From positions 1-49,074 of the forward strand of contig NZ_KB899681.1 of assembly GCF_000378385.1 (NCBI RefSeq): 49,074 bases of DNA, given 5' to 3'. This document shows, in pieces, positions 1 to 49,074 of this stretch. The notes beneath the pieces were generated by a model. It did no database searches. It was not told the DNA's origin and saw only the letters and a program-made list of their open reading frames with translations. This DNA is from Paenibacillus daejeonensis DSM 15491. GTDB taxonomy: Bacteria; Bacillota; Bacilli; Paenibacillales; Paenibacillaceae. Each line of letters begins with the position of its first letter. Within the stretch, counting starts at the first letter, position 1. The translations under genes were made by a program, and so were the position numbers.

Positions 1-2
1 AG

Positions 3-164
3 AACAATGAGCTCAAGAACCATTGCGGTCTGGGTAAGGTGTGGACCTGCAGCAAAGAAGCAGCTGCAATTAAAGCGCATCTTGCCGGCATCGTCGTCAA
101 CCTCAAAAGGGTCTCCAGGCGCTTTTCGCCTCCCGGTTCGGGGTTAATTAGACATGCAATTTGA
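3..164 (+). pseudogene. Possible transposase C-terminal remnant (partial)
   Basis: An open frame enters from the left window edge and stops at the TGA at 162-164, giving 53 residues that begin NELKNHCGLGKVWTC and continue SKEAAAIKAHLAGIVV. The pattern of an N-E-L-K turn, a GLGK segment and a hydrophobic helix resembles the C-terminal tail of DDE transposases of the IS4 type. No inverted terminal repeat could be recognised behind it and the upstream part is outside the window. The assignment rests on general resemblance only and could be chance. Confidence 0.2.
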
Positions 165-280
165 GCCAAAACCCACGCACCAACCTCCTCAAACCTAGAC
201 TACCTGAAGACCTCTTCCATGCCTGTTTTTCGATATTTCCGCACATATTCTCATTTATTCATAGTTGATAGACAGTCACT

Positions 281-345
281 ATATGGCCGTTACGTTTTTA
301 TTGTGGCCCATTCGGGCGAAATAGCGGCTGTGGTGGCCGTTAAAA
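281..345. repeat. Dispersed TAACGGCCAC-type intergenic repeat (copy A)
   Basis: This stretch holds a GGCCGTTA core at its left end and a second copy at its right end, where AAATAGCGGCTGTGGTGGCC runs into GTTA. The same core, in either orientation, recurs at 24211-24402 and in decayed form at 27150-27332. It lies in a gene-free region. Nothing else supportable was seen in 165-425. Confidence 0.7.
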
Positions 346-425
346 CAAAAATGCTGCTTACCAGCAGGTCTCCCAAGGCAACCGGCCCAAGTTCGGCTGT
401 CTTGGAAGATTCGCTAGCATGCCTC

Positions 426-1298
426 TCAAGCATTCCGGCTCACCCGAAAGCCCTGATCGGGACCGTAGCCGTTAGGATCAAACTTGCCGCGGAATGACAC
501 CTCGTTGTTGCTGACGTCCCCCATCCAGCCGCCCCCCTTCACGACCCGCCATACACCGCCATCGCTCTCCTCATCGACATGCCAATCCCAGCACCATTCC
601 CTGACGTTGCCGGACATGTCGTGGATGCCCAGCTCATTCGCCTTTTTGCCTCCCACGTCATGCGTCCGGTTTTTATTGTTCTCAATGGCCGGCCAATTCC
701 AGCTTCCGCTTAACGTACGATCACCGGCATTGATCCAGTACCAGGCCACTTCATTCGCATCCTCGCCCCCGCTATAGGTGTACTGCTGGCTCTGCTGTCC
801 CCCTGACGCGGCATACTCCCATTCCGCTTCCGTCGGCAGCCGGTAGCCATTGGCCCCTTCGTTAATCGTCACCGTCCATTTCAACGTATCGTGTTCATTG
901 CGATTTTCCGCATCCTTGCTTGCCTTGTCGATGGTGTAATAGGGCTCCAGCCCTTCGTTCACACTCCGCTTGTTGCAATATTCGATGACATCATACCAGC
1001 TGATCATTTCGACAGGCCGTTCGTCCCCCGGGAAGGCAGACGGGTTGCTGCCCATCACAGCTTTCCACTGAGCTTGTGTCACTTCAAATTTGCCAATATA
1101 AAAATCCGCCAAGACGTCGCTGCCACCACTCCCCGATTGTGAGCCTATTGCAGCGCCTCCCTCTACGAATACCAAATCGTCGCTTTCCAGGTCCTCGCCG
1201 GGCCCCGTAGTATCCACTACGTCTACCCGCTCCTGCGAACAAGCCGCGATGGCGACGGTCAAGACAGCCAAAATTAGCACCAGGCGTAGTTTTTTCAT
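426..1298 (-). CDS. SUMF1/FGE-fold lipoprotein
   Basis: A 290-residue exported lipoprotein. The start is the ATG at 1298, which follows AAGGAG with 8 bases of spacing; a TTG six bases upstream is less well placed. Residues 1-20 form a lysine-rich and hydrophobic signal ending in an AIAAC lipobox, so the mature protein should be lipidated on its first cysteine. A formylglycine-generating-enzyme/sulfatase-modifying fold fills about residues 45-290, with the usual PVEMISWYDVIEYCNKRS, YRLPTEAEWEYAASGG, GNVREWCWDWH and GFRVSRNA blocks. The cysteine pair expected near the C-terminus of true formylglycine-generating enzymes is not visible: the corresponding stretch reads EVSFRGKFD. A binding or structural role on the cell surface is therefore more likely than sulfatase activation. 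It follows the xylanase gene by about 130 bases, with a hairpin between them. Confidence 0.85.
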   Translation of the reverse strand: MKKLRLVLILAVLTVAIAACSQERVDVVDTTGPGEDLESDDLVFVEGGAAIGSQSGSGGSDVLADFYIGKFEVTQAQWKAVMGSNPSAFPGDERPVEMISWYDVIEYCNKRSVNEGLEPYYTIDKASKDAENRNEHDTLKWTVTINEGANGYRLPTEAEWEYAASGGQQSQQYTYSGGEDANEVAWYWINAGDRTLSGSWNWPAIENNKNRTHDVGGKKANELGIHDMSGNVREWCWDWHVDEESDGGVWRVVKGGGWMGDVSNNEVSFRGKFDPNGYGPDQGFRVSRNA

Positions 1299-1350
1299 AG
1301 ACAAATCTCCTTAAAGTCGTTTAAGCTAGTAACTAGCGGCGGAAGCAGAC

Positions 1351-1380
1351 AAGACTGCCGGCGGCCAGGCCGGCAGTCTT
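1351..1380 (-). terminator. Hairpin between xylanase and SUMF genes
   Basis: A perfect 12-bp stem (AAGACTGCCGGC paired with GCCGGCAGTCTT) encloses a 6-base loop, just downstream of the xylanase stop codon. There is no clear U-run on the minus strand, so it may act as a 3' stabiliser or partial terminator and not a full stop. Confidence 0.6.
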
Positions 1381-1429
1381 GAACAAATAACGCATACGGA
1401 CACGCCTTAAGCGCTTATCCGCTGAATGG

Positions 1430-2062
1430 TTACCACACCGTGACGTTGGAGCTTCCGCTGCTCTGATACCCCTCAGTCGCCATGACCTGATACGACCAGT
1501 TGTTGCCCAGATGCATGCCCCGACTTGCCCAGGCATTCACGTGATTATTAAAGGTAATTCTCACGTTGCTGCCTGTCGGCCGCTTGGACTGACGAACACT
1601 CCAGTACTGAGCGAACGTCTGCGTTCCGTCGATTGAAGGCGCGTTGTAGCGCATCGTCTGGTAAATATCATACGTCCCGCCGTCGCTCGTCACCGTCCCC
1701 CGGTGTGTCCCCGTCGGCCTGTAGGTGCCCCAGCTGTCGACGACATAGTATTCGATGAGTGAATTTCTTGTCCAGCCGTAGAACGTCAGATAGCCGTTAC
1801 CTGATGGCGCCCACACCCCCGCGTTATAGTTGACCACACGATTTGGTGTGCCGTTGTTCCAGCCCTTACCCACGACGAAATTCCCGGTATTGTACCAATT
1901 GACGCTATAATTCCCTCCTGACCCATTAACGGCATTGACTGTACCGCCGCCATCCGTCCAATTTTGCCAATAATCCGTCGCACTGGCACTTGCCGCTAGC
2001 ATACTGAGACTCATTGTAGCCGCAAGAACTACAGACACCACTTTCTTTTTCCACGCAAACAT
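1430..2062 (-). CDS. xynA: Endo-1,4-beta-xylanase, GH11
   Basis: A secreted 210-residue xylanase that cleaves beta-1,4 bonds in xylan. Residues 1-28 are a signal peptide (MFAWKKK, a hydrophobic core, then ASASA) and the mature enzyme begins [12 protein letters not shown]. The whole mature chain follows the GH11 jelly-roll pattern. The two catalytic glutamates are visible as E104 in [12 protein letters not shown] (nucleophile) and E197 in [10 protein letters not shown] (acid/base), and the conserved thumb region with RPTGTHRG and NAPSIDG is present. The length matches B. subtilis XynA, which it closely resembles. The ATG is preceded by GTAGGAGGCC. Upstream lie a putative CcpA site and an unusual leader. 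Confidence 0.97.
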
Positions 2063-2171
2063 GTTTTGGCCTCCTACACGATTTTTTTGAAAATCCTGAC
2101 CTTACGGTTGCCTATCTGCGGGTCTCTTGGGTGTGCGTGACTTGACCTGGTGAACATAGGAATAAGCTTGA

Positions 2172-2193
2172 CCACCTCCTCAGTTGAATTATA
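2172..2193 (-). promoter_or_regulatory. xynA -10 box with a Shine-Dalgarno motif at the predicted 5' end
   Basis: On the minus strand TATAAT (2193-2188) is followed seven bases later by AGGAGGTGG (2180-2172), so a transcript from this box would begin at or just before a strong SD sequence. The leader is about 120 nt, and the true xynA RBS lies at its other end. No good -35 box is visible. A second TATAAT lies at 2230-2225. Confidence 0.5.
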
Positions 2194-2195
2194 GT

Positions 2196-2211
2196 TTGAA
2201 AGCGTATTCAT
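2196..2211. promoter_or_regulatory. Putative cre site (CcpA operator) upstream of xynA
   Basis: The 16-mer TTGAAAGCGTATTCAT fits the relaxed catabolite-responsive-element consensus WTGNAANCGNWWNCAW at every position. It lies immediately upstream of the proximal -10 box, where bound CcpA would block polymerase. Carbon catabolite repression of a xylanase is biologically sensible, but this is a motif match only. Confidence 0.5.
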
Positions 2212-2327
2212 TTGTACCTTGAAAATTATAGTTTTTACTCCATAATTTTAACATTATTTTTTTGTGTTTCACTTTATCCACCCTCGGAATGGATACGAAC
2301 AACCGCTCCGTTAGAGTAGCGCACGCC

Positions 2328-2376
2328 AAAAAAAAGCCTGGCTTGAAGTCAGTCCAGCTGATTCCAGGCCAGGCTT
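2328..2376 (-). terminator. Rho-independent terminator of the AlkD-like gene
   Basis: On the minus strand AAGCCTGGCC and its partner GCCAGGCTT form a long stem, followed directly by a run of eight T. It lies about 25 bases after the stop codon of the alkylation-repair gene. Confidence 0.85.
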
Positions 2377-2399
2377 ATCTAATAGAAAACACTGGTGTT

Positions 2400-3089
2400 C
2401 TAGCACCTTACATACTTCCGCTTAAAGCCCGGCTTGCCGCGCTCCAGCGCCTTTCGGATCATCTCGGCCGCATGCAGGGTGCTGCTTTTCTTGCCTTCGC
2501 GCTGCATCTCGACTGGCCCAATCGCCTCTGCAGCCGCCACCGCCTGCTCGTACAGTGGCACATAAGACATGGCCACAGTGTAGACGAAGTTGTTCATTGC
2601 GGATTGTGTCCGTGGCGGCGCGTCGTGAATCTCGGCCTGTATCGTCTCCAGCATCGCTGCCAGCTTATCAGGCGAGAACTCATGGTCGGGGCGGCTGCCG
2701 AGCAGCCAGCAATAGCAGCTCCACCCTCCGGACATGCGAAGCTCCTCATCACTCGCGATCCAGCGGTCCGCTACGTCCTGGGCAATATCCGCTTCCGCCA
2801 ACGTAACGGCCACAATGAAATCCGATATCATATAGAAGTAGGCCTCATCCATCCAACGGTCGTAATCCTCGGCCGTCATCGCCTTGGGGTCAGCAATGAT
2901 ACCTGCGAAATACATGGCATCGTAGTTGCCCGTCGCATACAGCTGCTCTGCCAGTGCCTGGTCGATCTTCATTTGCTTGGCCAGTGGCTTCATCGCCCCT
3001 GTAGCCACCCCGAAGAGAGGCTCTTGTGCGCCATTGGACAGGTAGATTTTCTTCGTCCGTTCCTTTCCAAGCGCTTCCAGCTCCTGCAA
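2400..3089 (-). CDS. AlkD-like DNA alkylation repair protein, in-frame stop near the 5' end
   Basis: The product resembles HEAT-like-repeat DNA alkylation repair proteins, which recognise or excise alkylated bases. Recognisable stretches include EPLFGVATGAMKPLAKQM, YDAMYFAGIIADPKAMT and MSGGWSCYCWLLG. The natural start appears to be the ATG at 3107, with GAAGGA about 12 bases upstream, but codon 4 of that frame is TAG (3098-3096). The frame then continues T-V-L-Q-E-L-E-A-L. The given coordinates begin at the TTG (3089) just after the stop, which has only a weak GGAAG upstream. A single C-to-T change (CAG to TAG) would explain the sequence. The gene may be a fresh pseudogene, may restart at TTG, or may carry a sequencing error; the rest of the frame is intact at about 229 residues. 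Confidence 0.75.
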   Translation of the reverse strand: MQELEALGKERTKKIYLSNGAQEPLFGVATGAMKPLAKQMKIDQALAEQLYATGNYDAMYFAGIIADPKAMTAEDYDRWMDEAYFYMISDFIVAVTLAEADIAQDVADRWIASDEELRMSGGWSCYCWLLGSRPDHEFSPDKLAAMLETIQAEIHDAPPRTQSAMNNFVYTVAMSYVPLYEQAVAAAEAIGPVEMQREGKKSSTLHAAEMIRKALERGKPGFKRKYVRC

Positions 3090-3194
3090 TACTGTCTATG
3101 CTTCCATCGTCCAATCACGTCCTTCACTTTTTTCTTGCTCCCCTGTTGACTCCTGTGGTATTGTAAATGGAAATATTTTCTGGGAGTGATTCAT

Positions 3195-3788
3195 ATGGGG
3201 CTGACCAAGACCAAGCCGATTCTGCTGGACTTGCCTGATCGCTTCGAAAGTGAACGTATGGTTATCCGCGCCCCCCAATGGGGAGACGGAGCCGCAGTGA
3301 ATGCAGCTGTCGCAGAAAGCATGGAATCGCTGCGTCCCTGGATGCCCTGGGCCCATCATCTCCCCACCGTCGACGAAACCGAAGCGGATCTGCGTCAGGC
3401 GAGGCTCCTATATCTGGAGCGTAAGGACCTCCGGCTGCTGCTGGTGCACAAAGAAACTGAACAGATCGTCGGCAGCAGCGGCCTTCATCGTATCGACTGG
3501 CCGGCACGCAGGTTCGAGATCGGGTATTGGGTGCGTAGCTCTTATGAGAAGCAAGGCTACATCACCGAAGCCGTTCACGCCATTACGGACTTTGCCATTC
3601 GAGAGCTTCAGGCGAACCGTGTGGAAATTCGCTGCGATGCCCGCAACACCCGGAGCGCAAGCGTTGCAGAACGTGCAGGCTTTACCCTTGAGGGTATACT
3701 CCGCAGCGAAACGGTAAATCCAGGCGGATCATTGCGGGATACGATGGTATTCGCCAAGGTCCGTGGCTTTGAATACGACCAGGCTTAG
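3195..3788 (+). CDS. GNAT N-acetyltransferase, RimJ/RimL type
   Basis: A 197-residue acetyltransferase of the family that acetylates N-termini or small molecules with acetyl-CoA. The ATG at 3195 is chosen because GGGAG lies 8-9 bases upstream; an in-frame GTG at 3186 would overlap that site. The first strand reads LPDRFESERMVIRAP, and the acetyl-CoA binding region lies around FEIGYWVRSSYEKQGYITEA (residues about 110-130). The C-terminal RNTRSASVAERAGFTLEG block is typical of ribosomal-protein acetyltransferases. It is divergent from the alkylation-repair gene. The substrate cannot be told from sequence. Confidence 0.9.
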   Translation: MGLTKTKPILLDLPDRFESERMVIRAPQWGDGAAVNAAVAESMESLRPWMPWAHHLPTVDETEADLRQARLLYLERKDLRLLLVHKETEQIVGSSGLHRIDWPARRFEIGYWVRSSYEKQGYITEAVHAITDFAIRELQANRVEIRCDARNTRSASVAERAGFTLEGILRSETVNPGGSLRDTMVFAKVRGFEYDQA

Positions 3789-3871
3789 TGTGCAAATCGG
3801 CTCCCTGAACACCACACGCCATCCTTCTCTTCCTATCCTATCGCCTGCAACCATGCAAGACAACCAGCATC

Positions 3872-6013
3872 TTATTCCTTATCCTTCGCTTGGCGCACGA
3901 GCTTGAATCGAGATAACTCATCATGCAGCTGTTGCGCCAGGCTGCTCTGTGCCTCTGCAGACGCCTGTACCTGTTCCATGGAGGCCAGCTGCTGCTCAGA
4001 AGCCGCAGCCAGATTGACCGTTTCCTGAGAGGTCTGCCGGGTATGCTCCATACTGTCGGCAAATGTGGCTGCCACTTCCTCCGTCCCTGCAGATAGCTCC
4101 TGCGCAGCAGACGATACTTCCTGAATTTGACCGGATACTTGTTGTATCGCCTGGCGGATCGAGACGATTGCTTCATCGGCTGCATCGATGGACTGCAAGC
4201 CGCGCTCTGACTCCGTCCGGGTTGAAGTAATGGAAGCGCGGACCTCATCCGAGAGTTCCCGGATTTCTGTGACGATCGACGTGATGGTCTGCACGGATGC
4301 CCGGGTCTGCTCCGAGAGCTTGGACACCTCACCAGCTACGACCGCAAATCCCCGGCCGAACTCGCCCGCTCTTGCCGCTTCAATATTGGCGTTGAGTGAC
4401 AGCAGCTGCGTTTGCGACGAAATATCCATAATAACCGACCCGATTTCGCCAATACGCTGTGAACGTTCGCCAAGCGTCTGGATTTTCTCGCTGGAGACGC
4501 GAACCGACTCCTGAATTCGTTGCATCTGGGAGACAGCTTCCTCCAACCTTCCCACGCCTGCTTCCGCACCATCTACTGCTTCGCTTGAGGATTCTGAGAC
4601 GTGAGACGCCGCTTCCGCGATTCGGTTAATTGCCATGGCCATCTCTTGCAGCGCGGTTGCATTCTCTTCTGCGCTCTTGAGCTGCTGGTCTGCGCCCTCC
4701 GCGATTTCTCCCACAGATGTCGCCATATGACGCATCACCTGCGAAGAATCAATGGATACGGCAGACAACTGCTGGGACGACGACGCCAGTTGCTCCGAGA
4801 TCTCCTGATTGCGCAGCAACAGATCGTTCAGCGAACGCGACATGGCGTTGAAGGAATCGCCAATCCATGACAACTCGTCCTTGGTGCGCAGCTCCACCCG
4901 ACTGTTCAGATCACCGCCAGCCATTCGCTCTGCTTCCTGTTGAAGCTGCCGGATGGATGACATCGTATTCCGGTAAAATCCAACGTAAAGCATGGCAACC
5001 AGCAGAAGCGAAGCTATAACGAGGGCTACCAGCAAATTGCGGCTAAAGACGAGATCCTGGTGCCACTCGTCAAGTAAGCGATACAGCTCCTTCGACGCAT
5101 GGTCGAACAATGTACTTGCCAGTTGAATCGTCGCTGTCCCCTCATCAAAGAAAGCGAGAGGGTCTAGTGTAAACGCAGTAGCTTGAATCACTTGATCATC
5201 CAGCTTGGCTGCATAGGCGCGAGTCACTTCCACCATCGTCGAGCCCTCTTCAACAATCTTTGCATCTACCGTAGCATTCATCTCAGAGACAGTTGTCATG
5301 CCTTTCTCTGCTCCCTCTAATTCATTGAGCAGCATGCGATGAGACAGCATCAGACCTACTTGTTCATCATCCGTCAGGCCATCGCGAGCCAGGATGCCGT
5401 TAACGGTTCCTCTCGTATGTGCAATAACTTCGATAAGAACAGGAAGACGGTTCACCACCAGGTCCATCATGTAATAGGTATCAAGCTCGGCGTTCAAGGT
5501 CAGTCCGGACTGATCCGCAGCCTGACGGATTTGATCCATAATCGTCTGCACCAGCAACGAATGCTGCTCAAAGCTCTCTCCAGCCGTCATGGTATCCAAC
5601 TCGCCTTGCAATGTCCCCCAGCCGGCTTTGAAACGCGACCAGATCTCCCCAGTCTCTAATACGGCGCCATACTTAGCTTCCATGGCATCGACGTTAGCCA
5701 TCGCTGTCTGAATGGCATCTGCCCGCTCTTGAAGGCGGCTTCCCGACTCCTCATTGCCACTGAGATATCCGTTGGCTAGTCCCCGGTGTTGCTGCAGCTC
5801 CAGCATAAGCGGCATCAGGGACTCCACATATACCACCCCATCGCGCTCCGATGCGATGACACTAATTTCCTCCTGAAGGTTGACCAGCCACAGCCATACC
5901 AGCAGGAGCATTGGAATGACCAGGGCCAGGCCAATGACCAAAAATTTCTGCCCATACTTGAGCCGCGACATGAGAAATGCCGCCGGGTTTGTCACTTTTG
6001 TCAATACGTTCAT
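3872..6013 (-). CDS. Methyl-accepting chemotaxis protein with a NIT-like sensor
   Basis: A 713-residue membrane chemoreceptor that signals to CheA/CheW. TM1 spans about residues 24-44. An extracytoplasmic all-helical region (about 60-300) contains [14 protein letters not shown], typical of nitrate/nitrite-sensing (NIT) domains. TM2 lies at about 324-347 and HAMP at about 348-398. A long cytoplasmic coiled coil (420-700) carries the conserved hairpin tip [20 protein letters not shown] at about 542-561. Glutamine/glutamate pairs suitable for methylation flank the tip. The start ATG has AAGGA about 10 bases upstream. No che genes lie nearby, so it is an orphan receptor; nitrate as ligand is inferred from the NIT resemblance only. 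Confidence 0.93.
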
Positions 6014-6120
6014 CTCGTCCCCGTCCTTATCCTTCTACTCTTACAACCTCCGCATTGCGGATTTTCAATCCGATTATAGCTGAACTTTGTTAGTAAATAA
6101 TGAAGTTTCTCTCTAAGCCA

Positions 6121-6170
6121 AAAAGAAGCTGCCCAGCCGTCAGATTCCACTGACATGCTGGACAGCTTCT
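6121..6170 (-). terminator. Rho-independent terminator of the MscS gene
   Basis: On the minus strand AGAAGCTGTCCAGC pairs with GCTGGGCAGCTTCT and is followed by TTTTT. It lies about 20 bases after the channel gene's stop codon. Confidence 0.85.
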
Positions 6171-6191
6171 GTCCCAATAGCATCATCAAGA

Positions 6192-7448
6192 TTAGGCCAA
6201 CCCGCGATCCGTTTCCGGCTGCTGCAGCATATTCTTCATGTCATGACCCGTCGGGTTCTGGAAGACCCGGAGTCCGAATTCTGGCGCAACCGCGAGCAGA
6301 TGATCAAAAATATCGGACTGCGCGCCTTCGTACGCCACCCAGCGGATGTCATTGGTGAACGCGTAAATCTCCATAGGCAGTCCGGATTCTTCCGGCTGCA
6401 GCTGCCGCACGATGCAGAGCATGCCTTGATGAATCTGCGGATGATGCTGGAGATAGCATTGGATATAGGTGCGGAACAAGCCAACATTGGTCAGTGCCCT
6501 TCCGTTCACGAGATTGGAGCGGTCAATCTCATGCTCCGTGTTATACGCTTCGATCTCCCGCTCCTTCTGGGCAATATGCTCCTCCAGAAAGTGGATTTTG
6601 CGCAGCTTATCGAGCATCTCTTGATCACAAATGCGGATACTGTTCATATCCAGATACACCGACCGCTTGATCCGCCGGCCCCCGGAGCTCTGCATGCCCC
6701 GCCAGTTTTTGAAGGAATCTGAGATCAACGCATACGTGGGAATTGTGGTAATGGTCATGTCCCAGTTCCGTACCTTGACCGTATTCAACGAAATATCAAT
6801 GACATCGCCGTCTGTCCCATACTTGGGCATCTCGATCCAGTCCCCTACCCGCACCATATCGTTGGTAGACAACTGTACGCCGGCCACAAGACCGAGAATC
6901 GAATCCTTGAAGATCAGCATAATGACAGCTGACAGTGCTCCGATGCCGCTGAGCAGGATAAGCGGACTCTGACCGATCAGATTGGAGATAAGCAGAATCC
7001 CCCCGACGATAAAGAAAAGGATCTTCAACACCTGCAAATAGCCGCGAATCGGCCGCGATTTGGAAACCTCGAAGGTGGCATAAATATCGTTAATCGCATT
7101 CAGGAATGCACTCACTACCATCAGCACAACTACTGTCATGTAGATGGCAACACCTTTTTCGATGGCGGTCTCATAAGCAGGAAACAACGATGAGCTAAAA
7201 TAAATGATGAGAGCCGGGACGATGTGAGACAGCTTGTGAAACACTTTGCGCTCAAGCATATAGTTATCCCAAGTGTAGCGGTTGTTTTTCACGTAATGGG
7301 TAATGATTCGGAGAACAACCCGTTTGGCAATGAAATTCGCCAGAATACTGAGCAGTGCGATCACCGCCGCCATCACCACTTGCGTAAGTATCGACGACGT
7401 ATCGGGCGCCAAGCCCATGCCTTCAAACCAGTCTTGAATGTACTTCAT
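6192..7448 (-). CDS. Mechanosensitive ion channel, MscS superfamily (YbdG-like)
   Basis: A 418-residue membrane channel, about the length of E. coli YbdG (415). Hydrophobic segments lie near residues 20-45, 72-90, 97-118, 138-156 and 162-190. The last of these holds the glycine/alanine-rich pore helix (GIGALSAVIMLIFKDSILG). The beta domain follows with DWIEMPKYGTDGDVIDISL and the characteristic TVKVRNWDMTITTIPTYAL segment. A C-terminal soluble domain of about 160 residues contains a charged helical hairpin (IHFLEEHIAQKEREIE). Members open under membrane tension and protect against hypo-osmotic shock. AGGAGG lies 5 bases before the ATG. Confidence 0.93.
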   Translation of the reverse strand: MKYIQDWFEGMGLAPDTSSILTQVVMAAVIALLSILANFIAKRVVLRIITHYVKNNRYTWDNYMLERKVFHKLSHIVPALIIYFSSSLFPAYETAIEKGVAIYMTVVVLMVVSAFLNAINDIYATFEVSKSRPIRGYLQVLKILFFIVGGILLISNLIGQSPLILLSGIGALSAVIMLIFKDSILGLVAGVQLSTNDMVRVGDWIEMPKYGTDGDVIDISLNTVKVRNWDMTITTIPTYALISDSFKNWRGMQSSGGRRIKRSVYLDMNSIRICDQEMLDKLRKIHFLEEHIAQKEREIEAYNTEHEIDRSNLVNGRALTNVGLFRTYIQCYLQHHPQIHQGMLCIVRQLQPEESGLPMEIYAFTNDIRWVAYEGAQSDIFDHLLAVAPEFGLRVFQNPTGHDMKNMLQQPETDRGLA

Positions 7449-7500
7449 GTGTTCCTCCTTGCGTAGTTCTTGTCATGCTGTAGTCCATTATAACATCAAA

Positions 7501-7523
7501 AGGCACTGATTCGCTCAGCGCCT
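7501..7523 (-). terminator. Short hairpin terminator of the GNAT gene
   Basis: AGGCACTGA pairs with TCAGCGCCT (one mismatch) around a 5-base loop and is followed on the minus strand by TTTTG. It lies directly after the stop codon of the acetyltransferase gene. Confidence 0.65.
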
Positions 7524-7528
7524 CTCAT

Positions 7529-8032
7529 CTACAGCATCTTCATATATACCAGCTTGCCTTCGCCAGGATAGTAGTAGTCGGGCAGGTGGCAGATAAAGGT
7601 GAAACCATTGCGCTCAAATAGTTGTCTCGCAGACTGGTATGGCGCGAGGTCGCAGGTAAAGGTCTCGATGTAACGGCCCCCACTGCCCGTGCAATAACGA
7701 ATCATCGTATCAATCATCTTCCAGCCGAGCTTCTGGTGCCGGTGACTACGGTGTACGCCAAAGTAATCCAGACGATACCCGCCGCTGCGGTGCTCATTTT
7801 CCACGAAAATTATAGCCGAGATGACGGTGCCGTTGTCCTCCTCGTACCAGCAATTCATGTGTGACTGCCCAATGCTCTGAAGAGGAAGAAGCTTCAGCTG
7901 CTCCTCCTCCCCGGGCGTGAACCGCTGATCATCAAAGCAGTCCGGCCCCAGCAGGAACGCGGATACCGCGGACGCCTCCTCAATCGTTTCTACCATGCGC
8001 AGCTTGGACCCCTGTCTGAGCGCTTGCTCCAT
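7529..8032 (-). CDS. GNAT-family N-acetyltransferase
   Basis: A 167-residue acetyltransferase. The ATG at 8032 lies nine bases after AAGGGAGG; the in-frame ATG at 8041 would abut that site. The core GNAT strands are visible (MNCWYEEDNGTVISAIIFVE, then GGYRLDYFGVHRSHRHQKLG). The C-terminal ARQLFERNGFTFICHLPDYY is the usual alpha4-beta7 region, and its tyrosine-rich ending is common in amino-group acetyltransferases. The substrate is unknown. It lies about 70 bases downstream of the receptor gene that starts at 10845's stop (8101) and is probably transcribed separately or by readthrough. Confidence 0.85.
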   Translation of the reverse strand: MEQALRQGSKLRMVETIEEASAVSAFLLGPDCFDDQRFTPGEEEQLKLLPLQSIGQSHMNCWYEEDNGTVISAIIFVENEHRSGGYRLDYFGVHRSHRHQKLGWKMIDTMIRYCTGSGGRYIETFTCDLAPYQSARQLFERNGFTFICHLPDYYYPGEGKLVYMKML

Positions 8033-8100
8033 GACCCGCATCCTCCCTTTGAGTGCCTCATATAGTAGGCCGATCCATTCTTTCTATGGGATTCGTTCTA

Positions 8101-10845
8101 CTAAATCACTTTCATCGAATGATTCCAGTCGCTCGCGGTGCCCTCTTGGTAGAGGCGGTCGCTCTCGAAGAAGTACAGCTTGGCCGCCAGATCATAGCGA
8201 TTGCGTCGCACCACCTCCACGAAGCCTTCACGGGCATCGTAGAACTTGCCGGTGCGGAACCATTGAATGGATTTCTCGAATGCTGCTTTTGACTCATGCT
8301 TCAAACGCTTGAGTGCTTCGGGGTCTCCCTCGTACAGGTCATACAGCTCTACAGTCTCTGAGCGGCCGATCATCTCCAGCGCTCCCAGCTTGCGGTAAGC
8401 ACCAATTGCCTCGTGTCGGATCGAGCTCAGCGCCTCCTGGGTGATGACAATATTGCAGCCCAGCTTCTCCGCCGTCTTCTCCAGCTCCAGGGCCATCGCA
8501 ACATGACTGGACACGACGCTGCTTTCGATCCGCTGTTCCTCACCGATGATGCCGAGCATAACATCGCCATAATGGAGCGAAATGTTAATTTCGATCGGTT
8601 CGTACCCGACACTTTGTCGCTGGGCATTATAGACCGCCAACGTTCGCCGGATTTGAATCGCTGCATGGACTGCCGCGCCCGCATCGCCCTGGAACATCGT
8701 CAGCATGCCTGGCCCCTGGTAACGGCTGATAAAGCCGCCGTGCTCACGAATAATCGGCCCGAACCGCTTCAGGAAGGAATTAATGAAGCCGAACGTTTCT
8801 TCTGTCGACAGCTTGGCAGAGAACGTATCAAACCCGCGCATGCTGCAGATCAGAATCGTCATTTTTTTATTCTGCTGCTCCCCCAGATGGATCTGGGTCA
8901 TATTGGTCTTGCCCAGCACCTTGAGGAACTGCTCCGGTACAAAACGGAAATACGAGTTACTCAGCTTGGTAACCTCGCCGAGATATTGATTAATGGAGCT
9001 GGCCATCATGTTGAAGCGTTCGCCCAATTCGCCTACCTCGTCACTGGTATTGATATCCACCCGCACATCCCATTCGCCGCTGGCAATCAGATTGACATTG
9101 CGGCGCAGCTTGCGGATCGAGGACAACAAGTAGATCGAAATGAGCGTTACCACGATTAGCAGAGCAATGCTTACGATAACGAAGATGGTCAGCACGTCGG
9201 AGAAGATGCTGCGGTTGTTCGCATAGACGAAGGCCATATCCTTGCCGGTTTCGTAAATACCGACGATTTCACCGGCCGTGTTATAGAGGGGTCCGAGCGC
9301 ATACATCCATTCCCCGTGTGCATCAGCCCAGGTGCCGACTACGGTCTCGCCTTGCTCTAACACACGCAGGTTATCTTCATTAAGTCCGAAGGGCTGGAAC
9401 ATCGTCAGGCTGTTGTCGTCGTCCATAATCAGGTACAGCCCGCCATCCATGTACCGGTAAATCGTATTGTATAACCCGTCCCTGTCTCCACCGGTCTGCG
9501 TGAACATCTCGCTCAGCCGTGTCTTGATTAGAGTATAATCCTCGCCGCCATAATCACGAGGCGAATTCAGGCGCTCCAGGTGCTCTTGCCCTACGAGGTA
9601 CTTGCCGTTGCTGGCGAGCAGCTGGAGCTGACGGAACGTATCCTCCTTCATCTCTCCGGAGAAGGACTGGTAGACCGAATAGAAAAGCGCCAGCATCGAT
9701 AGCAGCACCATCGGCACGAAAACGGCCAGCAGCTTCAGCAGCAGGGATACCTTGCGCCGGAGCACATGCACGTAACCAAATCGCAGCAGCCCGATACTGA
9801 CACCCGCCAGCGCCAGCAGCAGCGCCCAGTATACAATTCGCATGGCGATGGTGCTCCATGGGTATGCATAGCCACTCTGCGTTGCCAGAATCGTGCCATC
9901 GTCTGCAATCCGGAGCAATTGATCCGCCGCGACTACTGTCAGGCCGCTCTCTGTATAGGCGATGCTGGTGAATTCCTCCCACTCGGTCCCTCCGTCATGG
10001 GCCGCCAGCTGGTCAAGCGCAAGCCAGATCTGCGTGTCTCCCGAGGAAAGACTGGTCCGCATCACCGCCTGCTCATGATGATCAATATAATACGCGTTGT
10101 CCTGTCCATCACTCACGATGCTCACCGGGAAATTAAGAACCGGAGTGTCTGAGGCGGGATAAATCAGTCGCTCTCCCCCCGGCTCGCTGACCCGCAGCAG
10201 CCCGCGTTTCGTCGTATAGAGCAAACGATTTGCTCCCGCCCCTGTCATTTCATTGAGGTAACGGTCCTGACCGATGGAGACCGAGCGCTCCTCCGTTGGC
10301 TCCTGCACGCCTGCAGTGTCCAGATCAAACCCCAGCACTTGGGCAGTATTGGCTTCCTTTCGCAGGACATACAGCCTGTTCTCCCATAAGGTCAGCGACT
10401 GCAGACGCCCGACGCGGAACAGGTTGTCTTCCGCCGTATAAGCGGTGTCGTAGAGAATGGAGGAGGATTTACCGTCCGGTCTGATCCGAGCGATTCGCTC
10501 ACCTAGAACTCGTAGTCCATAGGAATCAAGATCGGTGACGAGCGCATAGACATTCCCGCTCTGATCGACCGTGATGCTCTCAAACAGCTGTATCGTATCC
10601 GGCAGAGCCAACTCGCTAACCGGATATTGAAAGGACAGCTTGTCCGACTCGTCAACCTTGCGGATGACCGTCTTCGAGTCTGCGATCGTATAATGCGAGC
10701 CTGAAGCATCGGTATAGACCTTCGATAGATTCGCATAGTTCTGGGTCGTCACAAAAGGGTTAAGCGAGCGATAATCCTTCAGGCCGACCAGCAGCGCTAC
10801 GACGACGGCTGTCGCCATCAGCAACAACAATAATTTGGATTTCAA
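8101..10845 (-). CDS. Four-TM HAMP receptor with a degenerate class III cyclase domain
   Basis: A 914-residue membrane receptor. The TTG at 10845 is preferred because AGGAG lies 7 bases upstream; a GTG at 10860 has no RBS. Domains run TM1 (about 3-22), an extracytoplasmic propeller-like sensor with repeated D-x-x-G-N-x-Y type strands (25-330), TM2 (333-356), TM3 (368-392), a second extracytoplasmic Cache-like domain (about 395-545), TM4 (547-575), HAMP (575-627), an adenylate/guanylate cyclase homology domain (660-830) and a helical tail. Both metal-binding aspartates appear replaced (Ser668 in LICSMRGF, Pro712 in QGPGML). The transition-state Asn and Arg positions hold Ala783 and Glu787. It is therefore probably a regulatory pseudo-cyclase. 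The alignment was done by eye. Confidence 0.85.
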   Translation of the reverse strand: MKSKLLLLLMATAVVVALLVGLKDYRSLNPFVTTQNYANLSKVYTDASGSHYTIADSKTVIRKVDESDKLSFQYPVSELALPDTIQLFESITVDQSGNVYALVTDLDSYGLRVLGERIARIRPDGKSSSILYDTAYTAEDNLFRVGRLQSLTLWENRLYVLRKEANTAQVLGFDLDTAGVQEPTEERSVSIGQDRYLNEMTGAGANRLLYTTKRGLLRVSEPGGERLIYPASDTPVLNFPVSIVSDGQDNAYYIDHHEQAVMRTSLSSGDTQIWLALDQLAAHDGGTEWEEFTSIAYTESGLTVVAADQLLRIADDGTILATQSGYAYPWSTIAMRIVYWALLLALAGVSIGLLRFGYVHVLRRKVSLLLKLLAVFVPMVLLSMLALFYSVYQSFSGEMKEDTFRQLQLLASNGKYLVGQEHLERLNSPRDYGGEDYTLIKTRLSEMFTQTGGDRDGLYNTIYRYMDGGLYLIMDDDNSLTMFQPFGLNEDNLRVLEQGETVVGTWADAHGEWMYALGPLYNTAGEIVGIYETGKDMAFVYANNRSIFSDVLTIFVIVSIALLIVVTLISIYLLSSIRKLRRNVNLIASGEWDVRVDINTSDEVGELGERFNMMASSINQYLGEVTKLSNSYFRFVPEQFLKVLGKTNMTQIHLGEQQNKKMTILICSMRGFDTFSAKLSTEETFGFINSFLKRFGPIIREHGGFISRYQGPGMLTMFQGDAGAAVHAAIQIRRTLAVYNAQRQSVGYEPIEINISLHYGDVMLGIIGEEQRIESSVVSSHVAMALELEKTAEKLGCNIVITQEALSSIRHEAIGAYRKLGALEMIGRSETVELYDLYEGDPEALKRLKHESKAAFEKSIQWFRTGKFYDAREGFVEVVRRNRYDLAAKLYFFESDRLYQEGTASDWNHSMKVI

Positions 10846-10953
10846 GGGAACTCTCCTCACCCGTTCAATGTGCTTTCTTCTATTCTACAACAAAGCTTAA
10901 TAGATGGGACCTTTTTCCTAAAATATATTTGTCTGATTTTGGCGATATATTTA

Positions 10954-10982
10954 TTGAAGGATGCTGGTAGAAATAGTAGAAT
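10954..10982 (+). promoter_or_regulatory. Predicted sigma-A promoter of the DUF4280-MORN genes
   Basis: TTGAAG (10954-10959) and TAGAAT (10977-10982) are separated by exactly 17 bases. Initiation would fall near 10989, about 20 bases before the DUF4280 start codon. It drives the two plus-strand genes that follow. Confidence 0.65.
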
Positions 10983-11010
10983 TAATGCAAAACTTGTGGA
11001 GATGATTTCG

Positions 11011-11397
11011 ATGGGACAGCTCGTATGCAGCGGGGCCACCTTGCAGTGCAGCTTCGGCGTCGCGCCCGGTACACTGATGGTTCTGCCAGCCAATCGTACG
11101 ATGGCTACCAGTCCTGCCGCCAACATCATGGACAACAAGCCGATGGTTAATATCATGCCATTTGGCATGTGCAATTCCATGGCCAATCCAACGGTGGCAT
11201 CCGCGACAGCTGCTGCTCTCGGCGTGCTGACCCCCATGCCTTGCGTCCCAGTTACAGCCGCCCCTTGGGCGCCGGGAAGTCCTACTGTATTAATCGGCAA
11301 TATGCCCGCATTAAATAATACCTCCAAATGCATGTGCAATTGGGGTGGCGTCATTCAGGTCGTGAATCCCGGCCAGATGACCGTACAGGTACCGTAG
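11011..11397 (+). CDS. DUF4280 (PAAR-like) protein
   Basis: A 128-residue protein beginning MGQLVCSGATLQCSFG, a start typical of DUF4280 proteins, which are related to the PAAR tip proteins of contractile injection systems. Repeated short strands with glycine, proline and spaced cysteines (CSGATLQCSFG, MPFGMCNSMANPT, MPCVPVTAAPW, KCMCNWGG) fit a small metal-binding beta cone. The ATG at 11011 follows GGAG by 9 bases; the frame is open further upstream but without a ribosome-binding site. It lies 37 bases before the MORN gene and opposes the eCIS operon. In many eCIS a PAAR gene sits among the baseplate genes, and none was seen there here, so this may be the spike tip. Confidence 0.85.
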   Translation: MGQLVCSGATLQCSFGVAPGTLMVLPANRTMATSPAANIMDNKPMVNIMPFGMCNSMANPTVASATAAALGVLTPMPCVPVTAAPWAPGSPTVLIGNMPALNNTSKCMCNWGGVIQVVNPGQMTVQVP

Positions 11398-11434
11398 CAA
11401 CACGACCCATTTGCCCCCTAAGGAGACGAATTCT

Positions 11435-13240
11435 TTGATTGAGAAAATCATCAACCCCATTATCGGGCCGCTGAAGCGCAAAGTCCTCATGCCGCTCAAA
11501 CGCGCCAAGAACTGGCCGAAACTGCTTGCCAAGTGGATCCGCCGCAAAATCAAGGACATCCTCGGTCAAAAAGAGATTACCAAAGCCAGCTATGTCCCCA
11601 TCGGCAATTATTACATATCCAAAAAATTAATCGTCATTGTCATTCTCGTGGTGCTTATTCTGTATTTCTTCGTGTTCATTAAACCACCCAAATTCGTTAA
11701 CAAATGGTTCAACCGCACACCATCCATTACAGCGGCGAGCAATGCACCTGCTCCCAACTTCAGTGGTGCGGCCAATGTGTATAACGAGAATAAGCAGTTG
11801 ATCTACCAGGGCAATCTGAAAAACGGCTTGTACGATGGCGAGGGCAAGCTCTACGGCAGCGATGGTGCGCTGCTCTATCAAGGCGCATTTGCAGCAGGCA
11901 AATACGAGGGTGAAGGCAAGCTCTACAGCGAAGAAGGCGATCATCCGCTCATCTATGAGGGTCGATTTGCTGGCGGAGTGTACGAAGGAGCCGGGAAGCT
12001 GTACCGGACGGATGGCAGTCTTGCTGAGGAAGGCACCTTTGCAGGCGGACAGCTCGCACAGGGAAGCCAGTATGATTCGCAAGGTCGACTCGTGTATGCG
12101 GGGGCGCTCACGGGCGGTGCCTACAGCGGGCAAGGCATTTTGTACTATGCTGACGGAACCATTCGCCATCAGGGGGAATTCCTGGCAGGTCTGCCCGGCG
12201 GCAAGGGACGCAGCTATTCCGAAAACGGGAAGCTCCTGTATGAAGGCGAATTCGAGAATGGTCAATATGGCGGCAACGGTACCTTGTACAACGAGCTGGA
12301 ACAACCGATCTATACCGGAGCTTTCATGGCGGGCAATTATTTTGGCGCCGGCAAAGCGTTCTTCGAGGGCGGAATAGTGCAATATGAAGGTCAGTTTGTT
12401 AATGGCCGACTCACCGGCGAAGGGACCGAGTATTATGATACCGGCACCGTCAAGTACACCGGCGGCTTCCTCTCGGGACAGTACCACGGGGCAGGTACCC
12501 TCTATGATGAGCTCGGCAATACCGTGTATGCCGGTGGTATTCAGCAAGGCCGCTATCATGGCGAAGGGGAGCTGTACAACGCAGAAGGACTGCTGGAGTA
12601 TACCGGCATGTTCAAGCAAGGCCGCCTGAACGGGAATGCGACCTGGCTGAAGGATGGTATCACCCTGATCTATCGTGGTGATTTCCAGGCAGGCTATCTG
12701 GCACCACAGGGCTTCCTCAATCTGTCGCTAGCCCAAATTGAGCAGCTCCTGGACAAGCCCTCCAGTACCGAGAGCGTCTACGCGGATCCTCCTGAGGTGG
12801 AGGCTCCTGTGTTCTCCGCGGACTTGTCCGGCGAGACGGCTGGTGCAGGAGATGCGGCTAATGGCGAGGTGACGGAAGGCGAACTGGGGACGCTGGCACC
12901 AGAGACACCCGCAGCACCAGTAGCCCCTCCGGCACCGGAGCCGGAGCCCGAGCTGCTCATGATGACCTTGAAATACCCCGCACTGGGTATGATCCTGACG
13001 GCTGAGCCGGAATCCCCGGAGGCTGATGATGTCGTCATCCGCCAGATCCAGTGGACGCCCGGCCCGCTATTGGAGCAGCTGTATGCGGATCTGGAGGAGC
13101 TGGCTGCCCAGGAGAACTCGCCCGTGGCCCGCTCCGGCCCTCGGTCGGCACGCGTCTACGCGTGGGGCGACGCAGCCTTCACCATCGCCGTCAACGGCGA
13201 GGACAAGCCACAGTCCGGCTTGCTCATCTTGGTGCCTTAG
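11435..13240 (+). CDS. Membrane-anchored MORN-repeat protein
   Basis: A 601-residue protein. The TTG at 11435 is chosen because AAGGAG lies 8 bases upstream; an earlier in-frame TTG at 11411 would overlap it. A basic N-terminus (about 1-60) is followed by one TM helix (LIVIVILVVLILYFFVFI, about 66-84), so the bulk should lie outside the membrane. About fifteen MORN-type repeats of 22-24 residues follow (consensus LIYEGxFxxGxYxGxGxLY), then a proline/alanine/glutamate-rich linker and a C-terminal domain of about 90 residues ending SGLLILVP. MORN repeats bind lipids or proteins, or act as surface toxin-immunity modules. It forms a unit with the DUF4280 gene. Its role is unknown; an accessory or anchoring function for the injection system is an inference from context. 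Confidence 0.85.
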   Translation: MIEKIINPIIGPLKRKVLMPLKRAKNWPKLLAKWIRRKIKDILGQKEITKASYVPIGNYYISKKLIVIVILVVLILYFFVFIKPPKFVNKWFNRTPSITAASNAPAPNFSGAANVYNENKQLIYQGNLKNGLYDGEGKLYGSDGALLYQGAFAAGKYEGEGKLYSEEGDHPLIYEGRFAGGVYEGAGKLYRTDGSLAEEGTFAGGQLAQGSQYDSQGRLVYAGALTGGAYSGQGILYYADGTIRHQGEFLAGLPGGKGRSYSENGKLLYEGEFENGQYGGNGTLYNELEQPIYTGAFMAGNYFGAGKAFFEGGIVQYEGQFVNGRLTGEGTEYYDTGTVKYTGGFLSGQYHGAGTLYDELGNTVYAGGIQQGRYHGEGELYNAEGLLEYTGMFKQGRLNGNATWLKDGITLIYRGDFQAGYLAPQGFLNLSLAQIEQLLDKPSSTESVYADPPEVEAPVFSADLSGETAGAGDAANGEVTEGELGTLAPETPAAPVAPPAPEPEPELLMMTLKYPALGMILTAEPESPEADDVVIRQIQWTPGPLLEQLYADLEELAAQENSPVARSGPRSARVYAWGDAAFTIAVNGEDKPQSGLLILVP

Positions 13241-13260
13241 CCGAAGGAACACGGATAGCT

Positions 13261-13331
13261 GGCATGAGCTGCTCATGCCATTTAAAGGGGCTGTGCAGAA
13301 GTCAGTAACACTGACTCGCTGTGCAGCCCCT
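13261..13331 (+). terminator. Double hairpin terminator after the MORN gene
   Basis: A small perfect hairpin (13261-13279, GGCATGAGC with GCTCATGCC) is followed by a long one (13286-13331) in which AGGGGCTGTGCAG pairs with CTGTGCAGCCCCT. The inner AGTCAG/CTGACT also pairs. A modest T-containing tail (CTCATTTAC) follows. Confidence 0.75.
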
Positions 13332-13376
13332 CTCATTTACTCGCAGCACGCTCGCTCACACCATGCGCAGCGCTCT

Positions 13377-13995
13377 AAGTAAACTTTCTTTCGTTGCAGC
13401 AGCCCGCTCGCACCATGCGCAGCGCTCCAAGTAAACTTTCTTTCGTTACAGCAGCCCGCTCACACCATGCGCAGCACTCCAAGTATACTTTCTTTCGTTG
13501 CAGCAGCCCACACGCACCATTCGCAGCGCTCCAAGTAAACTTTCTTTCGTTACAGCGTCCGCACGCACCATATTCAGCACTCCAAGTAAACTTTCTTTCG
13601 TTACAGCGTCCGCACGCACCATATTCAGCGCTCCAAGTAAACTTTCTTTCGTTACAGCGTCCGCTCACACCATTCGCATCTCTCCAAGTAAACTTTCTTT
13701 CGTTGCAGCAACCCGCTCACACCATATTCAGCGCTCCAAGTAAACTTTCTTTCGTTACAGCGTCCGCACGCACTATATTCAGCGCTCCAAGTAAACTTTC
13801 TTTCGTTACAGCAGCCCACACGCACCATTCGCAGCACTCCAAGTAAACTTTCTTTCGTTGCAGCAACCCGCTCACACCTTATTCAGCACTCCAAGTAAAC
13901 TTTCTTTCGTTACAGCGTCCGCTCGCATCATATTCAGCGCTCCAAGTAAACTTTCTTTCGTTGCAGCGTCCGCTCGCACCATACTCAGCGCTGGA
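13377..13995. repeat. Iterated 51-52 bp repeat array, left (12 copies)
   Basis: Twelve head-to-tail copies start at 13377, 13429, 13481, 13533, 13584, 13635, 13686, 13738, 13789, 13841, 13893 and 13944, with a partial copy near 13995. The best conserved part is AAGTAAACTTTCTTTCGTT followed by RCAGC; the remainder (GTCCGCACGCACCATATTCAGCGCTCC and variants) drifts. The array sits between the terminators of two convergent transcription units. It is the reverse complement of the family found at 48335-49074. Because the period is close to 17 codons it stays open in several frames, but no RBS supports a gene. Confidence 0.95.
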
Positions 13996-14035
13996 TAATC
14001 GAGCACAGGTTCGTTTGAGACGAGATCCCAATCAA

Positions 14036-14089
14036 AATACGCCAAGACGCCGGCATCCTCCCAGTGTGGGAGTATCCGGCTCCTTGGCG
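14036..14089 (-). terminator. Terminator of the leftward eCIS operon
   Basis: A long three-part stem pairs CGCCAAG with CTTGGCG, GCCGG with CCGGC and CTCCCA with TGGGAG around a 3-base loop. TATTTTGAT follows on the minus strand. It lies about 45 bases after the last eCIS gene's stop codon and could also terminate plus-strand transcripts weakly. Confidence 0.8.
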
Positions 14090-14135
14090 TTGCATTTGTA
14101 GCTTGATCTGCATATGTCTTTCAGTCCAACTCGCG

Positions 14136-15809
14136 CTACCCTTTCTTGCCGCCAGCGGCTGCGGCCTGATCGGCCGCTCGCAGCTCCTCCTCGGCTTTCT
14201 CCCGGGCCTGGGCAGAGTGGGTCGGCTCCTTGAAGGCCCACCAGCGGATGCGCAGCTTGGTGCGTTCCGTTTTTTCCTGCAGGTGCACGCCGATGCGGAA
14301 GCTTCCCTTTTTGGGATACATTACGAAGCCCAGCGCATGCTTGGGATAATTGCCGTCATATTCGCTGCCTGCAAACATCTCCTGCGGACCGTAATAGACG
14401 GCGTTGCTCCGGTTCCACATGGTTGGTAGATGAATGTCCAACTCCTCTTGCTCATCCGAGAGGCCCGCTTGCATCAGGACAACCCCTGCACCTAGACCGT
14501 GCTCAATCTCCTCGGAGAAGAAGTTCTTGCGGCGGCGCTGGTACCATTTCTTCTTCTCTTCCGGAACAATCGACACCTCGACAATGCCGGTACGAACCGT
14601 ATCCTCTGGCGCTTCCTGCTCCTCTGGGTATAGCCGGGCAAACTCTTCCTTGATGTCGGGAAATACCGAGAGCGGCGCAGGCTCGCGGCTCGCCTCGAGC
14701 TCCGGCATCCGTGCGACCGGTGAAGCAGGAGGCTCAGACGCCCCGGAGCCAGCCAGCAATTTGTACAGCATCGTCGGATTAATGACGTACTCCTGGAACG
14801 GCAGGGGCTCTACGCTTTCGATAACGTAGGTGGCCCCCATCTGCAGCAGGTTGATCTTCGCCAGATACACACACGGCTCAGCGGGAGATTCGATCGCCCG
14901 ATCCAGCGAACGGCTGTAGTAGGCGCGTAGAATCCGCTCCGCCACCGGCTCTTCACTACATGCGATGCTCTGGCGGATATTGGAGAGATCATAGATCATC
15001 CGATCGCCGATTACTAGCCGCACAGAGCCGGACTTCGCTTCCAACTGCAGCCCTTCGCTCTCGCCCTCAGCAGCAGCACGCAGCAGGAATCGGCGCACAT
15101 AGCTGGAGCTGCCGCCATCCGTTGGCTCGGAGAAGGTAATCTTGCCCTCCGGCAGCTCTTCCGCCGCCTCAATGCCCTGCCAGATCGGCTCGTATTCAAA
15201 CTCAATATGCGAGGTCTGCAGGGTGCGCTCGACCGTCAGCTTCAGCTCAAACACCTGACCTGGCAAGACATAACGCGGCACCGTCTGCAAGATTCGCACC
15301 TGGCCATCGTCGTACCAGATTGACGTATCCTCCACCAGATGGTCGTACTCTAGGCTAGATGGCGCTGGCGGCGTTTCACGGACGAACAGACGGAACGTCT
15401 CCAGAATCCGGTTATGCTCACTGACTTCCTCTTTGCGCCCCGTCGCCCCAGCCACCGTGTGGACCGGCTCCTTGCCCTTCTCGTCATAAGCAATGCACAG
15501 GTAAACGTTCTTGGCATAGTCGTTGTTTTTGAAGCCTTCCATATTGGACAGCTTGAGCGTCAGCGGCGAAGGAACGACAATCTCCCGGCCCAGCTGATCC
15601 AGCGCTGCGCCAGTCTCAATCGACAGCGACTTGTCGTCGACCGCGACAACCTGCAGTCCGGCAATGACGCCGCTGCCGAACAGCAGCCGGTTGGACAGCC
15701 GCTTTTTGTCGGTGACATACGTCTGCTCAGACATGAAATCCCGTACGGTCAGCAGCTTCCCGTAGAAATAACGATTGCGTTCAAATGGAATATACCTTGA
15801 TCTGTTCAT
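14136..15809 (-). CDS. eCIS-associated conserved protein, putative baseplate periphery or fibre component
   Basis: A 557-residue protein at the distal end of the eCIS operon. The N-terminus IPFERNRYFYGKLLTVRDF, followed by DKKRLSNRLLFGSGVIAGL, matches a conserved start I associate with eCIS loci of Gram-positive bacteria. A beta-rich body follows with an early phage-like module (SLSIETGAALDQLGREIVVP, about residues 85-105). The C-terminal third includes HLPTMWNRSNAVYYGP, and the chain ends in a charged alanine/lysine tail. It contains no TM segment or signal peptide. GAGAGAGG precedes the ATG. Its place after the tail-protein-I gene suggests an outer baseplate or receptor-binding attachment, but no function has been shown from sequence. 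Confidence 0.75.
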   Translation of the reverse strand: MNRSRYIPFERNRYFYGKLLTVRDFMSEQTYVTDKKRLSNRLLFGSGVIAGLQVVAVDDKSLSIETGAALDQLGREIVVPSPLTLKLSNMEGFKNNDYAKNVYLCIAYDEKGKEPVHTVAGATGRKEEVSEHNRILETFRLFVRETPPAPSSLEYDHLVEDTSIWYDDGQVRILQTVPRYVLPGQVFELKLTVERTLQTSHIEFEYEPIWQGIEAAEELPEGKITFSEPTDGGSSSYVRRFLLRAAAEGESEGLQLEAKSGSVRLVIGDRMIYDLSNIRQSIACSEEPVAERILRAYYSRSLDRAIESPAEPCVYLAKINLLQMGATYVIESVEPLPFQEYVINPTMLYKLLAGSGASEPPASPVARMPELEASREPAPLSVFPDIKEEFARLYPEEQEAPEDTVRTGIVEVSIVPEEKKKWYQRRRKNFFSEEIEHGLGAGVVLMQAGLSDEQEELDIHLPTMWNRSNAVYYGPQEMFAGSEYDGNYPKHALGFVMYPKKGSFRIGVHLQEKTERTKLRIRWWAFKEPTHSAQAREKAEEELRAADQAAAAGGKKG

Positions 15810-15837
15810 CGTAGGACCTCTCTCTCAACTTATTCCA

Positions 15838-15889
15838 CGTTCAAAAAGGTCGGTGTTCAGCACGTGATTAACAGCGGACTTTTTGAACG
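15838..15889. repeat. 52-bp inverted-repeat element
   Basis: CGTTCAAAAAG (15838-15848) is perfectly repeated in inverted form as CTTTTTGAACG (15879-15889), with further pairing inside (GTC/GAC). It fills the 88-bp gap between two eCIS genes. Related GTTCAAAAAG sequences occur at 33644-33668. It may form a small mRNA stem-loop. Confidence 0.7.
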
Positions 15890-15897
15890 CACCTCTT

Positions 15898-17952
15898 CTA
15901 TTCTAGGCGTGAGTCTAGTTCTAATCGGGTATGCTGATCCATCCGGTTATCATGTCCGGTATCGATGGTAATTGTGTGATGCGGCATCGACTTCTGCCCG
16001 TCCAGCGTCAACAGCGTCGGCTCTGATAGAACCGTGTTCATGCCCAAATAGGAATGCAGGTCCATATACACCCACGGCTGCAGGATCACCAGCTTGCAAC
16101 TGGAAAAAACCGGCTTGAACGCATCAATCAGCTGCTGAAGGGCCGCCCGCTTGACGTCCGTCTCGACATGCTCTGCCTTAACGAGCACATTAAACGTATG
16201 GGGATCGGCCGCGTACAGATGATCGCTCACCTCGCCCAGCTCAGGGTTCTCCTTGAGCGGTCGCACCTGTTCGTACTCCAGGATAATCGGCTTTTCACCT
16301 GTAAAAATAGTCAGCAGCAGCTCCATCGCAAACCGCGTGCCACGCATGCTGTACAGTGTGGGGGCATGCAGCAGGAGCTGGCGCAGCTGATCCTCTGTCC
16401 AGAAGTCCTCCGCGTCGATGCCGATCCAGCCGAGCAGCCATTTCAAGCTGGCGCCGCTGGCATGGGAGGCTTCCAGGGAACGCGGCATATCGGCGATCTT
16501 GCGATCCATGTCCTCCAGCATCGTCTGGAATAGGCTGAGGTAGCGGGATAGAAAGGCCCGCGAGGAGGCTTGATGCTCATAGATGGCGGGCAAATAACGC
16601 AGATACGACTCCCGCGGAAAATGCACTTTCATACTCTGAATGACGGGTGCATGATGCTCAGAGCCAACCATTTCGAGATAAATCCACAAATACCGACCCT
16701 TAGCCTCGAACAGCAGCGCATCCTCTGCATCGCGGAGCGGCTTGGACCACAGCCCGGCTAGCGCCGCAAACTTCTCACTGGGACTGAGGCTCTCGTCTGC
16801 GAGGTAGTCATCCAGACGGACCTTGCTCAGGCCAATGATCAGCTCTTCTTGGTCAGAAGCGTAGGTGCGGATATTATACTGCGTGTCCCCTACAGTCGCG
16901 GCCTCTACCTGAATCTTGTGCCACTCTGTCTCCAATTGACCGCTGTCCAGCGCACCGCTTACCCAGACGCCAATCCGGCGACCGAACTCACGCCAGCTTG
17001 CTGTCTCCGATACAGGCTGCATACTGTACAGATAACGCTCCTGCGGGTCCCACAGCTCGATGCCATGCCGTGAAGCCATGATTTTCGCGCCTTTGCCGTT
17101 ACCCAGCAGCGCCCGCTCCAAGACCTCTCCGGTCAGTCCGTATCGCAATAGCTTGTGCACGCCTTCCATACTGCGCATCAGCGCCCAGAAGCCATCCGGT
17201 CCGCCGTCACACACAGACAACGTCTCCCCGCTGGGGGACAGGGCCTCCTCACCAGTTAGCACTGCAATCCCTTCCTTGAGATCGATCGCTATGACGCGGG
17301 AGGTTACCCTGTCCAGCAGCCAGCAGCGCTGGTCAGGTCCCATCGACAACTCGAATCGTTCCTGAAAAATATCTGCAATATAGATCTGATTATCGATCGG
17401 CAGCTCAATCGTCGCCTGCTCCCGGCCAGTAGCCCCAATCTGGAGCAGTTGAAGTGAAGGGGCCGAAGCCACCGAGGCGAGCAGCCAGAGACTGTTGTCA
17501 TCTGCTGCCGCCATCGTGATCCCCAGAAACGATTCATCCCGCCAGGTATCGCGAACCCATTTGATCTGCGAGCTATCGGCGGACATCGCTTGCAGCATCG
17601 ACGATTCACCCTGCTGCAGTACGATAATCATATCCTCGGTCACAGCCATCCTTGCCCAGCTGTCCCACTGAGCGCCATTCCAGGTCGTGATCGCCTCGGC
17701 ATGATTACTGCTCAGCTCTGCCCGCCAGAAGATCCCCTTCTCATCGAGCATGTACCATCTGCCATTGCGGTCAACCACCGTATCCATGATGGGAGAGCTG
17801 AGCTGAGGCGGATTAAAATGCCGTCTCGCCATTTGCCGATGTACCTTCTCCCGGCGAATGGACAAGCCTTCCGGACGGCGCTCCAGATGAAACGATGCGC
17901 CCCTGTCCCAGTCGGACGGTTGACGGAATGAAAAAAACTGTGCGCCTGTCAA
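15898..17952 (-). CDS. eCIS tail protein with N-terminal beta-propeller and tail-protein-I domain
   Basis: A 684-residue protein starting at TTG (17952) behind GGGGGGAG. Residues about 30-315 contain repeated propeller-blade-like strands (DRNGRWYMLDEKGIFWRA, DDNSLWLLAS, DQRCWLLDR, GPDGFWALMR, RHGIELWDP). The C-terminal part (about 445-660), with YLRYLPAIYEHQASSRAFL and LKWLLGWIG, is the phage tail domain of the TIGR02242/tail protein I type, which links baseplate wedges to fibres in phages. The order after two baseplate J proteins matches other eCIS clusters. It starts 12 bases after the upstream gene. The propeller could bind a surface ligand. Confidence 0.85.
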   Translation of the reverse strand: MTGAQFFSFRQPSDWDRGASFHLERRPEGLSIRREKVHRQMARRHFNPPQLSSPIMDTVVDRNGRWYMLDEKGIFWRAELSSNHAEAITTWNGAQWDSWARMAVTEDMIIVLQQGESSMLQAMSADSSQIKWVRDTWRDESFLGITMAAADDNSLWLLASVASAPSLQLLQIGATGREQATIELPIDNQIYIADIFQERFELSMGPDQRCWLLDRVTSRVIAIDLKEGIAVLTGEEALSPSGETLSVCDGGPDGFWALMRSMEGVHKLLRYGLTGEVLERALLGNGKGAKIMASRHGIELWDPQERYLYSMQPVSETASWREFGRRIGVWVSGALDSGQLETEWHKIQVEAATVGDTQYNIRTYASDQEELIIGLSKVRLDDYLADESLSPSEKFAALAGLWSKPLRDAEDALLFEAKGRYLWIYLEMVGSEHHAPVIQSMKVHFPRESYLRYLPAIYEHQASSRAFLSRYLSLFQTMLEDMDRKIADMPRSLEASHASGASLKWLLGWIGIDAEDFWTEDQLRQLLLHAPTLYSMRGTRFAMELLLTIFTGEKPIILEYEQVRPLKENPELGEVSDHLYAADPHTFNVLVKAEHVETDVKRAALQQLIDAFKPVFSSCKLVILQPWVYMDLHSYLGMNTVLSEPTLLTLDGQKSMPHHTITIDTGHDNRMDQHTRLELDSRLE

Positions 17953-17964
17953 TGCTCTCCCCCC

Positions 17965-20124
17965 TTATCCCATTGTTGTAATAAAGTCGATATCATGCTC
18001 GCCGGAAATCACGAGGGCATTGGGCGGAATTCGGATATCGCCACCTTCATCCGTGTGCACATCGCGCCCTTCCGCCATCAGCCACAGATCCTGGATGTAA
18101 TGGACCCCCGGTACCTGATGGATGATGTCGTAGATGTCGCTTTTGTAGATGGGATGACCAAAAGTCCAGCCACTCGTGTGCGTATCCCCGTAAGGCTGCA
18201 ACCACCGGGTAAGCGCCTCGCCCACAGCATGATCACGGCCCTGGTAGCGCAGATCCACAACAATCGTGGCACGGACAGTGACCTTGACATACTCCGGCGG
18301 AATGATGTGAAAATCGGTCGTTAGCAGACGATAGGGCTCCAAGTGACGGCCAATCGTCTCAATGAATCCCTCGCTCGGCTTGGGCAGCTGCTTCTTGCTG
18401 TAAGGCACCACAACTATAGAAATCTTACCGACTGCACGTTCCTCGGGGTACCGTGCAAGCTTGGGGTAATAGCCTGGAATGGTTTTGACCTTGGCAATGC
18501 GCAGGCCCGGAATTTCATATACTCGCGCTTCGAGATCCTCGGCCGTGATGCCGCATTTGGGCTGCAATAGGCTAAGTCTGGTGCGCAGCATCGCTTCCTT
18601 CATCGTCTCCGCCTCTGCGCCGCCGTAAGCGGGATACAGGTTCGTCACATGAAGGACCTGACCATGCAGCTCGATTTTCTGCACGATATTCTCCTTCACA
18701 TTGCCCCCTTCGCCGATGCCGGTCCGGCAACCGATCAGACGTATGTTCGGCAGCGCCGAAGCCGGCGGGACCATGCCATGCTCCCCATCCGAGAACAAGA
18801 GGACGCCATCCTGCACATCAACGACATAATGCCGGCTGTCCGGACCCGACTCGTCGAAGTCAGGCTTGCGCTCCCAGTCGGTCCAGATCATCTCCCCTTC
18901 TTCAGGATTCCAATACCCGACCTGCAGCAGCAGCCGGTCTGCCATCACATCCTCGACCGGAAGCGGCAATCGCTGACCAGATATGCCCGTACCGCTGCCC
19001 AGCAGCCAGTGGTCCAGGAACCCATCCGAAACCGCAATGAGACGCACGCCTCCCGCCTCGGACACAGCAAGCTCCGAATCGATGTGCAGCACGGCCTGGT
19101 TATCACGGAGATTCAGGTCATACGTTCCGGGAGCGATGTCCCGCCATAGCGTGCCATCTTCGGTTCGCTGGAGCGTCAGCCGCCCCTGTTGAAACAAGGC
19201 ATGGGTCAGCGGCGCAACAAGCTTGCCTGTCGCTTCCTCCGACTCGAGATCAGACGCGGCAAAAGTCTTGGCGTAACAGAGAGATTCCCCTTGTTCGGCA
19301 AAGACCTCATTCCAAATCAGACGTCGAATACGTGGCGGATCGTGGTACTCCCCTCCGGTCATTTCGACGCGCAGCTTCGTGGCCTGGCCCTCCGTCTGGG
19401 GAAGCTGAAACAGAATTGGCCCGCTCTGGTGAAAGCTGTACGATTCGTCGCGCTCCAGTGGCAACGGCTCCCAGCTGCCGCTGCCGTCCGCTTGCTCCAG
19501 CCAATAGCTCCACACTGTGGTACTCGAAGGGACAAAATGTTTGTAACGCGGCGGTATGCGTACCGTCGGCTCCTGATCCGTCAGCTCGAACCAGAGCGAC
19601 AGCGGCGTCTGCAGCGGCAGGGGCTCACCGAACACGATCAGCATACTGGCGCCAATCTCCCCCTCCTCGCCAAACGGATAGAAGGGGGCACTGCCAAGCT
19701 CCAGATCGTCGGTCACGGCAAGCTCGCCTTCCGACGTATGGACATACACCTGTTTGAGCATGTCCGGCAGCACCGTAACCGGACGGATGGTCTCAAACGG
19801 CAGCTCGCCCACCCGCAGCAAGGTGCCGGTTGGCAGAAGCATGGGTCGGGCCGCATTGGAGAAGCTGACCGATGTCATCGCTGGCGTACGGTCGCGAGGC
19901 TGCTCGCCCAGCAGCTTCAGGAATTTGCGCTCATGGCTCACTGTGAGGCGGTCCAGACGGAACTGCTGCATTTCAATATGCCATGCCAGCATCTCCAGGA
20001 GGGTGATCCCGGGATCATGGGCGTTCTCATCCGTCCAATCAGCCAAGATGCCCGGAATCAAATCTCTTGCTTCCCGGACCAGCTCCTCGAAGCTGCGATC
20101 GTCCAAATTCGGTAATGGCAGCAT
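17965..20124 (-). CDS. Putative eCIS baseplate assembly protein (Afp12/baseplate J type)
   Basis: A 719-residue baseplate wedge protein. The N-terminus LPNLDDRSFEELVREARDLI and the following DWTDENAHDPGITLLEMLAW are hallmarks of this family. The central part has VVDVQDGVLLFSDGEHG and ASALPNIRLIGCRTGIGEGG. The C-terminal half carries the baseplate-J/gp6-like region (VYEIPGLRIAKVKTIPGYYP, then KISIVVVPYS). In Afp and PVC the homologues form the wedge ring that holds the sheath and triggers contraction. The ATG follows AGGGGG with good spacing. No signal peptide or TM is present. Confidence 0.93.
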   Translation of the reverse strand: MLPLPNLDDRSFEELVREARDLIPGILADWTDENAHDPGITLLEMLAWHIEMQQFRLDRLTVSHERKFLKLLGEQPRDRTPAMTSVSFSNAARPMLLPTGTLLRVGELPFETIRPVTVLPDMLKQVYVHTSEGELAVTDDLELGSAPFYPFGEEGEIGASMLIVFGEPLPLQTPLSLWFELTDQEPTVRIPPRYKHFVPSSTTVWSYWLEQADGSGSWEPLPLERDESYSFHQSGPILFQLPQTEGQATKLRVEMTGGEYHDPPRIRRLIWNEVFAEQGESLCYAKTFAASDLESEEATGKLVAPLTHALFQQGRLTLQRTEDGTLWRDIAPGTYDLNLRDNQAVLHIDSELAVSEAGGVRLIAVSDGFLDHWLLGSGTGISGQRLPLPVEDVMADRLLLQVGYWNPEEGEMIWTDWERKPDFDESGPDSRHYVVDVQDGVLLFSDGEHGMVPPASALPNIRLIGCRTGIGEGGNVKENIVQKIELHGQVLHVTNLYPAYGGAEAETMKEAMLRTRLSLLQPKCGITAEDLEARVYEIPGLRIAKVKTIPGYYPKLARYPEERAVGKISIVVVPYSKKQLPKPSEGFIETIGRHLEPYRLLTTDFHIIPPEYVKVTVRATIVVDLRYQGRDHAVGEALTRWLQPYGDTHTSGWTFGHPIYKSDIYDIIHQVPGVHYIQDLWLMAEGRDVHTDEGGDIRIPPNALVISGEHDIDFITTMG

Positions 20125-20162
20125 AGGTGCGCCCCCTTTCTCATTGATATTTCAGACTGCCC

Positions 20163-20392
20163 TCAAAAAGGAGCCTTCGGTCACGGATCGATCTTCCGAT
20201 CGCTGTTGTCCCCAGATTTCTTGATTCGTAACCGCCCTAGCGGTTGAAATCCGGGGAAGCATATGCTTTCGAAGCTAGCTTTTCTGCGAAAAGCTTTCGG
20301 GCGAGCGCTTCGCAGCATATGCTCCCGAAGTCGCTTTCTTCCAGAAAGCATTGACCAGATTCGATTCCGTGCCACTTCGGCATCTCGAGGGC
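20163..20392. repeat. Structured dispersed repeat element (copy 1, expanded)
   Basis: This intergenic element shares long near-identical blocks with 32692-32840: GGATCGATCTTNCGATCGCT, GTTGTCCCCAGATTTCTTGA, AGCGGTTGAAATCCGGGG and CCAGATTCGATTCC. Its core folds into a stem in which CCCCAGATTTC pairs with GAAATCCGGGG around AACCGC/GCGGTT. Copy 1 carries about 95 extra bases with their own nested hairpin arms (GCATATGCT and AGCATATGC). It fills the gap between two baseplate genes of the operon. Confidence 0.85.
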
Positions 20393-20409
20393 AGCCTGAT
20401 ATCTCGGCC

Positions 20410-23400
20410 TTACTTCTTCACCTCAACATTAATCCGGTGCTCTCCAGAGACGACTACGCCGTGCAGGATTTCGGAAAGCCTGTCTGGACTTAGCTCTGAT
20501 GCGTCTCCGTTTTCCACTTTGACCGCTTCAATTAGCAGCTGTGGAATGTGGATGACGGGGCCGATGGACTTCAGCAGGGCGTAGAACATTGACTGATGTA
20601 CGATCTGCCCAATATTCCAGCCCTTGCCGTCGCTATTGCCGTGGATTGGATCGAGAAACGACCGCAGCTTGATCAGAATAGCCCGCTCCGTTGGAACGAT
20701 ATCTTCCATACTCCGTACCCATACGGTTGCTTTAACCCCAATCTGCAACAAAGCTGGCTCCATCACCTGCAAGCCTCCTGGGAATGCAATCGTTGACGCC
20801 GCCTTCTCCAGCAAATAACGCTCAATGTTGCGCTTCAGCTCCTGAAAATGCGCGCCATCACCAATACCCGACTTGGGCAGCACGACGATGGACACCGCGC
20901 CCGGCGACCGTTCCATCCGCACATTGCGGCCAGGCAGACATTTCACCTTGGCAACATTGGGATGGGCCTCCCGTGCCAACCATTCGAAATCCGCCGCGGT
21001 CACCGCTCGGTTGCGATGGGTAAACAGCTTGGGTCCCCGGGTAGTCGCTTCCTCCAGCGTACCCGCATCACAACCACCTGCAGCCGGGAAGCGATTGATT
21101 ACCCGATCGACAAAAGCAATGGCGCTCTGCAGGGAGGTAATCGTTCCAGCAGGAACATTGCCCTTCTGCCCGCCCCCTGTCGTGTAGGTCACGCGCAGCG
21201 CATCCTCGCTGGTACGGCGATTCCTTGGATGACGATGACCGCTTGCGATCAGGCGCAGTCTGCCGGAAGCCCGGTCGATCATGAAATGCCTGTCCCCCTG
21301 ACGCGATCGCAAAAACTGGGGAACCTCCTCATAACGGACCCATGCCTTGAGCAGTTCTCCCGCCGAGTCGCGCACCGTCTCGACTGAGCCCGGTCGCTCC
21401 GTGGCCAGACGCTGCAGCTCATCGATCGTCAGCGTATCCGTCTCGTCGGCCCAGACGTCAATGGCAAGCACCGGCGTCTCGGACAATTGGTAGTATTCGC
21501 TCAGTTCGTCACCCAACGTATCGTAATGCTCGACACGCTCGGGGAATTCATCAGTGAGCTTCTTCTGCTGAATAACCTGGGTGGTATTGAGCGCCGCATC
21601 CAGAATCCGGGGCAGCCTCCGACCATCGAGCTCCCGGTCATACCGGGCATCCAGGTTCACTACGCGAATCCAACAGCGCTGGGTGCCGAAGCGGGTATCC
21701 ATGGCAAAATCCCGCGGTCCCGCAAATTGGATGTAGCCGCTGCGGGTCAGTCCGTTCGTATCGTCAGCGACGACCAGCGGTGCCCAAACTGTGGAGTTGC
21801 CGACGCTGCGCAGGTACTCCCATTCCATGAACGGTACGTCTTCACTTGTGACGTGTCGTTGTTTGAGCAGCAGGTACAGTTGAATCGGACCGCGTTCCGG
21901 CGGCATATCAAAGCCGATCCAGACCGCCGGGTGCTTGCCTTCCAGACCGATGAACGGCCGGAAAACATCACTGCCTGTTCGTACCTCCGCTGTCCGGTCA
22001 GCGACCTCAAGATTATTAAAGGTAAACAGCGTCTGCGGGGCATGCATTGGCTCATCGTAGCCGTAGCGGATACGCAAGTCGGAGAGCACTGGCGTGAAGT
22101 AGATCGCATTGGGAGAATAAGCATTATGAATATGTACAATTCGCGCGCGAATCCAGAAATTTTCCTCGGCATTCACAACGATTGGCTCGAGATCAGCCGG
22201 ACAGCGGAAGGTTACCATACGCTCTTCCTCGCCCTCCCAAGGCTCGCTGAACAGACTGCGGTCCTTGTCCTCTACGGGCAGGATAATCCAGGCATAGCCG
22301 TTCCAATATTCCCACGCTACGCTCGTAATGGTAACCGGGTCCGGTTCTTCAACCTTGTCAACGTCCTGCCGCTTCATCACCATCTTCCAGTTGATCTGCG
22401 GTGGGCGGTCCGGCATGAGACGGGTAGGGGCAAAGCCAAGTCGAAAAGACAGTGTGATGCTCGCACCACGCTTGGAGAACGGTTCCTGGCCCGCGATATA
22501 GAACAGCCCGAAGGGAGCAAAATACGTGCCGAACGGCTGACAGCCATGCGCTGCATCGATTTGGATATCGTTGAAGTATAAACGGTTCGGAGCGATCCCC
22601 GCCTCATCATTCGCTGCTGCAAAATGAGTGCTGAGCCGCATACCATTGAACTGCATTCTGCCAAGCTGCGGATCCCCGTCACGCTCATGCAGAGACAATG
22701 CCCGGCAGCGAATCCAACGGCCGTTGACCTCACCGAGCTGCGATTCTACCAGCCGTCCATGGTAGAGCTTGATCAGCCGGATGGTCGCCTCGTGCCGGTA
22801 AACTCGATCAAATGCTGTCCAGCCTTGCTCGCTCAGGTACTCCCAGACAACCTTCGAGGCGTCGGCTAGCTTCTCCACTGCTTCTGCGGCAGCTGAGGCG
22901 TGCTGCGAGTTCTGAAAGCGAATCTCGATGTAGGCGGGATGCTCCACCCAGAACAGGAAGTCATGGCGAATATACATGACATGCTCCTGCTCATTCTCGC
23001 CTTCGCTGCCGAATAGCGCGATCCCCTGGTTACTGGCCGACAGCCTGCTCAGGTCGCCTTCGGTGGCTAGGCGTACAATCCGGTCACTGCGCGGACTGAC
23101 CGCTACCAGGTCGAGCAGACGGGCTGTTGTCAGCAACAGCGTCTGCGCGGTCTCGAAGACGATCGGCTCCGGCTCCCCTGGCAGCTGGGCTGCCAGCTGC
23201 GTACCACGCTCGACCACCACAGGCTCCCGCGTCCCTTCCGTCAGGTAAAACGTCACCTGGGCAAGGGCGGGCTTGGCTGGCGCCAGCTCCACATGAAACT
23301 GGTTGAGGAAGGCAAGAAAGCTTTTGAACGGTACCTGATTCAGACGCCGGATATTGCCTTCGAGCAAATGCGTAAACATGAGCGCGAGCGCCGTACCAGG

Positions 23401-23547
23401 GTCCGGATCCTCGGGACTGAACCGCCATTCCGGCGCGTAGAAGGGCGCCATCTTTTTCAGTTGTTCAATAAGTAGTTGCTGCGTGCGCGTATCGATAACC
23501 GGGTAAGGATGGTCTAGCTGCGTCCCTCCCGCTCGTTGCTCCTTCAT
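20410..23547 (-). CDS. Putative eCIS baseplate assembly protein (Afp11 type)
   Basis: A 1045-residue protein, the largest baseplate component. The N-terminus holds PVIDTRTQQLLIEQLKKMAP, then YAPEWRFSPEDPDPGTALAL and LAFLNQFHVELAPAKPA, all typical of Afp11-like proteins. A C-terminal baseplate-J-like region (about 850-1040) includes VTAADFEWLAREA and GAVSIVVLPKSG, similar in layout to the C-terminal region of the neighbouring 719-residue protein. The pair is expected to form the heterodimeric wedge. The ATG follows GGGGAG by six bases and lies 18 bases after the gp25-like gene. Confidence 0.93.
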   Translation of the reverse strand: MKEQRAGGTQLDHPYPVIDTRTQQLLIEQLKKMAPFYAPEWRFSPEDPDPGTALALMFTHLLEGNIRRLNQVPFKSFLAFLNQFHVELAPAKPALAQVTFYLTEGTREPVVVERGTQLAAQLPGEPEPIVFETAQTLLLTTARLLDLVAVSPRSDRIVRLATEGDLSRLSASNQGIALFGSEGENEQEHVMYIRHDFLFWVEHPAYIEIRFQNSQHASAAAEAVEKLADASKVVWEYLSEQGWTAFDRVYRHEATIRLIKLYHGRLVESQLGEVNGRWIRCRALSLHERDGDPQLGRMQFNGMRLSTHFAAANDEAGIAPNRLYFNDIQIDAAHGCQPFGTYFAPFGLFYIAGQEPFSKRGASITLSFRLGFAPTRLMPDRPPQINWKMVMKRQDVDKVEEPDPVTITSVAWEYWNGYAWIILPVEDKDRSLFSEPWEGEEERMVTFRCPADLEPIVVNAEENFWIRARIVHIHNAYSPNAIYFTPVLSDLRIRYGYDEPMHAPQTLFTFNNLEVADRTAEVRTGSDVFRPFIGLEGKHPAVWIGFDMPPERGPIQLYLLLKQRHVTSEDVPFMEWEYLRSVGNSTVWAPLVVADDTNGLTRSGYIQFAGPRDFAMDTRFGTQRCWIRVVNLDARYDRELDGRRLPRILDAALNTTQVIQQKKLTDEFPERVEHYDTLGDELSEYYQLSETPVLAIDVWADETDTLTIDELQRLATERPGSVETVRDSAGELLKAWVRYEEVPQFLRSRQGDRHFMIDRASGRLRLIASGHRHPRNRRTSEDALRVTYTTGGGQKGNVPAGTITSLQSAIAFVDRVINRFPAAGGCDAGTLEEATTRGPKLFTHRNRAVTAADFEWLAREAHPNVAKVKCLPGRNVRMERSPGAVSIVVLPKSGIGDGAHFQELKRNIERYLLEKAASTIAFPGGLQVMEPALLQIGVKATVWVRSMEDIVPTERAILIKLRSFLDPIHGNSDGKGWNIGQIVHQSMFYALLKSIGPVIHIPQLLIEAVKVENGDASELSPDRLSEILHGVVVSGEHRINVEVKK

Positions 23548-23565
23548 GCCATTCTCCCCGACTCG

Positions 23566-23967
23566 TTAATTTGATCCTTCGAATAAATAGTACGGATAGA
23601 CCTGATTGTACAAATTGTTCGTGTGGCGCACCTCATACTGCACATGGATCAGCAGCTTCTCGGGTGTGGCCACGTCCCGTTCGACGCGAACCTCCACCTC
23701 ATGCACTCGCGGCTCCCAGCGCTGAATCGCCTCGCGAATCTCGGCTTCGATCAGATGCAGTGTAGCGTCATCATTGCCCTCGAAGAGGAAACGCTCGATG
23801 CCGCACCCATAGTCGGGCCGCATGATGCGCTCCCCCTTGGGCGTCCAGATGATGATGCGGATCGCCTCGGCGATATCCTCCTCGTGCTGCACCTGCTTAA
23901 TGCGGCCGGTGGCCGGATCGACCTCAATCGGAAACTTCCAGCCCTTCCCCAAAAACGCCTTGGACAC
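23566..23967 (-). CDS. gp25-like baseplate wedge protein
   Basis: A 133-residue protein of the T4 gp25/Afp9 family, which nucleates sheath assembly on the baseplate. The GTG at 23967 is chosen because GGGGGAGG lies eight bases upstream; the reading frame is open to 24045, but the added residues resemble repeat sequence. The family signature EAIRIIIWTPKGERIMRP, followed by DYGCGIERFLFEGND, is clear, and the C-terminus has the beta strand KLLIHVQYEVRHTNN. It starts the baseplate block after a repeat-filled gap of more than 600 bases. Confidence 0.92.
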   Translation of the reverse strand: MSKAFLGKGWKFPIEVDPATGRIKQVQHEEDIAEAIRIIIWTPKGERIMRPDYGCGIERFLFEGNDDATLHLIEAEIREAIQRWEPRVHEVEVRVERDVATPEKLLIHVQYEVRHTNNLYNQVYPYYLFEGSN

Positions 23968-24034
23968 ACGCCTAACCTCCCCCGCATAATGATTGCGATA
24001 TCCGCTGCAGTTCGCCAGCTCGCATGGCCGAACG

Positions 24035-24165
24035 CTGCAATGCACCTTCTTCCGCTATAGCACGCTGACACACTCGATCAACCTCTGCAACGCACCTTTC
24101 TTCCGCTATAGCACGCCAACTCTCTCGTTCGAATGCTGCAACGTTACCTTTATTAAGCTACACCC
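24035..24165. repeat. Degenerate 50-51 bp mini-array (3 copies) inside the operon
   Basis: Three copies start with CTGCAA at 24035, 24085 and 24136, spaced 50 and 51 bases. The first two share GCACCTTTCTTCCGCTATAG with minor changes; the third is decayed. The phase, period and core (CAACG, TTTCTT, CGCT) align with the flanking arrays at 13377 and 48335, in the orientation of the left array. Confidence 0.7.
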
Positions 24166-24210
24166 AGCCAACTAGACCGCCAACTGATAGTGCCGTCGCC
24201 TCCATTAGCT

Positions 24211-24402
24211 CTAACGGCCACCACAGCCGCTATTTTGCCTAAATTGCCTTGTTTGAAAATCTAACGGCCATATGAGCTGCTATTTACATCTTTTTCACCG
24301 ATTTGGACCATTCTTCGGGCCAATAACCGCGCTGGTGGCCGTTAGCGCAAAGTGAGCCCGTTTTTCCACCAAATAGCTGCACTGGTGGCCGTTAGCGGAG
24401 AC
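24211..24402. repeat. TAACGGCCAC-type repeat cluster (copy B, four units)
   Basis: Two units read TAACGGCCACCACAGCCGC and then TATTTT (near 24211 and 24261). Two read in the opposite direction, ending GGTGGCCGTTAGCG (near 24321 and 24371). Together they could form large RNA hairpins. The rest of the gap (24403-24602) shows no gene or recognisable element. Confidence 0.75.
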
Positions 24403-24602
24403 GGCGGTCGCTGAGCAGTGCGTTCTTTGCTAATCACCACTCACTGTTCCCGGTCCACCATTCGCCTCTTGTCGTTCACCCTCCACCATTTGCAGCTTAC
24501 AGCTCCAAGTACACGGGGATCGGTTGAATAGTACACCGGCAGCATGATAGACGTCGATGAACGCATGGACCTACCAGCTTCCCCACCATCCGTTTCTTCT
24601 CG

Positions 24603-25313
24603 TTAGTTGATCTTCACCATCGAGCCCTTGATGTTGACGAGGCCGTCGGATTGCAGATCGAGGGAGGCGCCGCCCTTGAGCTTGAGCGCAGCCGTCGCCT
24701 CCAGCGTCACCTGGGTGGATTTGATCGATACCGCCTTTTGGCTCTCAATTTTCACGTCGCCCTGCTGCGTCAGCGTGATTTTATTGGAGCCCGCCTTGAT
24801 CTCGACCTGGCTGCCGCCTTTGATCGTTATCGTCATCTGGCCGTTTTTGTCGTTGAGCTGGATCGTGTCCTCTTTATCGTTTAAGGTCAGATGCGAGCCT
24901 TTATTGGTCTTAATGCGCACCTGGCCGCCCTGATCGGTATCGTCGAATTCAAGCTGATGTCCGGCACGGGAAGTCATCTTGCGGATATTGTTCTTGTCAT
25001 CCATATCATGAGGCGGCTTGTCCTTGGTGTTCCACAGACTGCCGATAACAATGGGACGGCTAATATCTCCCATCTGAAAAGCAATCAGCACCTCATCGTT
25101 CACCTCCGGCACAAAAAACATGCCCCGCTTGCCGCCAGCCATCATTGTCGTCACGCGCGCCCAGTCGAGCGCGTTGGTGTCGTCCATTACGGGTATCTTG
25201 ACCTTGACGCGGCCCAGCTTCTCCGGGTCCCGATTGTCCGTCACCACGCCAACGTAGACACCATGAACAATTCCCATGAGTTGATCATTCACATTCGAAA
25301 ACGAGTCGTACAT
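24603..25313 (-). CDS. eCIS spike protein (gp5/VgrG-like, baseplate assembly protein V)
   Basis: A 236-residue trimeric spike. Residues about 10-110 form the gp5-type OB fold (GVYVGVVTDNRDPEKLGRVK, then EVNDEVLIAFQMGDISRPIV and IGSLWN). A linker follows (MTSRAGHQLEFDDT), and then a repetitive beta-helix needle with short polar/hydrophobic repeats (TIQLNDKNGQMTITI, VEIKAGSNKITL, VSIKSTQVTLEA) ending GSMVKIN. No lysozyme domain is present, as expected for eCIS. The ATG lies 1-3 bases after the hub gene's stop, suggesting coupled translation. Confidence 0.95.
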   Translation of the reverse strand: MYDSFSNVNDQLMGIVHGVYVGVVTDNRDPEKLGRVKVKIPVMDDTNALDWARVTTMMAGGKRGMFFVPEVNDEVLIAFQMGDISRPIVIGSLWNTKDKPPHDMDDKNNIRKMTSRAGHQLEFDDTDQGGQVRIKTNKGSHLTLNDKEDTIQLNDKNGQMTITIKGGSQVEIKAGSNKITLTQQGDVKIESQKAVSIKSTQVTLEATAALKLKGGASLDLQSDGLVNIKGSMVKIN

Positions 25314-25316
25314 TTG

Positions 25317-26417
25317 CTACACCACATTTCCCTGTATGCTAAAGCGTGTCCAGTATCCGGACCCATCGATTGAATGCGAAGCACTCTGAACGTAGTACGG
25401 CTGGTTGAGCCGCTGGCCCAGTCCGTCCAACCGTACATAGCGACCGGCGCGAATTTCGGGCAGCCCGATGCACTCCGCACTGCCGGTGACCAGCTGCATG
25501 GCACGCTCGTTCATGACGGCCTCTGCCTTTTGCTGGGCCTCCTGCACGTCAGCGACATTCAAGTACAGCGTTTCATCAAAGCTTCCCATTGTCTTGAGCA
25601 GGTCCGCTCCCGTCCTAGTCCCTGAACCGATCTTATTCACCGAGGTCGACGAGCCCTCAATCACCTTTTGGGTTTTGGGATCCCATCCACGCACTTTGAC
25701 CTCCGTCACTTGATCCGCCAGATTCTGCTCCAGATGCACCCGCGTCAGATGCTTGCCCCAGGACATCGTCATCAGCGGTGATTTCTGTTGATTTTTCTTG
25801 CGGAAGTACATGGTCTTGCCGACAACGAAAAATTCATAATTGAGCCCCTTGGCCAGATTCAACAAAAACTGATAGTCATTCACCGGCTTCTTCGGAAGGC
25901 TGGCAATTGTGCTGGACGTCGCATCAATGACAAAGCTGGTCGCTCCGTGAGTCTGACCAATCTCCTTGGCAACGTCCGTAATTTTCTTATTGGCCCAGGT
26001 CGTCGCCTTGCTGCCGCGCATCATTTTGAAGGACAGGTCCATTCCCGTCACGCCAATCGTCGGCGCCTCGCCACTGGAGAAATCAATATTCACCGCCGTG
26101 ATGTAGCCAAAAAACAGCGGCTCCAGCCTGTCCGTATACCCGAGATGTACCTCGAGCGGCTTGCCCGGAACAAGCAATTGATCCAGCCATTCAAAATCGC
26201 GGCTTACCGGATTATAGGCATTGGCGACTACAAAGCTGACCGTATCGGACGCCGGGGAGGTGGTCGTTTCCACCTGCACCTCGGTAATCGCCATCCCTTC
26301 GCGGACGGCATCCTTGTTGTTGATAAACAGCTTGAAGCCTGGCGCTATGAAGTTGCGGTATTTGGTTTCCAACTGGTCAAAGGTGAACTTGTCGCTGCTC
26401 AGCTTGATGTTACTCAT
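25317..26417 (-). CDS. eCIS hub protein (gp27/late control D, Afp8-like)
   Basis: A 366-residue baseplate hub that seats the tube and spike. The protein has phage late-control-D features: EVHLGYTDRLEPLFFGYITA, IGVTGMDLSFKMMRGS and the FEFFV-like motif GLNYEFFVVGKTMYFRK. The C-terminus contains AECIGLPEIRAGRYVRLDGL and VQSASHSIDGSGYWTRF, as in related hubs. It follows the LysM gene by 12 bases and is nearly joined to the spike gene. Confidence 0.93.
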   Translation of the reverse strand: MSNIKLSSDKFTFDQLETKYRNFIAPGFKLFINNKDAVREGMAITEVQVETTTSPASDTVSFVVANAYNPVSRDFEWLDQLLVPGKPLEVHLGYTDRLEPLFFGYITAVNIDFSSGEAPTIGVTGMDLSFKMMRGSKATTWANKKITDVAKEIGQTHGATSFVIDATSSTIASLPKKPVNDYQFLLNLAKGLNYEFFVVGKTMYFRKKNQQKSPLMTMSWGKHLTRVHLEQNLADQVTEVKVRGWDPKTQKVIEGSSTSVNKIGSGTRTGADLLKTMGSFDETLYLNVADVQEAQQKAEAVMNERAMQLVTGSAECIGLPEIRAGRYVRLDGLGQRLNQPYYVQSASHSIDGSGYWTRFSIQGNVV

Positions 26418-26429
26418 CGCATACTCATC

Positions 26430-27059
26430 CTATCCGTAGAGGCGGGGAATTTTGATTACACTGCCGGGCTCCAGCCGCTTGGGGTCCTCGATGCTGTTGG
26501 CACGGGCAATTTCCCGCCACAAGCCGGGATCCTCATATTCCTCCGCCGCAATCTGCCAGAGCTGATCGCCCTGCTTGATCGTCCGCTGCTTGGTCCGGTC
26601 CGCAGATTGGCGCGGAATCTGCTTGAACTGATCCTGTATGCTCTGCACAGCTTTGAAGGTGACATTCAGCGTTGCCCGAACCGGGATGCCGGAATCCAGA
26701 AACATCGTGAAATTCTGGGATACTTTTTCAGCCACACCGCGGAACTGCAGCGATCCCCAGATGAACTTGCAGAGTGGCGGAGCGTGCAAATCCTTGTCTA
26801 CATCGAGCAAGCCGGTAATCTTGGCTGTATGCGTCCGTACATCCTTGCCAGCCTCATAGGAGTCGAAAAATAAATCCATCGATAACGTCGTCGCCTCACC
26901 ACTCACGAACTGGGCAATGGGCTGTGACAAGCCGGGAATCGTCTGCCACGAATAGCTGTTGGACGATTCCAGTTGATATTCGCTGGGGTTGAACAACACC
27001 TCGACCCGTTCCGGGGTCGATCCGCGCTCAATCATAATCAGTGCTTTTTTCAGCGCCAT
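26430..27059 (-). CDS. eCIS LysM baseplate protein (Afp7/gp53-like)
   Basis: A 209-residue protein. The ATG at 27059 lies nine bases after GGGAGG; the in-frame GTG at 27065 would be only three bases away. The N-terminal part with VEVLFNPSEYQLESSNSYSW matches the Afp7-like family that clamps baseplate wedges. A C-terminal LysM module (about 155-205; RTIKQGDQLWQIAAEEY, then PGLWREIARANSI and PGSVIKIP) completes it. LysM here probably has a structural role, as in T4 gp53, not peptidoglycan binding. Confidence 0.93.
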   Translation of the reverse strand: MALKKALIMIERGSTPERVEVLFNPSEYQLESSNSYSWQTIPGLSQPIAQFVSGEATTLSMDLFFDSYEAGKDVRTHTAKITGLLDVDKDLHAPPLCKFIWGSLQFRGVAEKVSQNFTMFLDSGIPVRATLNVTFKAVQSIQDQFKQIPRQSADRTKQRTIKQGDQLWQIAAEEYEDPGLWREIARANSIEDPKRLEPGSVIKIPRLYG

Positions 27060-27149
27060 GCTCACTAACCTCCCGCTGCATTTCTTTCTTGCAATCTGTT
27101 ACGTCTTAATGATGCTTCATGAAACGGGATTTCTCGTTCCTAGGTCTCG

Positions 27150-27332
27150 CTTAACGGACACTACGGCAGCTATCTCATGGCAAAACCGGACAGCATACGG
27201 CTGGCGGTCAAGGAGCAGTTATTTCCTCGGAAATGTTGGCTTATTAGCTGTATGGCCAGAATTGCTGTTCTTGACCGTTAACGCTGCTTAGGTTGGTCGT
27301 GGATCAAATAGCTGCTGTGGTGTCCGTTATAA
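27150..27332. repeat. TAACGGCCAC-type repeat (copy C, decayed)
   Basis: TTAACGGACACTACGGCAGC at the left and AAATAGCTGCTGTGGTGTCC running into GTTA at the right are diverged, inverted copies of the dispersed repeat. Two further fragments (GGCGGTCAAGGAGCAGTTATT and AGCTGTATGGCCAGAATTGC) lie between them. The roughly 310-bp gap holds no gene. Confidence 0.65.
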
Positions 27333-27374
27333 AAGCAGATGTAAAACCGTGACTGTCAGGGGGATGCCTCCCCC

Positions 27375-30300
27375 CTACAATCCCCTTCGCTGCTGTTCAA
27401 ACCGCATACGGCGGGTGATCTCCCGGTACATCTGATCCGTCATGGCCTTGACGTCGACGGCTGGAGTAGCCGGCTTCGTTCGGAGCTCTTTCATTTCACC
27501 CTCCAGCCGACTGAGCGACTGGCGGACTACCCGGTCCTGCTCTGCTTGACCAGCGGCTGCGGCCCGGCTGCGCACGGCGAATTCGAGCGGCACGGCCCGA
27601 GCTGCTGCGCGCGGACGCCTTTCCGACGGGCGGCTGGAGGCTGAGGAAAGTTGCCGATCGGCAGTCTCCTCTTTGTAGAGCAGTGCCGGCAGCTGCCGCG
27701 CCGCACGAGCCGTAACCGATTCCGCGATTCGCGCCGCGCGAACGGTATGTCCGGTAAGCGGCGGCGTGGCGACCTGGAGCGGAACAAGGCCGGATTGAGA
27801 GCGGACAAGCATCTGCTCCGTCTGGTTTCGCGCCGAGCTCACTGCTCCTGTAAGTGGCGGCGCGATGGCCGAACGGAAGTTGTGCGACCTGGAGACGGGC
27901 TGCGCTGTCGTACGCCTTGCGGTCACACCAGTGCCAGACCCCTGTTGCAGGGACATGGCTGGACTACGGCGCATGGCCTGCAAGGCGGGCCGTGGCGACT
28001 GCGGTTGGCGTACAATCTCCGCCCCCCTACGCTGCTGCTCGGAAGGTGCTGCTGCAGACACATGCTCTTGCCCCGTTCTCCCACCAGCTCTGGATTCCAC
28101 GCGCTGGGACAGCACCGGACTGCGGCGCATGGCCTGCAGAGCGGGTCGCGACGGAGTTGTAGTCGCAGGCAGATGCCCCCGAGTACTCAGCGCCCCTGTG
28201 CCTGTATTCTGACGTTGGGAGAGAGCCGGACTGCGCCGCACCGCCTGTAAGACAGGCCGTGCCGGTCGCGGCTGGCGCACAGCCTCTGCCTCCACTCGCT
28301 GCTGCGAAGGCGTAACGGCAGTGGACGTCTGCACCTGCGCGACCTTGCTCTCCCGAGCCATGATCGATCCGGCAGCGGTATTCTCTGCCGCCGCAGTCAT
28401 CGGTCCAGGGGTTCGACTATGAACAGTGGTCGGAACCCCAGCGCTTCGCGCGGTCACATGAGCGACTGGCCGCGTGGCTGATTCGGGCTGACCCGGAGTG
28501 CGACTGGAGGGTATCGCCTGACTCGTCAGCCTCGTATTGGTGATTGTTCGTGGTGCCTGCCACCGAGCTAGCCGGGCTGCGACCAGAGCCAGTGCTCCAG
28601 AGAGGCGGCGACCGCCAAACGGCGTGCCCGGCGCATTGCCTGCCCGGGAGACAACGGATGCCGCTTGCACCGTCGACCGGGATGCTGACACTTGATTGCC
28701 GTCCACAGTGGCTCCTCCAACCGATGGGCCCGGCTTGGCGCTCTCATGTTGGACCGCCCGGGCTGAGGTCCCGCGACCGACAGCCCCTGACTGTATGCCC
28801 GTATGGCTCGTAACCGTGCGACCGGATAGCCGTTCCATTGCCGAGCCTCCCTTAGCACCGTTGCGGGCACCCTGCATGGAGGCCTGTTTGTGGATGAGTC
28901 GCTCAGCAAGCGAGAAATTCAGCAGCAAGGGATCGCCTAGCCAGGCCGATCCGATAGATTCAACTGAGCGATCCGCCACGCGATGGAACGGCAGGGCGGC
29001 CGATGCCTGACCGATTGAACTGCCTGCCGATCTTGGGGACAAATTCGCAGGAGCTAAAGTTCTAGCGGTAGCCATCACTACAGCTCTCGCTTGCGGTTCT
29101 GGAGCCTGACCGGTAGTCAGGCCGCCGGAACGCCCCAACCCTGGCCCCTGCTGCTGACTTCCGGTTGCCGAAGACCTGCTGTTTCCACCATTTCCAGCAC
29201 TCCCAACCGCAGATTGGGCACCAAATGTTCGTGATTCACGCTGCGGGGAACTGGAGGCTGCCCCGTTGACCCTATTTCCAGACCTTGCTGGCTGTGGCGG
29301 ACCGGGAGCAACAGTCCGCCGATGCGTGACGCGCAGAGCGCCGCGAGCCGCAATGTAAGCAGCCGTCGACTTGGAGCCGGGCAGCGGATTCGGTATCGTG
29401 CGGCCAGCTTTTGTCTGCTCTCGCCGCTCCTGCGCGTGAAGAGCTGCCTTCTCGGACGAAACCTGCAAGCGTTGCAGCAATCCTCTGCCGCCTGTCAGTT
29501 GCTTGGCATGCTCTTGTATAGCAGGAGCAGCTGCAAAGCCCTGCAAACGCGGAGCCGGGACCGAACCTGCCACTGTACGCAGGAGCCAATTCCGGATGCG
29601 CCCACTGCTGCTGACCAGCATGCTTCTGTCGCTAATTCCCTGACCTGGCTTAAGTTCTGCCTGCTGGACAGCGCGTTCTGTCCGCCGCTCATCAGGCTTC
29701 ACAGGTCCCTGCCTGAGTCGTGCCTCGTCAGCAATCGAAGGGGTCGATGAGGCCATACCCGGTTGCTGCCCGCTTCCATGCACGACTGGACCCGAAGCGC
29801 CACCATGTTTTGGGGAAGGATGCGTCTCGGACGTGCCCTTCCCAGGCTGTGCAACGCCATTCTGGCGCTCAGGCTTCGTCGTCGAGGCAGTAGGCGATTC
29901 GTTGCTCGCACGCGTAGTCTGCTTGCTTCGTGACCGCATGAATCCAGGCTGCTGCTGATCCGAGCGGGCCGCTGCGCCTCCTCTTTCCCTTGTGGAATAA
30001 ATGAGCGTGGCGGCCTGTCTTCTGCCGCGTCCTGTCTCTCGGGAGCGAGCGGCTGTTGTGGGTTTTTCAGTCTGCAGACTGCCTATGGGACGGCTCCGGG
30101 AGGGCAGGGCAATGATGCGTACCATGTCGGACAACCGGCTCGCTAACAGTCTGGACCTGACGGAATCAGCTAGTTGTGAGTAACCACCAGCTGGTGCTGA
30201 CCATCTTCCCGCGCTGCGGAGGCTGGTAACGAACGCCAAATCCCTCTCGTTCTGACGAGGTGCCGTTGCCTGCTGCCGCAAACGCGAGGTCACCTCGTCA

Positions 30301-31568
30301 GGCGTCTCCACGATGTTCACCGTTCCGTCCAAGCGTGAGGACTGACGCACTGTGCCTTGTGAGGCCAGGCTCTCGCCTGGCCGGTACGGCTCCGTGCCAG
30401 TTCCCGTGCTGCGCCGTACAGTCGCCGAGGCTCCACCGGTGGCAGCTGGAAGCAGCTGTCGCCCGGGAAGCAGGCGAACCGCTGCCGTTGGGCGGGCCGT
30501 GGGAGCTGGCAATACCACCTCTTTCAATCGCGCAGGTTGCGGCGAACCAGACACTCTGCGCGCAGTTAGACCAGGTGCGGCAGCGGTATCAGCTGCCTCC
30601 TGTCGTGCACGGCGACCGCGCGGCCAGGCAGCCATCCGCAGATCGCGATGAACAAATACCGCCTGCCGCGAAGATGCAGTCCCCGGCCTGCGGACAGCCT
30701 GATCCCTGTGGATCGTTCCTGAAGCTGGCAGCCGGTCTCGCAGCTGGCGCTGAGCCGTATCCGCCGCCTGCGTCTTGCTGTCCGTCTGTCGGGTGAAGAT
30801 GGAGCTGCGTCCCGGCTCCCGACCAGACCCATGATTACCAGAGGGGAAGCTCCCGCTCCTTTCAGAAGGAATCGGCCGACGCACATATTGCACCAGCGTC
30901 TGAAGACGTGTCAACCGCTCATAGCTCACTCGAATGGTACGTTCTGTCGTGCGCAACAGCCGTTCTTGCCTGCTAATCATACGTTGCTCAACCAGCGGCT
31001 TTGGTTCAGCGATGAATGTCCGAGATGCTTCTGTCCCGCTCTCTCGAATAGTGCCCGTAGCCTGTCGATCTGCAGCAGATGAAGTTGATGGACGTTGATG
31101 CATTGGCGCATGTTGGTTCGCTATCGGACGTGTAGTCCGGCGAAGCGCCTCCAGCCGGGCTGTCTCCGTTGTAAGCGTGCGGACCGCTTGCCGCAGCTCT
31201 GCTGCCTCTAGCTGGGCACGTTTTCTAACTTGAGCGACCGCTGCCGTATCTGCCTGAGCAGTCAAGGGCGCGGCATTGGCCCGTACAGTCACTTGCTTCG
31301 CAGATTGCGATTCCCGCGATCTAGGAGCTTCCAGTTGGAAGGTTTGCAGCAGCTTGAGATAGTAGTTGGCATAATTGGTTTGCAGACGAATATGCAAGTC
31401 CCGGGTGCCCCGCCCATTCGCAGCCCGCGTGGAAGGAGTCAGGTAGACAAAGCCCGCTCCGCGAACCGAGCGGTTGACCAGCCAGCCGTATTTGCCTGTC
31501 AGGCGACTCGCGAATTGCGGGTCGATCAAGGCTATATTATTGATAGGCTGAGGCTGCTTTTTCTTCAT
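27375..31568 (-). CDS. Very large basic low-complexity eCIS protein (tape-measure position)
   Basis: A 1397-residue protein between tube 2 and the LysM baseplate gene. The first 100 residues look ordered (RLTGKYGWLVNRSVRGAGFV, ANYYLKLLQTFQLEAP), followed by a helical stretch (QLEAAELRQAVRTLTTETAR). Over 1000 residues rich in Arg, Ser, Ala, Thr, Gln, Gly and Pro follow, likely disordered, with internal repeats of RPALQAMRRSP near the C-terminus (DNA at about 27957-28000, 28108-28147 and 28219-28259). The end is ordered again: VKAMTDQMYREITRRMRF then EQQRRGL, a C-terminal motif seen in eCIS proteins at this position. Its size and position suggest a tape measure or tube-lumen protein; this is inference. 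GGGGGGAAG precedes the ATG. Confidence 0.8.
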   Translation of the reverse strand: MKKKQPQPINNIALIDPQFASRLTGKYGWLVNRSVRGAGFVYLTPSTRAANGRGTRDLHIRLQTNYANYYLKLLQTFQLEAPRSRESQSAKQVTVRANAAPLTAQADTAAVAQVRKRAQLEAAELRQAVRTLTTETARLEALRRTTRPIANQHAPMHQRPSTSSAADRQATGTIRESGTEASRTFIAEPKPLVEQRMISRQERLLRTTERTIRVSYERLTRLQTLVQYVRRPIPSERSGSFPSGNHGSGREPGRSSIFTRQTDSKTQAADTAQRQLRDRLPASGTIHRDQAVRRPGTASSRQAVFVHRDLRMAAWPRGRRARQEAADTAAAPGLTARRVSGSPQPARLKEVVLPAPTARPTAAVRLLPGRQLLPAATGGASATVRRSTGTGTEPYRPGESLASQGTVRQSSRLDGTVNIVETPDEVTSRLRQQATAPRQNERDLAFVTSLRSAGRWSAPAGGYSQLADSVRSRLLASRLSDMVRIIALPSRSRPIGSLQTEKPTTAARSRETGRGRRQAATLIYSTRERGGAAARSDQQQPGFMRSRSKQTTRASNESPTASTTKPERQNGVAQPGKGTSETHPSPKHGGASGPVVHGSGQQPGMASSTPSIADEARLRQGPVKPDERRTERAVQQAELKPGQGISDRSMLVSSSGRIRNWLLRTVAGSVPAPRLQGFAAAPAIQEHAKQLTGGRGLLQRLQVSSEKAALHAQERREQTKAGRTIPNPLPGSKSTAAYIAARGALRVTHRRTVAPGPPQPARSGNRVNGAASSSPQRESRTFGAQSAVGSAGNGGNSRSSATGSQQQGPGLGRSGGLTTGQAPEPQARAVVMATARTLAPANLSPRSAGSSIGQASAALPFHRVADRSVESIGSAWLGDPLLLNFSLAERLIHKQASMQGARNGAKGGSAMERLSGRTVTSHTGIQSGAVGRGTSARAVQHESAKPGPSVGGATVDGNQVSASRSTVQAASVVSRAGNAPGTPFGGRRLSGALALVAARLARWQAPRTITNTRLTSQAIPSSRTPGQPESATRPVAHVTARSAGVPTTVHSRTPGPMTAAAENTAAGSIMARESKVAQVQTSTAVTPSQQRVEAEAVRQPRPARPVLQAVRRSPALSQRQNTGTGALSTRGHLPATTTPSRPALQAMRRSPVLSQRVESRAGGRTGQEHVSAAAPSEQQRRGAEIVRQPQSPRPALQAMRRSPAMSLQQGSGTGVTARRTTAQPVSRSHNFRSAIAPPLTGAVSSARNQTEQMLVRSQSGLVPLQVATPPLTGHTVRAARIAESVTARAARQLPALLYKEETADRQLSSASSRPSERRPRAAARAVPLEFAVRSRAAAAGQAEQDRVVRQSLSRLEGEMKELRTKPATPAVDVKAMTDQMYREITRRMRFEQQRRGL

Positions 31569-31585
31569 CTGACTTCCCCCCTTTC

Positions 31586-32029
31586 TTACAATACCTTGAA
31601 GCCGTTATGTGTTAGTTCAATAGCTTCTAGTGCGACCTCGCTGCTGGAGGCGTTGAAGTCTGGGCCCGACCATTTGGTGGGATAGGCTTCATAGAAATTC
31701 CAACGGCGAAACTCCTGCTCCAGCTCGTCATATAAAATGATGGATCCGCTCTTGCGGACAATCTTGCCCTGTAGGACCTGGCTGTACCAGTTCCATAACT
31801 CGTTGGTCAGTGTCATGCCTCTTCGCAGAACTAGCGGGGTCAGACGCGTTCGCCCCGGCAGCCGGTGTACATACTGATTGAGCCCGCCTTCGGCATGCTC
31901 GTAAACCTCAGTTTCCACGGACAGTCCGCTAACCTCAGAGAACCCCGCGACCAGCATGCCGTCCAGTTCAACCATGAATCGATAGGCGCCCACGACATGG
32001 GAACGTTGTTGGGAATTACGGCTCGACAT
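31586..32029 (-). CDS. eCIS tube protein 2 (Afp5/gp19-like)
   Basis: A 147-residue tube-fold protein. It shares the family patterns of the main tube protein at 33175: RFMVELDGMLVAGFSEVSGL near the start, then an LPGR/TPLVLRRGMT segment and YPTKWSGPDFNASSSEVALE near the end. It is more divergent and has the extra motif VETEVYEHAEGG. By analogy with Afp5 it probably forms the first tube ring on the hub. GGAGGAAG precedes the ATG. It starts 52 bases after the DUF6760-like segment. Confidence 0.93.
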   Translation of the reverse strand: MSSRNSQQRSHVVGAYRFMVELDGMLVAGFSEVSGLSVETEVYEHAEGGLNQYVHRLPGRTRLTPLVLRRGMTLTNELWNWYSQVLQGKIVRKSGSIILYDELEQEFRRWNFYEAYPTKWSGPDFNASSSEVALEAIELTHNGFKVL

Positions 32030-32080
32030 GTTGCTTCCTCCGCCCGGCGTCTGTTCGCCGACTTCTTGTACTCTTACATT

Positions 32081-32284
32081 TTAAAAATCGAATGGATTTT
32101 TGCGGTCCGGCTCATCGTTCATCTTGCGATTGATGCGCGAAATTTCCTCACACCAGCGCCGCCGCTCCTTGTGCTCCATATTCATAATCTCGTCATGCGG
32201 CCAATGGAAATAGTACGCGATAAATCCGGTTTCCTCGTAGAGCCGTTCTTCCGGATAGAGCGTTACATTTCCCCCGCCGGTTGC
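32081..32284 (-). CDS. DUF6760-like segment, -1 frame extension of the assembly-chaperone gene
   Basis: This frame encodes ATGGGNVTLYPEERLYEE and then TGFIAYYFHWPHDEIM, NMEHKERRRWCEEISRIN and a KNPFDF end, a close fit to the small DUF6760 proteins of eCIS loci. After the in-frame TGA at about 32314-32316 the frame contains no ATG, GTG, TTG or CTG before the conserved region. It is in the -1 frame relative to the gene upstream and overlaps its end by 22 bases. The likeliest expression route is a -1 frameshift at 32284-32290, giving a 186-residue fusion. The family assignment is from memory of the pattern. Confidence 0.75.
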   Translation of the reverse strand, partial: ATGGGNVTLYPEERLYEETGFIAYYFHWPHDEIMNMEHKERRRWCEEISRINRKMNDEPDRKNPFDF

Positions 32285-32640
32285 AAAAAAGACACATCCA
32301 CCTCATGCTCATGATCACACTTGGGACAGATCGCCTTGACGCTGAGCTGCTCGGTCTCGTTGATCTCGCGGTAGAAATTCTGAAGGAAGGCCAGATCGGC
32401 CGTAAATAGCTTTTCGATGGTTTTGGTATCGACAGCGCGCAAGTCACCCAGCTTGGTAATGACCCGGGCCAGCAAAATAATGGTCAGGTAGCCGGGGTTC
32501 TGCTGAACGCGTGGATCACGCATGGGCAAGATCTCATCGGCAGCTGTCGCCAGCCGCATGATGCCGCGCCGGTGCAGGTTGCCGCTCTCATCCACATAGC
32601 CGCGGGGCAGCTCAAATTCATATTCGGTTCTAAAAGACAT
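32263..32640 (-). CDS. Tail-assembly-chaperone-like eCIS protein
   Basis: A 125-residue protein with a GAGGAG ribosome-binding site. It begins MSFRTEYEFELPRGYVDESG and contains LHRRGIMRLATAADEILPMR, RDPRVQQNPGYLTIILLARV and LFTADLAFLQNFYREINE. A C-terminal CPKCDHEHEVDV segment could bind zinc. This family lies between tube genes in many eCIS and resembles phage tail assembly chaperones of the Mu gp41 type. As in phages, the following ORF is in the -1 frame. It may chaperone the long 1397-residue protein during tube assembly. Confidence 0.85.
   Translation of the reverse strand: MSFRTEYEFELPRGYVDESGNLHRRGIMRLATAADEILPMRDPRVQQNPGYLTIILLARVITKLGDLRAVDTKTIEKLFTADLAFLQNFYREINETEQLSVKAICPKCDHEHEVDVSFLQPAGEM
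32284..32290 (-). promoter_or_regulatory. Predicted -1 ribosomal frameshift site (T TTT TTG)
   Basis: Read on the minus strand in the frame of the chaperone-like gene, TCT TTT TTG contains the canonical X XXY YYZ heptamer with X and Y both T and Z = G. Slippage by -1 enters the DUF6760-like frame, which otherwise lacks a start codon. A possible stimulatory stem, CCG GAAGAA CGG, lies about 40 bases downstream. Confidence 0.65.
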
Positions 32641-32691
32641 AAGACACTCTCCTCAAGCATTCATTTTGTATCCAGCCAAGCTATTATGAAA

Positions 32692-32840
32692 AAAGTGGCC
32701 TACGGTCATGGATCGATCTTACGATCGCTGTTGTCCCCAGATTTCTTGAATTTTTAACCGCTGTAGCGGTTGAAATCCGGGGACAAAGGCGAGCGCTACG
32801 CTTCTCCAGATTCGATTCCATGCCTCTTCGGCCATTTTTC
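32692..32840. repeat. Structured dispersed repeat element (copy 2, short)
   Basis: An imperfect long palindrome bounded by AAAAAGTGGCC and GGCCATTTTT. Its centre pairs TTGTCCCC with GGGGACAA, GATTTC with GAAATC and AACCGCT with AGCGGTT. It matches 20163-20392 over most of its length. It occupies the operon gap between tube 1 and the assembly-chaperone gene and would form a large hairpin in the mRNA. Confidence 0.85.
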
Positions 32841-32854
32841 TAACGAGCACATCT

Positions 32855-32972
32855 GAGACTGTCAAAAACTAAAAGTTTTTCTGTTTAACGTCCACAACAC
32901 GAGGGTAATGGAGTGAATAACAGACTTCTCGCACCCGGCATCCGAGGTAAAAATAAAGTCACCGACAGTCTC
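32855..32972. repeat. Inverted-repeat element GAGACTGTC...GACAGTCTC
   Basis: Nine-base perfect inverted ends (32855-32863 and 32964-32972) flank about 100 bases, with an internal AT-rich hairpin (AAAAACT/AGTTTTT at 32864-32880). It resembles a small non-coding mobile or structural element. No gene is visible in 32841-33174. Confidence 0.6.
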
Positions 32973-33082
32973 ACATCTGCGCGTTAGGCAGTCTGGAACG
33001 TTGCAGGAACAAACAGTTTGGGCGGTTAAACGTCTGTGGTAGGTGTTAACCGCAACAAACGACGTCGTTTTGCTACATGCAG

Positions 33083-33166
33083 CCGCGCTTGCGACAGCGC
33101 GGCCAGCAGTTGCATCAAACCTTCGGTTCATCCGTGGATGATACGAGTGGCAGCTCGATCATCCAC
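33083..33166 (-). promoter_or_regulatory. Tandem hairpins just downstream of the tube 1 gene
   Basis: GTGGATGAT (33134-33142) pairs with ATCATCCAC (33158-33166) and nearby CGAG with CTCG, directly after the tube stop codon at 33175. A second stem, CCGCGC/GCGCGG, lies at 33083-33102. Neither has a U-run. They could protect the sheath-tube mRNA 3' end or attenuate downstream transcription. Confidence 0.5.
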
Positions 33167-33174
33167 ATCATTGA

Positions 33175-33612
33175 TTATTGTGTACGAAGCATACCTTCAT
33201 GCGCGAGCTCCAGCAGCTCGATTGCTACCTCGGAAGCCGTTGCGTTGAAGTCAGGCGCCGTGTACTTGGTAGGCCAAGCTTCGATGACCTGCCAGGTTGC
33301 GACGTCCTCGCCTTCTTCATTAATACCGATGATCGTTACCGTTTTACGCTCAATGGTACCCTCAACGATACACTCCTGGACCCACTCGAACAGGTCCAGT
33401 GAATCGGTAGCGCCCCATTTCAGAGAAATGTTGCCGTACTTCGCCAATCCAGGCAGTTTGCGCGGCGTAATCACGTCCGTGCCCTCCCGGTATTCAATCA
33501 CATCCAGCGAGGCGTCGAAGCCGGAGACTTCGCTGAAGCCTGCCTGCTCGATGCCCTCTACTTCGACCCTAAACCTAAACTTGCGATATGGATCATTGCG
33601 TTCGCCCGCCAT
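33175..33612 (-). CDS. eCIS tube protein 1 (Afp1/gp19-like)
   Basis: The 145-residue main inner-tube subunit (Hcp/gp19 fold). Family signatures are PYRKFRFRVEVEG, GIEQAGFSEVSGFD and the KLPGLAKYGNISLKWG strand pair, followed by WVQECIVEGTIERKTVTI and a C-terminal EAWPTKYTAPDFNATASE. Hexameric rings of this protein form the tube driven through the target. The gene follows the sheath gene by 75 bases containing a doubled GGTAGTTCAAAAA motif. GAAAGGAAG precedes the ATG. Confidence 0.95.
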   Translation of the reverse strand: MAGERNDPYRKFRFRVEVEGIEQAGFSEVSGFDASLDVIEYREGTDVITPRKLPGLAKYGNISLKWGATDSLDLFEWVQECIVEGTIERKTVTIIGINEEGEDVATWQVIEAWPTKYTAPDFNATASEVAIELLELAHEGMLRTQ

Positions 33613-33687
33613 ATTCTAACTTCCTTTCACCTGTAAGGTAGTTCAAAAAAGGTAGTTCAAAAAGTAAGCCTTTAATTACACACCTAA

Positions 33688-35376
33688 CTATTGCTCATTC
33701 GTTTTCTGCGTAATGCGGAAGACCACGAACTCTGCCGGTTTGACCGGTGCGATGCCGATGATGCAGACCAGACGGCCGTTGTCGATATCATCCTGGGTCA
33801 TGGTGCTGCGGCTGATGTCGATATAGAACGCCTCCGACGGAGATGATCCCATCAACGCTCCACCACGCCATACACGGGTGAGGAAGGCATCAATCGTACG
33901 ATGCACGCGTGCCCACAACCGCTCGTCGTTCGGTTCGAAGACGACCCAGTTGGTGCCCGACTTGATCGATTCCTCCACGAAGATGAACAGGCGGCGAATA
34001 TTAATGTATTTCCAGAGGGCATTCGAGGATGTCGTGCGCGCTCCCCAGATGCGGATGCCTTGTCCCGAGAAGCTGCGGATCAGGTTGACGCCTTTGGGAT
34101 TCAGCACGTCCTGCTCGCCTCTGTTGTATTGCACGTCCAATCCGGTCACGCCACGGATGACTTCGTTTGCCGGAGCCTTCTCGACGCCGCGCGTACTGTC
34201 ACTGCGGGCATAGACGCCAGCAACCGATCCGGATGGCGGAACGAAGATGTTGCGTTTCTCGAGCGGATCAAATACCTGCAGCCAAGGGTTGTACAAGGCC
34301 GCATAGCTCGAGTCGAACAGCTCGCGGTGGGTGAGCACATCCTGGATTTTGGTCTTCTCGCGCGGGATGTCCAGCACGGCGAAGCGGCTGCCTAGTCCCT
34401 CACAATGTGCAACCAGCGAGAGCTGTACCGAAGGATCGGTCACGCCCGGTACGGCCATGATGCTCACTTGATCGTTGTCTACAAAGGCCTGGATGCCTGT
34501 CCGTTTGCCAGGGCCGTTGTCCTCGCCCATGTATGAGGAAGCATCAAGTCCGCTCAGACTGCCGTCGGAACCACCAGCAAGCACGATGATGTATGGCGCC
34601 GCGTCCTTCTTGAACAGCTTGGTCAGCTTGGCCTTGCTGTCAGCCGTTACCGAGATCAGTTCCGACTTGGTTAGTACGGTGTCGACATAGTTGGCTGCAC
34701 CTGCATTGAAGGAGCAGGATTCAAACGTCTCCGACTCGGAGCCGTAAGCGACGTTGACGGTGAATTCAGCTGTGCTCAGCACCTTGACTGGCAGCAGTCC
34801 CACATCAACCGGGTCCTCTGGGAGTGCGTCATCCAATTCGAGGATGTCGTCCAGCACCTGCACCACATTAGCTGAGGTTACCGCTTCTCCGTTGGAGAAA
34901 TTGACAACGTCGCCGACGTTGAAGCCCGAGCTGTTCTTGACGCGGTACTTGTTGCCGCCCAGGTCTTCGAACACCTGTGTTTTGGCTTTGCTCGCAGATT
35001 CGATAATCACTTTGATCTGATTGCCCCAGGCTCCCGGATTGCGGGCCTCGATAGCGAACAGGGGATCATCGCTGACGGCGACAGCTGCATCGGCAGGCAC
35101 AACCCGCATGATGTAGGCGCTGGAACCTCCGTTTACAAAATACTGCTCTACCGCATACGCAAGATACCGGTAGGTTCCGAACTGCTTATCGGACAAGTGG
35201 GAGCCAAACGTTTTTCTGAACTCGTTCATGTTGGTTACCAGCAGCGGCAATCCTTCGGACGGTCCGCGCTCGGCTACGCCGAGAAAGCCAGCGACACTTG
35301 TGCTGACGCCTGAGAGCGGCTGTCCGGCACTATCAAATTCCTCCACATAAACCCCTGGCGAAAAATATTCGGCCAT
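33688..35376 (-). CDS. eCIS contractile sheath protein
   Basis: The single sheath subunit of the system, 562 residues from the ATG at 35376. The N-terminus AEYFSPGVYVEEFDSAGQPL and the following VSTSVAGFLGVAERGP are typical of contractile sheaths. The C-terminal core includes YINIRRLFIFVEESIKSGTN, FEPNDERLWARVHRTIDAFL and WRGGALMGSSPSEAFYI. The middle 200 residues are an insertion domain. The ATG has no good ribosome-binding site. The only strong one (AAAGGAGG, 35440-35433) lies 56 bases upstream and is five bases from an in-frame ATT (35427), which would add 17 residues. Afp and PVC carry several sheath paralogues; here only one was found. Confidence 0.95.
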   Translation of the reverse strand: MAEYFSPGVYVEEFDSAGQPLSGVSTSVAGFLGVAERGPSEGLPLLVTNMNEFRKTFGSHLSDKQFGTYRYLAYAVEQYFVNGGSSAYIMRVVPADAAVAVSDDPLFAIEARNPGAWGNQIKVIIESASKAKTQVFEDLGGNKYRVKNSSGFNVGDVVNFSNGEAVTSANVVQVLDDILELDDALPEDPVDVGLLPVKVLSTAEFTVNVAYGSESETFESCSFNAGAANYVDTVLTKSELISVTADSKAKLTKLFKKDAAPYIIVLAGGSDGSLSGLDASSYMGEDNGPGKRTGIQAFVDNDQVSIMAVPGVTDPSVQLSLVAHCEGLGSRFAVLDIPREKTKIQDVLTHRELFDSSYAALYNPWLQVFDPLEKRNIFVPPSGSVAGVYARSDSTRGVEKAPANEVIRGVTGLDVQYNRGEQDVLNPKGVNLIRSFSGQGIRIWGARTTSSNALWKYINIRRLFIFVEESIKSGTNWVVFEPNDERLWARVHRTIDAFLTRVWRGGALMGSSPSEAFYIDISRSTMTQDDIDNGRLVCIIGIAPVKPAEFVVFRITQKTNEQ

Positions 35377-35424
35377 TGTTGTCGCCCGACTCACAGAATA
35401 CGCAAATGGGCCGCGTAGTTGTGA

Positions 35425-35440
35425 AATCGGTTCCTCCTTT
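35425..35440 (-). promoter_or_regulatory. Strong RBS facing an in-frame ATT codon upstream of the sheath gene
   Basis: AAAGGAGG is followed after AACCG by ATT, which is in frame with the sheath. The accepted ATG lies 56 bases further on, without an SD. Either ATT initiation occurs or the site serves mRNA stability. Confidence 0.5.
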
Positions 35441-35586
35441 CGTGACTTTAAAATATGCAAGATCGGGCCCTTAATGGTTGTTCAGAGCTCGGTGCCAAAC
35501 ACCAAGCGTCTTGAACGCTCACTTGATTCAAGCCGTCGATCAGTGCTACATGGTTGGTGCCTGCTCTTCATGCCTCCGCCACCAGC

Positions 35587-36150
35587 TTACTTGCGCTTCA
35601 GGTTGAACTGGCGTTCGCGGACACGGGAGACCGGCTTGGTGCGAGTGGATTCGAGGAAGACGGGGCCTACCCGGCAGCCGAGCGACAGCTTGTACGGCCC
35701 ATTGGGAAACAGGCCCATCAGCGTATCGAGCGGCAGCTCTTCTCTCACGATCCGGATGCTATCTCCGCTGCCCTTGAGCGCGCCCACCAGATCGTCGTCT
35801 TGCAATATATTATGATCGTGCAGCAGCTGCATCGTTTTACCGATGATCCGCTGCTCGTCAATAGCCCTAGTCAGTACATCCGAGCTGGAGTGGGCGGTAA
35901 CCAGATAGAACAAATCGAGCGCCATCGGCGGATACCGCAGCCGGTCGCCCTGATCGATCATGTCACTGCTTCGCACATCCATATTTTCTTTGATGTCATA
36001 CAGATACAGACTGAGATTCATGTCACCCTTGTCTTGCGGATGCGCCAGCCCGATCCCATCGGTATGCGGCACGAGATCGGGCACCAGCCCTTCCCGCAGC
36101 ATCTTGATCAGGGACAGGCCCGTGTCGGCGACCAAGCTATAGTCCGCCAC
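35587..36150 (-). CDS. DUF4255 protein, tube terminator/cap (Afp16/Pvc16-like)
   Basis: A 187-residue protein starting at GTG (36150) behind AAGGGG. The N-terminus VADTGLSLIKMLREGLVP and the stretch NLSLYLYDIKENMDVRS, followed by PPMALDLFYLVTAHSS, are the DUF4255 signature. In Afp the homologue caps the tube and sets its length, and so terminates particle assembly. It follows the AAA+ gene by six bases. The C-terminus FLESTRTKPVSRVRERQFNL is basic. Confidence 0.93.
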   Translation of the reverse strand: MADYSLVADTGLSLIKMLREGLVPDLVPHTDGIGLAHPQDKGDMNLSLYLYDIKENMDVRSSDMIDQGDRLRYPPMALDLFYLVTAHSSSDVLTRAIDEQRIIGKTMQLLHDHNILQDDDLVGALKGSGDSIRIVREELPLDTLMGLFPNGPYKLSLGCRVGPVFLESTRTKPVSRVRERQFNLKRK

Positions 36151-36156
36151 AGCGGA

Positions 36157-38325
36157 TCACCCCTTCCAATACTGCGCGTAGGGACCGAATCGGTCCTTCA
36201 TCAGCAGCTTGCCCGTCTTCTTGTATTCTTGAATGACGCTCTCCAACAGTCGTTGCATCGACAGCGGCTCCCCCGCCTCGGCAGACAGGAACGCGGCCGA
36301 GAGGACAATGTTCTTGATCGGTGCGCCTGTGAGCTCGAACGTCTCCGCGAGGAAAGCGTAATCGATCTCCCCGGCTGGCATCGCTTGCGGAATGGCCGAG
36401 CGCCACAGGCGCTCACGATGGTCGCTATCAGGAAAGGGAAAGCGGATAATATATTGAATTCTTCGTACAAACGCATCATCGAGGTTCTGAGAAAAGTTGG
36501 TTGCGAGAATAGTGATGCCATCGTATTCTTCCATCTTCTGAAGGAGGTAGGAGGTTTCCATGTTGGCGTATTTGTCGTGAGCATCCTTGACCTCAGAGCG
36601 CTTGCCGAACAGCGAGTCCGCCTCGTCGAAGAACAGGATGGCCCCGCTCTGTCCGGCCTGTTCGAAAATCTCGCTTAGGTTCTTCTCGGTCTCCCCGATA
36701 TACTTGCTCACCACGCGAGAGAGATCAATCCGGTACAGCTCGGCCCGGAGCTCCTTGGACATGACCAGCGCGGACATCGTCTTACCCGTTCCCGGCGGAC
36801 CGGTGAACAGCATGCTGATGCCCCTGCCGTAGGGCAGCAGGCGGTCAAATCCCCACTGACTGAGCACCGTGTGGCGGTGCACCAGGCGGTTACACGCCTG
36901 CCGGAGCAGCTGCATCGCATCCGCCGGCAGAATGAGATCATTCCAATCCAGCCGGGACTCCATCTTGACGGCCTTGTCACTCAGGCGATGCCGCAGCAAG
37001 CTATAGGCAGCCGTCTGGAGCCAGTCTCCTGCGCTGCCGCCTTCACCGCTGGCCTGCCGCCAATCCGACAGCTGCAGCGCATATTCGGTCGTGGCCTTGA
37101 TCTGTCCTGGCGTGAAGCGGAACTTGCCCGCCAGCAGCGCGATCTCCCGTTCGTCCACAGCGAGCAGCGACGGCGTCAGCTGCTCCCATAACCGTACACT
37201 ATCGAGCATATCCGGGAGGGCAAGCGGGATGTCCAGCCAGACCGATCCCGGCGGCCGCACCGGCGCTTTGAGCGCCGCATCACTCAGCCAGAACACATCC
37301 CCCGACCAATCGTTCAGCTCTTGGAGCAGCAGGTGGATCCGATTATCGGAGGCTGTACAACGGAATGCCGGAATGGCGTCTTGGAGCCGGGCTTCGAGAA
37401 GCATCTGCGCCAGTTCGTCGCGCAGCCTGTCCGGTTCCTGTGCAGCCTGTGCAAGATCCCACTCCAGCAGCGCGCAGCCGAGGTCGGCGCAGAGGTGTCT
37501 GGCCTGGAAGGTCTTACCGCTGCCGGAAGGGCCGTGCAGATTCCAGTGAACCGGATACTCCGCACGATCACGCGCATAATCGCGCATCCGCTGCCGCAAC
37601 TGATCCTGTATAAGGGGAGGCTCCAGTAAGCGATTGCTCTCCAGCCCATAGTGGGTCAGTCCAGTGAGGGTATCCTGTACCCGCCAAGGGAGATCCAGCA
37701 GGAAGCTGACTGCCCGGGGTCGCAGCACCAGCGGCTCTGACAGCATCGATACGTCCTTCCTCGTCTGCGCGGACGTCATCTCCGCGAATAGCCCCCGGAG
37801 CGCGCCGCGCGTCTGTGCCCAACGTTCCAGCAACCGCTTGCGCTCCCCAGGACTACGGCTGCTTAGTCGCAGCATCAGATCGAGTGTCAGATGCTGGCTG
37901 GACATATCATCCTGCAGATAGCCATACAGTCTTATGTACTTGCGATTGGCATGAGGTGCGAGCGCCGCAAGCAGCATTCGCGAATCCTGCTCTGTCAAGC
38001 CCAGGACTGCCTGCAGCCGCAGCAGCGGCACCTCGCGTTCAGAGGTCGATTCTAACCGCAGCCGAATCCGTTCCTCCAGTTGATCCAGCAGATATGTCTG
38101 TTCCGCTGTCAGCATCAGATAGGGTTCATCATCGTCCAGCAGCGCCTTGGCTTCCGTGTCCGACAGATACATGCCGCGGAAGGCGCCAGCTGATCCGTCC
38201 AGCTCCTCCGGATGTTGCATCATCCGCTGCATTTCAATCTCCAGAACCACATCCAGCCTGATCCATTCATCAAACAGATATTCCGACAAATTCGGATACG
38301 GAGAAGCCTCTTGCGTCTGTGTCAT
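36157..38325 (-). CDS. eCIS AAA+ ATPase (Afp15-like), two ATPase modules
   Basis: A 722-residue cytoplasmic ATPase. The ATG at 38325 has GGGGGAG upstream; an earlier ATG at 38361 has none. A first P-loop, [15 protein letters not shown], lies at about 264-278. Its Walker B region is unclear, so the module is probably weak or inactive. The second module (about 480-720) is complete: [14 protein letters not shown] (508-515 P-loop), [15 protein letters not shown] (Walker B, about 562-568), [14 protein letters not shown] (sensor 1) and paired arginines at 621-622. Homologues are required for eCIS assembly or cargo loading and are present in nearly all loci. An N-terminal helical region of about 240 residues precedes the ATPase. 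Confidence 0.94.
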
Positions 38326-38424
38326 TCCAAGCTCACTCCCCCGAATGCTACTTCTTTCCATTGTCGTTCTAAATACTCATAGGCGCAACAGTTCTTTCGA
38401 CCTATTCCAACAATTTTTGCGTCG

Positions 38425-39768
38425 TCAGCCATAATTTAACACCATGAGCGCTTGATCATCATGCTGCGGCATGCCAGCGGCAAACAACTCGATGGTTTCC
38501 GATAACCGAAACACGATCTCTTCCGCAGAACAACCGACCGAATGCGACAATTGTTCTGCCAGACGTTCGGCCCCGAACCAATGACCTGCCGAATCCTCGG
38601 CTTCTGTAATGCCATCCGTGTAGAGCACGAGCGACTCACCCGCCGAGAGCCTAATATGGTTATCGGCATAATCCGCGTCCGCGAATATACCGATCGGAAG
38701 ATTTTTGTGTCCTGTCAGAGCGTTTGCTCCCTGTTGACCAACGACATACGCCGGACAGTGGCCAGCATCGCAATATTGCAGCTCGCCACTCGCCGTATCC
38801 AGGATGCCGAGGAACATCGTCGCGAACATGGTCGACTCTTCGCTGCTGATCTCCCGATTGATGTGAGCGACGATTTGGGATGGTTTGAGAGAACCATTCG
38901 CCTTCGCCCGAATCCAGATCATGAGTCCTGACATGAACAGCGCCGCAGGCATGCCCTTATCTGAAACGTCGCCCAAACAGATAAGCAACCGCCCATCGCC
39001 AAGCTCCTGGTAATGATAGAAATCGCCCCCCACCTCACGGGCAGGCTCAAGGGAAGCGTTCAGCTCGACTCCCGGCATCCGCCAGGAAGAGCCGGGCAGA
39101 TAGCTGCTCTGGATCTCTCTGGCAATCTTGAGCTCGCTCTCCAGCCGCTCCTTGGCCGCCGTGGTTTCGCGCAGCTGGAGCATCGACTGCTCCAGCGCTT
39201 CGTAGAGCAGCATATTTTCCAGCGCAATCGCCACCGGAGCAGCGATGTCCTCCAACAGCCGCAGCTGAGCCTGGGAGAACGCACCGCCACCTTTGCGGTT
39301 GATGACCTGCAATACCCCCAGCGTCCGCTCGCCGGAGCGGACCGGCACACAGAGCATGCTGCGCGTAGGCATGCCTACGCGGTTCGAGACCCGGCTGGAC
39401 CAGCGGGCATCGCGTGCGGCATCAGCGATTCTAACGGATTGGCCGCTGGCCGCCACGCTCCCGGCGATCCCTTCCCCTGGCTGCAGCCGGATCTGCTTCA
39501 CCTCGCCGCCCCGCTCCCCGGTAGCAACCTCAAAATATAGTTCGCCCGTGCTTGCATCAACCATGATGATGGAAGAAGCTTCGGCATCCAGCGCCTCCTC
39601 CGCAGTCTCCATGATGATCTGGAGCAGCTCTCCGCGGCGAAGCGTGGAGTTTAACCGCAGGCTGATCGCCAGCAGCTGAGATGAGCGCCTGCGCTCTCTC
39701 GCCAGGAGCATGCCCGCCCCCGCAGCAGCCCCGGCCAGCGCCGTAGACAGCCATGCCTTTCTGCTCAT
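38425..39768 (-). CDS. GAF-SpoIIE/PP2C phosphatase with an N-terminal membrane helix
   Basis: A 447-residue serine phosphatase of the RsbU/RsbP/SpoIIE class, the activating arm of a partner-switching cascade. The ATG at 39768 follows GGGGAGG and lies one base after the STAS gene's stop, implying translational coupling. Residues about 6-24 form a hydrophobic helix, 35-185 a GAF domain, a coiled segment (ETTAAKERLESELKIAREIQ) links them, and 225-445 is the PP2C fold. Metal-binding signatures are visible as REVGGDFYHY, CLGDVSDKGMPAAL, LYTDGITEAED and HDDQALMVL. It probably dephosphorylates the STAS protein encoded just upstream. Confidence 0.94.
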   Translation of the reverse strand: MSRKAWLSTALAGAAAGAGMLLARERRRSSQLLAISLRLNSTLRRGELLQIIMETAEEALDAEASSIIMVDASTGELYFEVATGERGGEVKQIRLQPGEGIAGSVAASGQSVRIADAARDARWSSRVSNRVGMPTRSMLCVPVRSGERTLGVLQVINRKGGGAFSQAQLRLLEDIAAPVAIALENMLLYEALEQSMLQLRETTAAKERLESELKIAREIQSSYLPGSSWRMPGVELNASLEPAREVGGDFYHYQELGDGRLLICLGDVSDKGMPAALFMSGLMIWIRAKANGSLKPSQIVAHINREISSEESTMFATMFLGILDTASGELQYCDAGHCPAYVVGQQGANALTGHKNLPIGIFADADYADNHIRLSAGESLVLYTDGITEAEDSAGHWFGAERLAEQLSHSVGCSAEEIVFRLSETIELFAAGMPQHDDQALMVLNYG

Positions 39769-39769
39769 C

Positions 39770-40120
39770 TTAGCCCTCCCCTTGTGCAGAGACATGGGCT
39801 AGTGCCGCCTCCAGCGTATCAAACAGCGGGAAGATCTGGGCGAAACCGGAGATATCCAGCACCTCACGCACTGTATCTCGCAGCAGGCAGAAACCAACGC
39901 TTCCGCCATCCGCCCGGCTTTTCTTGACGGTGAGCAGCATGACGCGCAGACCTGCACTGCTCACGTACTCCAGCTCGTCCAGCCGGAAAACGATGCGGCG
40001 GCAGCCTTCGTCCCACAAGCGCAAGAACGCCTGCTCCGTCTGTGCCATCGAGGCGCTGTCGAGCCGCCCCCTCCAGGTGACAACTGTCACCTCCTCTATC
40101 TGCTGCACTGTCATTTCCAT
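39770..40120 (-). CDS. STAS-domain anti-anti-sigma-type protein
   Basis: A 116-residue STAS protein of the SpoIIAA/RsbV class. The core helix-strand motif ELEYVSSAGLRVML holds the phosphorylatable serine (Ser54 or Ser55). In known systems the unphosphorylated form binds the HATPase kinase and frees its other partner. The gene lies between the kinase and phosphatase genes, a complete partner-switching set. AGGAGG lies eight bases before the ATG. Confidence 0.93.
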   Translation of the reverse strand: MEMTVQQIEEVTVVTWRGRLDSASMAQTEQAFLRLWDEGCRRIVFRLDELEYVSSAGLRVMLLTVKKSRADGGSVGFCLLRDTVREVLDISGFAQIFPLFDTLEAALAHVSAQGEG

Positions 40121-40170
40121 GCCCTATACCTCCTCTCGATCCTGCTGCTCTATCCGCCTGGTTACAGCCA

Positions 40171-40644
40171 TTATTCCGCCCTACAGCTTTTCACCATGCG
40201 CAGCACATTTCGCTCTTCCTTGCGTTCGTATACCACTTGATTCATCGACTGCTTCATCAACCAGATTCCCAGACCACCAAGCGCTCTCTGCTCGAGCGGC
40301 AGCGTCAGATCAGGATCAGGATGCTGCAGTGGGTCAAAAGACTGCGCCTCATCTGTAATGGTCACAATCAGCCTGCGAACCCCGCTGCCCTGATCCAAGT
40401 TTTCCAACGTATCCGGCTCTGGCTGCTTGTGTTCTGTAAGCTCCAGCGTAATCTGGACTGACCCGGCTGCACCCTCCCCATATCCATGTCTAATAATATT
40501 GACGATCCATTCCTCACAGGCCAGCAGGATGCGACCTGTATCCTCTTCCGGGATGCCCTGGCTTAAGCAAAACGCCCGGATACGCTCCCCCAGCCGCTCC
40601 CACTCCGCCAGCGAAGCCGTGATGCACAGTTCGATTCGATTCAC
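40171..40644 (-). CDS. HATPase anti-sigma-type serine kinase (RsbW/SpoIIAB-like)
   Basis: A 157-residue GHKL ATPase. The N box ACEEWIVNIIRHGYG (about 49-63), the ITDEAQSFDP (G1-like) segment and GGLGIWLMKQSMN (G2) are recognisable. Such proteins phosphorylate a STAS partner and sequester a sigma factor or another target. No sigma factor gene is in the window, so the target may lie elsewhere or may not be a sigma factor. The start is GTG (40644) behind AAAGGAG. Confidence 0.92.
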   Translation of the reverse strand: MNRIELCITASLAEWERLGERIRAFCLSQGIPEEDTGRILLACEEWIVNIIRHGYGEGAAGSVQITLELTEHKQPEPDTLENLDQGSGVRRLIVTITDEAQSFDPLQHPDPDLTLPLEQRALGGLGIWLMKQSMNQVVYERKEERNVLRMVKSCRAE

Positions 40645-40675
40645 CGTATCCGGGCTCCTTTCGTAAAAGTGCGTA

Positions 40676-43600
40676 TTAGCTTAGCTTCAGCAGCAGATGC
40701 TCCAAATTACGCAGACGCTGGCTCACCGACCGCAGCAAGCCGACTCCAATATCGGGGTACAGACGGACCAGCTTGGCGGCTTCCTCGCCAGCAATTTCCA
40801 ATACACGCACTTCACCCAGCAGCGCTTGCGCAGATACGACAGAGGGATGTTGATCGAACAATCCGGCTTCGCCGAAGGTCTGACGCGGTCCGAGCAGTGC
40901 GAGACTGCCCTCCACGCCTTCATCATTAACACCGCTCAGTTCCACTTGCCCATCAACAATCATCACCAGCGAGCCCCCACTCTCTCCTTGACGCAACAGG
41001 TAATCCCCTTCCTGGTACGACTGCTCCTCAGCAATACTGGCGATCCGCCCCAGTTCCTCTACAGAGATTTCGTGAAAAAGAGGGACCTGCTTCAAAAATA
41101 CGATTTTGTCGAGCGCGTTCAAATATTCCCAGGTCTGTGCCAATTCCGTATCCCCCTCCATTGCGCCAACCTTGACGAAGATGGCCTGCAGCCACGGATC
41201 CGTCGGTAGCGTATGCGCAAAATCAAGCGTACTCTCCAGCGCCGCACGCACCTCCGCCCGCTTGGCCGCTCCCTGCTGGATACTCTGGTAATAGAGCAGG
41301 AGCGCGCCCGCCAGTCGTGGATGGTTCATGCCTTCGGATAAAATCTCGAGCCCATGGTCGCGGGCCTCCTCGGCCCCCTGCTCGATCGCTTGCCGTAGCT
41401 GAGGAATAGAGCGCTCGTCGCCATAACGAATCATGATCGTCCAGATCGTATCCAGCAGCATGCGGTTCACCTCGTTGCGCCGCTGCCGGGCCAACTGCGT
41501 CCACGCTTCCTGGCCTGCTTCTTCGATGCTCTCCAGGATCCGGTTGCCCGCACACAGCTCCATCAGCTTGCGGATACAGGCCGGCGCTACCAGCTCAGCA
41601 ATCTCTGCATCCGTACCGATGACATTGACCGTAAGTACAGCCGCCCGCCAGATATCCTCATTGGGCGAATCGATGAACCGCTTGAGGTCAGCGACCTTTC
41701 CTGCTTCCTGGAGCGCCTCCTCAATAATGCGACTCATCTCCCGGTCCGCTCCGACCAGCATATCCATCAGACTCGTCACAATGTCGCTGTCTCCGATTTT
41801 GCCGATGGTACGGACCGCTTCGTATTTGAGCGCCATGGACGGATCGAGCATGCACAGCATCACATCGTAGAGCATGGACGTCAGCCTTCGCTCCCCGATG
41901 AGCCGGCAAGCCGCCAGCGCATGCTCGCCGCCTTCCTGTAGCAGCTGCCTCAGATCCGACTCCAGCTCCTCGACCTGCTCCCATACGCGCAGCGCCTCTA
42001 GCCGCACCGGCAGTGCCGGATCACGGTAGGCCGCCTGCAGCCATTCCGCTCTGTCCGGCCGCCCCGAGCCGGTCAGCTGGCGGACCACCACGGCCCGCAC
42101 ACCCTCATCGGGGTCCTGCAGCCATTCGCGGGCCCACCCTGCAGCCATCTCCCGCCAGCCATCGGCATGAACGGCAGCGAGCGCCAGTGCTCGCACATCG
42201 CCTTCGTGGCGGGCAGCGAACCTGAGTAGCGTATCGGCTGCAGCCGCATCCGGCTCCTCCGCCAGCCACTCCAGCGTCATCCGCTGGGTCTGCCGGTTCG
42301 ATGCCTCCAGCCTGGCAATCAGCGCTTTCCTGGCATCCTGACTGCGCAGCGAAGTCACGAAGTCCTGATACCGGTTCCTGATTGAACCGGAGGCGGCGTG
42401 CAGGTAATGCAACAGCTGCTGCATGTAGAGCCTGCGGATGAACCAGGCCAGTACGACCAGGCCGCCCGCCATCATCAGACCTACTAGAGCTTGACCCGAG
42501 AGACTCCAGCCAAATCGGGAGTGCAGCAGCGAGACACCCGAGCCAAGCAAGATGCCAGCCGAGGCGGACACGCTCTGTGCTGTGAAACGCAGCCCGTCGC
42601 GCTGCTGCTGCGGATACATTTTGAAGAACAATTGGAAACTGGGTTCAGCGAAATAAAAAAGCAGTAAATAGGTAAGGCAGTAGCCAAGGGAGACGGCGAA
42701 CAAGGCGCTAGCCGTGCCCGCCAGAGGGGCTACCACAACAAAACTGAGGAAAAACACCGCCGTCATGGCCAGCACCATATTGCTGGCACCGAGCCAAGCC
42801 ATCAGCCGGGCGGAAAACAACTGCAGCACAAACGCACCGCAAAATAACACGATCACCATCAGACCGTAGAAGGCCGTCAGCTCCTCTTCCGTCTGAAACA
42901 CGGTCTGGGCTGCGGTGAAGTATTGATATTCCATGATGTAATAAACCGCTGGCATCAGCGTCATGACCCCAAGCACCACGAGCAAGAACGGAGACTTCAG
43001 CATGAGCTTCATCGACCGACTAACCGCGCTTAAGTCCTCGCCTTCTTCCTCCGGAGCTAGTGCCGAGGGCAGCAGGTATTGCTTGAGGGCACTGCGAAAG
43101 TTGGGGAAGCCGAGCAGCAGAATGACCGCGCTCAGCAGGTAGAGCAGCTCCGCTCCAATCAGCGGGGCCAGCCCCCGGGAGAGAATACCGGCCACGATGC
43201 CGCCAATGATGGCAAGCAATACGAAGACGGGCATGACTCGCTTGGCTTGCTGGGTTGGGCAGAGGTCAAAAGCCGTGCTCCACATCAGGAGTGTCTGCTG
43301 CCTCACAACGAAGCTGGACAGCAAAAACAGGATAAAATAGAAGAAGGACCATTCCATACCCGTCAAACGAAACAGAAGCAGCACGGCACCTCCGGTCAAA
43401 CCGATTCCTACAAATAGCAGATAAAGGGTAATCATCAGACGCCGCTTGGGCACCCGTTGGGACATATACGACAATAGCCAGCCTTCCAGCGGCAGCAGCA
43501 GCGCTTCGATGATATACATGATCGGCAGGAACTGCGTCCCGACCCTGCTGTTGAAAATCCCCATATACGCCGTATAATTGACCATCTCCGAGATCCCTGC

Positions 43601-43684
43601 CAGCAGAAATACGACACCCATCACCATGATCTTCCGGCGATCCTCGAACCTGAGGTTAAAAAAAGCCTGCAAACGCGCTGCCAC
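40676..43684 (-). CDS. Npt/Tlc-like MFS transporter fused to HEAT repeats and a cNMP-binding fold
   Basis: A 1002-residue membrane protein with a GTG start. About 10-12 TM helices (residues 15-430) resemble the nucleotide (ATP/ADP) translocase branch of MFS (VVFLLAGISEMVNYTAYMGI; FVVRQQTLLMWSTAFDL). HEAT-like repeats fill about 440-830 (SMALKYEAVRTIGKIGDSDI). The C-terminal 125 residues form a cyclic-nucleotide-binding beta roll (LLRQGESGGSLVMIVDGQVE; TFGEAGLFDQHPSVVSAQA). In the phosphate-binding cassette the usual Arg of PR[ST]A is not present, so cNMP binding is doubtful. It lies 32 bases before the HATPase gene within the operon. It may be a membrane docking or sensing component; true transport is unproven. 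Confidence 0.85.
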   Translation of the reverse strand: MAARLQAFFNLRFEDRRKIMVMGVVFLLAGISEMVNYTAYMGIFNSRVGTQFLPIMYIIEALLLPLEGWLLSYMSQRVPKRRLMITLYLLFVGIGLTGGAVLLLFRLTGMEWSFFYFILFLLSSFVVRQQTLLMWSTAFDLCPTQQAKRVMPVFVLLAIIGGIVAGILSRGLAPLIGAELLYLLSAVILLLGFPNFRSALKQYLLPSALAPEEEGEDLSAVSRSMKLMLKSPFLLVVLGVMTLMPAVYYIMEYQYFTAAQTVFQTEEELTAFYGLMVIVLFCGAFVLQLFSARLMAWLGASNMVLAMTAVFFLSFVVVAPLAGTASALFAVSLGYCLTYLLLFYFAEPSFQLFFKMYPQQQRDGLRFTAQSVSASAGILLGSGVSLLHSRFGWSLSGQALVGLMMAGGLVVLAWFIRRLYMQQLLHYLHAASGSIRNRYQDFVTSLRSQDARKALIARLEASNRQTQRMTLEWLAEEPDAAAADTLLRFAARHEGDVRALALAAVHADGWREMAAGWAREWLQDPDEGVRAVVVRQLTGSGRPDRAEWLQAAYRDPALPVRLEALRVWEQVEELESDLRQLLQEGGEHALAACRLIGERRLTSMLYDVMLCMLDPSMALKYEAVRTIGKIGDSDIVTSLMDMLVGADREMSRIIEEALQEAGKVADLKRFIDSPNEDIWRAAVLTVNVIGTDAEIAELVAPACIRKLMELCAGNRILESIEEAGQEAWTQLARQRRNEVNRMLLDTIWTIMIRYGDERSIPQLRQAIEQGAEEARDHGLEILSEGMNHPRLAGALLLYYQSIQQGAAKRAEVRAALESTLDFAHTLPTDPWLQAIFVKVGAMEGDTELAQTWEYLNALDKIVFLKQVPLFHEISVEELGRIASIAEEQSYQEGDYLLRQGESGGSLVMIVDGQVELSGVNDEGVEGSLALLGPRQTFGEAGLFDQHPSVVSAQALLGEVRVLEIAGEEAAKLVRLYPDIGVGLLRSVSQRLRNLEHLLLKLS

Positions 43685-43715
43685 TTATGTCTTCCACCTT
43701 GCTTGTCGATATAGT

Positions 43716-45137
43716 CTAGCCAAGTCGTGCAGCAATCAGCGCCGCCGCCTGTTGCTCCTCTGTCCCATCCGGAATCGCCAGCTGCTTGAGCGCTTGACGG
43801 AATGCTTTGTCCTTGCCTTCCTTGGCCCCGCGGGCAAGAAACGCAGCGAAGCCTCGCATTAGAAAAGCAAAGCAGTCGGCAGCGGATCCAAATCCTGCCG
43901 TCTTCAACCGCTTGGCCCGCTGCTTGTTGCGCCGCGCTTGAGGATAGGGGCCGAGACTCAGATAACGGTCGACGACCGCCTCCTTGTCGGGACTACCGCT
44001 CCGGTAGCGCTCAACAATTGCCGTTACGGCCAACGAACCTTTGATACCGAGCAGCAGTCTTGTCCAATATTCGCCGCTCCTGCCCGCCAGCATCGCCAGC
44101 CCGGCATCGCTGGCCTTCGTGGCCTCAGGCTTGGCGCCATCCGGGTCTTGCCGCCCCTCGCTGGCCGATCCGGTCCCTTGCTCCTTCGTGATGCCTTCCG
44201 TTGAACGCCCTGCGTCTGCTGACGCAGCAGCATCCTCTCCCCCACCCGCAAGACCAAGGAGCGAGAGCAAGGCGGCTGGCAGCCCGCCGGTTCCAATCTC
44301 CTCCAGATCACCGTCCGACGCCCGCTCCTCGCCGCTTCGGGGTTCACTCTGTGGAGACTTTCCTGCTGTGGGACCGCCGGGAACCAATCGTTCCGCCAGC
44401 TGCATCCCGTCCTGCACCGCCGCCCAGTCTACCCATTCCCGCTCCAGAAGAGGCAAGGTCATCTGACCGGTGAAGGACCGGACGGTAAGATTGCGATAAC
44501 GAATCATCCGGTGCATGGCCAGCTGCTTTTGAGCCGCAGACAGCTGCCCGAAGCGCTGCATTAGCATCGTTTGGTCCTGCTTGCCTGCCTTGTAATTGAG
44601 CCATAGCAGAATCTCCCGATACGGATGGAGCAGCCCTGACGGGTTAAAGCTGACCTGCACGGGCTCCGCTCCACGTTCGCGTTCATCCGCCTCCTTCTCG
44701 GACTCGCCGTGCCGCAGCTCGACATGCTTAAGCTCCTTCACACGCCGTTCGAACAAGTCCAGATCAAGTGTATATTGCTCGCTCTGCAACGCGGGCTTGC
44801 CTAATGTATTCAGCAAGGCTGCCCGCTTCTGCGGCATGGTCAGAGCATAGAAGCGGCGCAGCAGCTCCTGGCGGCCGTCCGCCTCTACGTGCGAGAGCAG
44901 CCAGCGCGCATAGCGCGCATACTTGGGCTCGCGCGGCAGCAACGGACCGGAGCCCGAGACGGCCACCGATTGCGCCATCCGTCGCATCGCCTTGTTGCCG
45001 ATTGCGCGCTGCAATGTTGTCGATTGCATGTCTTCGGAGTCAGCCTCTTGGGCAGCTGCAGGTCGCATGATTTTCTCCTCTGCTTGCTTATCCGAATTCG
45101 AGCCGACTGGCGGCAGCTTCGCATATGTACGTGTCAT
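43716..45137 (-). CDS. First gene of the eCIS operon, candidate cargo with an N-terminal IGN motif
   Basis: A 473-residue protein without a signal peptide or TM. The ATG at 45137 follows AGGAGG by seven bases; the reading frame upstream lacks an RBS. Residues 42-54 read LQRAIGNKAMRRM, like the QRxIGNxAxxRL motif near the N-terminus of DUF4157 and other proteins linked to eCIS. A similar motif begins the divergent 937-residue protein. The rest is helical and charged, with a low-complexity Gly/Ala/Ser/Glu linker (about 255-340) and a C-terminal helical region containing FAFLMRGFAAFLARGAKEGK. No enzyme family could be recognised. Cargo or loading-adaptor function is inferred from position and motif. 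Confidence 0.7.
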   Translation of the reverse strand: MTRTYAKLPPVGSNSDKQAEEKIMRPAAAQEADSEDMQSTTLQRAIGNKAMRRMAQSVAVSGSGPLLPREPKYARYARWLLSHVEADGRQELLRRFYALTMPQKRAALLNTLGKPALQSEQYTLDLDLFERRVKELKHVELRHGESEKEADERERGAEPVQVSFNPSGLLHPYREILLWLNYKAGKQDQTMLMQRFGQLSAAQKQLAMHRMIRYRNLTVRSFTGQMTLPLLEREWVDWAAVQDGMQLAERLVPGGPTAGKSPQSEPRSGEERASDGDLEEIGTGGLPAALLSLLGLAGGGEDAAASADAGRSTEGITKEQGTGSASEGRQDPDGAKPEATKASDAGLAMLAGRSGEYWTRLLLGIKGSLAVTAIVERYRSGSPDKEAVVDRYLSLGPYPQARRNKQRAKRLKTAGFGSAADCFAFLMRGFAAFLARGAKEGKDKAFRQALKQLAIPDGTEEQQAAALIAARLG

Positions 45138-45403
45138 CCCGTGCCCTCCTGCGATCGCACCGCGTTCGGCATTGTGTGATTTGCTGCCGCTGCATGGACC
45201 CATGACAAAAGTACCGTTTCAATTCTAAAGAATTCCTAAAGTTTTGTTTATTCTACATCCCATCCTCTTTCCCCTGCCAATGTGTAAAAAAAATGTCGAT
45301 TCCGCGCGACTCATGAAAAAAATGTCAACACAGTCCCAGGACTCTCATGTATAATCAGGACAGATTGATTTACGGTACGATACTCTCGCTAGGAGGACAG
45401 CGC
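45138..45403. promoter_or_regulatory. Divergent control region between the two IGN-motif genes
   Basis: For the rightward gene there is a perfect TATAAT at 45350-45355, without a strong -35. For the leftward operon TAGAAT boxes lie around 45250 and 45225 on the minus strand, with a TTGGCA upstream of the first at 19-base spacing. Two direct copies of AAAAAAATGTC (45287-45297 and 45316-45326, 29 bases apart) and a palindrome AATTCTAAAGAATT (45221-45234) could bind a regulator. No SigB-type GTTT/GGGTAT pair was seen. Confidence 0.5.
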
Positions 45404-48217
45404 ATGGCCCCGTTCCCTTCTCTCTTTTCCAGTTCGAAGAAACCCTCGGACCAGGACCGGCAGAATGCTCCGCAGCCCCAGTCCCAGACGACACCACCCG
45501 TTCAGAGCGGACAGACCCAATCCCCCTCAGATCTGCGTAATACGCTGCAGCGGGCATTCGGCAATCGGAACCTGGCTCGCAGTCAAGCCTCCCCCGGAAG
45601 TGGCGGCAGCACACCACCCGCACCGAGCGGCCCCACTGAGGATCAGCTGCGCGAGACAGACCTTAATCTGCAGAAGGACTTGACTGCCGACAGTCTGGCC
45701 AACAAGTACTTCCAGAAGCTGCAGACCGCTACCGCCACAGAGCTCACAGAATTCGTCACCCGGGACAAGCAGACCGCTGCCCTTCGTGAACAGCTGAGAA
45801 ACGCAGCCATTGCTGCCGTGCAAAAGCAAGTGGACGAGAGCACCACAGCCAGTGACCAGCAGAAGAAAGATGCCAGGACCCAAGCCGAGAAACTGGTCGA
45901 CTCCAAAAATGTGCTAGGGGATACGTTAAAAAAATATGCCAGTTCCACCGCAGCCCCCCAACTGGACACTAGTCACAAAACCAGACTGCTGAACAAGGCG
46001 AAGGCGGGATTCGCCACTGTTGCCCCCAAAGCTAGTACACCACTGCAAAAGCAAATTGATGCAGCTACGAAAGCGGCGGACAGGGAGACGGCAAGCGAGG
46101 CCGAGCGGATTGGCGATATTACGCTGAATAATAGTAAGAGTGTCATTCTTCTGGACATGCAGGGCGATTTGTCATCGGTCAGCACTCATATCGATATCAA
46201 GACACTCGGTACGGAGGAAGCCGCGCTGCGCGAAGGACTGGAGAGCAGCCTGTTCGACCAGGCCACGATTGATAACATCTACACCAGCAAGCTGGCGGAC
46301 CCGATTCGCCAGGTGGTCTTGCTCAAGCTTGGTGTAGGAAGAGGCGCATTCCGCAGATCGGATGAACTTAATATTTTTCGCGATAAGCTCAAGGAAGCCG
46401 GACGTGCCCAGGCCCGAACCGACATTGACAATCAGTTGGACACTAACAGCCTCACCAGCGGCAAGGGCGCCGTCGGCAAGCAATACTACGGCATGCTCGC
46501 CAAATCGGAGGCTCATCGTACCTCCAAGGGCTCGGTCGATAAGGTTATGGGAACCCATGCCGATGAGATCATCAAGCAGGTGTTGCCGAAGGATCAGACG
46601 ACAAAGGAACTGAAGGAAGCTGCTCAGACCTCCGCTTATAGCGTAGCCAGAAGCCATAAGGATGCAGCAGACAAAATCGCCAAGGCTTCCCGGGCGGGAG
46701 CCCAGACCAAAGCCGCCGAGCTCTACAAGATCGTCATGCCGAAAGCCGAGCAGGAAGCCCGTAAGGTGACCAAGGGTGACAAGGAGACGGGTGCCGGACC
46801 GGATCTGGTGAAGCAGGATGAGCTGGTCACCAAGGTCGGCGACCAGGTCACGATTGATGATATTGCGGGCAAGGCCATCAAATACGTCATTGAAGAGGAC
46901 TCGCTGAACAAGGGCTTCGCCAAGGTTGCCTCTATCATCGACTTGGCGGTACCGGCAGCCGGGGATTCCGCTTCACTTGAATTCGAGCTGAAAATCCCGA
47001 TTCAGGCTGGCGCCTACTTCCTGATCTCTCTGGGAGCCGAGGCCGAAAAAGAAGAAGGCGAACTCTCCCTTGAGTCCGAGGTGAATATCGGCGCTGGCTT
47101 CGGCGGCTTCGGTCTGGATGCCAACGCGCGGATCGGCTTCTTCCTGGCCGCCCAAGGCAGTCATTCGCACAGCGCTGTGAATCTGATGTCCTACGGCATG
47201 TACCGGCAGATGCGGATGTTCTCCGAAGGCGCGGCCGACGCGCTATGGGGCCATGGCGGCAAGTCGGGCAAGAGCAAGCTGGAGGAAGCCGAGCTGTGGG
47301 CGGCCATGATCGAGCAGCAGGAGATGACCAATGAAGACAATCATGTCGATGTGGGCATGACCAGCCAATTGGCCGCAGAGGTGAACGCCGGAGTATTCGA
47401 AGCGGATATTGCACTCGGCCACAAGCGGCTTAACCGTTACGACAAGGAAGCAATTGGCAAGCGCTCGGCGCTGTTCGGCGATGCGACGGATACGACCAAG
47501 CTGGCCGATAAAGCCGCTGCCCTTGCCTCCGGCTCCAAGCGCCGCACTCTCGAACTGGAAAGCTCCTTGTCGGTTGAGATCATGGGGACCGGCGTCGATT
47601 TCGGGGTCGAGCTGGAGCTGGCCTGGATGGATGGAACGCTCCGGGAGATCGAGGTTGCCATCAAAGCTGGCATTCCCTTCGAGTTCGGCGAAGAAACGAC
47701 GGGGTGGGCCACCACGTTAGCCAAGATTGTGACACCGGCCTCCGGTCTATTGAAAAACCTGGTCGGTGAGGCCCAGAACGCGAAGAAGGATAAACAAAAA
47801 GCCAGTCATGCAGGCGGCGTAGCGGATATGGCTACAGATACGCTGTACGTCGTGCCTCAGTTCGATGCCTGGGGCGAGAGCTTCGCCTCCAAGTTGCAGG
47901 ACAATGATGAGGTTAACGAAACGATTCGCAGTTGGTTTACCAAAGAAGATCTCGACACGGACGAGCTCTCCAACAAAATTGCGCTCAGCAGCACAATGGA
48001 CTTCTCGCTCAACATCAGCGTGGAGAAGGACGACAGCGGCAAGTTCGGGGACTGGGAAGTCTCGCTGGAGATTGGCCAGACCAAAGGTCTGGAGATCGAG
48101 GCCGGCATCATGACCCTTGCCATCGAGAAGTCCAAACGCCTCGGCAAGCTGGCCTTCGGCAAGGAAGACGGCGCCTTCGGCGTCAAAGGCGGACTCTTCG
48201 GCGTCGAGAAGACTTAA
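45404..48217 (+). CDS. Large divergent candidate cargo with an N-terminal IGN motif
   Basis: A 937-residue protein. The ATG at 45404 follows AGGAGG by seven bases; an in-frame ATG at 45347 overlaps the predicted -10 box. Residues 1-75 are disordered and Pro/Gln/Ser-rich, with TLQRAFGNRNLARSQ at 47-61. A long helical, Lys/Ala/Asp-rich region follows (about 75-510). The C-terminal 420 residues are beta-rich with alternating hydrophobic strands (SLEFELKIPIQAGAYFLISL; LELESSLSVEIMGTGVDFGV; VSLEIGQTKGLEIEAGIM), suggestive of a beta barrel or sandwich. No known toxin domain was recognised. It lies divergent from the eCIS operon; a pore-forming or structural effector role is speculative. Confidence 0.75.
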   Translation: MAPFPSLFSSSKKPSDQDRQNAPQPQSQTTPPVQSGQTQSPSDLRNTLQRAFGNRNLARSQASPGSGGSTPPAPSGPTEDQLRETDLNLQKDLTADSLANKYFQKLQTATATELTEFVTRDKQTAALREQLRNAAIAAVQKQVDESTTASDQQKKDARTQAEKLVDSKNVLGDTLKKYASSTAAPQLDTSHKTRLLNKAKAGFATVAPKASTPLQKQIDAATKAADRETASEAERIGDITLNNSKSVILLDMQGDLSSVSTHIDIKTLGTEEAALREGLESSLFDQATIDNIYTSKLADPIRQVVLLKLGVGRGAFRRSDELNIFRDKLKEAGRAQARTDIDNQLDTNSLTSGKGAVGKQYYGMLAKSEAHRTSKGSVDKVMGTHADEIIKQVLPKDQTTKELKEAAQTSAYSVARSHKDAADKIAKASRAGAQTKAAELYKIVMPKAEQEARKVTKGDKETGAGPDLVKQDELVTKVGDQVTIDDIAGKAIKYVIEEDSLNKGFAKVASIIDLAVPAAGDSASLEFELKIPIQAGAYFLISLGAEAEKEEGELSLESEVNIGAGFGGFGLDANARIGFFLAAQGSHSHSAVNLMSYGMYRQMRMFSEGAADALWGHGGKSGKSKLEEAELWAAMIEQQEMTNEDNHVDVGMTSQLAAEVNAGVFEADIALGHKRLNRYDKEAIGKRSALFGDATDTTKLADKAAALASGSKRRTLELESSLSVEIMGTGVDFGVELELAWMDGTLREIEVAIKAGIPFEFGEETTGWATTLAKIVTPASGLLKNLVGEAQNAKKDKQKASHAGGVADMATDTLYVVPQFDAWGESFASKLQDNDEVNETIRSWFTKEDLDTDELSNKIALSSTMDFSLNISVEKDDSGKFGDWEVSLEIGQTKGLEIEAGIMTLAIEKSKRLGKLAFGKEDGAFGVKGGLFGVEKT

Positions 48218-48334
48218 TTAGGCACGGGCGCTCGCTGAGGCAGTACCCACGCTGTATTGTGGTGGCGTGAGGCGGTGTGGCGGTGGCGTGGCGGTGGCGT
48301 GTGGTGTGACGGGGTGCAGTGGCACGCTCTGCAG

Positions 48335-49074
48335 CGAAAGAAACTTTCGTTGGAGTGCACCATGCGGCGGTGGGACGATCTGCAACGAAAGAAACTTTCG
48401 TTGGAGTGCACCATGCGGCGGCGGGACGCTCTGCAGAGTAAGAAACTTTCGTTGGAGCGCATCATACGACGGCCGGACGCTCTGCAACGAAAGAAACTTT
48501 CGCTGGAGTGCACCATGCGGCGGCGGGACGCTCTGCAGCGAAAGAAACTTTCGTTGGAGCGCACCATATGGCGGCAGGACGCTGTGCAGCGAAAGAAACT
48601 TTCGTTGAAGTGCATCATACGACGGCCGGACGATGCGCACCGAAAGAAACTTTCGTTGGAGCGCACCATGCGGCGGCGGGACGCTCTGCAACGAAAGAAA
48701 CTTTCGCTGGAGTGCACCATACGACGGCCCGACGCTCTGCAGCGAAAGAAACTTTCGTTGGAGCGCACCATGCGGCGGCCGGACGCTGTGCAGCGAAAGA
48801 AACTTTCGTTGGAGCGCACCATGCGGCGGCCCGACGCTCTGCAACGAAAGAAACTTTCGTTGCAGCGCACCATGCGGCGGCCCGACGCTCTGCAACGAAA
48901 GAAACTTTCGTTGCAGCGCACCATGCGGCGGCCCGACGCTCTGCAGCGAAAGAAACTTTCGTTGGAGCGCATCATACGGCGGCCCGACGCTCTGCAGCGA
49001 AACGAAACTTTCGTTGGAGTGCACCATGCGGCGGCCCGACGCTCTGCAGCGAAAGAAACTTTCGTTGGAGCGCA
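48335..49074. repeat. Iterated 51-bp hairpin repeat array, right (at least 15 copies)
   Basis: Copies begin at GAAAGAAACTTTC at 48335, 48387, 48438, 48489, 48540, 48591, 48642, 48693, 48744, 48795, 48846, 48897, 48948, 48999 and 49051. The period is 51 except for two 52-base steps, and the array runs off the window. Each unit contains a dyad, best at 48841-48870, where CTGCAACGAAAG pairs with CTTTCGTTGCAG around AAA. The spacer between dyads (CGCACCATGCGGCGGCCCGA) is also conserved, which excludes CRISPR. The array is inverted relative to the one at 13377. No gene or terminator was seen in 48218-48334. Confidence 0.95.

Follow-up and report, generated by a model that had tools for sequence, protein, structure and literature searches.

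The locus considered here raises the question of how a conserved coding segment that has no start codon of its own comes to be translated. The segment, DUF6760, lies between two tube genes in the window, by which we mean the whole stretch of DNA that was analysed (49,074 nt, an entire contig). Judging from sequence, we put at roughly 0.88 the probability that programmed -1 frameshifting at the junction of DUF6760 with the preceding gene, here called gene A, makes a chaperone pair for the injection tube that resembles the lambda G/GT pair.

A reading frame without a start codon in an injection system operon

The features on which the argument depends are these:

32263..32640, minus strand: gene A, zero frame, 125 aa, tail-assembly-chaperone-like, with a C-terminal CxxC (ORF and PHROG 508)
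32081..32302, minus strand: DUF6760 reading frame, -1 relative to gene A, 73 codons plus stop (translation)
32284..32290, minus strand: slippery heptamer T_TTT_TTG, in phase with gene A (zero-frame codons TCT TTT TTG)
32269..32275, minus strand: second in-phase slippery-type heptamer, G_GGG_GAA, of the class found in other named phyla
32298..32304, minus strand: Shine-Dalgarno-like GAGGTGG, 7 nt 5' of the heptamer, a tentative candidate stimulator (sequence)
32087..32263, minus strand: DUF6760 domain (PF20546, E 1.8e-20), a relative of the P2 E'/GpE extension
32084..32640, minus strand: predicted frameshift product, 186 aa (from the two frames)
33175..33612, minus strand: tube protein 1, next gene upstream of gene A (PF06841, E 7.1e-45)
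31586..32029, minus strand: tube protein 2, next gene downstream (PF06841, E 4.1e-44)
33688..35460, minus strand: sheath protein (PF04984, PF17482)
27375..31568, minus strand: 1397-aa ORF, putative tape measure by position (no Pfam or NCBIfam match at the limits used)
36157-38361, minus strand: AAA ATPase of the operon (family match)

The open part of the DUF6760 frame spans 32302 to 32084, with the stop codon at 32083-32081. In the window, no ATG, GTG, TTG or CTG lies ahead of its YxFHW core, and the 60 nt ahead of the core contain no ATA, ATT or ATC either. The original prediction, that a DUF6760-like segment lacking a start codon sits in the -1 frame of the upstream gene behind a correctly phased T TTT TTG, agrees with the frame coordinates, with the PF20546 match and with the heptamer at 32290-32284. 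It also foresaw the 125-residue gene A product and a fusion of about 186 residues, which the two frames predict as 119 + 67 aa. Its 22-base overlap was inexact, as the open overlap spans 40 nt (32263-32302), with 21 nt left after the heptamer. It further overlooked G_GGG_GAA at 32275-32269, the lineage-specific heptamer classes and the stem-loop 3' of the G class that are described below. A slip on either heptamer of the window predicts the same 186-aa product.

Considered merely as a word, TTTTTTG occurs 8 times in the window against 4.68 expected, and 10 of 100 shuffled sequences reach 8. What exceeds chance is the phase, place and conservation of the heptamer, not the word itself. The window junction has no significant stem after the heptamer (z -0.41), and an Rfam scan of 31500-33700 returned no match.

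The surrounding genes identify the locus as an extracellular contractile injection system (eCIS). The operon runs in the order AAA ATPase, sheath, tube 1, gene A, DUF6760 frame, tube 2 and 1397-aa ORF, and other members include a CIS tube/LysM protein (tube cap), hub, spike, gp25, two baseplate J proteins and a Tail_P2_I protein, in a census confined to the 49,074-nt window. Capsid, portal and terminase families found no match among the 27 selected ORFs scanned there. The setting is shared by related loci. Sheath and tube matches are present in all 58 of the named-contig loci of at least 11.5 kb, and the nearest family match is a tube protein upstream in 59 of 61 loci and downstream in 52 of 61.

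Some further features of the region deserve mention. Between tube 1 and gene A lies a repeat of ~140-160 nt (about 32687-32840) with up to 43 other matches in the genome, the other copies being 80-97% identical; it is a dispersed element inside the eCIS operon. Beside it, 32840-32987 has 24-nt arms that are 88% complementary around 100 nt, as in a MITE-like element or second small insertion, so that much of the ~530-nt gap between tube 1 and gene A is repeat-like. Just upstream of the AAA ATPase, a GAF-SpoIIE phosphatase, a STAS protein and a HATPase_c_2 kinase stand in a row (38425-40644), and this trio looks like a partner-switching regulator of the eCIS. A protein with HAMP and adenylate/guanylate cyclase domains, encoded within 8101-10860, is not part of the eCIS as far as can be seen.

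Slip sites and start codons at homologous junctions

Because the TTTTTTG word is not above chance in the window, homologous junctions were collected. A sample of relatives (197 genomes, 45 with DUF6760) and a phylum sample (398 genomes, 13 with DUF6760) were joined by 14 of 35 matching plasmid records, by named genome contigs with at least 80 DUF6760 loci, and by phylum samples around Actinopolymorpha (19 of 296 with DUF6760), a cyanobacterium (19 of 194), an Anaerolineales MAG (10 of 151), Methanosarcina (10 of 196) and a Rhodospirillales MAG (6 of 349, three above the family cut-off). From 231 loci, including the window's own, 229 had a DUF6760 HMM match and 223 had both a gene A frame and DUF6760 at -1; clustering at 90% identity left 167, and 162 non-redundant junctions remained with gene A confirmed. 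Those dropped were L057 and L210 (no DUF6760 HMM match), L043, L106, L119, L138, L209 and L228 (no gene A frame by the script rule) and L161-L164 and L211, which failed a gene A HMM built from the same set. The junctions share descent, and the counts over 162 loci are not counts of independent events.

Inspection by eye of the loci removed by the script rule revealed that L043 and L138 retain G_GGG_GAA and end gene A further downstream, and that L119 is without an intact gene A. The remaining case is relevant to the objection that a sequencing error or pseudogene has broken a true in-frame fusion in the assembly. In L106 the G run is down to four and the frames are related differently, perhaps through such an assembly error. 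Nevertheless, the same -1 relation recurs in 223 of 229 loci with a DUF6760 match, drawn from many assemblies, and this conservation already refutes the objection, to which we give practically no weight.

Junctions were divided by heptamer into 97 G_GGG_GRN (G class), 43 T_TTT_TTN (T class), 7 A_AAT_TTT (A class), 7 with another canonical heptamer and 8 with none. An in-phase heptamer of the three main classes is thus kept at 147 of 162 junctions. Four equally wide stretches of gene A upstream of the junction, read in the same phase, gave 2, 6, 4 and 2 of 162. Within the junction window itself, 147 heptamers are in phase and 27 and 9 are in the other two phases, where it should be noted that long runs match two phases. 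Among 58 junctions of named phylum, Bacillota account for 18 T, 5 A, 4 G and 3 without a heptamer; all 28 from eight other phyla, one of them archaeal, are G class, and the T and A classes are confined to Bacillota. Six of the seven other canonical heptamers are archaeal (L054 from Haloferax and L198-L202 from the Methanosarcina phylum sample) and read GGGAAA followed by T or C, and the seventh, L207, reads GGGAAAG; their phase was checked by hand. The junction is conserved across phyla and in both bacteria and archaea.

The runs are short: the T run is 6 nt in 41 of 43 T-class junctions and 7 nt in the other 2, and the G run is 5 nt in 69 of 97 G-class junctions and 6-8 nt in the rest. Spacing in the G class is narrow, the heptamer starting 12 nt (77 junctions), 15 nt (19) or 24 nt (1) ahead of the domain core, which leaves 5 nt between heptamer end and core in 77 and 8 nt in 19. 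The gene A stop of this class lies at -5 (48), -2 (43), +10 (4), +19 (1) or +31 (1) relative to the core; in A-class loci it may sit at -17. The window junction is one of only two among the 43 T-class junctions that also have an in-phase G-class heptamer. This locus (L001) and the other (L217) might be class intermediates.

Start codons were sought from the slip site, or from 30 nt ahead of the core, to the DUF6760 domain core. ATG, GTG and TTG are all absent from 116 of 162 junctions, which extends to related loci the missing start first noticed in the window, and at least one is present in 46. By class, 38 of 43 T and 65 of 97 G junctions have none. The start-bearing members of the G class invite another explanation, namely translational coupling, in which re-initiation or a start inside the overlap gives a separate DUF6760 protein, GGGGGA serves as a Shine-Dalgarno sequence, and ATA, ATG or GTG is the start. 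An ATG or GTG indeed stands just past the slip site in 32 of 97 G-class junctions, mostly those in which gene A ends with TGA (30 of 37). Three Streptomyces plasmid records annotate DUF6760 from GTG and Haloferax from ATG, and Brevibacillus has GGAGG and ATG with no heptamer.

However, only 2 of the 60 G-class junctions that end gene A with TAA or TAG have an ATG, GTG or TTG, and the other 58 have none. The presence of a start follows the choice of stop codon, and TGA should prevail if a start were needed. The run itself is also unlike a ribosome binding site. GGGGG is present at all 97 slip sites (by class definition), as against GGAGG at 3 and other Shine-Dalgarno-like sequences at 2, while the sequence ahead of the gene A start in these loci, the start being picked by rule, has GGGGG in 2 of 96, GGAGG in 15 and other such sequences in 34. 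Moreover, a strong hairpin starts near the would-be start codon in the G class, and no start is available in the window at all. On the strength of the Shine-Dalgarno comparison and the TAA or TAG junctions without a start, GGGGGA as a Shine-Dalgarno sequence was set aside for most loci, though not all. We consider coupling an unlikely general account, and frameshifting is preferred. Streptomyces-type loci, with a G heptamer and a GTG, may use both frameshifting and a separate start, and 4 of the 6 archaeal G_GGA_AAY loci also have an ATG or GTG.

Homologues with a normal start codon and no slippery site, which the original prediction named as the finding that would speak against it, do exist. 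They are rare, with 4 of 162 junctions having an ATG and no heptamer. In Brevibacillus (L059/L060) the heptamer is gone and GGAGG and ATG are present, and L166, L167 and L206 combine an ATG with the absence of any listed heptamer. Loss of the frameshift signal in some lineages is probable, and these loci probably represent conversion to two genes. Other exceptions are of a different kind: in Paenibacillus L086, L087 and L089 the heptamer position reads TCT TTT ATC, a GGAGGAGG run is present, and ATG, GTG and TTG are all missing, and L156 and L187 have neither a heptamer nor any of these starts.

Once the class definitions had been settled, a further 22 IMG/VR loci were retrieved by means of the query alignment used before. 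Of these, 20 have an in-phase heptamer (10 G, 7 T, 3 other canonical) and 20 have no start; the contigs may be phages or mis-sorted eCIS, and this later set was not de-duplicated (L241/L242 and L255/L256 look like pairs).

A stem-loop downstream of the G-class slip site

A stimulatory RNA element is usual, but not obligatory, at programmed -1 frameshift sites. The G-class heptamer is followed directly by a hairpin. Its arms, in typical form GGCTACC ... GGTAGCC, encode G-Y-P and E-V-A. When synonymous codons were permuted within each locus and the sequences refolded, the native G-class junctions had a mean minimum free energy (MFE) of -20.7 against -13.8 for permuted sequences, with a mean z of -2.25; 61 of 97 reached p <= 0.05 and 67 of 97 reached z <= -1.64. 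For three control windows taken from these loci, mean z was -0.05, -0.26 and -0.26. The same permutation does not support a stem at T-class junctions (mean z -0.27; 5 of 43 at z <= -1.64). By Wilcoxon test, which treats related loci as independent, the G-class junction differs from the middle of the DUF6760 region (p 9e-16) and from the T class (p 6e-12). In the later set, 9 of 10 G junctions and 0 of 7 T junctions have a stem at z <= -1.64.

Covariation supports the helix. In 57 G-class sequences it scored 0.255, against 0.179 in shuffled alignments (0 of 500 as high) and 0.08-0.13 when the alignment was slid; 88.3% of cells pair, and 8 of 12 pairs have changed on both sides. These 57 were taken from 67 diverse sequences, and the ten left out were mainly those in a CGTACG register and very divergent ones, so the count favours the canonical register. 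In Treponema L055, for example, C-G and G-C replace the U-A and A-U of most loci, and the helix is preserved. RNAalifold on the same 57 sequences returned a different, weak structure (-3.1 kcal/mol) and not the named stem. When the G run is included, 51 of the 97 MFE folds contain the canonical stem and 22 adopt another register; the remaining 24 show neither, and in most of them the G run itself is paired, a pairing that a ribosome on the slip site would block. Folds without the G run place the first paired base 1-6 nt past the heptamer in 76 of 97. We conclude that the G-class stem-loop is under selection. The contrast between a class with a stem and a class without rests on few transitions, since a tree test of co-change between slip class and stem found 2 G/T changes and 1-2 independent pairs, and its power is low.

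An upstream Shine-Dalgarno-like duplex shifts modestly in energy under synonymous permutation (mean z -0.83 for T and -0.67 for G, with control windows at -0.03 to 0.18), and p <= 0.05 is reached by 1 of 43 T and 6 of 97 G junctions.

These data also bear on transcriptional slippage, whereby the polymerase product of a T or G run would be mRNAs of altered length that encode the fusion. Homopolymer runs are present at the site, but they are short (T mostly 6, G mostly 5), and transcriptional slippage usually needs longer ones. Furthermore, it needs neither codon phase, nor A_AAT_TTT or G_GGA_AAY heptamers, nor a stem-loop. We regard it as very improbable.

Probable chaperone identity, proposed mechanism and phage counterparts

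The gene A protein of the window matches PHROG 508, 'tail assembly chaperone' (E 3.6e-6), as do all 42 gene A homologues scanned, namely the window's and 41 from named-contig loci (best E 1.1e-9). The only named Pfam tail-assembly model that gene A touches is the Mu gp41-type chaperone (Gp41_Mu, PF23746), below the Pfam cut-off (E 0.01; 1 of 42 homologues at E <= 0.01), and NCBIfam gave nothing above cut-off. The AlphaFold model of gene A has a mean pLDDT of 85.8. A fold search against the PDB found no match at E <= 0.001, and the viral matches from Foldseek at this threshold numbered four: two of the proteins are uncharacterised, and the others are named as baseplate or T4-like hub-assembly proteins. 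With TM scores of 0.46-0.56 and rmsd above 12, these were set aside as proof of identity. To go by the title of one paper, T4-like chaperones are reportedly made without frameshifting.

DUF6760 is related to the E' extension of P2-like phages. Its match to Phage_P2_GpE is below cut-off (E 0.014), while hhalign against phage E' gives a probability of 80.5 (E 1.3e-5), and PHROG 1756, the family of PSP3 E', is matched at E 0.0014. A tblastn search of 50,697 phage records gave 18 weak matches (E 0.2-0.8) to Salmonella, Yersinia and Escherichia phages, and the matching region of PSP3 (Peduoviridae) is annotated as the probable -1 frameshift product E+E'. The P2 E/E+E' and PSP3 gp23/gp23.5 pairs resemble the eCIS pair in serving a contractile machine and in lying between a tube gene and a tape-measure gene, which in the eCIS is a putative one, and P2 E', like DUF6760, is an extension in another frame with an FHW motif. 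TTTTTTG occurs near the E/E' junction in 7 of 9 P2-like phages, its phase having been read in PSP3 only, where it is in phase; an eighth has GGGAAAG and one has neither. The parallel with phage tail assembly chaperones, originally drawn to lambda and Mu, gains from these shared heptamers and from the chaperone-like proteins. There are also differences from P2. The eCIS has no head-gene family match among the ORFs scanned, gene A has no profile match to P2 E (hhalign probability 0.1), and a second tube gene sits between the eCIS pair and the large ORF.

In lambda, the slippery heptamer is G_GGA_AAG. Most eCIS heptamers differ from it, and the eCIS G class has a conserved 3' stem-loop. PMC5009743 describes lambda G and GT as two products with a common N-terminus that arise by a -1 slip and adjoin the tape measure, and states that tail-chaperone frameshifting is widely conserved in long-tailed phages, is 2-3 times stronger in P2, and uses G_GGA_AAC in the haloarchaeal tailed virus HCTV-1. 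The Haloferax eCIS has this last heptamer in phase, although here it belongs to a host eCIS rather than a virus. Independent support for the G class comes from actinobacteriophages, for which PMC10885494 gives GGGGGAA as a reported backward-shift motif of the chaperones.

We propose that gene A and DUF6760 are expressed as a single recoded locus. Most of the ribosomes would halt at the gene A stop and release the 125-aa protein. On T_TTT_TTG, and perhaps on G_GGG_GAA too, a minority would shift back by one base, bypass this stop and synthesise the 186-aa A-DUF6760 fusion. If the analogy with lambda gpG/gpGT and P2 E/E+E' applies, both proteins would be assembly chaperones, the A part coating the tape-measure protein and the DUF6760 part recruiting tube subunits. 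The ratio of A to fusion may set orderly polymerisation of the tube, as inferred from lambda (PMC5009743). More broadly, we lean towards the view that eCIS, as a class of host machines in bacteria and archaea, need -1 frameshifting for assembly. The ancestral signal would be a G-run heptamer with a stem-loop a few nt 3', replaced by stem-free T_TTT_TTR in many Bacillota and by G_GGA_AAY in Haloferax and related archaeal loci, and DUF6760 would be the annotation-hidden 'T' half of a host-encoded G/GT pair.

The mechanism is of a known kind; what appears to be undescribed is its occurrence in eCIS, its spread over two domains and the stem-loop class. The 5.39 million open papers searched yielded no mention of DUF6760 and, as first supposed, no description of frameshifting in eCIS, and prior mention in subscription papers is possible; the available parts of PMC8718954, PMC9022992, PMC13222765, PMC13277306 and PMC11126660 contain no such description. 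If the proposal is correct, a family without a described function in many phyla gains both a function and an expression mechanism, and eCIS tubes may use the same control of chaperone stoichiometry as phage tails. Frameshifting would also explain irregular gene calls in public records, a failing of annotation pipelines that was suspected from the outset: DUF6760 is called from ATA in Nostoc, from ATT in Pseudanabaena and from a TTG inside the domain in Rhodococcus, and it is absent from a Brasilonema record (weak evidence, as the PLSDB gene table is incomplete). There is a practical aspect as well, in that recoding the overlap when an eCIS operon is cloned for heterologous expression would abolish the predicted fusion. 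The archaeal loci add candidate cellular -1 frameshifts to the few documented in archaea according to PMC8211752, and within a single gene family there is a natural series in which some slip sites have a stem-loop and others lack one.

Finally, seven of the IMG/VR loci (L251-L254 and L257-L259) encode a distant DUF6760-like domain with T_TTT_TTN 12-15 nt before the core, and in L252 also 9 nt before it, and their gene A stop lies at +1 or +4. They are perhaps true phages that carry a form between P2 E' and DUF6760.
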